NCBI GenBank assembly: GCA_000310025.1
Contig: FN649741.1
Coordinates: 826,526-890,525, forward strand
Origin: Ectocarpus siliculosus
Lineage: Eukaryota > Sar > Phaeophyceae > Ectocarpales > Ectocarpaceae
DNA length: 64,000 nt
Direction of reading: 5' to 3'
The notes beneath the pieces are model-generated. The model was not told the origin of the DNA and did no database searches. It saw nothing but the letters and a program-made list of their open reading frames with translations. This document shows, in pieces, positions 1 to 64,000 of the stretch (within the stretch, counting starts at the first letter, position 1; each line of letters opens with the position of its first letter). The position numbers and the translations under genes are program-made.

Positions 1-880
1 GATGTGACCACGGTGCTCGAATTGTCTGCAACTCACCACCTGATTAGGCAGCAACAACGCCCGGATCTCGAGCACCGTGGCGACATCAGGATGCTCTGGA
101 CCTAGCACCTTCTCTGGCATGGCCTGTGATCGCTCATAGAGTGGCTCAGCCTCTTCGTACTTGCCCTGGCGATCAGTCCTACTGCATGCCAGGGCAAGTA
201 CATTGAGGTCGAGCCACTGCTCGAGCGGTCACAGGGCAAAACAGACAAGGTGCTAGGTCCGTAGCACCCTGATGTGACCACGGTGCTCGAATTGTCTGCA
301 ACTCACCACCTGATTAGCCAACAATAACGCCTGTTCTTGAGCACCCGGACTACACCGGGGTTCTTGGGAACTAGCCCCTTCTCTCGTATGGCCTGTGACC
401 GCTCGTACAGCGGCTCAGCCTCAGCATAGTTGCCCTGGCGTTCAGTGTTACTGCATGCCAGGGCAAGTACATTGAGGTCGAGCCACTGCTCGAGCGGTCG
501 CAGCCCTACAAGAGAAGGTGCTAGGTCCGGAGCACCATGATGTGACCACGGTGCTCAAATTGTCTGCAACTCACCACCTGATTAGCCAACAATAACGCTT
601 GTTCTTGAGCACCCGGACTACACCGGGGTTCTTCGGAACTAGCCCCTTCTCTCGTATGGCCTGTGACCGCTCGTACAGTGGCTCAGCCTCAGCATAGTTG
701 CCCTGGCTTTCAGTCGTACTGCATGCCAGGGCAAGTACTTTGAGGCCGAGCCACTGCTCGAGCGGTCGCAGCCCTACAAGAGAAGGTGCTAGGTCCGGAG
801 CATCCTGATGTGGCCACGGTGCTCAACAACCGGACGTTGATGTTGTGGCTTATCAGGTGAGTTGTAGACAATCTTCCTCC
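1..880. repeat. Tandem array of alternating-orientation TPR-coding repeats
   Basis: Three tandem units start at 1, 271 and 539 (270, 268 and 268 bp) and a partial fourth starts at 807. Each unit is itself palindromic. In unit 1 the segment 123-170 is the near reverse complement of 188-235 across a 17-nt spacer, and 1-20 is the reverse complement of 68-87. Both strands therefore read as kinesin-light-chain-type TPR. The minus strand gives GKYEEAEPLYERSQAMPEKV in unit 1; the plus strand gives QGKYIEVEPLLERSQ and, one frame over, EKVLGPEHHDVTTVL. Frameshifts and stops break both readings, so this is a decayed repeat rather than a gene. KLC-type TPR genes are common and variable in brown algae, which supports the organism call. 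Confidence 0.8.
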
Positions 881-947
881 GCAATTAGTTCTAGATCTCG
901 TTTTGACTGCAATCCTACCCGGTGTGGCGCTGTTTTCCATATACTTC

Positions 948-1052
948 TATCATGGCAAGTGTGCTGAGACAGAGCCACTGTTCAAACGGTCATGAGCCAT
1001 GGGAGGGAAGGTTCGGGGCCTGGAGTACCCAGATGTGTCCAGGCGGTCGACA
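948..1052 (+). pseudogene. Isolated decayed TPR unit
   Basis: The plus strand reads HGKCAETEPLFKRS, a stop, then GGKVRGLEYPDVS. This follows the order of a kinesin-light-chain TPR (GKY-AEPLYERS-EKVLGPEHPDV), but it has many substitutions and an internal stop. It lies just outside the alternating array and is more diverged than its units, so it is probably an older copy. Confidence 0.6.
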
Positions 1053-2600
1053 ACCCGGCGGGCGCGGCTGTTAACGTTTTAATCCTCAGTTGTATGTTAC
1101 ACGTCACATGCAAACGTCAGCTTACCGCTGTTGTTGGTCATTGGAGCGTATTGTTCGCACACGTGCAGCAGTACGTGCAATGTCTTTTCCGCGTCTGGCC
1201 GTAACGTAAGGTGTAGGGGCGCGCGGACAACCTGAGCGCGTTTGTGATGTACGGCGTCAAAAGGGAAGACGCCTCAGTGATGGTGGAGCTCTACATGCCG
1301 GATGGGAACAACCTCCACGTCACCAGGACGTGCTCGAGAAAGAACAACTCGTCCAACTGGCACATAAATGGCAGGTCGGTACTTCCAGCAACAGGCAACG
1401 GCGCGTCTCCTGCCATTTTTTTCTTTCTCCGTGTTTGGTCGATCTTATTTTTTTATGTTTGTTTCCGTCTATGAATAGCCGTGGTTAACCTCGTGAACCT
1501 AGTACTTCTATTCGTAAGAGGCCCCCCTCCTAGAAGTGGGTGCCAGCCCTCCCGAGGGTGACTCCAGATGACATATCCGAACGTTTTTCAGAACCTAAGG
1601 CGACTATTCTATGGACCGCTCGACAGAGAGGGCACGGGGAGCAACACCAAAGGCACTCGCAATCGTGGTTTGTTGGTACATCTTCCTGCTGAACGATGAA
1701 TAAACTTACTGTTTGTGTCGTACTCCGCGTGTATTTTGGAGACAGCTCGGGCGGCCTACAACTCTCCAGCGATTTTCCTCCAAAGAGCTGGTTCATTCAG
1801 CGATTTTCTGTTGCTTTTTGGCGTGCCTCATTTCTCTCATGTTGGGGCGGATGTCTTTTACCAGAGCCAATGGAAAAGCACAAGCGGTGGGTAAGCACTT
1901 AAGCACGCCTTGCCATAGGTACAACACTTGCTGACGCGGGCCGCGCAGATCGTTTGTTGACTTTTGTGTGGGTGCCATGAGTGGTATGCCCTAATGCCTC
2001 TCGCTGTTGATGATTGAGAGCAGACCATCCCCACTGGTGGAAGGAAATCGGCGTGTATAAGAACAGCCCCACCCTGCCTATCGGTACATAGCTGGGATAT
2101 AGCTGGGATATTTTTTCTTGTTGTCCGTGAAGAATAGTTAATGCAACGCCATTCGTTGTTACCCGTGATTGTGGTTTGATGTCCTTGCTTTCTGGTGCCG
2201 AGAAGCTGGCCGCCCATCTTCCGCGCGGGGCCTCCATCCCTACTGGCATCATTTTCGTCTGTGCGGATGTATGATGTGCTTGGATGATGATGCAATACAC
2301 ATGATGCAGGTCCTATTCGGGCAAGGAAGTGGAGAGCAAGATAAGGGCCCTTGGCATTCAGGTCGACAACCTCTGTACCATGCTGCCGCAGGCAAGTGAT
2401 GCGTGCATGACACAACGTCAAGTGACATCGAAAACACACCGCACAAAAATAGCCCCCTTCATCTCATCAGAGATCGCCGCCTACCCCACTTCCGTCGAGG
2501 ACAGGGTGACGCTCTTTGCGTTCTATACACATGAGTACCATGCTTGTCGACTTCGCACCAGCCTAGGGACCGTAGAGACTCTATTCCTATGAACGTCACC

Positions 2601-4402
2601 TCAAACTTTGGGCAGGCGGCCTTGACGAACCACCGCCCTATTTAGCTCGCATTCCCACCCACGCATGACGCTCTTAGGGGCGAGCTTGAGGGCGCTCCTG
2701 GCCTGCCTGGTGCCGAAAAGTCCTGGCAAGAAACAGGTCACCTGCGTTGTTGCCGCACGCAGGCCAAAGAGAAGGAGACGAGGGAAGGGGTCCTGGGCAT
2801 GACATGATTTTTTTCGATACGACGGTGGGGAATGTTCGTTGGACAGGCAAGCTAGCCCCAGTAACAGAGCCTCTGCTGCAAGTTGCAACATCGAACCATC
2901 GAACACGCCAGCAGCGGCAAGCCCACTACTATTTGTCGAGTGGCACCATCATGCCCGCTTTCCGATCATCTTCTCCATACGAGAATTTCAAACAAAGCCA
3001 TCACACAGAGCACGCAATGGCTGCACGTAAGACGAGCAGCGATGCACCGCTATACCGCAGGTAACAGACGTAGGACACCACACCCCTGGACCGATTTTCA
3101 AGCCTCGACTTCTCCATAGCAGAAAGAGACTTCTCCACAGCAGAAAGAGACTTCTCCACAGCAGAAAGAGACTTCTCCACAGCAGAAAGAGTGGCGGTGG
3201 GACCGTCTCGTGGACACCTTTCCGAAAACGTATTGTTTGATTTTGGCATCCTCTTCGTCGTGGAGAAACCGAGCTTTGAAAATCGGTCCTGGGGGTGTGG
3301 TATGTTGTGTCACCCACGGTATACGCGCTGCGGGCCGAGACAGGCGCGCAACAAGACTATCATTGACAACATGTCCATGTGTCTGCTCGTGCTCCACCGA
3401 GAAAAAAGGCACAAAGAAGCATCCACCTGAAAGGTTCTCCCCAGACTGATGTCGTCGCCTAGGATGCCGCCCATGTCCCCCTGGCGTTCGACGGCACGAA
3501 AAACTCAGACAATTGGTGGCGTTGTAACTGTGTGCTTCGATCGGGGGGGGCGGGCTAGCAATAGATACATGGTTAAACATGAACGACCGGTCAAGGAATT
3601 ACAGCAAAGGCTCACCTTGTAGCGCGCTGCTCCTGCAGCCTTCTGGGTCGTAGGTCTGCCAAAACCGGGGGCCTGTTGGAGCACATTAGAGCTCATGCCA
3701 GTCATCGTTTGAAAAAAGAAAACTTTCCCGGTGCAGACTTACTCCACAACCACCGCACCCCGATCCTCTGGTGGGCGTACATCCGGTTGTACAGCTCCGG
3801 CGGCACCGAAAACGCCTCCTTCTTTTTCCTGGGGGTCAGCTCGTCGTTGTCGCTTCTCGCTCCTCCGCCCTCGTTGCCGCCGCCGCCGCCCGAGGCCTCC
3901 ATCTTCCAGGCCTTCCCGCCTGCTTCCCGCCGCCACTCGCCAGCGACGCCGACCACCAAGTCTCCGCACCGCCCACCGTCGCCTTCCTGCCGCGGGGCCC
4001 CCGAACGAAGAGCTTATAGTGCCTTCACCTGCTCCCGCCGTGTGGACACCCTTACTGCTGCGTTTGGTTGAAGCAGCCATCGAGGAATCATCCTTGTTCG
4101 TCATGCTCGCTGCTGCTGTATAACCCCCGACCAAAAGCGTTTGACGGTTGGCGTGCCTCCGCTCCTCTCGCGAGGCGACCGCCGTTCCCGAGAGACCGAA
4201 GCGGCCGCCACCGCCGCCGCCACCGCTACCACTGCCGCAGATCGACGGCGGCTTCTTCGGCCCCGTGCCTGACCACCCCCGGTCGTGGGCACCCCCGTTC
4301 CTACCGACAGGGATAGCACAGCCCGCTTCTTTCACCTCTAGGCAGTCCACAATATCGTCGTCGTCGTCATCGCTACAGACAACGAAGCTCTCCGAAGCCT
4401 GG
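2601..4402 (-). pseudogene. SNF2-family (ERCC6/ERCC6L-like) helicase, 5' fragment, antisense in SMC5 intron
   Basis: Reading down the minus strand, an acidic low-complexity N-terminus with a run of six Asp (about 4402-4330) leads, after a frame change, to an exon ending at 3743 with YNRMYAHQRIGVRWLW and donor gtaagt. This is the segment before motif I in Rad26/ERCC6-type SNF2 proteins. Exon 3427-3480 reads GDMGGILGDDISLGRTFQ, the motif I region. Exon 2601-2722 reads ARSALKLAPKSVMRGW, motif Ia, and meets a stop. Family members normally have DEMGLGKT or DDMGLGKT at motif I; here the Met, Gly and catalytic Lys are replaced by Ile, Ser and Arg. Motifs II-VI are absent from the window. Introns are retained, so it arose by DNA-level duplication, not retrocopying. 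It lies between SMC5 exons 2 and 3. Confidence 0.68.
3077..3302. repeat. Inverted-repeat (MITE-like) element enclosing a 21-bp minisatellite
   Basis: The segment 3077-3108 is the near reverse complement of 3270-3302; both carry the core ggaccgattttcaa and a flanking ccacacccc. The interior includes about four copies of a 21-bp unit (cttctccacagcagaaagaga) at roughly 3109-3190. Short terminal inverted repeats without a coding core suggest a small non-autonomous element. I could not define a clear target-site duplication. Confidence 0.45.
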
Positions 4403-6000
4403 CCTTTGCGATTCGCGGGAGCGGCAGTCGGGCTTTTCGGGGGGCAATTCCTCCTTGGAAAGCCGGGATGTTGGCGGGGGCGGCGGAGACGACATCAACA
4501 GGTCCAAGACATGGCTCGTGTCGACGGGACTCGCTGCTGATGATCCCCCCGACCGAGTCATGAGCGTTGCTGCTGCTGTTGCCGCCGCCAAGACAAGAGC
4601 GGAAGGAGGAGGACTCCGCGCCCTTGTCGACACCGGAAGTGGCGGCAGATGGTCGCTGCGGCGACGGCGAGTACGCGTAAAAAACGCCTCCGCTGCCGCA
4701 GTCATGACCGTAGTCGTCGTCGTTCCCCCGCCGCCGTCGTAGTCCCATGCCTCGGGAAAACCTTCCGACCCGGCTCCTATAGGATCTGTAAAGCGTCCTC
4801 CTCCGGCTCTTGATGATGCCGACAGCGAGCGTCGTCGTCTGGGTTTCTGGAGCCCGTGAGATGCAATGCTCGGGGTACTCGACGTCCTTCGTTTTGACGT
4901 TCTCTAACGTTAACATTGCAACAAGCAGCTGACGCTCGACAGGGTCAGTGGACAAGGCCCTATCTTAATCTTCCGTCACCGTCCGTGCGTCCGTTACCAC
5001 GGAGTGAATGTGTTGTGAATTGTGGCTCCCGCCGCCGTCCCCGCGTGTCTTATTGTGGCCAGCAACAAGGTCCGCGCCGTATTGGCCAGACAGCAGTTAC
5101 GCATTCGTCCTGACAAACGGTCATGGGACCCTCAGTAGCGGTGCCAGAGATGCTGTTGCCGTAGGTTGTGATTGTCCAGGTACATACGTCATACGTCGAA
5201 ACGTAAGGAGTACATTTGGTAAGGATTGTCGGCACAGGGGTTTGACCAACTGGACCAAACGACATATCCGGGGCCCCACCAAGACTACCGTGATTCACCC
5301 CCTCGCAGCCGCATGGTCGCCGCCGGTGGCGCAGCTGGAGTACCACCTGGAGCAACTGGGCTGTCGCCTCCTGTCACGTCAACTGATGGACCTATCCGCC
5401 GAAGCCTCTCAACCGGGGACTTTGCAGCCTCTTTCTGCGGCTCGCTCCCCCTTTTGTATCTCCACGCGCAAAGCATCCTCCCACGTAATGATATAGGGTA
5501 GCTCTCTACCTGCAGTCCATCCCCTTGAAGCGCAAGCGCCCAGCTACATACCGTGCTGTCCCCGCCCCCGATGGCTACGGTCCCAGTTTGAGTGAAAAGC
5601 CCGCAAGAATGGCGTACGTCGCCTCTCTTTGGCCCGACTCACACGGCTCAGACGCCAATACCCCGTTGCCTACACCAGGGTGCAGCAGCTTCGTCAGAGG
5701 CCGAAAGAGAAGGAAGGTTGACTCAAGTATTTTTCTCAGAGAATGACAGACATGAGGGAAGCAGGGAAACCCTCGCTCGTCATGTCCATCATATCATACC
5801 CATATTGTCCACGTCACCCTCCGGACCCGTAGATCAGCAAGTAGTTTGCCGAGTACACCCTAATTTATCGGATAAGAGAGGGACAGGCGGACAGAGACAC
5901 TCACAACAGTACAATGGAGGGCATAGTCAGCGAGATGTGCTCCATGTCCGTATGCACGTGTCGTAACAGTATCAGTAGTCCTGGACATAACAACCAATTT

Positions 6001-6193
6001 ACCATATTAGATTTATATAACATATTAGATTTATATACCATATTAGATTTATATACCATATTAGATTTATATACCATATTAGATTTATATACCATATTAG
6101 ATTTATATACCATATTAGATTTATATACCATATTAGATTTATATACCATATTAGATTTATATACCTTAGATTTATATACCATATTAGATTTAC
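6001..6193. repeat. 18-bp minisatellite, 11 copies
   Basis: Eleven copies of attagatttatataccat in almost perfect tandem. One copy near 6163 is shortened by 5 bp. The array ends 134 bp before SMC5 exon 3 and creates long spurious ORFs on both strands. Confidence 0.95.
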
Positions 6194-6460
6194 AACTCGT
6201 TTCAAGGCGATTGCGAACTCATTTCTCAAGTAGACGATGCGTTATTGTTAACTTACGAAGTCGACGTCGTGCCACGTTCCTCATTCCGAATAGCTTTTCC
6301 TTGGTTGTGTTGTGTACTTTTTACAGGACAAGATCGGCGACTTCTCGGGCTTTACGCCAGATAGCTGCTGCTGGAAACGGAGAAGGCCTTGTCCATCACC
6401 GAGCTGTACGACCCGCACATGAAGCTCATCGACCTGCAAGACTCGGTGAGTCAGATATCC

Positions 6461-6591
6461 TTTGTCTTTGTCTTTGTCTTTGTCTTTGTCTTTGTCTTTG
6501 TCTTTGTCTTTGTCTTTGTCTTTGTCCTTGTCTTTGTCTTTGTCTTTGTCTTTGTCCTTGTCCTTGTCTTTGTCCTTGTCCTTGTCCTTGT
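6461..6591. repeat. Hexanucleotide repeat (tttgtc)n
   Basis: About 22 copies of tttgtc with scattered ttgtcc variants towards the 3' end. It begins 16 bp after the donor of SMC5 exon 3. Read on the other strand it gives an alternating Lys-Asp ORF that is not a gene. Confidence 0.95.
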
Positions 6592-7438
6592 TCACTAGGT
6601 TTCATCGGTAAGAAGAATGGCTCTGTCGCCTACAGGTGGAGCTGTCTGTGTTCGTCCCCCGTTTGTTCTGGCCCCAGTATACACATCTCTCGGAGTTGAC
6701 GTTTGGCATATCAGCCGGGGGCACACAGGAGGAAGTTCGCACAAACCTGTTCTTACTGTTATTATTGCCACACCTCTCCTGCTGCGGGATTTGCGCTGTT
6801 TTTTTTTCTCGGCAAGGGTTTTTCATTCGAAGTTGTACCTCATTTTTGCATGCCGACCTCAAGCAGCCCCGCGTCAATGGCTGTGTTTTTGTAGCGTTTG
6901 TCCTCTTACACGTTGTCAAAATGGACCCACTTCTATCCGTGAACAAGATTCGGAAAGGTTTTTCTGATATTCATCTGCACATCAACAATGTGGCTGTACA
7001 GACGGACGTCCTTCTACGTGTTATTTTTCATTATTTTCGTTCATTGCCGATGCCTGCAGAGAGAGAGAGAGAAGACCTCGCACAGAGGCGATATCATCAT
7101 CTCACCTCGTCATTATCTTTTCCTTGTGCGCTTGTTTTTTATCCTGATATATATATATACGAGTCCGTCTTTTTTTGGTTGGCGAATCTGTGCTGCCAAT
7201 AAGGTAAGCTTCACGCTATGGACATCAGATTTTGCCCATCCAGTGTCCAAAACTCCCGTCATTTCGGTTGTTTCCCGTCTGTTTGTTTTTGTTGGTTGGC
7301 GTCTTTTTCATCCCAAATCCTTTTTGTGTGTGTTCTCAGAAAAGGCAAGACTCAGAACGAGGAGGAGACGAGGACCAAGCTGGATGACATGGAATCGGAG
7401 TTGTCCACCCTCGAGAAGGACGTGCAACGCTACCAAGA

Positions 7439-7840
7439 GCGCCAAGAGAAGCAGGAGAGGGTGAGATACTTTCCTCGTAGTGTCTGCTTGTTTGTTTGTT
7501 TTTCGTCGGAGCAACGGTGGGGCTTAGGAGAAGCAAGACACCAAAAATCATGGTAGATCGTTCACGAACATTGCACGTATCACCTTGTTGTTTTGTTTTG
7601 CACGTATCTCCTTGTTGTTTTGTCCTTCGAATCGCGCCAAGAGAACCAGGAGAGGGTGAGATACATTCCTCCTAAGTGTTTGCTCCTTTGATTAACTTTT
7701 TTTTCGTCGGAGTAACGGTGGGAGTTAGGAAAAGCAAGACACAGCAATTAATGGTGGATCGTTCACGAATATTGAACGTGTTACATTGTTGTTTTGCTGT
7801 CCTTCGAAGCGCGACAAGGGAAGCCGCAGGACAGGCTTGA
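7439..7840 (+). repeat. Tandem duplication of an SMC5 exon end and splice donor
   Basis: A unit of about 195 bp starts with the last codons of the coiled-coil exon and its donor (caggagagg/gtgagatac) at 7439, is repeated from 7634, and starts again in a decayed form at about 7809. The copies share the intronic motifs cgtcggag-aacggtgg and gatcgttcacgaa. In the third copy the donor is lost. Confidence 0.8.
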
Positions 7841-9430
7841 CGCAAATCTTTGCTCGTCGACTCTCGGGCTGCTTCGTTGTGTTTTTGTTTTTGGAGTCCG
7901 CAGGGTGGAGGCCGTCGTTGCTGGCTTCGCCTCGGCGGATGTAGCCATGCAATAAGCGCTTGTTGTTGTTGTTGTTGTTGTTAATGCTGCTGCTGCTGTT
8001 GTTGATGGTATTGTTGCTGTTGTTACTTGCACCCTTTTTCTATGTTGTCTGCCCAGGCTTGAGCTGCACAAAAAGCGGAAGATTTTTTGGAGAACGTGGC
8101 GAACCTGAGAAGGCAAGGGCACGCGACTCAGTTGCCCGAGGAAGAGGCCGCCAAGGAGCTCGAGATGGCTGAGGAGGCCGACAAACCTGTGGAGGTGTGG
8201 ACGACGACTTGGGCCTTCGGTGATTGTCGGCAGTGATGTTGGATTACGTCGTCGAAGTCCAAGGCAGCTTATTTTTTCAGGTGGTTTGGGCTATGCTGCT
8301 TTACAACATGCTGACCGCAGTGATGGTGCTGTTCATGAGGTTTGCATATCGCGCCTATTGGTGAGGGTGTTCTTGGCTATTTTCTCCCGAAAGGAACGAT
8401 TGTTACGAATTATTCTGGAAATGGTGGGAGTAGACTATATTGACGGCAATGATGATGCTGTTGGTGAGGTTTGCATAACGCGCCCATTGGTGAGGGTCTT
8501 CATGATATCAATCGATAATGGTTGCGATTGAAATTTCACGTATTGGTGATTTTCCACTTTCAAATCAATGGAGCCAATGGCGTGTTAACCAGCAGGAGAA
8601 CTGCCGGCATGTAATGTCGTTCTCGCTTTTGCTGTACCTCTATCGTGCTGAAGTATGATGAAGAGGTGCGTGCATGATGGAGCCAATGCCCTCGGTTGCT
8701 CTTTTCGCACAAAGAAGGCGGTGCTGAACGCACGGGTACACTCGGGGGGCGAGTGGTCCGTGCCTACCGTCCTCTTCCTCATGGCCCTGCAGGTGAGGCA
8801 AGGGAAGGGAAGTTTGCGTGGGACGGGATGGCTCGCGGGTCTGGCCGAACTTCAGCGGAAACTGGTCGTGTTTGTTGGTACGCTGATGGTTGCATGGATC
8901 GATTGGGTCGATGGTTCGTTGAAAACATGGTTGTTTTGAAATGGAATGGGTTCGTTTGGTCTTGATTGTTCTGGCCGTGCTTTTGGGCAAGTGGCATCAC
9001 TACACGGCTGTTCCGTTTGGTTTTGGGGGCTTGGTTCGAGCCAGTGTACTGTTTGTCACGCTGCCACTATGTGCTGCGAAAGCAGGGCACGAAGTACTTC
9101 AAGCAGGGTACGAACACGGTGTCGGACATGTACATGTATATATTCATGGAACGATACTACCCACATGCGATATGTACGGCGCATGCATAAAATGATTTTT
9201 TGTTTGGTTGGTGCAATGACGGTGTGATGTAAACGCGCGGTCAGGGTCTGGTGGCCATGGACAACGACGACATGAAGATCGCCGTCCTCATGAACGGCCC
9301 CAACAACACCATCAAGGGCACCGAGGAGCACTCCATGAAGAACTTCATCGCCGCCAAGAAGCGGCAGCGAGCCCTGAGGAACCTCGACGCGCAGGGGAAC
9401 GGTCCCCAGCAGCGACGCCGGATTTCCTAG

Positions 9431-11245
9431 CCGAACCCCTTGTCTGCGTGCTTCAGTTCCTTACCGGGGGACGGATATTCTTTACTTGTCTGTTGGGGGG
9501 GGCTTTTTGTCGTCATGGCCTGGTTTTGTTTGGTGATTCTGCAGCACATCACCAGTTGCGTTTGTTGCATTGTGGGGTTGGTGTTCCGTTGTCGTAGTCT
9601 TGGCGCCGATTTTGTCCGCGGTGTGGATTAGGGCTGCTTGGTTTATGGTGTTAGTAAGAGAGAAGGGCGAGCGTGGTGTGGCGAAGGCGGCGATCGGGTC
9701 GAGTGGGAGGGGTGTTATTTTCCTGCGCGGTTGAAGCGTGGTTTTTGTTGTTGGGTTCGTATTGGAAAGCCGTTTCGATCTCCGCCCAGTGCCTTCAAGC
9801 ATCCGTACTGGTCCAACTGACCCGGACGCCTTCCGTGACCAAAAGGCTACAGGTACCCGAAAAAAAAAAAAACAGTACAAGTACAATTTCAACTACAACT
9901 ACAAATCAGAGAGAAGAGTAAAGACGGACGCACCCGGTAATAACCCGAAATATTATTGTATGCGTGAACAAATGGAACGAGTCCCCAAAGCGTATTGTAC
10001 AGGTGCATATTGCCATGGATGAAGGGGGGGGTATGGGAACCCGAAAGATTATTGTATGCGTGAACAAATGGAACGAATCCCCAAAGCGTATTGTACAGGT
10101 CCATATTGCCATGGATGTAGGGGGGGTATGGGAGCAGCAATATCGCAACTCCTACATGCACGCATGGGATCGAGTACTTTGTATTGGAGCCTTTGGGAGC
10201 CGAGGGGGGTGTCGTTGTTGTTTTGTTGTTTGAAGGGGTTCCTGGCGGCTGTTGTGGCCGATCGTTTGATCGTAGCAATACTAACACTTCGTACTCTGTA
10301 TCCACAGGGATCTGATTCCTACATAGTCTGCGGAGTAGTCGACTAGTCTTAATAGTTGGTTGCCTAGCTGCTCTGGAGGATTTTCGGTGTGTGTTGTATT
10401 TAATGTTCGTTCGGCCCCCCCACCCAGTGATTGTTGCATGAACGATTCGTTTTGTGTAGTTAATTTTAAGTCGAGAGACGTGAGTAGTGATATACAGCCC
10501 CGTGTGCATCGCCCTGTTTCTTGTAATTCCTGTCCGTTGTCGTGAAGCCGTAGGTAACAAGAGTAGGCAAATGATAGCCGGTCGACCCTTCTTTTTATAG
10601 ACTACTACAGCAGGTGTGTTTTATCGTGGGTGAAATGATGATCGCGCATGTTTTAAGGAATAGGGTGACAGTAGAATAGAGAGTACTCGGCGAAGAAGGG
10701 CGAGTGCTGCTGATTGCAGAGCAAAGCAGACGTATCACACGGCCACTGCCTACGGCCAGAGAGGTAGTAGTACAAATTTGTACTAAGAGTACGAAGTGCT
10801 TGATGGATATAAGATTGATATCCTGGAGCTTTTACAATGTACCCGTCAGGTTTTATCTCATCCCGCCCCCACTTCGTAGAGCAGGATGATGAGCAGCCCA
10901 GCCCTAGCGGTGGATGAATGTCAAATTTGCTCCGCACCAAAGACGATTGATTCGATAGCTGCTACTGCTGCGGTAGCGTTATGTATAGCAAGAGGAGTAG
11001 CACGTCGTTTGCTGAGACGCCGAGACCCGAGACGGTAAACGAGAGGCCCCCTGCACAGCGGTTCTTGGCAGGTACCCACATTTATTTACAATTTTGTGCC
11101 CAATTTTGTGCCCCCGCCGTGGGTTCTCGTCTGCTCGGCGGCGGCTGTTCGGTCGCATTGTGCCGCCTTCCTCTCCCATCCCGTCATCCCGTCACCTCAA
11201 CACTCTCCGACGACCACACGGCAGCGAACACCACAACCTCTGTCC
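9431..11245. other. Intergenic region between SMC5 and VPS28
   Basis: No gene is supported here. It contains a two-copy tandem repeat of about 96 bp (9943-10137; unit begins aacccgaaa-attattgtatgcgtg) and a short A run near 9860. The VPS28 promoter and 5' UTR should lie in the last few hundred bases. Confidence 0.6.
9943..10137. repeat. 96-bp direct tandem duplication
   Basis: Two adjacent copies are nearly identical. They differ by a few substitutions (for example gagtcc/gaatcc, gtgcat/gtccat) and by the length of a G run. Confidence 0.9.
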
Positions 11246-14200
11246 ATGGCTAGCGGGTACCCAAATAGTCCTCCAGCAGGGCTCGCTAGGCAGTCCTCAG
11301 ACCTAGATGTGAGACGAAACTTCAGCAGTAATCCGAGGAACACAGGTTACCTTCGTTCCGGCAACCCGACAAGTACTCGTCCGGTACATTTGTACAGTAG
11401 TCTGCTGCTCTACACGCTGTACATGGGCAAACTGTGCGAAAGCAAGTTGTGTGTTGATTCGCCGCCCAGCAGTGTCTCCGTTCATTGGTTGTTTATTTTT
11501 ATCCTCCTAGACAACGCCAGTACGCAGGCAGCTGTACATATTTGTACAGGAAACCTCTTCGTTTGTTTGCGTACCGACAACGCTCGAACCGGTGTTGTAA
11601 TTTGCTCCCAAAAGGCAAGGAAGGTTGATGTTGGTGTGCCTGCCGCCACCGTGCAGCAGGTACCCATGGCGGCTATATGTCACGGCAAATCCCGTAAGGT
11701 GGCCACTGCTGTACGCTGCTGCTGCAACCAGTTGGATGTTGCATTGGCTTGCTTGGTTTCTGGCTGGCTCCCAGCAAGTATGGCGGACGAAGAGCCAGAC
11801 GCGAGTTTGCTTGGTTTCTCCAACCCTGCTTGGTGCTGGGGGGTCACTTAGGCCGGTGAATCTTTGTGCTGTTGTTGTATCGCCCGTAGCCGGCTTGTCG
11901 GCCCTTATTACGACGGTTGGGGTGGGGGACCCGCGGACTGCCGACGGCAGGAGATCGAGCGCGAGAACGCAGCGCAAACGAGATAGGCTTGTTGGACCCA
12001 GCCGTGAGCACGTGCAGTGCGAACAAGGGAGGAAGGGCCGGACATGAGAGAGCGCACACCGAGTGAGCGCAGACGAACCCACGGGCCCAACATTGCCCCA
12101 GCTTACGGCAGAGTGTTTATGCGAAACTTCGGCGTGTGTGCGTAGCATTTGGCGTACAGTACACGCCTCTCCTGCCGCGATGCCCGGGCGACTGCTTACG
12201 TTTCAGACCTCTCGTGTTTCGTGCCGACAACGCTTGTGTTGCGCAGGATGAGGTGAGCTTGTATAGCAACGCGAGAGAACGAAGGCAGTGGGACAAGCTG
12301 TCGGAATTCTTCGCCATCCTCAAGACCACGGAGCACCTGGAGAACGCGCGCATCAAGAGCGCCATCGGGCGTGACGAGGTAAGACCGTAGTGACTGCCAC
12401 CTTGACGACGGAGTGCGATCAGTCGGCGCATGTTGATTGGTTCATTCGTTTGTTTCTGGTGTGGCCGCCGTTGTTGCTGGTGCTCTCTTTCGACGATAGA
12501 GCGAAGTGCGACACCGGTTGTCTAAAGTATGCCGCAGACATCGACTCACGCGGCTAGTCCCGACAAAGATATTCGACGATATTAGCAGCAAACGCAAAGG
12601 ACAACCTTGGCGCTTCGTTGAACCAAGTATTTTTTAGCAACCGAAATCAAACGATGAAACTACTAGAATGGTCAAACGGATTGATTTCGGTTGCTGAAGT
12701 AGTGCGGCTTACGTTTGTTTGGCTCGTGCCCAGAAATCCAGTTGCACCGGTATTTTTTAGCAGAGCAGACGCTATCCCCACCTTGACGGCTACCCACCCT
12801 CCGCCTCCGCCAAATCGAAGAAGCGGCTGCTCTCTCAGACGACGTGTGTCTTACTTGACTCTCTTTTCCTTGGCCACCACCACCGCCGCCCGCTGTCTCT
12901 CGTGCGGCGGCGTCCGTTTCGCCGTTACCTCCTCCTCTGTGGCTGGCAGTACACCCGGGAATGCTCCGCCCTCATCTCGCAGTACAAGGACGCAGAGAGC
13001 GCCTTGCTCGCGGACGGGAGCATCACCAGCACAGTGTGAGCGCGCGCCGCTTTGAGGGACTTGTCTGCGTTGAATTTTGGTTCGAGTTGGAGCGCGATGC
13101 TGACAATCTTTGGGGGCACGGGTATGGGCTTGCTTGTGAAAACCGTTCTCGCGGTTCATTACGTCTCCCTAGCGTTTTCTCCTTCATACATACCCGGTAC
13201 ATGCGTTTTGCGAGTTCTTGCTCGTTTAGGGGTGTGGCTTGTTTCTCGGTAAAAGGGATTCTACAAGGTTATGTCGGTACTGTAACGGGCGAGGTTGATG
13301 ACGGCGAGTTGATGCGCCCACGACCGTCGAAAGTTCGTTTGAGCGGACAGGACAAATGAGCATCGTCTTTGACCAAGAAAGAAAGCATGACCTGTCCTGC
13401 GCTCCCTAGTCACCCTCTTTCTCTCCCCTTTGCCCCCTTGCGTCGTGTGCCCTTTCATCTCATCTCGCTCGCGGCAGCGATTTTATCAAGGAGTACCAGC
13501 TAGATTGCCCTTACGCGATGGACCGGCTAGTCAAGTACGGCGTTCCCGCCACGGTCCTGCACCGACAAGTGGACGAGAGGGATCAGATCGGCAGGGCGCG
13601 CCAGGCGGCCGAGACGGTGAGCCTTCCGAAGCTATACAAGTACAAGACCTTTTCTTCTTTTTTTCTTGTTGTACAAATAGAAAGCCGGTTGTTGTACATA
13701 GGTAAAGAGTACCCCCGTCCCCCCTTCCAGTTAGACGAAAGTCATCATGCCCACCCTTAGTAGCTCTACCGCCGTCGAAGAGCGCACCTGCTACCACAAG
13801 CAGAAAGAGCGCGGGGGAACAACCGAAGAATTGGTCTGAGGTGTTCCCCCGCACCGGATGGTACAACAGGGTAGCAGGGTAGCCGCGAATCTCTGATTGG
13901 CACGCCTGTCTTGTTTGGTCCGTTGTTTTCCGATTGCAAGAAGAGTTTTTCGGCCATGCGTCGGTATTTTTTTCGTTTCGGGGCTTGACGAAGCAGAACC
14001 GTAGCTCGCACGATTCACCCCTTCGGGAATTGGCACTGACGGTTAAACAAATGCTGCTCTTTTTTCGCTGACAGTCCTCCCAAAAATCCCGACTTCCTGG
14101 CCCCCCTCCCTTCACGTCGCGCGTATGCTTGTGTTTCCAGACCCAATGTTTCATCACCGCAATGGACGCCTTGAAGCTGGAGCAGAGGGCTGTCGATGAG

Positions 14201-14933
14201 GTGCAGCCGCTCATCTACGACCTCTCGGACCGGTTGAATAAGGTGCGTCATCTGCAGCAGCAGCGTTCATATTGTTCGACGGGGTGGAGAGGAAGGGGTC
14301 AGAGTTTGCCATCACACCCGAGCCCCAAGCTCCATCGGTAGCCTTAGCTCTATCCCTTCCCCATCCTTAAGACCCTCGTCCTATCTCTTTGTCTCTACTC
14401 CACTGTCCTGGCACGCCCGAATTCAATGTTTGACACCAACTCCTTTCCTTCTTGACCTGACATTTTGATCCTGCATAACCGAAAACGTCGCAGCCACTCC
14501 CAAATAGACCCACGACCACGCGTTTTCTGCAAGCCCTAAATTCACTCGTCTTGTCCGCTCCTCAGACACACGCCCGCGTGTTGTGCCATGCAACTTTTTA
14601 ACACTCTACATATCACGGGAATCGACCCCGTCACGTGTTCGACTAGTACGGACAGAAGAAGGTGCTGGGTAGAGATAACGGAACGGTTTTTAATGTGAAG
14701 ACAACAACAGCATTAACAACAACAACAACATACCCCGGTGTTGTGGTTCCAAGGTGGACGGGCTTCCGAATGACTACGAGGGGACACAGAAGACGCGGGA
14801 GTGGCTGGTGACTCTGAACGCCATGCGGGCGGCCGACGAGCTTTCGGAGGACCAGGCGCGGCAGCTCTTGCACGACCTCGACACGTCCTACAGCGCCTTC
14901 TTCCGGTACTTGGAGATGACACAAAAGCCGTGA
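11246..14933 (+). CDS. VPS28: VPS28, ESCRT-I subunit
   Basis: VPS28 is a core subunit of ESCRT-I, which sorts ubiquitinated cargo at endosomes; its C-terminal helical bundle contacts ESCRT-II. Six exons join in phase: 11246-11308, 12247-12378, 12950-13035, 13478-13616, 14141-14242 and 14754-14933, giving about 233 residues (the human protein has 221). Exon 1 supplies a short Pro/Ser-rich N-terminus starting MASGYPNSPP. Exon 2 carries the conserved N-core start DEVSLYSNARERRQWDKL. Exons 3-4 include DFIKEYQLDCPYAMDRL. Exons 5-6 form the C-terminal domain (FITAMDALKLEQRAVDEVQP through REWLVTLNAMRAADELSEDQ), ending FFRYLEMTQKP and TGA. All introns are GT-AG. The start is chosen because exon 1 splices cleanly in frame onto the conserved DEVSLY. 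No defects are seen. Confidence 0.95.
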
Positions 14934-16679
14934 CGACCATCCTATAGTACTATGACGCACCACTGCACACAGTGGAGGGATGATATCGAAATGAATACGA
15001 GAGAGGTTGGCCTGTTGGAAATATGATGCCCCCCGTGTGACATGCTTGCGTGAGATGGCGGGGCACTGGGATACGGAGCATCTCATAATGACACTCGTGG
15101 CAGAGAGGCAGGAGGCCGTCGCGAAGTGAGCCGTGTGGCCGTGTTGTACTGTGAACACCTAGTCGGGAGGCGGTGGGTGGGCTTCACGCAGCTTTCTGTG
15201 CCCAACGGACGAACGCTAATAAACGGTTGGATCCCTACGTGGCAAATTGGATGTGTTGTACAAAGCGTTCCCAGAAAACGGAAGTTAGCGTTCGTTGCCT
15301 AGGCGTTCCACGCTCGTCGGCATTCATAGGACCTTTCGAGATGAAGGTTTGGTTGGTTGCAACGGGAGGTTTCGACGGGCGACTTTTGAATGTTGTGGTG
15401 CTGAGTGTTTTTGTTCGGGGGGGAGGAGGGGGAGGGAAGCCTGTCGTAGAATCCTCTTTGCGGCAAGGATATGCCGCAATGATTATAACCTGTGGTAGGC
15501 ATGTGCAGAGTGGAGTTGTTGTAGAGATACCCGTAAGGCCGTAGATATACATGGGACATTTTTTGTACTGAAAAATGAAACGTCAAGAAGTATTTTTAAC
15601 CTGTTCGAGCTGCCGGTTACGCACCTGCTGAGCAGTGTCTGCTTCCTATCCCCCACTAGTGCTGAACGAGGGGAAACGCAATTTCCCTCGATTTTCACGA
15701 TGCAGGCCGCGTCTGATACTGCTTGGTCTCACCTCCATTTGGAAGGGAAATGATGCAAACTCGCTGAATGCAGGGCGGCCATATATTCCCCTAATTTCGG
15801 GCAGACTACGTACGGTATGAAGCACACCAACAAAATTAGATACAAGCCGCCTTCTCTGAAAAGGTGCAGCCCACGCCAAAACGTCTCCGCGTAACCCCAA
15901 TCCACAAGCCTCACCACAGCAGTCTTCTCAAAACTTCAAAGTACAAACGGTTGTACACGTCAAATGCGTTGGGCGTCATCCTCGTCTTCAATTTCGAACC
16001 GTTTCCCCCTCAACCCCAATCCAGGCACTGCTGCTGCAGACATGCGCGCAGATATTTTCACAGGTTGAAGTTCTTTCTCTTCTTTTTGCTGGCGAACGCG
16101 AGCGTGTCTTTGGGAGCCGCCTGTCCCCTGCCGCCTGCTTGCAGCCCAATTCCGACACCGAACCCTGCCGAGATTGACCTCCAAGTCGCTAGATCGCCGG
16201 ACAGGACGAAGGACATGACTCGCCTAGAGAGCTCCGCGGACAACGGTCCGAATTGAGACTGTTGGCAACATGGTTCCGTACGAAGATTGTTTGAAGATGG
16301 AAGGGGGGGGGGGGCAGGGGGTGGGAAGAGGATGAGCCACCACAAAAAATCAACCCGCCCGACGGCTGCAAGAATAGCACTTCTTGTGATTGATTGTCTA
16401 CTCGAAACGACGAGCAACGAAGGGTGAGCGTATGCACACTTTCCACAAAACCAATTCTCCAACTTTCCTCGTGGACGACACAACACACGGAAAGGCCGGT
16501 TGAGAAGCACTACCCCGCATCTACCAAGAAGAGGGGCTGCACCCCCCTACCCCTCCCCCCTCCACGGATGCCCCGAGTCTACCAAACGCCGAGCCCTTCA
16601 CCTGCTTGGCACCCCACCCTGCCGAGTGGAGAACGGCCCTTGCGACTTCTCTTGGTGGAGTCTGGCCCCCGCCGCACAC
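14934..16679. other. Gene-free stretch downstream of VPS28
   Basis: I see no recognisable exon, RNA gene or repeat family here beyond short homopolymers (a G run near 16306). Open frames are short and have no family signature. Confidence 0.5.
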
Positions 16680-16961
16680 CGTAAAGCTCCTCATGTTCTT
16701 CACGAGGAACCGTAGCGTCGGTAGGGGCACGTGCAGCATCGCCTGCTTCGGCAGCGTGGAGCACGCCCCGGCCTTGTCGACGTGGATGAAGGACGAGTCG
16801 TCCCAGACCGTGAGAGCCCGCCCGTGTGCCCGGCAGGTGAGGGAGAGCAGCTCCAGGCAGCCGTCGAAGCCTGTGTTGCCCGGGGCGGGCGAGGCCTTCG
16901 AGCACACACGGGTGTTGATCACTTCCAACGGCGCGAACGGTCGCAAGTGCTGTAGCACCAC
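16680..16961 (-). CDS. Internal exon of an unrecognised protein
   Basis: The exon of 94 codons is phase 0 at both ends. It has an acceptor (tttggacaag/GTGGTG) and a donor (TTTACG/gtgtgc). It reads VVLQHLRPFAPLEVINTRV at the start and LPTLRFLVKNMRSFT at the end, with balanced composition and four cysteines. The last part is loosely like the LPFLVMIIKNLKKYFTF segment of CFA20 (DUF667) flagellar proteins, but I could not find the downstream RVKP-CTMP block, so that link is weak. It may belong to the same gene as the coding-like stretch at 17340-18000. Confidence 0.4.
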
Positions 16962-17339
16962 CTTGTCCAAAATCAACAGAGATACGGGCGGCGGGTTTTC
17001 GTGGCGTGGTTTGGTTAGATATTACCTTGCTGGCAAAAATCGCATTCCCTTACGGCAGGGACCAGAGGAAGAATCGGGGTCTGCAAATTCCAACTATTTC
17101 GACTCAAGTTGTTTGTTTTTTTTCAGTTTCCAACGGAAATTTCATGCCGTGGTATAGTCAGTGCACCGGTTTCATTTACAACAGGCCTCTTGTGTGTTCG
17201 TGGGACGCGTTGCTGTTCCGAAGTCTCCACATATTTAACTCATCCTCTAACACTCGTTCGCAGCCGAGGGCGAATGAAACACCCACTTCGACATACGAGT
17301 GCAAACCCGTCACATCGATTCTCATCCGCAGTCCGACAT

Positions 17340-18000
17340 CACACCACACCACCCACGCCGACGCCATCTCCACGCACCTCGTTGTGCCCGCACGGCTTTC
17401 CCCACTTCCCGCCCCACTTTTCCGGGTCCGGCGTGTCAGGATTCGGTTTCCACCTGGCCAACGCCACCGTCGCCACCCCCCGTCCCGCCACGTCTTCTCC
17501 ATCGGCACCTCGCATCCCCGTCTCCCCCTTCTTGGCGTCCTCAACGCGTGCGCGCAGCTCCAGAGAAGCGGTGTCGCAGCTGGCTCCCGTCCTGACGATG
17601 CCGCCCCAGCTCCCGCCGAAGAGCTTCCCGGTGGCCCCGTCGAGCCAGCGGGTCTGTGCGGCAGCTCTGTCCTCGGCTGCCCCCGCCCTTCTTCCTCCGG
17701 CAGCAGCAGCTAACGGCCCGCTGTCGGCTGCTTGGTGCTGAGGCGGCCCGTGGATCATGCCCAAGATGACCATCTTCTTGCGGAGCTCCTTAGCGGATTG
17801 GTGTGCGTTCTTCGGCGCGGGGGGAAAGGCGGCTGCGGAGCCGCTCCCCCCCAGCGCCGCCAAAGGCGGGGGCAGGGGCGGCAGCAGCGGCTGGCAGAGT
17901 AACACGCTAACCTTCTGTCGGAGGGCGACCGCCTGCTGCGCGTGGGCACGCTTTTTCTCGCGCTTGGTGGCCTCTGCCCCGCGCTCGTTGCTGCTGCTAT
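17340..18000 (-). CDS. Coding-like stretch, unrecognised protein
   Basis: A long open minus-strand reading has protein-like composition: a charged helix (EATKREKKRAHAQQAVALRQ), a Pro/Ala-rich linker, then segments such as WLDGATGKLFGGSWGGIVRTG (in part) and ARWKPNPDTPDPEKW. A possible donor follows the charged helix (CAGAAG/gttagc). No family is recognised and the exon limits are uncertain. It lies upstream, in the same direction, of the exon at 16680-16961. Confidence 0.35.
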
Positions 18001-19013
18001 ATAATAGTGATCAAGACAGAAAACGGACACGAAGGGTTGAAGGGCGATGAAACATTGGTGATTCAGGCGCGGCGAAATTTCTACCGTTGGTAAAGTGAAC
18101 TGAGAAGTGGTGTCAAGCCTACCGCGACAGTTCTTTAGCGAAACACTGACTTGAGGAGGCGACGTCAAACCAGGCGCGAACGTCTTCCTCAAGTTTACAC
18201 TGGGCGGAGGAAGTGGCATCGGACCAGACGCGAATTTCTTCCTCCACAATGAAGTACACTGAAGGGTTATCACATAAATTAGACGGGGGGAGTGATATCA
18301 TGAATATCTGGTTCGGCAAAGACTTCCGAACAAGCCAAGAGTATGGTCGACGGCCGGGGTATGAAGACATGGCCATGTTTTCCCGCTGACTGCGAGCTCG
18401 CTTTGAAGGCCGGTGACAAATCACTATCAATGGATGTGTCGTAGAAGATCTACAACAACGGGCGGAATGCGAGTGTGCTGTTCGGCTTATATCAAGGGTA
18501 ACGGGAGGAGCACGGCCACCTCCAGGAGAAATAAGAAATTATCTCCTTAGATTCAGCAGTGTAACAGTATGTTTCCACCAATTATTATCACCTTTGCTCA
18601 TCCCACTCCAGACCCGCAGCGGCAGCGGCTCGCTGCATGCCCCTCTCCTCCCCCTCGCCGGCACTCAAAGCTATCGCCCTCGACAGCTTCTTGGCAACGG
18701 CGAGCCTGATGCACGCACGCCACAATAAAATAATGACACCAGATGGAGAATGATACCTTCATTTCCTTTCAAGGATAGTTCAAGTCTTCGTGCCCAGGTT
18801 GTACCCGCGGATAGGTTTTTGGTGATGAGCCAACGTGAACAACAACGTAAGCGTGCAGCCAGGGACCTTGCCAGCAGTACGAAAACGTACGATTCCCTAC
18901 CACGTTTAAGAAGCAAGACCTAGGGCCAATGGGAGTAGACGTTTACCAGACAAACACCCAATCCGTTCGGCACACAACAGCTTGGCGTGAGGACAGAAAA
19001 GCCCTTTTCACAC
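18001..19013. other. Non-coding stretch with a short tandem repeat
   Basis: The only structure seen is a two-copy degenerate repeat at 18144-18261 (period 54-59 bp) that reads EEDVRAWFDVASSSQC and EEIRVWSDATSSAQC on the minus strand. I found no conserved family, and no exon could be fixed. Confidence 0.45.
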
Positions 19014-20282
19014 CTCGAGCGGATGCCCCCCATCGCCCCGCTGTCGAACGAAAACGGGGCCAAGCCCACCGCCTCCGCTCCTCCCCGCAGGTACACCTCC
19101 TCCGCCGCCCCCGCACCCCGCCCTCGAAAGAAGCCTCCGGCGACCCGAGCCCTCGCCGCCGCGTCCTTTTTGCCCTCTGGAGCGTCGAAATGAACGACCC
19201 TCTGGAGTTTCCCGTGGCCTGGCTTGACCGATCCGATGGAGGGCGGCGTGCGGGATATCGCCAAGTTGGTCAAGACCAGGACAGAACTTCTCTCCGAGGA
19301 GGTCGCCGCCAGGAAACGCTTCACATGTTCCTGGGTCTTTTATTTGTATGACCGATCAACGAGAGGGGGGGGGCGTGAGGAGGGGCAATGGCACAAACTG
19401 ACACGATACCGGAGACGGTGGGCGAGCACCAATACAGTTTAAGCAGGCTGCGAGGGTTGCTGCGATAAACGGCTGCACCGAGTGCCGGCGCATTTTGACA
19501 TTGCGCCATCGCGCCCTCCACAGCTATCCTTGCTTTGATTCCTAACCGGGTGAGTTGCAAGGTTTGACTGACCCAGGGGGCTCGTGCGTGTGTACTTGTC
19601 TCTTCTGATCTTGCTACAGACTGCTGTTACGTGAGCTCACGACTGCGGTACAACAACATCAGTACAGCATTTCCAGAGCTGGGGTGAACACGCTACAGCT
19701 ACATAATACAACCAGCACAACACACAGCTGTCGCCTGTCTACCTGTGCTTTCGGCGTGCGGTCGTGAACAGCAAAGGCCACGAGGCTTAGCGCCTTCAGC
19801 TCCCCGACTAGCTCCTGGGCAACAGCGGTCGTCTCCACAAAAACCAGCGCATGGCACCCCCCTTCTACGGCGGTAGGAGCATCCGGAATACCCCCGCCCT
19901 CGCCGGGCTGGTGCTGCTGCTGCCCTCTTGTTGCACACATGTCTGATGTCCGTGTCGTCAAGAGATAGTACAGCTGCTGCTCGCGGGAGTGGTGCTTGGA
20001 TGAAAAAATGTACTCAGCGACCCCGCCAGTGCTGGCGACAGCAGACGCAGAGGGGGGAGCATCGAAGTCGTCGCTGTCATCACCGTCGCCGGGGGCACTC
20101 AAGTCTGCTAGCCCTAGCCCCCTCTTCTTCTTGTCCTTCTTGCCCTTCTTGCCCTTCTTGGCTTGAGGATGTTGTTGCGGCGTGGAATTGGAGTGGAGAT
20201 TCCGCTGCGATACCACGACCAACCCGCCACCTTTCCTGGAGGGCTTGGGTGTTCGGCACTGCTTCTTGCTGGACTTGGCCAT
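19014..20282 (-). pseudogene. DEAD-box-like RNA helicase, C-terminal domain only
   Basis: Exon 19743-20282 (180 codons, phase 0) starts MAKSSKKQ, has a Lys-rich stretch and an acidic stretch, then enters a helicase C-domain at EYIFSSKHHSREQQLYYLL. It reads HALVFVETTAVAQELVGELK (motif IV) and AVHDRTPKAQ (cf. IHGDRTQ) before donor gtagac. Exon 19014-19318 continues RFLAATSSERSSVLVLTNLA (motif V region; cf. VLVATDVAARGLD) and VVHFDAPE. It then lacks the HRIGRTGR motif VI and ends near LAPFSFDSGAM. The Q motif, Walker A and DEAD box are absent. It could be a relic or a very diverged protein; the subfamily is unclear. The few codons expected between the two exons (REREEAL-like) were not found. Confidence 0.5.
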
Positions 20283-21880
20283 GGTATTTGTGTGTATTGG
20301 CGTAGTGGCTCAGCCGAACCTGCCGCTCGCCACGAGAGCAAAACTTGACAGTCCCGGGCGAAAAAACGAAAAAACGAAAAGCCGATGTGCATTTTTCTCC
20401 TTGCTGCTAGTTTTTGCCCCCCCTCCCTTCCCGCCCCCTCGAACCCTCAAAGCTCTCCTGCAACACACACGTTAGTTCTTTACACACGATTGTCAATGTT
20501 GATCGTAACAGAACAATGCACCGGAGCAGGCCGGCGCGAAGCGCCAAAAGCCTTGGAATACATCTCGAAGAAGCCTCTGTTACTGCTGCTGTAGTGAAGA
20601 CCCAATTCGCCGTGCAAATTCTGAACAATGGGAGTGTTGGGGTGTTGGGGTGGGGGTGGGGGGCGAAAGCGGGACATTGTTTTGTTTCCGTGCCCGCTGT
20701 GTTTTCATGGTGTTACACGTTGTTTGGGGCCGGGTTGGGGACGTGTGAGAATTCGTTTGTTCGCATGCTGTTCAAGGGCGTTCCTTTCCTTGGGTGCCTA
20801 CAGGCATTTCCCGCGAGGTGGGGGTGCGGGCTCATCATCAGTGTGTGACGAGAACTTACGGATGGTACTACCACACACTCCACACTGCTGTTCTGCTTCT
20901 GACTCTGTCTCACGTGCTCCTCTTCCCAGAGACAAACAACGTTGAACTTGTTTCACTGCAATACTATGTACATGGTGCCTCTCTTGCGGGGGGTGAGCTC
21001 AGTCAACGGGAAACGGAAACACCGGACCGATGTATCGCACGTCTGGCTGTGTGAAAGGACTCTCTGTTGGCAGTTCCCAAACAAGCACCCCTCCCCCACG
21101 TGCTCGAGATGCAGATAGGTACCGTGAGAGTGCGGACCCCAACACAGTTGTGCGATCGACGATTGATTGCTCCGCGAACAAGAGAGGGTACTATCGAAAC
21201 CCGACCGGCACGTGCGCGGACAGCTCTCCTCTACGAGATCTTTCCAAAACCACTTTCATTCTTCCGCATTGATTGGCAGAGGCCTCTGGTTGTTTTGAAC
21301 AATCGAGCTTGAACATGCAGCTTAAAAAGATCACACACCTGTAGTAGGGTGCCTACAACCTGGGGAACAACAAACCGACCACAGCCATTTCGTGGGGATC
21401 GTTCGGTTCCCTGATATCATTGTCATACGGTTATCGTCTGCTCCTTCCACGGAGACGAGACTGAACACGCGGTAATCCGTTCATCGGGAGTCTCAACAAG
21501 CCACAAGACCGACGGAGCTCAGTAAACCGGCGTGAGAGACGTCATGAACTAAATCCGCCAACGCCATATTGGCGCTTCGCGTGTGTACCTGAAAAGGCCT
21601 ACAGCAGTAGAGTGTGCTTCGTTTGCAACCTACTACTCTGTGCCATCCTCTACGCAAAGAACAGACAGTCGCCGTTGACGAACAAACCGTAGTGAACTTT
21701 CGCAGGCAACCTGGTGGCCCACCTTGAGGGTGGTGTTGATACGCCGACATTTCTCTCAAAACAAATGAGATCTAAGGCTCCGCTTCCCATTCCTGGGAAT
21801 GCAGTGCGTGGGAAAGATGGAAAGGAGGTCGCGAGGTCTCATTAAAGTCTACGCGCACTCTGCACACACTCGAGCAACCG
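20283..21880. other. Gene-free stretch
   Basis: I see no supported exon or RNA gene. A T/C-rich tract near 20400 and a GT-rich tract near 20640 are the only compositional features. Confidence 0.45.
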
Positions 21881-24513
21881 TCATCGATATTTTTCGTATC
21901 CTCTTCCCGGTCCCCGCCCCCGCCCACCCCGGCCGCGACTCGGATCCCCCCGCCCACGGCCGCCGCCATCCCTCCCTCCTCTCCCTCCGTCCCTTCCCCT
22001 CCCACGGCCCGCCGCCCACCCGCGTGCATCGCTCCCTCGCCAGCGACCGCCCCCGTTTTCTCGACCAGAATATCCGTTCGCCGATCTCTCTGATCCTGGT
22101 CCTCCCCAGCCACCGGGAACCCACTTTCCTTGGCGCGACATGGTCGACTGGAGCTTTTCCAAGTGAGCTTTCCCTGCCAGGTGTTCCTGTCAACAATTCA
22201 ACAATTGCAAGGTTGTTGAGGTTGGCATGCATCGGAGGGTGTTTGCAGGGTTAACGTTGGCGACACACGTAGGACACACGGGGGCCTAGGTAGACGGACA
22301 ATTGTTGCCAACGGAAAGAAGGTTCACGCTGCACGCCGCGTGTTGAGTGCCGAAGTGCAGCACAAATAGAAAATATATTGTAGCCCACGCACCGTTCAGA
22401 AAGACCGACGTGGGATGAAAACGACTTGCGGCTTCGTAACAGCAGCGTATTGTAGCAGGATCAACCAAAACAGACTACCAGAAGAAACAAGGAGAGGATA
22501 GGTGCGGCGCTGGTGCGAACAACAGCACCGACGCCAATACGATGGGCTGGTTGTACTTGTCCGTAGTCCACGCACCGTCAGCAAAGAACACAGCACAGCG
22601 CGCGCCGACAGCTTTAACACTTTCACCCCGCAAGCGACTAAATCGAACATCTCAGAACGCGTCCCACTTGTGAGAGCACAACCGTTCCGTGCAGGACAGC
22701 GCACCCCCAACAGCACCCTTCAAATATTCAAATATTCTACGAAACACTAAGATAAGCCAGCAAACAGGGGCAAGGCAGCAAAACGGTAGGGTTACGACGA
22801 ACAACGCCGGGGCGAACACGACCAGCACCTGCAGCTGGGGTGGGCTGGTGAACTGCTTCTTGCAGAGCAAGCACTTGCAAATCTTCCGCTCCTTCTTAGC
22901 GGCCTCCACGTGCAGCGGTTCTTCCTTGTGCTTCTCAAGCGCCTCCAAGCTGATCCGTTCATCCAGCCAGAATATACAGCGTGTGGAGATACGAGACATG
23001 CGCAACAAGGTTGAGGAGCGTCGGTTAGAAGGACAACAAGACGGGTTGACCGGCAACCGGACAGGTAGGACAGTAACACGGATCCAATGCTATCCATAGC
23101 TGCCACTGTAAATAGCACAGAGGTATCACGCCAGCGGTGGTGAGGTTGTTGTATAGTGCATTGTCGTTTCCAGTGCAGCCATGCGACTATAACAATGCAC
23201 GGCAGTGATGGGACGCTTCATGTGTTCAACCTGCACATGGAGCCGGGTTGCATGCAACACACTGGTGGAATGCTCTTCCCTGTCAAAACACTGCGCATAG
23301 CTTGCGAAAGCAAATGCCTCCAAAATACATGTTACCAAAGAGAAATGGAAGTCACCATCGTCGGCTAGAAGGAAGAACCTACAGGGCTCGTGTCCTTTGT
23401 TTGGAGATACACGGAGTACGGTCTACGGTCGCTCATGGGTTGGGTTGGATTCGCCAGCAAGCATCACAGGTAGGCTTGGACCAGGTTGCGAGTATTGTAA
23501 GGTGGAGAAGTTGTCGCTGGGAAGGCACTATTAATATTACTATTCGCCAGGTGGAGACTTGTACAACAAGGACCATTTCTCGGAGAAGATAGAGGAGACG
23601 AAACCCATCGAATCTGTATACGCCGAGCACGGCCAGGTCTTGCTTGTGGATGCATGTATAACGAGACAAAAACCAGCCGATGATCCAAAACTCCAATTGT
23701 AATTTAAATTCATAGCTTGCATGTACCGAGCTCATCGGTGGTGGCGCGCTCATGGGGTACTTCCTGCCTGTACGCTCTCGAGGGTTAGCAACCAACTGAA
23801 TTACAATGGCCGACACATCACCGCATGATTTCAGGATGAAGCTGAGGGCTGAGTGCAGTGAAACCAGCCACACACCTATCTCCCTGGAACTTGCACACTC
23901 TGCAGTAGAACGGGACCCGCTCGGAAGATCGGGCCTCGTAGTTTGCCAGAAGCTCCTTCACGGCGCTATCAAGCCCTTGCGACGGTCCTGGTAGCGCCGT
24001 AGTACCAACAGCAGCACTAGGCTTCTTCTTCTTCTTCTTCTTGTCCTTGTGCACGCCGCACCCCGGGCGCGGCAAGAGATGCGCGGGCAGGGGCTCGATC
24101 TTCTCGACTTCGAGAGGAGATACGAGCTTTGCTACTCGCCCGCGCTCTCGGCCGGCTCCTCTGTCCTCCTTGCTGCCGGCGCTATCATCGTCGCTGCTAG
24201 AGCTCTCCGCGTCGCTACTGCTATCGTTGGCGCCTTTGAGCTCGCGCTCAAGCGCCGCGATTTGGTCGTCCACGGCGACATCTTTGGCAGAAGTGCCGTT
24301 CTCGCTTCTACCCCCCCCTTCTCCTTCCTCCTCCTCCTCCTCCTCTTCCTCGCTCGAGTGTTGTCTGCTGCCGCCGCCGTCCACCCTTGGTCGCTTTCTC
24401 TTGGACTGGCTTGCGGTGCTCGGCGTCGCGTCTACACCACGGCCTGCAGGCCGAGGGCGTTTCGCCAGCCCCGCCCGCTTGAGCAGCTGCGACATTGTAG
24501 GAGGTCCGGACAT
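21881..24513 (-). CDS. C2H2-type zinc-finger protein with acidic N-terminus and RGG-rich tail
   Basis: Exon 1 (23876-24513) starts MSGPPTMSQLLKRAGLAKR. It carries an RPR-rich basic patch, a Glu run, Ser/Asp-rich acidic clusters and a Lys run, and ends at VPFYCRVCKFQGD. Exon 2 (22830-22951) joins in phase and completes the first finger: CRVC, then LEALEKHKEEPLH. It begins a second finger, CKCLLCKKQFTSPPQLQ, before donor gtgctgg. The exon with the second finger's histidines was not located. A probable last exon (about 22150-21881) reads STMSRQGKWVPGG, then a long Arg/Gly (RGRG, GGRG) tract ending GRGYEKYR and TGA. The combination of an acidic/basic nuclear N-terminus, fingers of the C2H2 kind and an RGG tail suggests a nuclear RNA-binding protein; this is inference. 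It is divergent from PDX2, 281 bp away. Confidence 0.65.
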
Positions 24514-24794
24514 CTTGCTATCCAGCGTGGGGCTGGCCCCGCTCAAGAGTGGCAGGCCTGCTGCTGTCCAAGTATGGGGCAGCAGGCAGCAACCCCACCT
24601 GGAACCTTGGTTCTTGGCTGCTTGGTTCACGAGTTCACATGTGGTTTTCGGTTGGGGGGACGACAGAATGAAAAGTACGGTGGGGGGGTGCGAAGTTAGC
24701 CCCTCGGAGGTTGACCCGCACAACCGCACGCACGCACGCAGCCCCACACATCACAGCGAACCCGTCGCTGTCGTGTTGCAACACGCACAGAGAG
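24514..24794. promoter_or_regulatory. Shared upstream region of the zinc-finger gene and PDX2
   Basis: 281 bp separate the two divergent start codons, so both promoters and 5' UTRs must lie here unless there are upstream non-coding exons. No TATA box or other motif is convincing. Confidence 0.5.
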
Positions 24795-27700
24795 ATGACC
24801 GCTCCAGTACCTCCACCCGGTGAAGCTAGTGTCACTGGCGAACCAACACGCCGAGTAACGATCGGTATTCTGGCGCTGCAGGTGAGAACAAAGAAGCTCT
24901 GCAGCGGTACTACTGGCTGTTTGAATCTCGATCGAAGCCCGAACCTGACTCGACGAACAAGAGAAACATGAGCGGGAACGGTTCGATTGGAGACCTGAGT
25001 TTGTGTAGACGTACAGACTGCCCATCCTTCCACGATCAGCTGTTGTGCGCGACGAAGCCTCCATACTTCTGTCTGTGTCTAGTCCCGGTGTTGGCCTAGC
25101 ATAGGCACGGATACCTCATTTCGCTCTACTGCTGTGTCTCTATGTATTTCATCTCCTGTAACAGGGTGCGTTTGCCGAGCACTCTTCGTTGCTGTCCAAG
25201 CTCGGTGCTGACGTTCGAGAGGTGCGGCTGCCGCATGAGTTCGAGGGACTGGATGGGATCGTCCTTCCAGGTAACTACCTCTAGAGCTGCGAGGGTTTCC
25301 CTCTCGTTGGCCTTGCAGTACCCTGCAGGCCGCGTGGACAGATGAATGTTTCGAAGCGCCGGGAAGTGTGACCTCGGGTGGTTGGTTGTGTCGGAGAGTT
25401 GAGGACAGCAGTATGTGGGGCAAGTGTTCAAACTCCAGCTTTGTCGTAGCATGTCCTGAGTAATAAGCTGTGCTGGAGTACATGCAAAAAGTACAGCAGT
25501 AGTGACACGCGGTGTTCGAGATAGGCCCACTGGCTGCGGCTCTAGAGCACAACTCGCTGACGCGCGGAAATCAGACAGTCCACATGGTCGGGGAGGCGTG
25601 TGCGGATGCTGCAGTGGTCTTGTCAAGCTACCCTGGCACCTGCTGTGTCCAATATATGTTGCATGACTACCTTCTGGCGCTGGGCCCTCCAGTAGTCTCC
25701 AGGTATTGCCAGGTATTGTGTCTACAGCAGTAGTGGTATATGTACTGCCAAAACCAGGAAATTAAAAAATACCCAACACACCCCAATATATGTTTATGCA
25801 TACAACAGCAAGAAACAAATAACACACACCCCACAAATTCTTATCTCCCCATCCAATCCGAATAGAAGCTTGTGACTTGTGACCGAAGGCTTTACCGTTT
25901 TCTGTAGTAAAGTCTCGGCCGGGTGCACTACTGTACCGCCACCCTCTTGCGACGTAGTTCTTGAGGCCATGGCTAGGGCCTGTGGAGTGGCGGTAGTAGG
26001 GGTACTTCGCGGGGGCTCCATCGCTAGGCAACCAAAGCTTATGCTGAGAGCGCTCCGACCATGTCCCGTGGCTGATTCATTCCTATGGTGTTGTGGATAG
26101 CAAACAGGCGCCCCCTCGTCATCGCTCTACATGTTCTTGCACCACCGAGACATCCCTCACCTCAGCCCCGTGGAAGCCTTTGCCCCGATTCTTGCCACTG
26201 CAGTATCATGACTCTCTCGCTGGCTCTCGTGACCAGATTGCAAGAGACCGCTACCCACCGGCGCCCAACAAGTTCTGCCAAGACTTACTTTTCCTCTTCA
26301 TTGTTTTTGGCTAATAATATACATGTCAAACACATCGAGTAAAGGCGGCGAGAGCACCGCCATGGCACTTATCGGCGAGAGGTGGGGGGTGTTCCCGCGG
26401 CTGAAGCAGTGGGTGTCGGAGGGACGCCCGGTGTGGGGAACTTGCGCCGGCATGATTCTCCTGTCCGACCACGCCCTCATGCAGAAGAAGGGGGGGCAAT
26501 CCCTCGTGGGGGGGCTCAATGTGGAGGTATGTCCCGAAGAATAGACACAACACGATTGATTGACTGATCCAAGATTTCTGTGAATCAATCTACATAGTTC
26601 AATGAATCCAGCTCTCATGCTGTCGAAAGCTCAGCAACGGGCAATCCCAGGTGATGCGATTGTTGACGAAGAGCTGCTGTCGTTGAAGATCGTTAATCAA
26701 GCGCAATATTTGTCCTGCTTCTCTAGCTCTTGGTTGCCTTTGTTAGCCTCTCATGTGACTCTTCGGGGGTTGAGCCATGACGGTTGCAACGGGGACGCCG
26801 ATGATCGTTGACGCGTACCACACCTCGAGTTGAGGGGCCCTGCCCAATTGTTTTTCTCTCCACCAGTGTTAAAATGGTCGTTGCCCCCGTGCAGGTGTCT
26901 TGGATATATTGCTCTCACGTCGTTTCTCGATGACATTTTGCTGCTTGTGGTGTTTACTTTGAATGGGGCGATACTCGGCCATGTCATATTTTTGTTGTTG
27001 CAGAGTGAACGAAAAACACAGATCAAGAAACTTGGCTAATCATGGTACCAAATTTGGATCTCAGTACCCCCCCCCCCCCCCCGTCCCTTCGTCCCCGGTG
27101 TTTGCCATCGGGGTTGGGTTTTCGTCGCTTGGCAACGACGTTGTAAAACAAGCCCCCCCCTCGGTGTTTGCCATCGGGATTGGGTTTTCGTCGCTTGGCA
27201 ACGACGTTGTAAAACAAGCCAACTCACTTCGTGAACTCGGCAACCAGGTTACAGTTTTTTTTTTTTACCTCTGTTTTGTTTTTTGGCGGTGACCATAATG
27301 GTGGTCGAGTAGATCAAGTTGTGCGGGGTCGAGAAGCCTCACTCCGCGCAAGGGGGATGATCGCACCACGTTGGGTTAAAATGGTAAAGCATCCTCGAGG
27401 CAGTTACACAGTGCTTACAACTGTCTCTGGTAGTGAAAGCACCAGAAAATAAATTAAGTCATACGCAGCTGTCATCCGTACGCAAGCAAGTAAGCACAAG
27501 ATGCCGAACACCCTTAGCAGGATGCAGCTCACCCTTCATGCGACTCGCCAAATACCTCACGGCGCTTCGCGCTTGGTGATGTGAGAGCCTGGTCCGGTGA
27601 GAACCCGGCGTGCTCCGTCCCGGCTTTGTGGGGATGCGAGGTCAATGGTCTATCGACTACGGCATGCACGACTATGAGTACCCCCCCCCACGCCACGCCG

Positions 27701-28755
27701 CCCCTCTCCCTCCTTTCGTCCGCGCCAACACACGTCTCAACTTCTGTGGACTCCAGATTTGTAGAAACTACTTCGGCGCGCAGACGTCCAGCTTCGAGGT
27801 GCCACTCGACACGTCGGCGCTCGAAACCGGGTCCGTCGGTAAAAAGGATGGGGGTTCGGCAAACAAGAACCCGTACCCCGCCGTGTTCATTCGCGCGCCG
27901 GCGGTTCTAGAGGTAAAGCTGTGCATCTGTGTGTAGAGGGGTTGTTTGTGTTGTTGGAGGTGTATCTATGCGAGTGTGATTGGTGGAATTCCACTAGGTA
28001 CCGCAGAGCGCACCAATCGCGGATATCTCTCACAACTATATTCAGGGACAAGCATTATCTCTCTCTCTCTCGTCCTCTGCAGAGAAGAAATTGCCATTCG
28101 GCATCATGGGTTTGCGATGTAATCGGCACGGTTTTTAATTGTGGAGACAGCAAGAGCAACAACAACCCCTCCGTTACATGCAAAATTGGAAACTTCGGAG
28201 ATCGTCCACGTTGGGAGATGCACGCGTGTTGAACGAGAGAGGGAGCCAAGAAATGATTGCCTTCACCCCATACGACCACCCCACCCCGCCTCACCGACCT
28301 ACACACAGGCCGGTCCCGGCGTCGATGTCCTCTGCAAGGTGCGATCCAGGCCGTGCAACAAAGCTGTCACCGTCATGAAGGCACAGCTAAAACAAGAAGA
28401 AGCAGACGACCGCGACGATGACACCCGCAGAGCGAAACGCAGAAGACTAGCCGCGTTTTTCGTCGAGCCTAATCCGTCGACGGCGGCTGTTGCGGGGGAG
28501 GGTGGTGGCGGGGGCAGCGGCGCCAGCAGCGGAGAGAAAGAAGCTCCCGAGGTGATCGTCGCTATCCGCAAGGGCAACATCGTGGGCACCGCGTTTCACC
28601 CCGAACTCACGAACGACTCCCGCTGGCACGAGTACTTCGTGAGGATAGTCAAGGAGGCGGTAAGCTCCGGCACCGGGGGGGTCCGCGATGCGGAATCTCC
28701 CGCGAAAACGCTTGGTGCCGCTGCCGCAGCTGAGGCCGAGGTTGCCGTGGCATAG
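24795..28755 (+). CDS. PDX2: PDX2 / PdxT, glutaminase subunit of pyridoxal 5'-phosphate synthase
   Basis: PDX2 hydrolyses glutamine and passes ammonia to PDX1, which makes PLP (vitamin B6). Five exons join in phase: 24795-24881, 25165-25270, 26345-26526, 27757-27912 and 28309-28755, about 325 residues. Signatures in order: [17 protein letters not shown] (N-terminal strand), [19 protein letters not shown], the nucleophile elbow [11 protein letters not shown] with the catalytic Cys, [15 protein letters not shown], and the His/Glu pair in [18 protein letters not shown]. It is longer than typical PdxT/PDX2 (190-250 residues). Exon 5 has about 65 inserted charged and Gly-rich residues, including [11 protein letters not shown], between the PGVDVLCKV strand and the [19 protein letters not shown] strand. 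A Glu/Ala-rich tail also follows. All catalytic residues are present, so it should be active. PDX1 is not in the window. Confidence 0.95.
27096..27220. repeat. 66-bp direct repeat, two copies, in PDX2 intron 3
   Basis: Two near-identical units (core gtgtttgccatcggg, then cgtcgcttggcaacgacgtt) follow a C run at 27067-27082. A shorter C run separates the copies. Confidence 0.9.
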
Positions 28756-30807
28756 ACGCGGTGCGAGCTTCGACTCGAAGATTTTGGGCTGGTCAGGGAT
28801 GTTCCACGAGCCCATCCCACTTTCCACACACCGCTGTCCGATGTTGATGTTTTTGGTATCCCCCATTTTTGAATCCTGGGAAAGGTCGTCACGGGGAGGT
28901 CGTTTTGGTTCCGTGGTGTGATTGTGTTGGCTACATCGCTGTTTTTGCCTATGCACTGACTTGTTGTCTTTTCCCCGGCGGCTGTCCTCCATCGGCGACC
29001 GAGCAGAATTTTTTGAGACGACGTTCGTTTCACGCATGTGTGGGTGTGCGTCATTCTTGGAGCGTTTTAGGTCTGAGTATGTATTGTAGGCGTTTTTGGA
29101 AAGAGGCACGACGGGGAGAGGCCCGTAGCTTAGCTTTGTGTCGGTAATGGTGTTGCGGGATTTCGCGTGGTGTCCGGTTTTTGTAGTGTTCACGCCGGGA
29201 ACCAAATGCCGCAGCGCCGCTGTTGCTGCTGCTTGTACATACAAATGACTGCTGGCCGGTTTTTTGCACGCCGACCACGCCTCTTGATAATTGCAAAGAC
29301 CGCGGAAGGAGTTTAGTGATGAGAGTTGACTTGTTCGAGGAAGTTGACTTAGGGCGGATGACGGGTACGATGGAATGGATCATAGTTAGATCGTGTGGTG
29401 AGGTCGATGGTTGGTGTGACGTCAACGCGTGATATATGGCGACCGGATAGGCGACGTGACAAGGGGTGGTTGTGATGTGTTTTCGGTGCTAACACGAAAA
29501 CATTCATCTTAGTCTTCCACGATGACGTGCGAGGCGGCTTTGCTTTGGCGGAATGTCCGCTTTGTGGGGGGCTCCGTGAGCAGAAGCACGTGGCCCTCCG
29601 GGACTGTCAGGTCAAAACGTGTACGCTCTGTGTATACATGGTAACCCCCTCTCTTATACTCCGTGCAACATGTGTGTCGCACACGTAAGAGTGCTACTCC
29701 CGAGTGACAGATTCGCGGTTGCTGCCCGTAGACTGTGGAGCTTACATATCGTTTAATTGGTAGCCGGGTCGGAAGACCAGATGTTTGATACCCCTTCCGA
29801 TAAAAAGGCGCCTGTTTGTACCGTTCGGGCGCTGCTCTTGCACCAGCACGCACAGGCGGAGAGCCCAACCTGCTACTACCGTATATCATCACCGATCGAT
29901 TTGCTCGGTACACACATTCGTGTCTGTGTTTGATGGCAATGCGGGCACTTCGAGTCAACCTTACCTTTTGTGGCAGGTTAGAGGGTGGGCGACAAAAACC
30001 GCACTCGCTCGTGAATGAGTGGGATGGGTGAGACGGAGTCGGTGCATACCTGTGTCGTTCGAGTGTTTCTCGAACGCTGAACGCACGCCAGAGAAGGAAA
30101 GGAACATGGTAGAAACACGTGTGGAGCACGAGGAAGGCACAAGTTACAAAGGCATGTTGTTGGTGTTGTCTTGACCTCGACAAAATAAAAACGTCTTATC
30201 AATCAGACCAGTACGCCCCATGGCATGCGTATTCATTGTCATGATCGTTTTTCCTTTTCATATTAATCTCTAACAAGGTACGGTCGTCACAAGCTGACCC
30301 GAAAAACGTCAAGAGAAAACGAGAGAAAGAAATAGCAGTCCTGCCACAAGCAAGAATCAAACTCACTAACTGGAAAGCAAAAGAAAGCGCCCATTACATA
30401 GTACTTTTATGTACCGTATGGTGCGGGATACAAAAGCCCGTTGCCAGGGGCTGAAACCAACGAGTATCAGCATCAGCATTATTTTCCATCTTCGTCTGTT
30501 CGAGAGGTTGCGGTGCAGCACGTTGCGCCTATCCTCTATTTTCCAAGGGACAGGCGCACCTGCCCACGGCATCTAGATACGCTATTCTCTATCCGATGAT
30601 TCAATACGCACCCAAACTCTCTTAAAATTACATCAACATCGTTAGGGTACTTGCAACTGACAATACGACAGGCGATACATTCGGGTGCCCCAGCATGTCG
30701 TCAAAACTGTATCGGTCTACCCTTGGGTTCCCGACTCCTTTATACAGCAGCAGAGTGAAATGAAGCACATGCCACGATAAACGACGTCTTAAAAGAGCCC
30801 CGCCCGG
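28756..30807. other. Region between convergent PDX2 and ADC synthase
   Basis: It should contain both 3' UTRs. Two minus-strand pieces look exon-like: 29965-30049 (ending SNLPQK before gtaagg) and 29509-29627 (FDLTVPEGHVLLLTEPPTKR, ending SHVIVED and stop). Their phases do not join directly, and no family is recognised. A small unrecognised minus-strand gene is possible but not shown. Confidence 0.35.
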
Positions 30808-35921
<5,114 letters not shown>

Positions 35922-36134
35922 GGGGGGTTCCTGCCGCGGTCCCTTGGACCTGGTCTACGGCGCGAGTCTTTGCGTCCTTCTCTCTCTCTCCATCTCTCAA
36001 TGGGTTGCAGGCTGGACTGTTGTAACGGCGGTTTGTTGACCAATGAGGAGCGAGCCAGCACACGGCGCGCTCATTTCAAGATGCTATGCTACGTAGATGT
36101 CGGCGCCACGGCTGAGCTGGGGGGAGGGAGCACG
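35922..36134. promoter_or_regulatory. Shared upstream region of ADC synthase and the lumen-protein gene
   Basis: 213 bp lie between divergent start codons. A TC-rich tract (tctctctctctccatctctc) at about 35980 could serve as an initiator-type element for the plus-strand gene; no other motif is clear. Confidence 0.45.
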
Positions 36135-39100
36135 ATGATGACGACTATGAACAAGCGAACGAGATTAGGCGTGGCCTTATTTGCGGTGGTAAATGCTCCT
36201 TTCTCGGTGCAGCGTGTCGGTGCCTTTGCTGTGCGTTCTTGCGCAAGATGCAAGAGATCTCAACCTGCGATGACGGTGGACTCGCCCCCTCTCAGTAGAG
36301 CGCAGCTGTTGAGAGCATTTCCTGCACTAGTGGGCGTGGCGGCCTTTCATTCTGCAACAGCAGCGGAGCCTGCACGGGCTGCTCTGCCTACAACAGAAGA
36401 CTACGCTTTTGGTACCGGCTCAAAGGTACGTCACACACGCGAATGGTCGCTGACTGGACGTTTTTTTTTTTTTCGGGATGAACCTTCAAAGAACCTTCCT
36501 AAACTACATGTAAACGCACAATACAATAAACTGCTGTATTTTGTACGTAACGACATGCTTCCCTCACTACAGCAATGCACTTATAATCCATATGGGCCAT
36601 GCCGGCATGAATTGATTGCAACGGCTAGGTGTACAGAGCGCAGTAGACGGTCTTCGTGCTGGTGTCTCGCACAAACCTCTCCCTGTACACCGCTGATGAT
36701 CCTAGCTACTGCGGGGGCGACACGTATGCATACGACAGCAGTACTGCTCTCAGACTCATCCCAGTTCCTGTGACACAACCATGATTTCATCAGACCTCTG
36801 CACGGACCTCCGCATCAACACAAGGACAGGAGTCGAAGGATGCCTGTCCGGACTGTTCCTTGTCTGAACGGAGAAAACGGGTGGCATCCTCGTCAGCAGT
36901 ACAAAGCAGTCCCGCAAAGGTAGACAAAACACGCCAAGATGTACATGAGTGTATCTACAGTACCAACCTGTTGTCACCGGACGGCACCCTTGGTCTTCCC
37001 TATTAGGCAGGCTATGTAGCCAAAGTCAAGCACATATTTCCTAAAGATCGCTGTTGGCAGGCTAGCCAAGGCCAAGCACATTTCCAAATGATGACTGTTG
37101 GATTCGGAGTAATCTTCTTGTGGGAACGGGGCAACCTATGCGCATAGCGACGCCAGCCACCTGACTTCAAAAAAAAAAATGGCGGATTTCCTTGGGCAGT
37201 GCAGCGCTTGGCCATTACCGGTCTTCTCTACCTGCCTGCTTGGCATGCATGGTCGAAACTAACCCTAACACCATAAAGCGTTTGACTACAAGTGAAGACA
37301 TGTTACACACGAGCACGGGGACGGGTCCAATACACCAACGCTGCGTTGACGCAACCCGTCCGCCCTCGTTCGTTCTGTTATTAACGTTGAACGCCCATGC
37401 TGTACACAAGGTCAAGAGGCCGGAGGTACAAGATGAGCTATCGGTAGGTACCACAGCACCGCCTGTTTTGAGGTTGACTACCGAAGGTTCGGGGTGCGGC
37501 ACGGCCTGGAACTGGTTGAGCTATGTAGCCGGGGGGTGTTTTAGACTGAGCGTGGTTGCAAGCCATGTCGTGCGGTCCCACTGCACCTATTTTCGAAACT
37601 TGTTGTGACGTGAACGCTTCCTGGCTGTCCATGACAAGGCCTGGTTAAGTTGTTTTCCCTCTGTGCCCGCAGCAGTTGTAAGTACCACATGTGTTTATTG
37701 GATTGGCATTGGCAGCTAAGAACTGGCAGACCAATGAAGCTGTTTTTAGCCTTACTGAGACACGAAACGCATTGTATTGGTGTACAATCAAGTTCCGCCC
37801 CTTTTTGTGCCACAACGCCAGGCTCCGCTCCCGAAGTCATCTGTGAATCCTGACAACCCGGTGGAGGTGGTGAGAGCTGTGTCCGGGGAGCTGGATCGCA
37901 TGCAGACGCTGGTTAAGAAGGAGGTTCGTTGATCGTGTCGAACCTTCATCACTTTTTTTTCAAGCGGTATGAGCAGGGAAGGCAGTTGACGCGGGCGTTG
38001 GCAGACAACGAAGTTGTTAAAACTGCAAAATCTGCAACAGCTGCAGCTGAAGCAGCTGGTCGCTGAACAGGCGAGTTTCCCCCAACGTAGAAAGGCGTTG
38101 AGAAACCAGGTTGGTCCGCTTCGCTCGTTTCCCACTCTCGAACCAAGGAAACGAGCCCCGTCGTTCGGTAGAGAGGACCGGCTTACTTCGCACGATGCAA
38201 CACTCCGGGCCACAGGATGCAACGAAATACCAACTCGACCTCGTCCGGAACCTCGTGCGTTTTGCAACATGGCCGATGCTCTTGCCGCGGGAAACCCTTT
38301 CTCGCGGCGTGCGGCGCCTGGACCAACGATGTTGTTGCCTGGGAATCTCGTGTTGGGTGGGGCAGCGCTGGGGAGACGCGCTGACGCGGCTGAGGAGCTA
38401 CCCGTTGACGGCCCTGAAGAGCCCAACCTTGGGCATGAAGTCGGTGGGAGACGTGTCCCGTGCACTCGGAGTTAGCAATTCCAAGGTAAGGTGTGTGCGT
38501 CGACCGTGTGCTGAATTCCCACCGCGTGCACCCACCTACCCTCGTATGCATACCTTCTCCGTCCTGGGAAAACTTGTCGTGCTGTTGCCCCGACGTGGCT
38601 TGTGATAGTTCACTGTCGCTGCAATGTTCATGCTTTTTTCGCGGTCAGGCTTCTGATATCCTTGAGGCTAGCATGGAAGCAGGGTTAACTCTCAGGGAGG
38701 TGGAAGACGTGGTGTTCAGCAACACCCGCACGCTTGAGTTCTTCAACAGTGCCGACTACAAGCAGGTGATAACTCCTTTCTGTGTTTCGTGGACGGCGGA
38801 AGAAGACGGATCAAGTTGGTGCGGAATATCGAGGTAGAAGGCAGAATTTAGAACCCTTTTTCACTTTCGGGCGCCACACCACAGAATCTACCTACGCACA
38901 TCAGAACGTTTTTTGTGGTCGAGTCTCCCACGAATAGAAGAAAATAACACCAACAATAATGGACATCGTAGGGCAACAAGGCTGATCTTATTTGATCATC
39001 CCCAGTTGCTTTTTGGGACGAAGTGGAAGCCATGGACAAACCGCCCAATATGGTCTCTATGGATGGACATTCCATGTGTGGGTCGCTCGTTTGGAGGGCA

Positions 39101-40024
39101 CCCCATTCTCCCGGTCGTGCAAGTCACGGGAGCATATGTATTGCGGTAGCTGCTGGAAGGGGTCTTGGACACGACTGTCGAGAACAAGACACTTCTTTCG
39201 TTTTCGTCTCATTGATTCTGAGCCCCAGTCTGCACCTTTTTTCTCGTCCCATCGATTCTGGGCGCCACTCTTTACCTTTTTTTGTCTTCCCATCGCTTGT
39301 GGGTATCACCCTATATCTTTTTTTATCGTCCCATCGATTCAGGACACCACTCATACCCTTCGGTGCATGTTGGACACACCAGTCGGGGTCACACAAGAGG
39401 ACGGCGGCCTTTCTTTCCTCCTGCGGAGCTTGCGTACGGGTTCAGCAAATCCCTTCCCTCATTGCTAAGCGTCACGACTACTTAGGTTTTCGCACACGGT
39501 TGGGTCCCACAAATACGACACATCGTTTGCAGAAAAATGGACTCAGCTTCGTACAAAACAAACGGAAGAATGTGGATGAGAAACATGCCTTCAGCGAGCA
39601 GTGGATCCCACACCCACCAGACACCCTGCATAGCAGTAGCCCATGCTCAACTGTGGCAAAGACATATAAAACTGAACCTCGCCCCGAACTGGACGTTTCT
39701 TTATTGCCTGCCCCAACTACATTTGTGCCGTGACTTCAGATTGCCATGGCTTCAGATGGATTGTACACGATTGTCTGTACAGTTTCTTGCGTTGTTCCTC
39801 ACGTGTTTTCCGATAGAACGGCAACGTGATGGCCAGTCAACTTGGGCATGTCTTGCTAACGAACAAATTTTCCGGCGGCTCGGAAAATAAAATTGGAACA
39901 AATGCAGGTTGAAGACTTGGCCAAGGATCGGACGCCCACAGACCTAACGGAGCCGTTACAGCTGCTTTCCGACACCAAGAAGTTGGTGGGAGGCGTGGCG
40001 GACTTGATGGGGGCTCCGCAATAA
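36135..40024 (+). CDS. Predicted thylakoid-lumen protein of unknown function
   Basis: Five exons, all separated by phase-0 introns: 36135-36425, 37822-37923, 38216-38485, 38649-38765 and 39908-40024 (298 residues). The leader is a complex plastid signal. TRLGVALFAVVNAPF is a hydrophobic signal peptide, VGAFAVRSC holds the ochrophyte ASAFAP-type cleavage motif, and LLRAFPALVGVAAFHSATA followed by AEPARAALP resembles a thylakoid-transfer domain with an Ala-x-Ala cleavage site. The mature part begins TTEDYAFGTGSK. It is largely helical: NPVEVVRAVSGELDRMQTLV, ATKYQLDLVRNLVRFATWPM, ASDILEASMEAGLTLREVED and LQLLSDTKKLVGGVADLMG. This recalls small helical-bundle lumenal photosystem II proteins such as PsbQ or Psb31, but I see no diagnostic motif. 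A cysteine-rich stretch (CCCLGISC) in exon 3 is odd. Confidence 0.72.
39204..39362. repeat. About 40-bp minisatellite, four copies, in the last intron of the lumen-protein gene
   Basis: Four diverged units built on cgtcccatcgattctgggcg-ccact followed by a T run. A fifth solitary unit lies outside the gene at about 40578-40616. Confidence 0.75.
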
Positions 40025-41872
40025 ATGGGGGTGGTACCCTCTGTCTCTCTTTGTTGGTTCAGAAGTGTGCCAGTGGCCTCGCTCCACTGCACGGCAGAGG
40101 GACGGGAGCGTCCCTGGACTCTCGCTGTGTCCCGCGTCGTTGATTGAGTTATTCAGCTGGAAGAAAGCCTGAATCTGAGATGACGAGTATAACCTGCCGT
40201 TGACAAAGGGGGTTGTCTGGCGGCAATGACATATCACTCTGCACAAGACTGTGAAGAAGTCGGTAGCGACGCCGTACAGCTAGCACGATCCTGCAGTTTT
40301 GTGCCGCTAAGTTCACGACAACGCACAGAGATTCCCGTCGTTGCCCACCAGTTTTTTGGGGTCACACACGGCGGTACTGCTGTCCAAGCACAGGGGCTGT
40401 GGCATCGTTGCATGCCGTTTGACGTGATGTTGTGGCGGGGGTGTGCCCTACTTGGGTGGGAAGGTGTGGTCGACGTTTCCAAATTGTGCAGTGGCTCGCG
40501 GTGGCGTTGTGTCATGATGGGGAGGGCGTGGGTCGATTTGTGTTCGCTGCTCGCTGCTTTCGGTCGCGTGTTGTTGGTTTCGTCCCCGTCTATTCTGGGC
40601 GCCAATCTATGCTGTGAGCGCTGATTTGAAGTAAAGACAAAAAAAAACACACTTTCACAGTCAACACCAGGGGCTGTGAGAGAGACTCTGATCTGTCCAA
40701 GATGTTTATCTGTCGAACGCGTAGGTTTTCTGGTGTTCAGGCCGCATTTTTCACACGAACACACATGTTTACCCCAAAGAATGTGTTGGTAGAAGGGGGG
40801 ACGATGCTGGTTCGCCACGAAATCATCCTCCGGCTTTTTGCAACTAAAGAGGGCCCATTTTTCGTCGGGATTTTATGGCTTTGTCTTGGCAGTAGTGGAA
40901 GGCCTGCCGCAGCCACCAGATGCACGAAGTTAAAGCGATGTCGGTTGCGCCATCGCGATGTCTTGTGTCAAGCCTCGGGTTTGGCGTGAGATCCGACCAA
41001 GGACGAAAGCACAAAAACAAGAAGGGAAACCATGCATCAACTTGCACGAGCAACAGGAGTATTTAGTGCACGTCAACAAACGTTGACGAGGACACTTCGA
41101 TTGATTGAATTTGCGGGAATACAAGACGACCAGAGCAGCTCCGCATTGCGCTTCGAATGTGAAAGGAATCGCCACGCCAATCAAAAGTCGTTCGCGACAG
41201 GAGAAGCAAAGCAGCATGAGCCGCTGAATTTTGCCGGCGTCACTACAGTCGCATCGCATCCTTGGCAAGTCACACTCCGTCAGACATGTGACTGCGCTCG
41301 ATCGTTCCTTTCTCGAATCCTCTTTTTGATTGATGCTCACAAATCGAAGCGCATTTCCTGTTTCACGGTATATGCAAACTAGCATACTTTTTATGCTCAC
41401 AAATGGAAACGGGCTACATGCAAAAAAGAAAATTACTCTCTGACCTGATCGCTAATAGAGACGCACGACACGAAGACCAACGGTCAAACAATCCCTGGGA
41501 CATCGATACGGCAAGTGCGTTTCCATACCACACCAGTCTACAACATATACTTTTACATACAACCCGACTACAATGAAAACAAAGCACTAAACAACTAGCA
41601 GGCGTCTGGTACACGTTTCCATGAGAGCGGACACTGCACTACCATTGTACATACATAACCTTAGCGCCAATAAACACAAACAGAGCTGCGCCGACCTGAT
41701 CTCACTGATAGACAAAACAAGAGCTCCAGGTGGAACCTTCGATAAAATAACCTATCGACACACTTACGCACCCCGTTACCTGGGGCTTGAACAACCTGAG
41801 CCGCAAGGGCCCTCATCCACGCCACGGATCACCGATCGAAGAGAGACAACACTGATGTGAATCGAGCTCCAC
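40025..41872. other. Region between convergent lumen-protein and bHLH-PAS genes
   Basis: It should hold both 3' UTRs. No exon or RNA gene is supported. It includes a lone copy (40578-40616) of the minisatellite unit found at 39204-39362. Confidence 0.5.
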
Positions 41873-44493
41873 TTACAATGCTTGCCCCGACCGTCGCTTC
41901 TGAGATTTGCTCTGGCCTCCCGCATCCCAACTACGCGCTCGCCCTCTCTTCCGCGCCGAGCACCCCCCCCCCCCCTCCCCCTTCTCCGCCTGGACGCTGA
42001 ATTCGGGCGCATCAGCGTTGTACTCGGTACTGTGTCGTTCGCGGGAAGCAGCCAAGCCGTCGGTATCACCACCGCCATCTGTACAGCTACTGCTGCTGCC
42101 CCCCCCGTCGCCAGTGCCGGTGGTCCTCGGGATGAGGGCAACGTGGAACGCGCTAGCCTCGCCGCCCTCGTCAAACACGAGCGATACCGTCAGAAGGGTC
42201 GGCCTGTTGCCGATGCCCGCGTTCGCCAGGAACGGCTGCGCGCCAATCTGCGGGGATGGGACCGGGCTCTCGGAAGGGCTCGAGGCTGCTGCTGCCAACA
42301 GCATACCGCTCATCGCGTCTTGCAGTGCCTGGCGTTGTATCAAAAAATGTGAGGGGAAAACGAGAGGGGGAACACACGGGTGCGTGTAACATTTCTCAAG
42401 TACCACGAGTACATCCACAATAACGCCAGTGCAGCGTAGGTTGCACTTGTCAAATCGACATGACACATGGACGACACAACAACGATCGGACCAAACCAGC
42501 CACCGCAGTAACGGCGGCGCAACTCCCTCCAGCGGTCATGTCACGCAAGCCAACATTCAGGACACGTCAACGGCCAAAGAGCATGTACGGATAGAGATGG
42601 ATTAACGGCAAAAAACTATGATGTACGGATAGAGATGGATTCGCTGCGATTAAGCAAGAAAAAAGACACGAAGAGTGAATGCCGCACCTGAGCACTCTCG
42701 GGGGCTACGAGGGACCGGACGGTGAGCGTGCTGACGGTCTCCTGGTTGATCCGCCCGAAGCCTCGCATGGCGTCGTTCACGTCCACCAGCGCGCCGGCTT
42801 TGTCGGCGATGGCCATCGGCACGTTGCTCAGCCGGAAGATGTCGAAGTAGTTCACGACGCGCATCCTTGCGCCGGCGGTGCCCTCCTCGGACTCGTCGCT
42901 GCCGCCGTCCGCGCTCCCGGCGTCGCCGCCGCTCCCCAGGCTGCCCGTGTAACCGCTGAACGAGCTGTCCGTCGTGAAACCGCGGCTCGTTGTGTCGGTG
43001 GTGAAGTCCTGGCTCCCGGAGTCGGTGGTGCCCGCCGAGGTGGAGCCTCCGCCGCTGTCGCTCGAGCCCGCGTCCCCGTCGGAGCCCGTGCTGCTGCTGC
43101 CACCGACCCCGCCGACCCCGCCGCTACCGCCATCGCCCAGGCTGTTCTCGTCATCATCAGAGGAGGAAGACGAAGCGGAGTACAGCCTCTGCTTCTTGCT
43201 GCGGCGGCCGCCGCCGCCGCCGCTGCTGCTGGTGCTGGTGCTGCCTCGGCTAGCGCTGCTGTTGTTGCTGAATCTGGCGTCGCCGCCGCTGCCGCTGCCG
43301 CTGCAGAAGTCCTCCGCTGTGTCCATGCGATCTGTCTCTTCGGCAGGGCTAGCGCCACCTGTAGCTGGCTTGGTTGACCTTCCTTCTCGTGCTGGCCCGA
43401 CGACCTCCGCGTTGCCCTTAGCCGCCCAGCTCTTGACGTCATTGTCTACGCTGGAACCGCTGGCCCTTGCCGTGTCGCTGTCCGCGGGCGCCTGCTGACG
43501 GTGCCCGCGAGCGGCTTGGCGGAGCTTGGTCTCCATCTCGTAGCACTGTATCTTGTCCCTCAGGCTCCGGAGGTAGCTCTCGCAGCTTACGAGGACGTGA
43601 AGCTTCGAGGAAGACCCGTCGCTGACGTTCGCCTTGTCCAGCGTCGCCTCGAGTTTTCGGGCGTGGATAGTGCAGGGCGGAAAGGGGGGCGAGGGGGAAG
43701 AGTGTCGTGTTACCGCGACGCCGGGGGCCCTTGTTACACAATAAATCGCCGCCTCGCGAAATAAATCGCCTTCTCTTCGCGCACAACGTGAACACAAACA
43801 CCGGTAGCAGTTTATGTATATTTTAAATTTACAATTAATAAGTAAGCACCGGGAGGCGACCTCCGGGAAACTACGGGAAGAAAGTGTCAACCAGACATTA
43901 AAAAAAAGCGGCAACGGCGGTGTCGGGGGGGGGGGGGGGGACCTGCGTCCAGGCAGAACACAGAACCCGATGGCCTCTGACAATAAATCCACCACATCCC
44001 GTTCGACTGCTGTGGGCATATCTCGAACGGGTCTTTCAGTGTGTATATATATTTCCGAATAAATAAATAAACGAATCAATATCACCTTCAACTGGTCGAT
44101 CACGTCGCTGATTTTCTGCGCGCGCTGCTGCTCGCGTCCGTTCTTCGCCGTCCTCGTGGACTTCTGCGCCATCGCCAGCATGCTGCTGGTGTTTCTGTCC
44201 GAGCCGGCTTGGTGTTGGGGCCGCTGCTGTAACACGTGTCCAGCAGCTACCGCCGTCTTTGCGGCTGCTGGGGCCACCACCGCCGCTGCTGCTGCCTGCT
44301 GGTTACCGGGTGCCTCTGCGACTCGACCCTTGCCGTTCTTTTTCGCCTTAGCTGCCCCCAATTGAGCCGTAGCCGCATCTAGTCTCGGCATCTTCTGGAG
44401 CGCCGACGAGATCTCGGCCGCGGTTGCTTCGCAGTCTAAAAAGTTCAGACAGCCGTGTGGTTCGGAGGCCCCTGCTGCTCCCCCGAACTCCAT
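41873..44493 (-). CDS. bHLH-PAS transcription factor
   Basis: Three exons join at phase 0: 44086-44493, 42688-43647 and 41873-42328 (stop TAA), about 607 residues. After an Ala/Gln-rich N-terminus, exon 1 carries the basic region and helix 1 (KNGREQQRAQKISDVIDQLK). Exon 2 continues with loop and helix 2 (ATLDKANVSDGSSSKLHVLV, ESYLRSLRDKIQCYE), then long Ser/Gly/Asp-rich linkers, a KKQR patch and the start of a PAS domain (YFDIFRLSNVPMAIADKAG). Exon 3 ends the PAS fold (PTLLTVSLVFDEGG, AFHVALIPR) and finishes with basic Arg/Lys clusters. bHLH-PAS proteins of stramenopiles include the diatom circadian regulator RITMO1; a clock role here is only inference. The open frame extends upstream of 44493 and through both introns, but splice sites and domain continuity fix the exons. 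Confidence 0.85.
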
Positions 44494-46583
44494 ATCCTTT
44501 TTCTCGTTCTCTTCAGCCTGCTGTGAGTGTGAATCCTCGCACAGCAGTGTACTGCTGTAGTAGTGTTGCAATTTCTGTTGGAACCAACGGGGATAGCAGC
44601 AGGGGAGTATAACAGGCAGAGACAAAGGACGGTCAAAGGACGATCGGAATGAGGAATTTGAGGAGAGACAAAGCTGCTCGACAGCTGTGTTCCTGGTTTT
44701 ACGCAGCAGGAGCGGGACGAGCAGCTGGCTTTTTCTCCCAAGTTCAACAGAAACAGCAGGCACACCTCGGCGCGAGACCTCGTTGTTGCGAATACAGCCA
44801 CAGACGTAGAGCCAGTAGCAGGAAGCAAAGCACGTTCCAGCGGCAGGCATTTCTCTACCCCAATCGAGTTGCACAAGGAGAGAGGTGTGGTCCAAAATGA
44901 CGGCGGGTGGATCACAAACCTTCGAACCGTGCTTGGATTGATAAAAAAAAGTGTCAGACACGGCGGTTAATTTACGGTTACCGTTGCCAAACGCACAATA
45001 GGGAGAGGCGTCTAACGACACACAGGTAGCTGATGGATCTATTTTGCTTTCCGCACGACGGCGAGAGAGCCACAGCAGGCTGTGCGACTTGACTTGCGGA
45101 CAAGCTGATGGTGACAGCAACGACGTGGCCTCCGTCCGCACCCCCGGCGACTGCCGTCGTATTTTGTATTTTCCACTCTTTTTCCGTGTGTCACCAACCA
45201 CGTCGGCCAACGCCGGGAAAAAGCAAAGAGAGGCACAACACAACAGCAGTCTCCAACAAGCTCGTTTACACCTCACTCACCGACACGCTCCCGCCAAGTG
45301 GCGATTCAGCCTGTCGCATCCGATGCACCCCCGTGGTGTCCGGTTGTAACTGCTCTGGTTCGCTATGTGAAGGTGAAGCAGTTGGACGTCAGCTGCCCCG
45401 CAACGACCACCTTCTTCTGTCTTTTGCCACGACTCGCTCTCTCTCTCTCTCTCGTATCTTGCCCAAGCCCGCGCTATCACGCCTGGCTGATGCGAACGTT
45501 AAGCGTAGACGCGGACGGCTACCGCGCGTGCTCTCTCTTGTTCTCGTGCGTGGATCGTGCCTGAGATGGCAGGTCCTTCCGTGCGGGTGGTGGTGACAAT
45601 AGTGGCGGCCCCTTGCGGTGACCGTCTGAGACTGCAAACTACAAGCTGTTTTGGTAACACGTCATTGGGCTGTTCAATGACACCACGAACTGTTTCTTGG
45701 GAAACATATAATGTTAAGCAATAAAAAAAACACACACAGAAAGACTACCCATTCGAGATATACCCACAGTCGAACGTTGCGACGGACCCAAAAAAGAAGG
45801 CGAAGATTGTTGAAGAGAACCTTGTCATCGGGCTGTTCGAAGCCAGGCAGGCTAGTGGTTCGTTTTGGTTCAGTTGGCGTTTTGGTATCCTTCCGAGTCT
45901 GACGTCATGACACGAAGCCGGGCCTTTTTACTCTTACTTCCTTGGCAGCATGTTATTATAGAGAAATCAGAGAGACGAACACTCGCGGAGAGAAAAAGTT
46001 ACTCTCTTTTCGACGAGGGAAGGACAGCTGCCTACATTGTAATCCTGCCCGCTGCTCGTGCTCTTCGTTCTATGCCTATCATACCCCCCAGTCCCACACA
46101 TGAGAGATAGCCGCCACGTGCCTTGTTGAGCCCATTGCTTTCATTTCGGAAAAGTTAGTTAAGTTGTACAAGGAGGAGCAAAAACACAGCATCATCATCA
46201 GTATATATATATGCCAATACGGACCACTACTACTCGATCTATCTATGCATTCATACGGCTGCTTTCCTGGGGGCTCTCCTCGTGTCTAGACAACGGATTG
46301 CAATGATGAATGAGTTCATTTTGCATCAATCCTGGTGCTTGCTGCTGCTGCTGTACGTAGTAGACGACGCAAACAGAGTTTCTGTGTGCGTGCCCGTTTG
46401 ATCCAATCTTGGCGCGCACACACGGGTGGCCAGAGGGCAGGTTGTGGGTGGGTTGTGAGCATCTACAAGGTAGGGGCAGCAGCAGGTTGTTGTAGTAGAG
46501 GGGGGTTGGGAGGAGGCCTCAACCTTGGCCAAACGGCTTGGTTGTGCAAGAAGGACGGATGCGGAAGGTTGGGAGCTATGAGC

Positions 46584-46627
46584 TATGGAAGATGACGATA
46601 AAGAGCGCTTTATTGTCATCTTCCATA
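46584..46627. repeat. 20-bp-arm hairpin
   Basis: The left arm 46584-46603 (tatggaagatgacgataaag) pairs with the right arm 46608-46627 (ctttattgtcatcttccata) with a single G-U/mismatch position across a 4-nt loop (agcg). It stands directly before an ata-rich tract and a minisatellite. Confidence 0.85.
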
Positions 46628-46642
46628 ATAATAATAATAGAT

Positions 46643-46884
46643 ACAGTAGGTTGGCACAGCCACAACGTTGTTAGGCCACACCTCTTGGTTGTGTGCAAGC
46701 ACCGGTCACACAGGTTGGGAGGCAGCCACAACGTTAGGCCATACCCCTTAGTTGTGCAAGCACCGGTCACACAGGTTGGGGGGAAGCCACAACCGTAGGC
46801 CAGACCTCCTGGTTGTGAAAGCACCGGTGATGATGCAGGTTGGGAGGCACAGTCACAACCGGAGGCCAGACCTCCTGACTGTAG
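46643..46884. repeat. About 60-66-bp minisatellite, four copies
   Basis: Four diverged units share the cores caggttgggaggca, cacaacg-taggcca and gcaagcaccggtcac. The spacing varies through small indels. Confidence 0.85.
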
Positions 46885-47803
46885 ATTGTGTCGGTTCGAC
46901 GGTCCGGGATAACTAACTGGACTTCATTCTTCATTCAGTCTCTCATTCTTTTTTTTTCCGGCTGGACAAAACGCAACAAATTCGTCTCCAACACAGATAT
47001 TATAGATATTATTATTATGTAGATTTAAGAGCCCAGGATATGTTGGCACAATGCGTATACTAAATGAACGCATACATACACTAATCAATTTGGGCTTTTG
47101 TGTGAGTGTGTGCGGGGATTCACGAGTGCTATGTGTGTACCACCATATATATGTTCCAACTGCTGTGCCAGCCTCTCTTCGGTGTGCGTTATTAGTTAGC
47201 GTTTGACGATCATCATGAGAAAAAATTACTGTTTCATTTTCTCACGCGCATGGATGTATTTTGGCTAGGGTTAGGGACTCGACGAACCGCAGCAGCAGCA
47301 GTACAGCAGTACGGATGTGTTGCTTCCACGTCCCACAAGCCCCGCCTGCTCTGCGTGGCCCTAGTCAACATCCTTCCTTCGGTTGCAACTAAAAAGAAAA
47401 ACGGCTCGATATGGGAGTCAGTTCCATGCCTCTCTCTTCACTCCCGTTTGCTCTGAAAAACACGCAATAATAGGTGGATAGCCCAACTCGAGAGTGATGG
47501 ACGGCCTGCGCGAGATGGCGGGGGGGCAGGGCTGGCATGGTCTGGAGAGGACGGCATGAGCAATCCCGCGCCCGTGCCTCGCCTTCGCCCGTTTTCCGTC
47601 GGAGAGGTATGCATTTTGCACGGTAGGGTTTGCGTTGATAACATTGCTGAGGCGTGCGACGTCTTCGTGTATGCTGTTGGCTACACCAATCAATGTATGT
47701 AGTTTAGCCCCATGGTTTACAGCGTATGGTTAGTGTCAAAGTAGCGCTTGAACATATTCCGCCCTACTGCCTTTATACCCCATGAATGAATGCGGTCGCA
47801 CAG

Positions 47804-50162
47804 GAAGCAGTAACCGGGGGGGAAGAAGAGACGAAGGAATCCGACAGTCCCCAGGAAGATGGAAACGACGGAGACTCGAGTAGAGGTGAGGCGAACACGA
47901 TTTTGGAAAGGGTGCTGGCCTTGCCGATCTCATCGGCGGACGCGGCCGCCATTGACCGGAAGTTGTTCCCCGATAGTGTCGGCATAATAAATTCGTGCAG
48001 ACCAAGAATGCCATGTCGTTGGGTAGGGCATTCCTTACTGTAATGGTATTTGACCCCTTCCTTCAGAATCAATCACCTTTGAGCTGTGCTGTGTGGAACT
48101 CTCTTGTCCGACCACAGTAGCAGGTTGTTGTTGCTTTCCTTTGTTCTCTTTCTCTTGGTTAACGCTTTCCAAGCCAACTCACAATATCCCGCGCACACAC
48201 GATCGATCATAGATCGCCTGTACGCACACATTGAACAGAAGGGCACATGTCTCTCTCCGTGGTGTTCTTCAGCCTTAAGCTTCGGAAATTCCCACAAACA
48301 ACGACCCCGGGCTGCTACCACCAATCATAACTTCTTTACATCGGCAACGATCCTCGGGCCTGCGCGGCTATCACCACCTCCGAATATTTATGAACGGGTG
48401 CTCCCGCTATCCTTCGAAACGCGTGTCTACGACCCCCCCCCCCTCTTGACCACTTACATTTTCACGCAGACATGGTGGATCAAGACGAAGAAGACGACGA
48501 GGAGATGGAGGAACTTATCCGGGCGGTCACCGGGGTCGAGGGGATAGACGACGAGGAGGAGGGCGGTGACAACGAAGGAGGAGAGCCTCGTGTTTCAGAA
48601 GACGACCAGAAGGTGAGGTAGTGTAGGACAGAGTCGTCTCGATGTCCACTGCATTAGCCTCGCCATTCCCTTTGGCGAACCTGCGTCGTCGTGTTCTCAC
48701 TCCAATATATATTTATGTCTCCATTTCGGTTGTGTGTTTCTGCACGACAGACCTATGAAGCTCTGACCAAGGCCATCATCGATAGGCTTCCCAGGAGCGG
48801 GGTGGCGGAGTTGGTGGGGAAATCGGTCAGGGATGGCTGGTTGGGGCAAAAGGATCAAAGAAGTATCGTGAAAGTGCTCGAGGTGGAGGCTGTGCGTTCC
48901 GCGATTCGTCGATGGTGGGATTTCCTCGTTGCATTGCTGGTGGAAAATTCCAAGAAGCCGTTTTCGTCAGCTCTCGCGCTAGAGTACGAGAAGGCGCGGA
49001 GGACAAAGCGTTTTGATGCGCAACGTTAATTCAGCCACGAGCCGACTATCAGAGACGCGGCGATCAAGTCGGGTCTGGAAGAGCGGCGTGTCACCCATGC
49101 TCTCACTTCCGTCTTCTACGCCATCGACCAGGTCAGTCTGCCTATCATGCGTGCTTCGGACACAGGTGTCTAGTGATGGTGAAGACTGCGTGTGCGTGTG
49201 CGGGACTATTGGCATCAACCGATGGAAATATGTCAGTCTCAGTGCGGATTAAGACACAAATGCTTCTAAGGCCGTGATCTGGTATCCCGTGTGTAGGTGT
49301 GTGCGTTTGTGTGTATGTTGACCTTGGAGTGTAAGTCTGTAATCTTGTTAACCCTTACATCCCCCGTGATTAATATTTCAAACAGGATGTTGACAAGACC
49401 ATCACGCAAAAATTGAGCGAAGCTCATCTCGTCAATGTGACGGATCCTGCCGGCGACATTGACCTGGACGTCCATCAACGGCGTCTTGTGTACAACATAG
49501 GGGGGTGGCTGTTAAGTAGCGCTCTTTCACGCGTTAAGAGGCAACCCCGTCTTGGCAGAGCGTTCATGCCCTTTGTCAACAGCCACAAGTTCAAATCCGC
49601 TAAGGATTTCCGGAGTGCCAATCCCAAGTTTCAAGGTTTGGAATTCGAGGTCGACCAGAGAAACGTTCAGTATGAAGGGAAGAGTCTCGTTTTTCCAACG
49701 GCGGAATTCTATCCTTTCGTGCGTGCGCTTGAGGTTGGGTACAGATCGGCGATGCTAAACACCGCCCTGTTGGCGACGTACCTCGGGGATTTACCAGCGG
49801 AAGTTAGGAGGGTGGTGTCCACGGCGGATCCCGTGAAGGCGGCATGGGCTACGTGTGTGGGTCTGGTGAAGGACCCAAACCTCGGCGCCGCTGGGGGGGA
49901 GGGTTGCATAAAGCAATGAGACGAGCTGTTCGATTTCATGATGACAAAGTGGCGTAATTGCCGCTTTTTTTTCCTTCACAAAAGGACTGACAAGCTTGAA
50001 GAAGACGTTGAAAAACAGGAAAGCACAGATGGCGCTGAGAGATCACTTGCAGGCGGGGTTGGCAAGGGTAAGGGCGGTGGTCGTGCGCCTGCACAAAGGG
50101 CGGCAAAATCCAAGGAGCCCAAGTTGCACACCACTGAACAGAGAAAGCGCCAGTTGCAGCTC
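47804..50162 (+). pseudogene. Unrecognised multi-exon ORF with in-frame stops, cut by an assembly gap
   Basis: Exons: 47804-47885 (acidic, EETKESDSPQEDGNDGD), 48470-48612 (MVDQDEEDDEEMEELIRAVT), 48751-49131, 49386-49953 and from about 49985 into the gap. In exon 48751-49131 the reading TYEALTKAIIDRLPRSG to KRFDAQR meets TAA at 49027 but continues in the same frame as SHEPTIRDAAIKSGLEERR to a good donor. In exon 49386-49953 (LVYNIGGWLLSSALSRV, FMPFVNSHKFKSAKDF) a TGA at 49917 is followed in frame by DELFDFMMTKWR and donor gtaatt. The last piece is Lys-rich. The two in-frame stops within continuous coding-like frames indicate decay. The IGGWLL segment slightly recalls the YIAGY-type motif of some DDE transposases, so a transposon origin is possible but unproven. 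Confidence 0.55.
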
Positions 50163-50926
50163 NNNNNNNNNNNNNNNNNNNNNNNNNNNNNNNNNNNNNN
50201 NNNNNNNNNNNNNNNNNNNNNNNNNNNNNNNNNNNNNNNNNNNNNNNNNNNNNNNNNNNNNNNNNNNNNNNNNNNNNNNNNNNNNNNNNNNNNNNNNNNN
50301 NNNNNNNNNNNNNNNNNNNNNNNNNNNNNNNNNNNNNNNNNNNNNNNNNNNNNNNNNNNNNNNNNNNNNNNNNNNNNNNNNNNNNNNNNNNNNNNNNNNN
50401 NNNNNNNNNNNNNNNNNNNNNNNNNNNNNNNNNNNNNNNNNNNNNNNNNNNNNNNNNNNNNNNNNNNNNNNNNNNNNNNNNNNNNNNNNNNNNNNNNNNN
50501 NNNNNNNNNNNNNNNNNNNNNNNNNNNNNNNNNNNNNNNNNNNNNNNNNNNNNNNNNNNNNNNNNNNNNNNNNNNNNNNNNNNNNNNNNNNNNNNNNNNN
50601 NNNNNNNNNNNNNNNNNNNNNNNNNNNNNNNNNNNNNNNNNNNNNNNNNNNNNNNNNNNNNNNNNNNNNNNNNNNNNNNNNNNNNNNNNNNNNNNNNNNN
50701 NNNNNNNNNNNNNNNNNNNNNNNNNNNNNNNNNNNNNNNNNNNNNNNNNNNNNNNNNNNNNNNNNNNNNNNNNNNNNNNNNNNNNNNNNNNNNNNNNNNN
50801 NNNNNNNNNNNNNNNNNNNNNNNNNNNNNNNNNNNNNNNNNNNNNNNNNNNNNNNNNNNNNNNNNNNNNNNNNNNNNNNNNNNNNNNNNNNNNNNNNNNN
50901 NNNNNNNNNNNNNNNNNNNNNNNNNN
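50163..50926. other. Assembly gap (764 N)
   Basis: A run of N, followed immediately by a C run (50929-50945). Any ORF spanning this interval is an artefact. Confidence 0.99.
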
Positions 50927-53900
50927 CGCCCCCCCCCCCCCCCCCTTCTATCGTACTATGTAGTAGGCGGATACCGCCATGAGTGGGCTTGGTACCGTCA
51001 TGTTCTCGAACGTTCTAGGGCCAGCCAACCACGGCATTCCCGTGTCAGAGGACGAGGCCATGCAGAGCGTGACCTTCAATCAGGTCCACCGATGCAAGCG
51101 CACCACCCCATAGCTCAGGTACGGTCGGGTTAAGTGAACTCTCCGCAGTAAATGCCACATTTTGTTCAGAAATGGTGCCCAGTGAATTGAAAAACAAAGT
51201 ATGATGGAAAGGTCCGACCCGCGACACCTCTGTCCACCGAGAACCGACGAAGGTCTGCTACGGCACCTGCTGCCAGAGTCGTGCATAACATCGTCGATCA
51301 CTCCGGCATAGCTCCACGCAATTTTTGAGTAAATCGCTCCTATTTGAATTTGAACGGAAGGAACGATGGAATACCTTCTTTCGAGAGCTGTTCATTCGTC
51401 CATTTATGAGACTCAACCAAAGCGTACGCATACAATAGAGGGAAGGAACGGGGGGGGGTGCAGGCAACTATTCCTCGCGATGCATTGCTTGTGGAAGGAG
51501 TAGAGAGTTTTGACGCACGCGCACCGGTACTGCTGTTGTCTTGAGGGTCTCACATCTTGTAGCGTTGTCCTATATATAGTGCAAGACAGAAGGGCGTCGC
51601 AAGGTGAACCGATAGTGTGCAACTAGCCAACATCTCATGATGCCAAGCAAAGCGCCGGGGACGAAGAGTTATTGCCTTGAAATGTTAACGCCGCTTCCCT
51701 GTGGTTATGACGCTTGAACTTTTCAATCCCCATGCACGTTTTTACAGCGAGGATAGCTGCTGCTGATGTCCTGTTCGAATTGCTTGCTGTTTCCGGCGCA
51801 AATTCCAGGCCATCTACTGTCACCCTTGCCCGCTCAGCACCACTCCCCCCCCCCTCAGGTATGGATTGCCATCGTTCGAAGGTGCTCGAGCAGTACGTCC
51901 TCACGGATATCAAGACGAAGATGGGCAGTACAGGCTACACTTCGGTAACAAGAGCGACCCCTACCACGACGGTATTGCCGTACCTTGCCTGTGTGCGAGG
52001 CTTTTTCCGAAAAGGTGTTTGCTGCGAAGGGCGGCGGCCGTGAAAAAACTTGGACGTCATCAGCGACTCGTACGTTGCCTTTGTTGATATGTGAACTAAG
52101 CTCTATGAGGCTGAGGGTTTTTGTTGTCTTTAGCGTATTCTTCTAACCCTGTCTCCCCTGGTGTTCTGTCGGCAATTTGTCAGGCCGATAAGCGCCCTTT
52201 GGACGTGCAAGCTCTGCCGAACGTCCAACACTCTCGTTTATTTTGTTCCTGACGCGTTTGTTTGTTTCTAGCCTTTAAAATCATTTTCCCACGTTTTCAG
52301 CGTCCCCTGAAGTTGCTCCGAGGCAGTCGACGCGCTGGTGGTTTGTCGCAACCTATCTATGTATGAACCCGTGACGTCAAACAAACTGACATTCACATGG
52401 AACGCTATTTGTTCTTTGTTTCGTGTCTCAGGTCCTAGGAGAGCTTCATGCGGTTCGGCTTGGAATACGTTTAGCCGATCCTCTCCACCGAGAGTATTGA
52501 TCGCCAGGACGATGCTAAGCGCTCCCTCAAGCCGTGCTTGTTCGCGGACGAGGGGGCAGGAGGTGGAGGAGGTGACCCAGGGGCGGATGGGGGTGGAGGG
52601 TAAACTAAAGATGGAGACGGGGATGTTCTTCGTCTCCGAGCGAGAAAAGCGATGGTCTTGATGACTACGCTGGCTACAAAGCCTTGGCGGACACCTAAAT
52701 AAACCGTGTTGACAAGGTACGTCATGTGTCTTGTCCTTTCCAAAAATCGTGTCTCTCTTTCTGTCTCTTTCTCTCTGCCTGCGATGATGTTGGATGCTTG
52801 CGTGTTTCTTGTCGTGCATCCGTTATGCCCGCGGCTCCCTATAATGTACACCCTTCCTCATCCCAGCGTGTCTGTTGGCGACTCCTGATGTTTGAATGTA
52901 CCTCGCCTCCCTTCAAAGTAGTTCTGCGGGGGTGCGTAGCTTATCCTGGTCTCTGACGTATTCTACGACCTGCGGTTATGCTGTCGGTTTGTGTCCTCCT
53001 CCCCCCCCATGCCTGCTTGCAAATATTATTGTTGACAATCAATGTACATCTGTCAGCTATACCAAGAACTATATAATATATATACTGCAGCAAAGGGGGA
53101 GAGCATGCCCTCCATTTAATTTCTCGACGGCCCACTATCACCCTCCTCTCACACTTCAATATTATTTCGCTGCTGATCGGTAACCTCCAGGTCGAGTCGC
53201 CGGGGCCTCCGCTGCAACATCGTTCAAAGCGTTTTGTCGGTTCCTCATGACGTTCACAACGGGTGGAAGCTTTGATGGAGGAGGCGGAGTTTGTCCCGCT
53301 CGCCATGTCTCACAGTTTTTTTTAATCGTATGGTGCTATGATACGCTTGTTGCTCTCGCTGGTGCATGAGGGCGCCTGGCGCGGGATGAGAGCCAGGTGT
53401 TTTCTTACTGTGTCTGTAAGGGCGTTTGGAATCTGTCGCTGCAGCCTCTTGGCTTCGTCTGCGCTGTTTTTTGTCCGTGTGAAATATGGCTTTTTTGGCG
53501 AAGGGGAGGGGGAGGGGGGAGTTGTTTCGATGGTGTTGGGAAGTAGAGAGTACACCTTGCGCAGCCATCGACAGCTTGACCCAATCCGGCTTGTTAGCAG
53601 CGCACCAACCACCGAGAAAGGGTACACCTTGTACTACCATCGGCAACCTGCCCCCTATGCGGCTTGTAATAGCGCACCAACCACCAAGAAAGGGTACACC
53701 TGCACTACCATCGGCAACCTGCCCCCTATCCGGCTTGTAAACAACACGCAACCTCCAAGAAAGGTATACCTTTTGCACAACCTGGCCATTGTTGCATTGC
53801 AAGGATTACCCAAGGTGGGGAGGTTGCATCTCGTGCCAAAGTACTTGAGGTTGGCAAAAGTGCCCCTACAACCTGGTGTGTTGGCCACCCGTTCCGTGCA

Positions 53901-55372
53901 TGTTACGCCGAAAAGGGCAGTCTAACGTTCAGTACAGATAGAAAAAGGCATGGCCCCATGACAAAAGAGCACAGCAGTTAGTTAGGTATCATGTGGGTCC
54001 TCAACTAAATAGAATGGAGACTACTCTGTATGTACGGCGATGCGGGCCCTCAATAATAGTCGTGCAGCAGGTTGATACTATACTACACAAACAAGAAGAG
54101 AACAATCCCACAAGATACAAGCCGGCTGCACCGCAAAGTCGACAAAAGACGATACGGACAAAATTGGACGTTGCTCATCGGCATCTCGACAATACCAAGT
54201 GGGTGTGGCTCTCTGATAAAAAAAAATAGGTATGTATGGGGTCACCGAAGGTACCATACCTACTTTTGATGACGACAAAAAATGAATTTACCGGGGGTGT
54301 TATCTCGTGTGATCACACGGTAGGTAGTGGCACCGCCCGGTCTCGCACAGGAATCGCGTGACACGAATTGAATCTTCAAGTTGTCTCTTTCTCTGGTGGA
54401 AAGTACCCGTGAGTCCGGCCAACAAAATACTGAGGGCCCCCACTGCTGTAGTAGTATTCGACATCCGGTAAATGGATGGTCAGACATTAAAAACTGACCT
54501 CCCTCAGACTCTGATTGTGCGCGCACCGCTATCAGCACTACGTACTTCATATTAAGCGAATCGACAAAATGAACACCCCGCGTGTTTAGGCTCAAAACGG
54601 GGTAAACTGCGTCTCCTGCAGCACCACAGCTTAGGTTTCGCTACGCTTGTGACAACAACCCGGAATACATGTATGTGCGCATACAAAATTCGGCCGGCGC
54701 CCCTGAACGTCGAGTGAGTACAACGAGTAAAAGAAACCCAGGGCTTGGAGTATACAGCAGTATTTAGTATACCGTATCCGACAGGTATCACTGGACCTCG
54801 ACACCTTGACTACGACATGTGCATCTTCGCGGAACATCAATCAATCAATGCCGATGCCACCACTAGACTATAGTTGTTGCTGGAGACAAGCGCTGAGCGT
54901 TAGCCAAGGTAGGTGTGCTGCAGCTAACTGGTGCTCTAGAAAAGGCACAAGGCCCATACTTCCGAGCATGCATGAAAATTGATCTCAACATCACATGGTA
55001 TCAAACTGGCGAAATAAAACGATCGTGCCGAAATAGAACTCCGAACTAATTCTACTAACCCTTCGACACGATAGACGAAATTTCTCTGCTACAAACTCTC
55101 TCATGCCCCCACCAAAAGGTGGAGACCGTCGGCATCCTGACAGGAGAAAGAGCCCTACCGCGATCAAAGAGAGACTCAAGAGGCACGACGACCAGATCAA
55201 GGGTTAGGTAGTAGGACACCACGTACGAGGACAAAGTCCGGCGGCGCGAGTCTGTCCTCAACGAAGCACGACAAGATTGACTCAAAATCACGGATAGTCT
55301 TCAAGAAAAATTTGCGGCCATTCAGACCCCATACATGCACAGCACATGCGACTCTTCAACACGTATGTATAT
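50927..55372. other. Gene-poor stretch with decayed coding scraps and a minisatellite
   Basis: A short ORF at 50980-51112 (MSGLGTVMFSNVLGPANHG) may be the tail of whatever spans the gap. The piece after the acceptor at about 51858 (YGLPSFEGARAVRPHGYQD, then GQYRLHFGNKSDPYHDG) and VLGELHAVRLGIRLADPLHR near 52432 look like decayed coding sequence of unknown family. A 72-bp minisatellite lies at 53555-53770. Nothing else is recognised. Confidence 0.4.
53555..53770. repeat. 72-bp minisatellite, three copies
   Basis: Units share gcgcaccaaccacc-agaaagggtaca and actaccatcggcaacctgcc. On the minus strand they read as repeats of PFLGGWCA and RIGGRLPM. The length is a multiple of 3, so the frame is kept, but there is no supporting gene. 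Confidence 0.9.
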
Positions 55373-58300
55373 CTAAAGGGCTGCACTTGCGACGACCGAG
55401 TGCCGGCACATGTGCTTGAAGCTGCAGAAAGTGCACGCCTGGAAAGACGGGGTGGCCTCGAACCGCTCCGCGCGAACCGCCGTCGCCGTGGCGGAAATCG
55501 CCTCCAAGGCAACCTTCGCGTCGGCCGCAAGCGGCACCGCTACCCCCCTACGCCCGTCCTCTATCGACTCTATCGCTATCTCGGTCGGTGGAGTTCCGAA
55601 CAGCCGCTCGGCCGCGAGCGCGTAGATCCGGAGCTGAAGATTGTCCCGGACCATGCGGCTTGGGACTTTCGCGCCGACGTTCGATTTGTAGTCCGTTATG
55701 GAGAGCAACCCAGGGTGTGAAGAGCCCTCGCCGACAGCCGCCTCGATGTCCACCCTGTCGAAAATTCCTGAGAGCACGACGCTCGCCTCCGGAATCTTCA
55801 CCATAAACTTGCGTTCCACGAGGAGCTGACGCGGTTGCGAGTTGTGACCAGAGCCCGCACCGGTGGTGCAGCCTCTGTCCTCGATTAGCCTAGACATGAA
55901 CGACTCCAAGCCGGCCACGCCAGCCGCTCTTAGTGTGCGCAGCTGGTCCACCGACTCGAACGCGCACCCCCGCAGGTGTTGGTTGAAGTCTTCCACCACG
56001 GCTTCCAGGGTCGGGGGCGGGCCAGCCCCCCGGCTCCCGCTCGCCACGCCACGCAGCAACGCGGCAACCCCCTCGTGCATGGCTTGGCCGTACACCATTC
56101 GCGGGTTCGGCGGAGGGGACACGTTGAGCACGTGCTGGAGGAAGTAGCTGTACGGGCACGCCGCAAACGACGAAATGGAAGAGAACGACAGCCGGAGCGC
56201 CGCGGCCGCCGGCGACGGCGACGCGGACTCGAGCCTCCCGGCAACGGTGGCATACCCCCCCTCAACGACCTTCGGCGCTGCGTCTCTACTGCCCCCGGGC
56301 GCAGCAGCACCCTCGTCCTCCACAAGGTGTAAGCGGTCCTCTTGATCCTTCGGTGTCTCGATCGCCGTTATCCACTCTCGCGGGGCGTCATCCCCCAGGA
56401 TCTCGGCAAGAAACGGGCTAGGGCTTAGGTGCGTCTTACCGCGGATGGCCCGGGCTGAAACACTGAGGCAAACCTCCTGCCCGGCGGAGCCCAGAGCGGC
56501 ATACAGCATCGCTCTGCCCCGGTTCTCATGGTAGGCGCGTGCAAGATCAGCCTCTGCTCGTAGGCTCCCAGTGTCCCGCGGCTCCGGATAGCCGCGGAAC
56601 GGTCCCGGCACCGTCAAGCGCGGCGTTCGAAGGTTACCGGGGAGGCGCGCTCTGCTGCAGAACGGGATGAAAACGGTGTGATAGGAGCGGTTCTCGCCGG
56701 CGTTCCAGTCCTCGCCAAGTCGAAAGACGCGGACAACGCCGCTGGAACCAGCAGAGGAGCCCCCGAATTCCCCGCCTGTCGCTGCCTCGTCGTCGCGGGG
56801 CCCGGAGGGTTTCATGTACCCGGTGCCATGGCGCCGGAACAAGCGGAGGATCGGTTCGACGAGGGCGACATTGTCACCCCCAGCCTGTTGTTACACGTAC
56901 CAAAGGGCGGCGGTAATCGAGCAGCTTTTACCGGTTTCGGTGGGGTTGGCAGCAAGGAATACGTGGAACTATTCGCTTGGCACGTCTGCTGAGGAATTGT
57001 GGTACACACCCCAGCCGCCCACGTGCTGTGCGCGTAGTCAACGCACTATTCTGAAAACGACATAAAAAAGACAGGTTTCATCCGCGTGCATCATTCAAAG
57101 GTGTGTTCGGTGTGTGTGAAAATACTTGAACGGTACTGCTGTTAGCGTTTCGCCTGGTGGTACCACGCCTACACTTGACGACAAGAAATACGAAACAAAC
57201 AAAACAAAATGCCAGAAAGGGACGCACCGAGAGCCCGCTTGACCCAACCACAACTAACTTCACCTGTTGCTCTGCCCTCGCTGTGAGCTCGAAGAATTCC
57301 GCCACTGCTCGCCCCTCCTCCTCTTCTTCCTTCGTGGTGGGCTCCTCGAGCCGCTCCAGTCGCCCCGAATACCTCAAAAAGTCGAGCATGATTTCCCTCA
57401 CCCCTGTCCTTTTCGCCGTTTCCGCAAATCGATCTACGTCGGACAGGAGCTTCCCAGCGACGTTCCTCGCGCTGGTCGAAACCCCGTGCCCCCCCCCTCG
57501 TGGGTGCGAGTCCCCTCCCTCGCCCGAGTGAATATCTCGAAGAAACGACCGCAAGGGTACGTACCGCGATAGGTGCCCTTCCAAGGCTGCCGTCAGCTCG
57601 CCGCCGGGCAAAGCGTACGCGGGGCAAGACATTAGCAGGTGTAGCAGCGGGGTCGATTCTGAGGGGTGCACCAGGCACCGGAGAAAAGACATGAGCATCC
57701 GCGGCGTTTCGTTGTCGAACACCGCCGAGAAGCGTGGGGGGGACTCAACCGGCACCCCTGCTGCACTGAGCGCCGCAACCAAGGTGTCCGCAACGCCCCC
57801 CCCTCCGACGGCTGCCACCCCAATATCACCCGGGTGCACCCCGGCTTTGATCACCTCTCGGACTCTCCTCCCCAAAGCTTTCACCTCGTCTCCCTCCGTT
57901 TGAAATGTGAGGCAGGTCAGCCGGCTGTCTCTGCTTGCTGCTCCTGGTGTCGTTGCAAGCGCGGGCTTCTCGTCCGTTGCTGCTGCTGCTGCTGCCGATG
58001 TGTTTCTTTCAACACCGGCAGTGTCTTCAAGAAAATCAGCAACGCCCGGTGCGTCCGCCTTCGCCGCCTTTGCTGAGTTCTTCCTCTTTGCCGCCGCCGG
58101 AGCATCGCGAGGCTCTAGCGTCTTCATGGCCATCTGGATGGCAGAACTACTATGGTGGTTGCCCTCTAGGTGGAGTTCCTGAGCGCCCGGAAAGGCCTTC
58201 TTGAACCGAGCGATGGCTGTGTGCTCGGCGCGAAAGATTCCAACGCGAGACATGGCCGCTAAATGCGGGTCCGCCGTCGCCGTAATCCTGGCCCCCGGAG

Positions 58301-59198
58301 CTACAAGACTCGCCAGGATATCGATCATCGCGGGCGAGTACCACTGTATGTCGTCTACGTAGACGTGCGACAAGCGCAGCGATAGTGCGGCCTTGGCGGT
58401 GGCGCTTTCTCTGAGGATCCGCCGCGCCAACAGCAACTGGTCGGAGAAGTCCTCGACCCCTTCCCGCCTCTTGAGGTCCACGAAGGCCTCGTAGACGTTG
58501 GCCTTGTCTCGCTCCCCGGCGACGTGCGCGCGCCAGCCTTCGGCTTCAAGCTGCGCCCGCTGCCTCGCCCGCCTAGCCTGTGCACCGCTCCCGGCGTCAT
58601 CGTCGACCGTAACGCCTCCTTGCTGTTCGCCACCACCGGCGGTTGTGCCCAGCTCCGTTTCCAGGGCCTCCACATATCGGAGATAGTCTTCGGGCGAGAC
58701 CCCGCAGTGCGCGAGGCTGGAGAAGAGGCCGAGCAGCGGCCGGACGGCGCCCCCCGGGTCGTGCAGCGGGCGGTACTTGCCAAGAGGGAGGGCGCCGAGG
58801 TTGCGGTGCAGGAAGACGGAGAGGCTGTTGCGGTTGAGCACGGCGGCGTCGGCGGCGGTGTCGAAGCTCCCGACCGTGGGGCCGAACTCATCGACGATCC
58901 TCCGGACCAGAGACGGGAAGGTCTCAACGTCGCATTTTGTGCACCCCAGCGGCCGTTCGAGGTCGATCCTCTGTTGGAGGCGGGCATAGTTAGCTTGCTG
59001 GCTCACTGCGAGAAGGGAGCCGGCGGGGCCTGCTGCTGCTGCGCTGACGTGTTCTTGCTGCTGCTGCGGCGGCGACGATGATGCTGTTTCGCTTGCCGCT
59101 TGCAACAGCTGATTGGTCAAGGACCATGTCTTACCGGAGCCTAGCAGTCCGGTGATGAGAGTTGCCTGGCCCGCCGATCGCGGTGCTGCCGAGATCAT
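55373..59198 (-). CDS. UvrD-like helicase fused to RecB-family (PD-(D/E)XK, Fe-S) nuclease
   Basis: Two exons, phase 0: 57264-59198 and 55373-56884 (1148 residues). N-terminal SF1 helicase features: ITGLLGSGKTWSL (Walker A), VETFPSLVRRIVDEFGP (motif Ia region), LSHVYVDDIQWYSPAMIDIL (motif II; usually DEFQ). Motif III reads ITATADPHLAAM where GD-x-x-Q is usual, motif IV reads LEGNHHSSSAI (usually NYRS), and motif VI reads RAMLYAALGSA (usually RRLLYVALTRA). The C-terminal nuclease has the first Fe-S cysteine in FAACPYSYFLQHVL, then VYGQAMHEGV, GIFDRVDIE and LSITDYKSN (catalytic H, D, D-x-K), and the C-terminal cluster CTFCSFKHMC. This layout is that of bacterial AdnA/AdnB and AddB proteins. The nuclease looks active and the motor partly eroded, as in AdnA. 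It probably acts in DNA break processing, possibly in an organelle, though no targeting peptide is obvious. Divergent from the gene at 59431. Confidence 0.85.
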
Positions 59199-59430
59199 GA
59201 CTCAAGGGCATGCATCTTCACTACAAGCTGTTTCGTGTTTGACTTTTGAACGGGGTACCCGCGAATGATTTTCCGGAGATGTAGGGTACAATGAGCATCA
59301 TCTGTCGGTGCCCCACCCGAGGTGTGTGGAAGTTGGTCCGTGGTTTCCCCTATCCATGTCAATGCACTCTCTCGTGCCCGGTCTCCCTCCCCCTCTCTCT
59401 GCAGGTTAAAGCAGTCGAGATCGAAGCAGC
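59199..59430. promoter_or_regulatory. Shared upstream region of the helicase-nuclease and the 85-residue gene
   Basis: 232 bp lie between divergent start codons. It contains pyrimidine-rich sequence just before the plus-strand start (ctccccctctctctgcag); that could also be a 3' splice site of a 5' UTR intron. No other motif is evident. Confidence 0.45.
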
Positions 59431-60066
59431 ATGGATGTCGACACATCATGGAGGCGAAAGAGGCCTGCAGAAGTGAGTGGGGGGCACTAAAAGTCGGGCC
59501 GTTGTGGAAGCAAAACCTGCTGTCAGCTAGCCCACTTGAACTACAGACGTTCATCAAACCGCATCTCCACATTATTCGTTGGTTCCTTTGCCTAACTACC
59601 GTGTGTCGTCGACTGGAAGGATGCCAGATGTGCCGTGGTAGGGTAGATAGCTACCAGGTCGCACTGCTGTAAACTGTCGACTCTTTGGGCGTTCTGTTTG
59701 CAAGCTGTTGTGATGAACTTGTGTGTACCTATCCGAAGGCGCTTGTTGTATGCCTGCTGCGTCCTGTTGACCCCTGTTGGACACACACACATGCCACACC
59801 ACATCATCGTGCTAACCTCCTTCGTCCATGTGTGCCCAACCCATCTCAAGGAGGAAGAAGACTACATGGCCTCGAAGCGGTACATCTCAGAGAAGTTCTT
59901 CAACATGCGAATTTCCCACCCCGACGCGCCTGGGCTGCATGGAGCCGGCTTAATGTGGCAAGGAGCAGCGGACAAAGCCGCTGGAGTAGGCACTGGCGAC
60001 TTGGGTGAGGACGCACGGGTTCTCCGCGATGATATGCATAAAATCCGACGACAGACGCCGCAGTAA
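59431..60066 (+). CDS. Small charged protein, 85 residues, function unknown
   Basis: Two exons joined at phase 0: 59431-59472 (MDVDTSWRRKRPAE, donor gtgagt) and 59851-60066 (acceptor ctcaag; EEEDYMASKRYISEKFFNMR to RDDMHKIRRQTPQ, stop TAA). The layout is a short basic KR-rich patch that may be a nuclear signal, then an acidic stretch, a helix around KRYISEKFFNMRI and a Gly/Ala-rich tail. This resembles small nuclear adaptor proteins in general form, but no family is recognised. The clean splice sites, phase match and divergent partner support a real gene. Confidence 0.6.
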
Positions 60067-61055
60067 AATTTGGCTTGTTGTCATCCTGATTTCCACGGCC
60101 AATCACCTGAAATTCACCATCTGCGTGCATGCTTCCCCGTTCGTGCACGGCTTCTGCCCGGCATTTGGAACATCGTGCTGCCGCTCCTTGTTCGTTTGCG
60201 GGTGATGCACACGATGCGGCGGTTTTTGCGCATGAGAGCGAAGAGACCCGCGACTTACTTCAGCGGTGTCTCTGTTACGGAGGCTTTTCATTTGGCTGTT
60301 CAAGCAGCGGGCCGCACGAGACAGTAGTACTCCCGCGCAAGGGCAGAATGAAACACCCAACCCCTGTCCACAAGCTTCCTGAAAATCAATTCTACGCACC
60401 GCACCCGGCGACGATGCCTGTCCGTCGGGAAACAACATGTCGTTAGCGGCGAGTTCGGTGCGTTGTACAGAATGCATATCGTTTGTTGCTCCACCCAAGG
60501 CGCCGTCTCGTGTGGGCCCGTCAGAGGCAGGAATGAAATAGCCCAGAGGAAAACGAAGTTTGGGGTTTGTTTGGGGTATTATTTCCCGCCTCCTGCGACC
60601 AAAGAGGTATGGATACCAGCGTGTGCCATCTGCACACGCCGTGCAGCAATTGTGCGAAGATCCACGCATAGGCACGGCGCCAGCGAGATACTTGGTCGGG
60701 GAGTTTGCACCTGTTGCAAATCCGTTTCACCGCCTGGCAGGATATTCGGCTGAACCTCTTGCATTCACAACATGCGCACACGAGCGTGGAAGCATTCTGA
60801 GAACTGAAGGACTGCGTACAGTATGTAGCGCGCACTTGAAACAGCGGGCCCGTTCACGATTTTGAGTGCTGCGCCCCTGCCGCTCTTGAGCACGTGCAAT
60901 ACGCTGAGGTATCGGGCCGACCCATTAACACAAAATCCCCAACTGTCGGAAATTCTGATTTCAACCCGACCGACGAGGCAACTCACTCCCCCTGTCACCA
61001 ACTCGCTCCGTAACCGACAACAACAGCGGCGGAGGCGGGAGTCGACTGCAGCAGC
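60067..61055. other. Intergenic stretch
   Basis: No supported gene. It holds the 3' end of the small gene on the left and the 5' UTR of the 61056 gene on the right. Minus-strand open frames here have no family signature. Confidence 0.45.
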
Positions 61056-62084
61056 ATGTCTGACGAGGAGGACATTTCGACGGCCACGGGCCAGCGTCCA
61101 CCCGCAGCCGCCCCGAGCGTGTTCAGCGAAGGCGCCGCCTTCGGCAACCTCGCCTCGCTCGACGAAGACGACGATGCAAGCGGAAGCGATGACGGTGCCG
61201 GCGACGCCTCCTCGGCGGGGGGCGGTCCGCCGACCCCGCACCCGTTCCTGCGGTCGACATCTTCGGCCATCGACGAGAAGGTCGACGACTGGGTGCGCAC
61301 CTCTCGGCACCGGATGCTGGCCGACGCCTCCATCAACTCCGCCCCGGACCTCTGCCGCGCTCTGATCCCCTACCAGCCTGTGGCCGGCTTGATGCCGTCG
61401 GCGGCGCCCGCCGCGGATTCTACCGGCGACGAGGAAGGCCGGACATCCGGCTACGACAACGGGGAGGCCGGTGGGGATCCTACGCCCTCACCACACGCAG
61501 GTGGCAACGGCGGGGGCGACACTGCGCCGGCCGCCGCCGCCGCGGGCGCGGGGCTGGGAGCGGTCATGCTCGGGGGGGGACGCGGTTGCGAGCAAAGCGC
61601 GGGGAGTAGCACCGCCGAGGCGGCGGGTTTCGCCGGCGCTGGCGGTAGGACCGGCGGCCATTCCCACGGGTACACCAACGGCAACGGCGGTGAAGGCGGC
61701 TCCGACCAGGGCAAGGGCCGAAAGCACCTCCACCACCACCACCACGACGTCGCCGGCAGCCTCTTCGGGCCGCCGCCTCGAGGACTCTGCACCGCGCAGT
61801 CCGGCGGCGACGACGCCGGTGGCGCTCTGATGATGCGCGACGACAGCGGGGCGGCCTCGATGCGGGAGGACAGTGAAGCGGCCATGCGATTGCGGGACGG
61901 CGATGCGGGGGGGAGGGGGGATGGAACTCTTACGGCGGCGGCGGCGGCGGCGGCGAGCGCGGACGCGATGGACATGGACGGGACGGACATGGCGCCCCCT
62001 GACGCCATCCCGTTGTCAAGGATCGGGTCCAGCCGAGGGGCGCCGACACCGGAGCTGACGCCGGAGAGGGCGGCGTGGGCGCGG
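61056..62084 (+). CDS. Acidic, Gly/Ala-rich protein, first exon (partial), function unknown
   Basis: The open exon has 343 codons, from MSDEEDISTATG to PELTPERAAWAR, ending at donor gtgagt (phase 0). The first 110 residues look most constrained: SVFSEGAAFGNLASLDEDDD, then SAIDEKVDDWVRTSRHRMLA and SINSAPDLCRALIPYQPVAG. The rest is Gly/Ala/Asp-rich with a His run in KHLHHHHHDVAG and a DAMDMDGTDM segment. No domain is recognised. The composition suggests a nuclear or regulatory protein, but this is a guess. A possible tiny second exon after cctcag near 62645 ends at a gtgagg donor, and later exons would lie to the right or outside the window. Confidence 0.6.
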
Positions 62085-64000
62085 GTGAGTGGGTTTGACG
62101 ACGGCGAACGACTTGACGTTTTGTGGCTGTTTTTCTGACAGAAGACACATGGCAGCTTCGGTGTCGTCGCTTGACCTTTCCGCAGTTTGGGTGAGGTATG
62201 GTATCGTACCACGAGTACCTTTTCCCGCCACGGTACCCGTCCGTCCGTGCTTACGTGTGCTTTGCCTTGCAATAGAGAGTGTAGCAGAGGACGATAGTGA
62301 AGTCGAGGTTGACGCAAGGGGGCTCGAAGAATCGGCCAGCTTGGTCTTACTACTACGAGTAACGACTACAGGCTGGTGTACCGGATATCCTGCAAGCAGT
62401 AGTGATTAGTTTACGAAACAACGTCGGTGGTCTACATACATATGTGCGGACCGAAACGTTGTGCCTTGTCCGCACGTCTGCGCGACGCGTGCGCAGTTAT
62501 TTCGTGGTCTACGAGGGATGCCCATGTTCTAAATACAAAGGTCGTGCGTTTTGAACGGAAGACAACACCCCCCCCCCCACCGCCGCCACCTGTCGTCTCG
62601 TTGCCGGCTTTCTTACTATACGCGCCTGGCAGGCGGCCCCTCAGCGGAGACGCGAAGCCCGGGGTGAGGAGGACCCTGACGAGATCGCCGGCGCCACAAA
62701 CGCAAGACCACCGCTCACTGCACAGTCCTGGGCACAACGGTGGTGACCACAAGCCGGAGGATGGGTTTCCGAGGTGCTGCCAGCTGGATGGCGGGAAGAC
62801 GCGACTGGTCGACGGGCTTTGTGGCAAGAAGAACCTGTCGAATTCTTGTGGGACGTATTTAGGAAGAATCGTCTGGATTGCCGGGTACTCCTTTGGATTG
62901 CGGAGCGACTGGGCATTCACCGGATTCTGCTTGCTTGCGTTTTCTTGGCGGACTGGCGGTACCGGCGGTGCCATCCATCCGTTGTTTCTTCGGTGCAACC
63001 TCATGGTCAAACCGGCGTTTTTAGTGAATTTTGTTGATTGTATTCACCCGACATTTTTTGCCCCTTCTCTTTTTTTCAGTGGTGTTCGTTGTTCGTGCAG
63101 GGGGAACTGACGCCCAAGGTCGCCTTGTTTTGTAAGCTTCCCCCTGTTCGGTAAATTGATACGACGTTCCTCTTGTTTTAGTGCTGTGTCGTTTTGGTTG
63201 GGGGCTTGGTAGGCAAGCTCGTCTTTGGTAATTTTTGTGGCGCAGTTGCAAATGGGTCGCGTCTGAGTTGTTGGCATCGATAAGGCCGCGTCTGCGAACA
63301 CGTTTTTCGCCGATCGATGTGCTTCTGCTCTCGTTTTTTGCCGTAGACGCTCGCTCCTTCTCCCCCGGTCGTGATCGTGATCCCCCCGGCAGGAGATGAA
63401 CTACTGTAGGCGGCCATCTTGGTATCTAGTGAAGTTAGCTATTGAGCGCGGCCAACAGCTCCACTGTTTGCCCTACCCTCATTGGCGGTCGATTGATGAT
63501 TTGTGTCTTGTGGTGGGGGGTATGCATCCAATCAAAGGGTTAGGTTTCACGCCATGTGGTGGTGGTGTGGCGGTGGCGTTGATTTTTCTTTGGGTACTTA
63601 TTCGCGCTTCCGTCCATGTAGTAACGCTGGGGGCCGGGATGCCGCCAGGTGAGAGCGTGTTTTTCTTCATTTACTTGTCATGTCCCACCTGTTGTGTGTG
63701 TTGTGCTCTAGAAAGTTTGTCCGCATTCCATGTGTGTAGTGGCAATCGAGAAGGGCCAACCAATGGCTTAGGTGTTTCCGTGTTGGGCAGGACGCTCTTC
63801 TTCTTCTTGTCATTGCGCTACTACATGGATGGGTGTCAGCATACACTCCGAGTGGGCTGGTCATAAAGGATTGGTCTAAGCGTGTAGAACCCGCTCGTAG
63901 ATATGCATAGGACGGGGGGGGGGGGGGGGGGGGGGGGGTCCCCAAATGGGGGCGGCCGGAGACTTTAAAACCTTTTGCCCCCCCCCCCCAAAAAACCGGG
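62085..64000. other. Downstream stretch and low-quality end
   Basis: No further exon can be fixed with confidence. Around 62567-62590 there is a C/CCG-rich tract. From 63917 there is a G run of more than 20 bases, then a C run and an A run near 63970-63996, typical of a poor contig end. Confidence 0.55.

Follow-up and report, generated by a model that had tools for sequence, protein, structure and literature searches.

A nuclear gene of Ectocarpus siliculosus probably encodes a descendant of the single-chain bacterial UvrD-Cas4-like helicase-nucleases, in which the motor is dead and the nuclease sits on the dead-motor scaffold. The gene lies in a 64,000-nucleotide stretch of contig FN649741.1 (the window; all coordinates below are window coordinates, and all features of the gene are on the minus strand). 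Its 1148-aa product is 27-31% identical, end to end and in both exons, to 15 bacterial single-chain members. All 15 of these carry every motor motif; in the Ectocarpus protein, Walker A is the only motor motif left intact.

The protein is encoded in two exons, 59198-57264 and 56884-55373, with the ATG at 59198 and the stop codon ending at 55373. Exon 1 (57264-59198) covers residues 1-645, a UvrD-like 1A/1B/2A/2B pseudo-motor. Exon 2 (55373-56884) covers residues 646-1148 and the stop codon and contains the end of the pseudo-motor (motifs V and VI) and the nuclease. The intervening GT...AG intron (56885-57263) is 379 bases long and of phase 0, as placed by the frame and the homology on either side, with GTGAAG as donor border and ACAACAG as acceptor. 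Because an in-frame TAA lies directly upstream of exon 2, ACAACAG is the sole AG that keeps the frame with the given donor. Homology backs the splice seam: the window reads AEFFELTARAEQQ before and AGGDNVALVEPILRLFRRHG after it, where the bacterial proteins read AKFFRLVTSAG...FVPYLELLREAGDD, and the protein flanking the seam on both sides aligns to one continuous stretch of the bacterial relatives. Open reading frames, splice sites and seam homology thus bear out an earlier note on this DNA, made from the letters alone, which had proposed a two-exon gene at this position. The predicted N-terminus is short. Walker A starts at residue 17, there is no Q motif ahead of it, although every relative has one, and an in-frame TGA stands two codons upstream of the ATG. 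A search for an upstream exon carrying the Q motif gave no convincing candidate; the gene model could possibly be incomplete at its N-terminus, with an upstream exon still unseen. As predicted, this N-terminus leaves no room for a targeting peptide. The contig measures 8.06 Mb in an assembly of 189 Mb, and its size, together with the intron, supports the nuclear location that the earlier note had assumed.

Elsewhere in the window, an 880-aa open frame on the minus strand (32606-35248) combines a glutamine amidotransferase with the first part of a chorismate-binding domain, a fused aminodeoxychorismate synthase of the PabA-PabB type. An 886-aa open frame, also on the minus strand (42616-45276), has no Pfam match, and a tandem array of 2.7 copies of a 71-base unit occupies 53580-53771. 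Low G+C and open frames in all six frames at ~50163-50926 result from a run of N there.

The earlier note had read the protein as a bacterial-style fusion of a UvrD-type motor and a RecB/Cas4 nuclease, and both parts were recovered by a Pfam search: PDDEXK_1 (PF12705) matches across the whole profile (E 3e-25), and UvrD-helicase matches in part (E 3.8e-6). The fusion itself is borne out by these matches and by the end-to-end homology. The PDDEXK_1/Cas4-like nuclease domain spans residues 876-1139 (55403-56194). The His, Asp, D-x-K and four Cys residues that had been noticed before are all found in the alignments. Cys888 (56156-56158) is the predicted first Fe-S ligand, and Cys1129, Cys1132 and Cys1138 (55406-55435) are the predicted remaining ligands; His915 (56075-56077) and Asp1021 (55757-55759) are predicted active-site residues, and Asp1043-Tyr-Lys1045 (55685-55693) forms the D-x-K motif. 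The alignments also place a QxxxY motif at Gln1062...Tyr1066 (55622-55636). These ten residues, from Cys888 to Cys1138, make up the set expected of the Fe-S Cas4/AddB/AdnA class, and a nuclease that carries them would bind metal and an Fe-S cluster. In an AlphaFold model of exon 2, pLDDT is mostly >85 from residue 875 (about residue 230 of the exon) onward. The best solved matches to this model are the AdnA nuclease chain, then the Cas4-family protein ACE1, Cas4 and Dna2.

The motor presents a different picture. Walker A, GLLGSGKT, is kept at residues 17-24 (59127-59150). In motif II (residues 282-285; 58344-58355), the bacterial DEFQ has become DDIQ, a change of the catalytic Glu to Asp that leaves the Walker B Asp in place. 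Motif III (residues 309-320; 58239-58274) reads ADPHLAAMSRVG for the bacterial GDDDQSIYxFRG and has lost its Gln and Arg. Motif IV (residues 347-350; 58149-58160) reads NHHS for NxRS, with His in place of Arg; in the motif V region (residues 696-718; 56666-56734), H.AKGLE (HKAKGLEF) has given way to N.GENRS; and motif VI (residues 767-786; 56462-56521; RGRAMLYAALGSAGQEVCLS) has YAALGSAG for YVAMTRAR, so that TRAR is replaced by GSAG. The motif III Gln and the motif IV and VI Arg are the nucleotide-sensing and arginine-finger positions of UvrD-type motors, in which Ia, Ic and V contact ssDNA. Relative to the 15 bacterial members, the TFT of Ia is changed and the TFH of Ic has become TFP. The earlier note had recorded a kept Walker A and the loss of Gln and Arg from motifs III, IV and VI, and both observations hold in the alignment; the damage exceeds that account, extending to the Q motif, Ia, Ic, II and V. 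The end-to-end alignment contains no replacement copies of the lost motifs at other positions.

This loss is selective. Over the alignment columns that are invariant across the 15 bacterial members, with all motor motifs but motif I counted, the Ectocarpus protein keeps 18 of 62 residues in the motifs (29%), 49 of 74 in the remaining motor (66%) and 30 of 41 in the nuclease (73%); the motifs differ from the rest of the motor and from the nuclease with a Fisher p of 1.7e-5 each. A second alignment gave 27%, 62% and 73%, respectively. With this second alignment, none of 15 control proteins (AdnA, AdnB, AddA-like, archaeal, acidobacterial and plasmid proteins) keeps the motifs less well than the scaffold. 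Distant relatives therefore shed scaffold before motifs, and the Ectocarpus protein reverses this order. As judged from these alignments, motif-first loss is not what simple divergence, misalignment or pseudogene decay would predict. The pattern suggests relaxed selection on catalysis and continued selection on the fold and the nuclease. Because the motors of the bacterial relatives are intact, the motor would have died after parting from the bacteria.

The relatives, found in Chloroflexota, Methylomirabilota and Acidobacteriota, are single chains of ~970-1200 aa in which a Cas4-like nuclease comes after a complete PcrA/UvrD motor. A family profile gives one domain match to the Ectocarpus protein that covers profile positions 63-967 of 968 (392 bits), and two independent four-sequence family profiles score 379 and 291 bits. 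Whole-genome searches found matches in 77 of 95 Methylomirabilota/Rokubacteria genomes at E 0.001, and, at E 1e-15, in 38 of 301 Chloroflexota genomes (best E 1e-39) and 4 of 247 Acidobacteriota genomes; samples of the Deltaproteobacteria type and of Pseudomonadota had no match at E 1e-15. Matches in Actinomycetota fall almost all in the nuclease region only, in short open frames, and a viral collection contained only two relatives, both weak. Very distant nucleases varied too much for their alignment to serve in scanning; a degenerate DNA pattern for the V-T-D-Y-K-T-G stretch of the nuclease led to the genomes that hold the true relatives. Exon 2 by itself matched nothing when scanned against prokaryote genomes, and no prokaryote genome with a close copy was found.

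Several further observations concern the prokaryotic proteins themselves. Matches on plasmids (Robbsia, Rhizobium, Deinococcus, Haloferax and Hymenobacter) had hinted at AddB or other UvrD proteins, and were set aside as they score far below the single-chain family. The Robbsia and Rhizobium plasmid proteins (L008 3239-6661 and L009 2864-6283) combine a HELGH zinc-protease-like N-terminus with UvrD and a decayed-looking nuclease region, and their genes adjoin multiubiquitin, ThiF or Mov34/MPN genes. A Hymenobacter single-chain UvrD-PDDEXK protein (L012 1589-4786) adjoins the BREX genes brxL and pglZ. In one Chloroflexota genome (L200 3906-7001), a second UvrD-like frame, of 1032 aa, comes immediately after the single-chain gene.

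Signatures outside the motor motifs agree with the profile scores. The Ectocarpus protein shares YRPLxDP...LFS...SPxxY, FLRxLxxPxxS and VAxFF with the single-chain family, and neither AdnA nor AdnB has them; the first reads YRPLHDP...LLGLFS...SPEDY at residues 142-172 (58683-58775). In a full-length tree that included AdnA and AdnB from actinobacterial genomes, the Ectocarpus protein, a long branch, joins the single-chain family with support of 100/100 and adjoins a Chloroflexota clade (99/99 and 94/84). AU tests gave p 0.23 for nested versus sister placement relative to the family and p 0.068 for union with AdnA. In a nuclease-only tree, it groups with the single-chain family at 92/86, and union with AddB has p 0.49. 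The trees are firm on the union with the single-chain family; union with AdnA is disfavoured rather than rejected, and the nuclease taken alone does not separate the protein from AddB. UvrD-Cas4-like fusions of pfam12705 have been described in bacteria and archaea, often near restriction-modification genes (Hudaiberdiev et al. 2017, PMC5704561). The Ectocarpus protein shares with them the order of motor then nuclease in one chain, homology from end to end, the four Cys and the H, D, DxK and QxxxY residues of the Cas4-like nuclease, but departs from all bacterial members sampled in its motor motifs, which in those members form an intact SF1A set. With 18 of 62 motif residues kept, it is therefore a homologue by descent, and a derived one, rather than an active helicase member. 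On sequence grounds, the AdnA/AddB label proposed in the earlier note gives way to the single-chain UvrD-Cas4 family, with the protein as its derived homologue.

That label does not survive the profile searches: our AdnA (built from four AdnA sequences), AdnB and AddB profiles give no match to a protein that scores 291-392 bits with the single-chain family, and NCBIfam AddB/RexB models reach 11-14 bits against cut-offs of 486-904. The likeness to the AdnA of mycobacterial AdnAB lies in the UvrD-RecB order, a weak motor with DD in motif II, and an AdnA-type Fe-S nuclease (with a predicted cluster) at the C-terminus, by both residues and modelled fold. ATPase activity was not detected in AdnA (PMC13309787). 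In actinobacterial AdnA copies (L240-L244), motif II is VDDAQ or VDDAH and Ia and V are degenerate, which fits this missing ATPase. AdnA differs in forming a separate clade, in having AdnB adjoining, and in keeping the Gln and Arg of motifs III, IV and VI in most copies. The split of duties that the earlier note had seen as shared with AdnA is for this reason not the same erosion. AddB of AddAB, like the Ectocarpus protein, has an Fe-S nuclease and an inactivated helicase domain that retains Walker A and its ATP site (PMC4824097), yet no AddB profile matches over the Ectocarpus motor and no AddA partner gene was found. The AddB resemblance is one of working, by analogy, and not of descent. Eukaryotic Dna2 also unites an Fe-S Cas4-like nuclease, close in fold, with an SF1 helicase in one protein; in Dna2, the nuclease precedes the helicase, which is an active one of the SF1B type. 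A search of the literature on algal or plant relatives of AddB or AdnA yielded nothing relevant.

The earlier note had also supposed a need for a partner motor. No second UvrD-nuclease gene, and hence no AdnB partner, turned up in the Ectocarpus genome, where PF12705 and a bacterial family query match only this gene (assembly gaps are possible), and no AddA-like gene was seen. Each bacterial relative has its own intact motor within the chain, so ancestry does not imply a heterodimer. The only other UvrD-type gene found in the genome lies on another contig (C5:853900-864000, loci L006 and L007); it has many exons, no nuclease match, and intact motifs I, II, III, V and VI (AGAGTGKT, VDEYQD, GDEDQHIYGWRG, HQAKGREF and YVALTRA). 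This gene plausibly encodes a helicase of the UvrD/SRS2 type, which could supply the unwinding.

What was a working helicase-nuclease in bacteria seems to have become a nuclease mounted on the scaffold of a dead motor. Homology, the intron and the contig establish bacterial ancestry and a eukaryotic nuclear location. The direction of transfer and the donor are a matter of inference: the ancestor would be a single-chain bacterial UvrD-Cas4-like helicase-nuclease, nearest to those of Chloroflexota among the single-chain members sampled from Chloroflexota, Methylomirabilota and Acidobacteriota. After parting from the bacterial family, the protein would have lost the motifs for ATPase and DNA translocation while, as the conservation contrast suggests, selection maintained the fold of the motor, Walker A and the Fe-S nuclease. 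Its most likely activity is metal-dependent cleavage of ssDNA or DNA ends; another helicase would open the ssDNA or ends that it may trim. The dead motor may serve as a scaffold that holds DNA or partners, perhaps as an ATP-binding switch, with ATP bound but not turned over. In AddB and RecC, inactivated SF1 domains can act as regulators, and the AddB ATP site affects the stability of the Chi complex (PMC4824097). The Ectocarpus motor may be comparable in kind to these helicase domains, reached independently, and as an account of working the comparison appears a fair analogy. Strand scanning of the RecC/AddB type is not specifically supported, because the ssDNA contacts Ia, Ic and V are also altered. 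A more specific version, to be entertained tentatively, is that a eukaryote captured the bacterial single-chain enzyme and made of its motor a pseudo-helicase that binds ATP without hydrolysing it and controls a Cas4-type nuclease; this would be a separate origin, in a eukaryotic nucleus, of a dead-motor regulator of the RecC/AddB kind.

Other explanations fare less well. An AdnA- or AddB-type subunit that needs a partner AdnB or AddA motor for break resection would account for the closest solved fold, for the Glu-to-Asp change in motif II that AdnA shares and for the retention of Walker A alone, as in AddB, and union with AdnA stands at p 0.068; we consider it unlikely, given the silent AdnA, AdnB and AddB profiles, the single-chain signatures outside the motifs, the motif III, IV and VI residues kept in most AdnA copies and the lack of a second UvrD-nuclease gene in the genome. 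It is quite unlikely that unconventional residues let the altered motor go on hydrolysing ATP and moving along DNA: although Walker A and the Walker B Asp remain on a conserved scaffold, the catalytic Glu, the motif III Gln, the Arg of IV and VI and the DNA-contact motifs Ia, Ic and V are all changed, and the end-to-end alignment offers no alternative copies.

We consider pseudogene decay or an erroneous gene model very unlikely. The gene is known from a single genome, without a transcript, and lacks the Q motif at an N-terminus with a TGA two codons ahead of the ATG; against this stand 1148 open codons across two exons and a loss restricted to ATPase motifs, with nuclease and scaffold invariants kept, which neutral decay would not give. 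Bacterial contamination or a chimeric contig, which the protein's bacterial type might suggest and which the earlier note had rightly doubted, can in practice be dismissed, since the contig measures 8.06 Mb and the assembly 189 Mb; the gene also contains a spliceosomal-type intron, and no close prokaryotic copy was found.

In prokaryotes, UvrD-Cas4 fusions are known as enzymes of repair or defence. Their counterpart in a eukaryotic nucleus, which has lost its ATPase motifs alone, suggests, like RecC and AddB, that the fold of such a motor may be worth keeping after its activity is gone, and offers a testable case of a helicase becoming a scaffold. It would also give a eukaryotic genome a candidate Fe-S DNA nuclease where the annotation would otherwise read 'hypothetical'.
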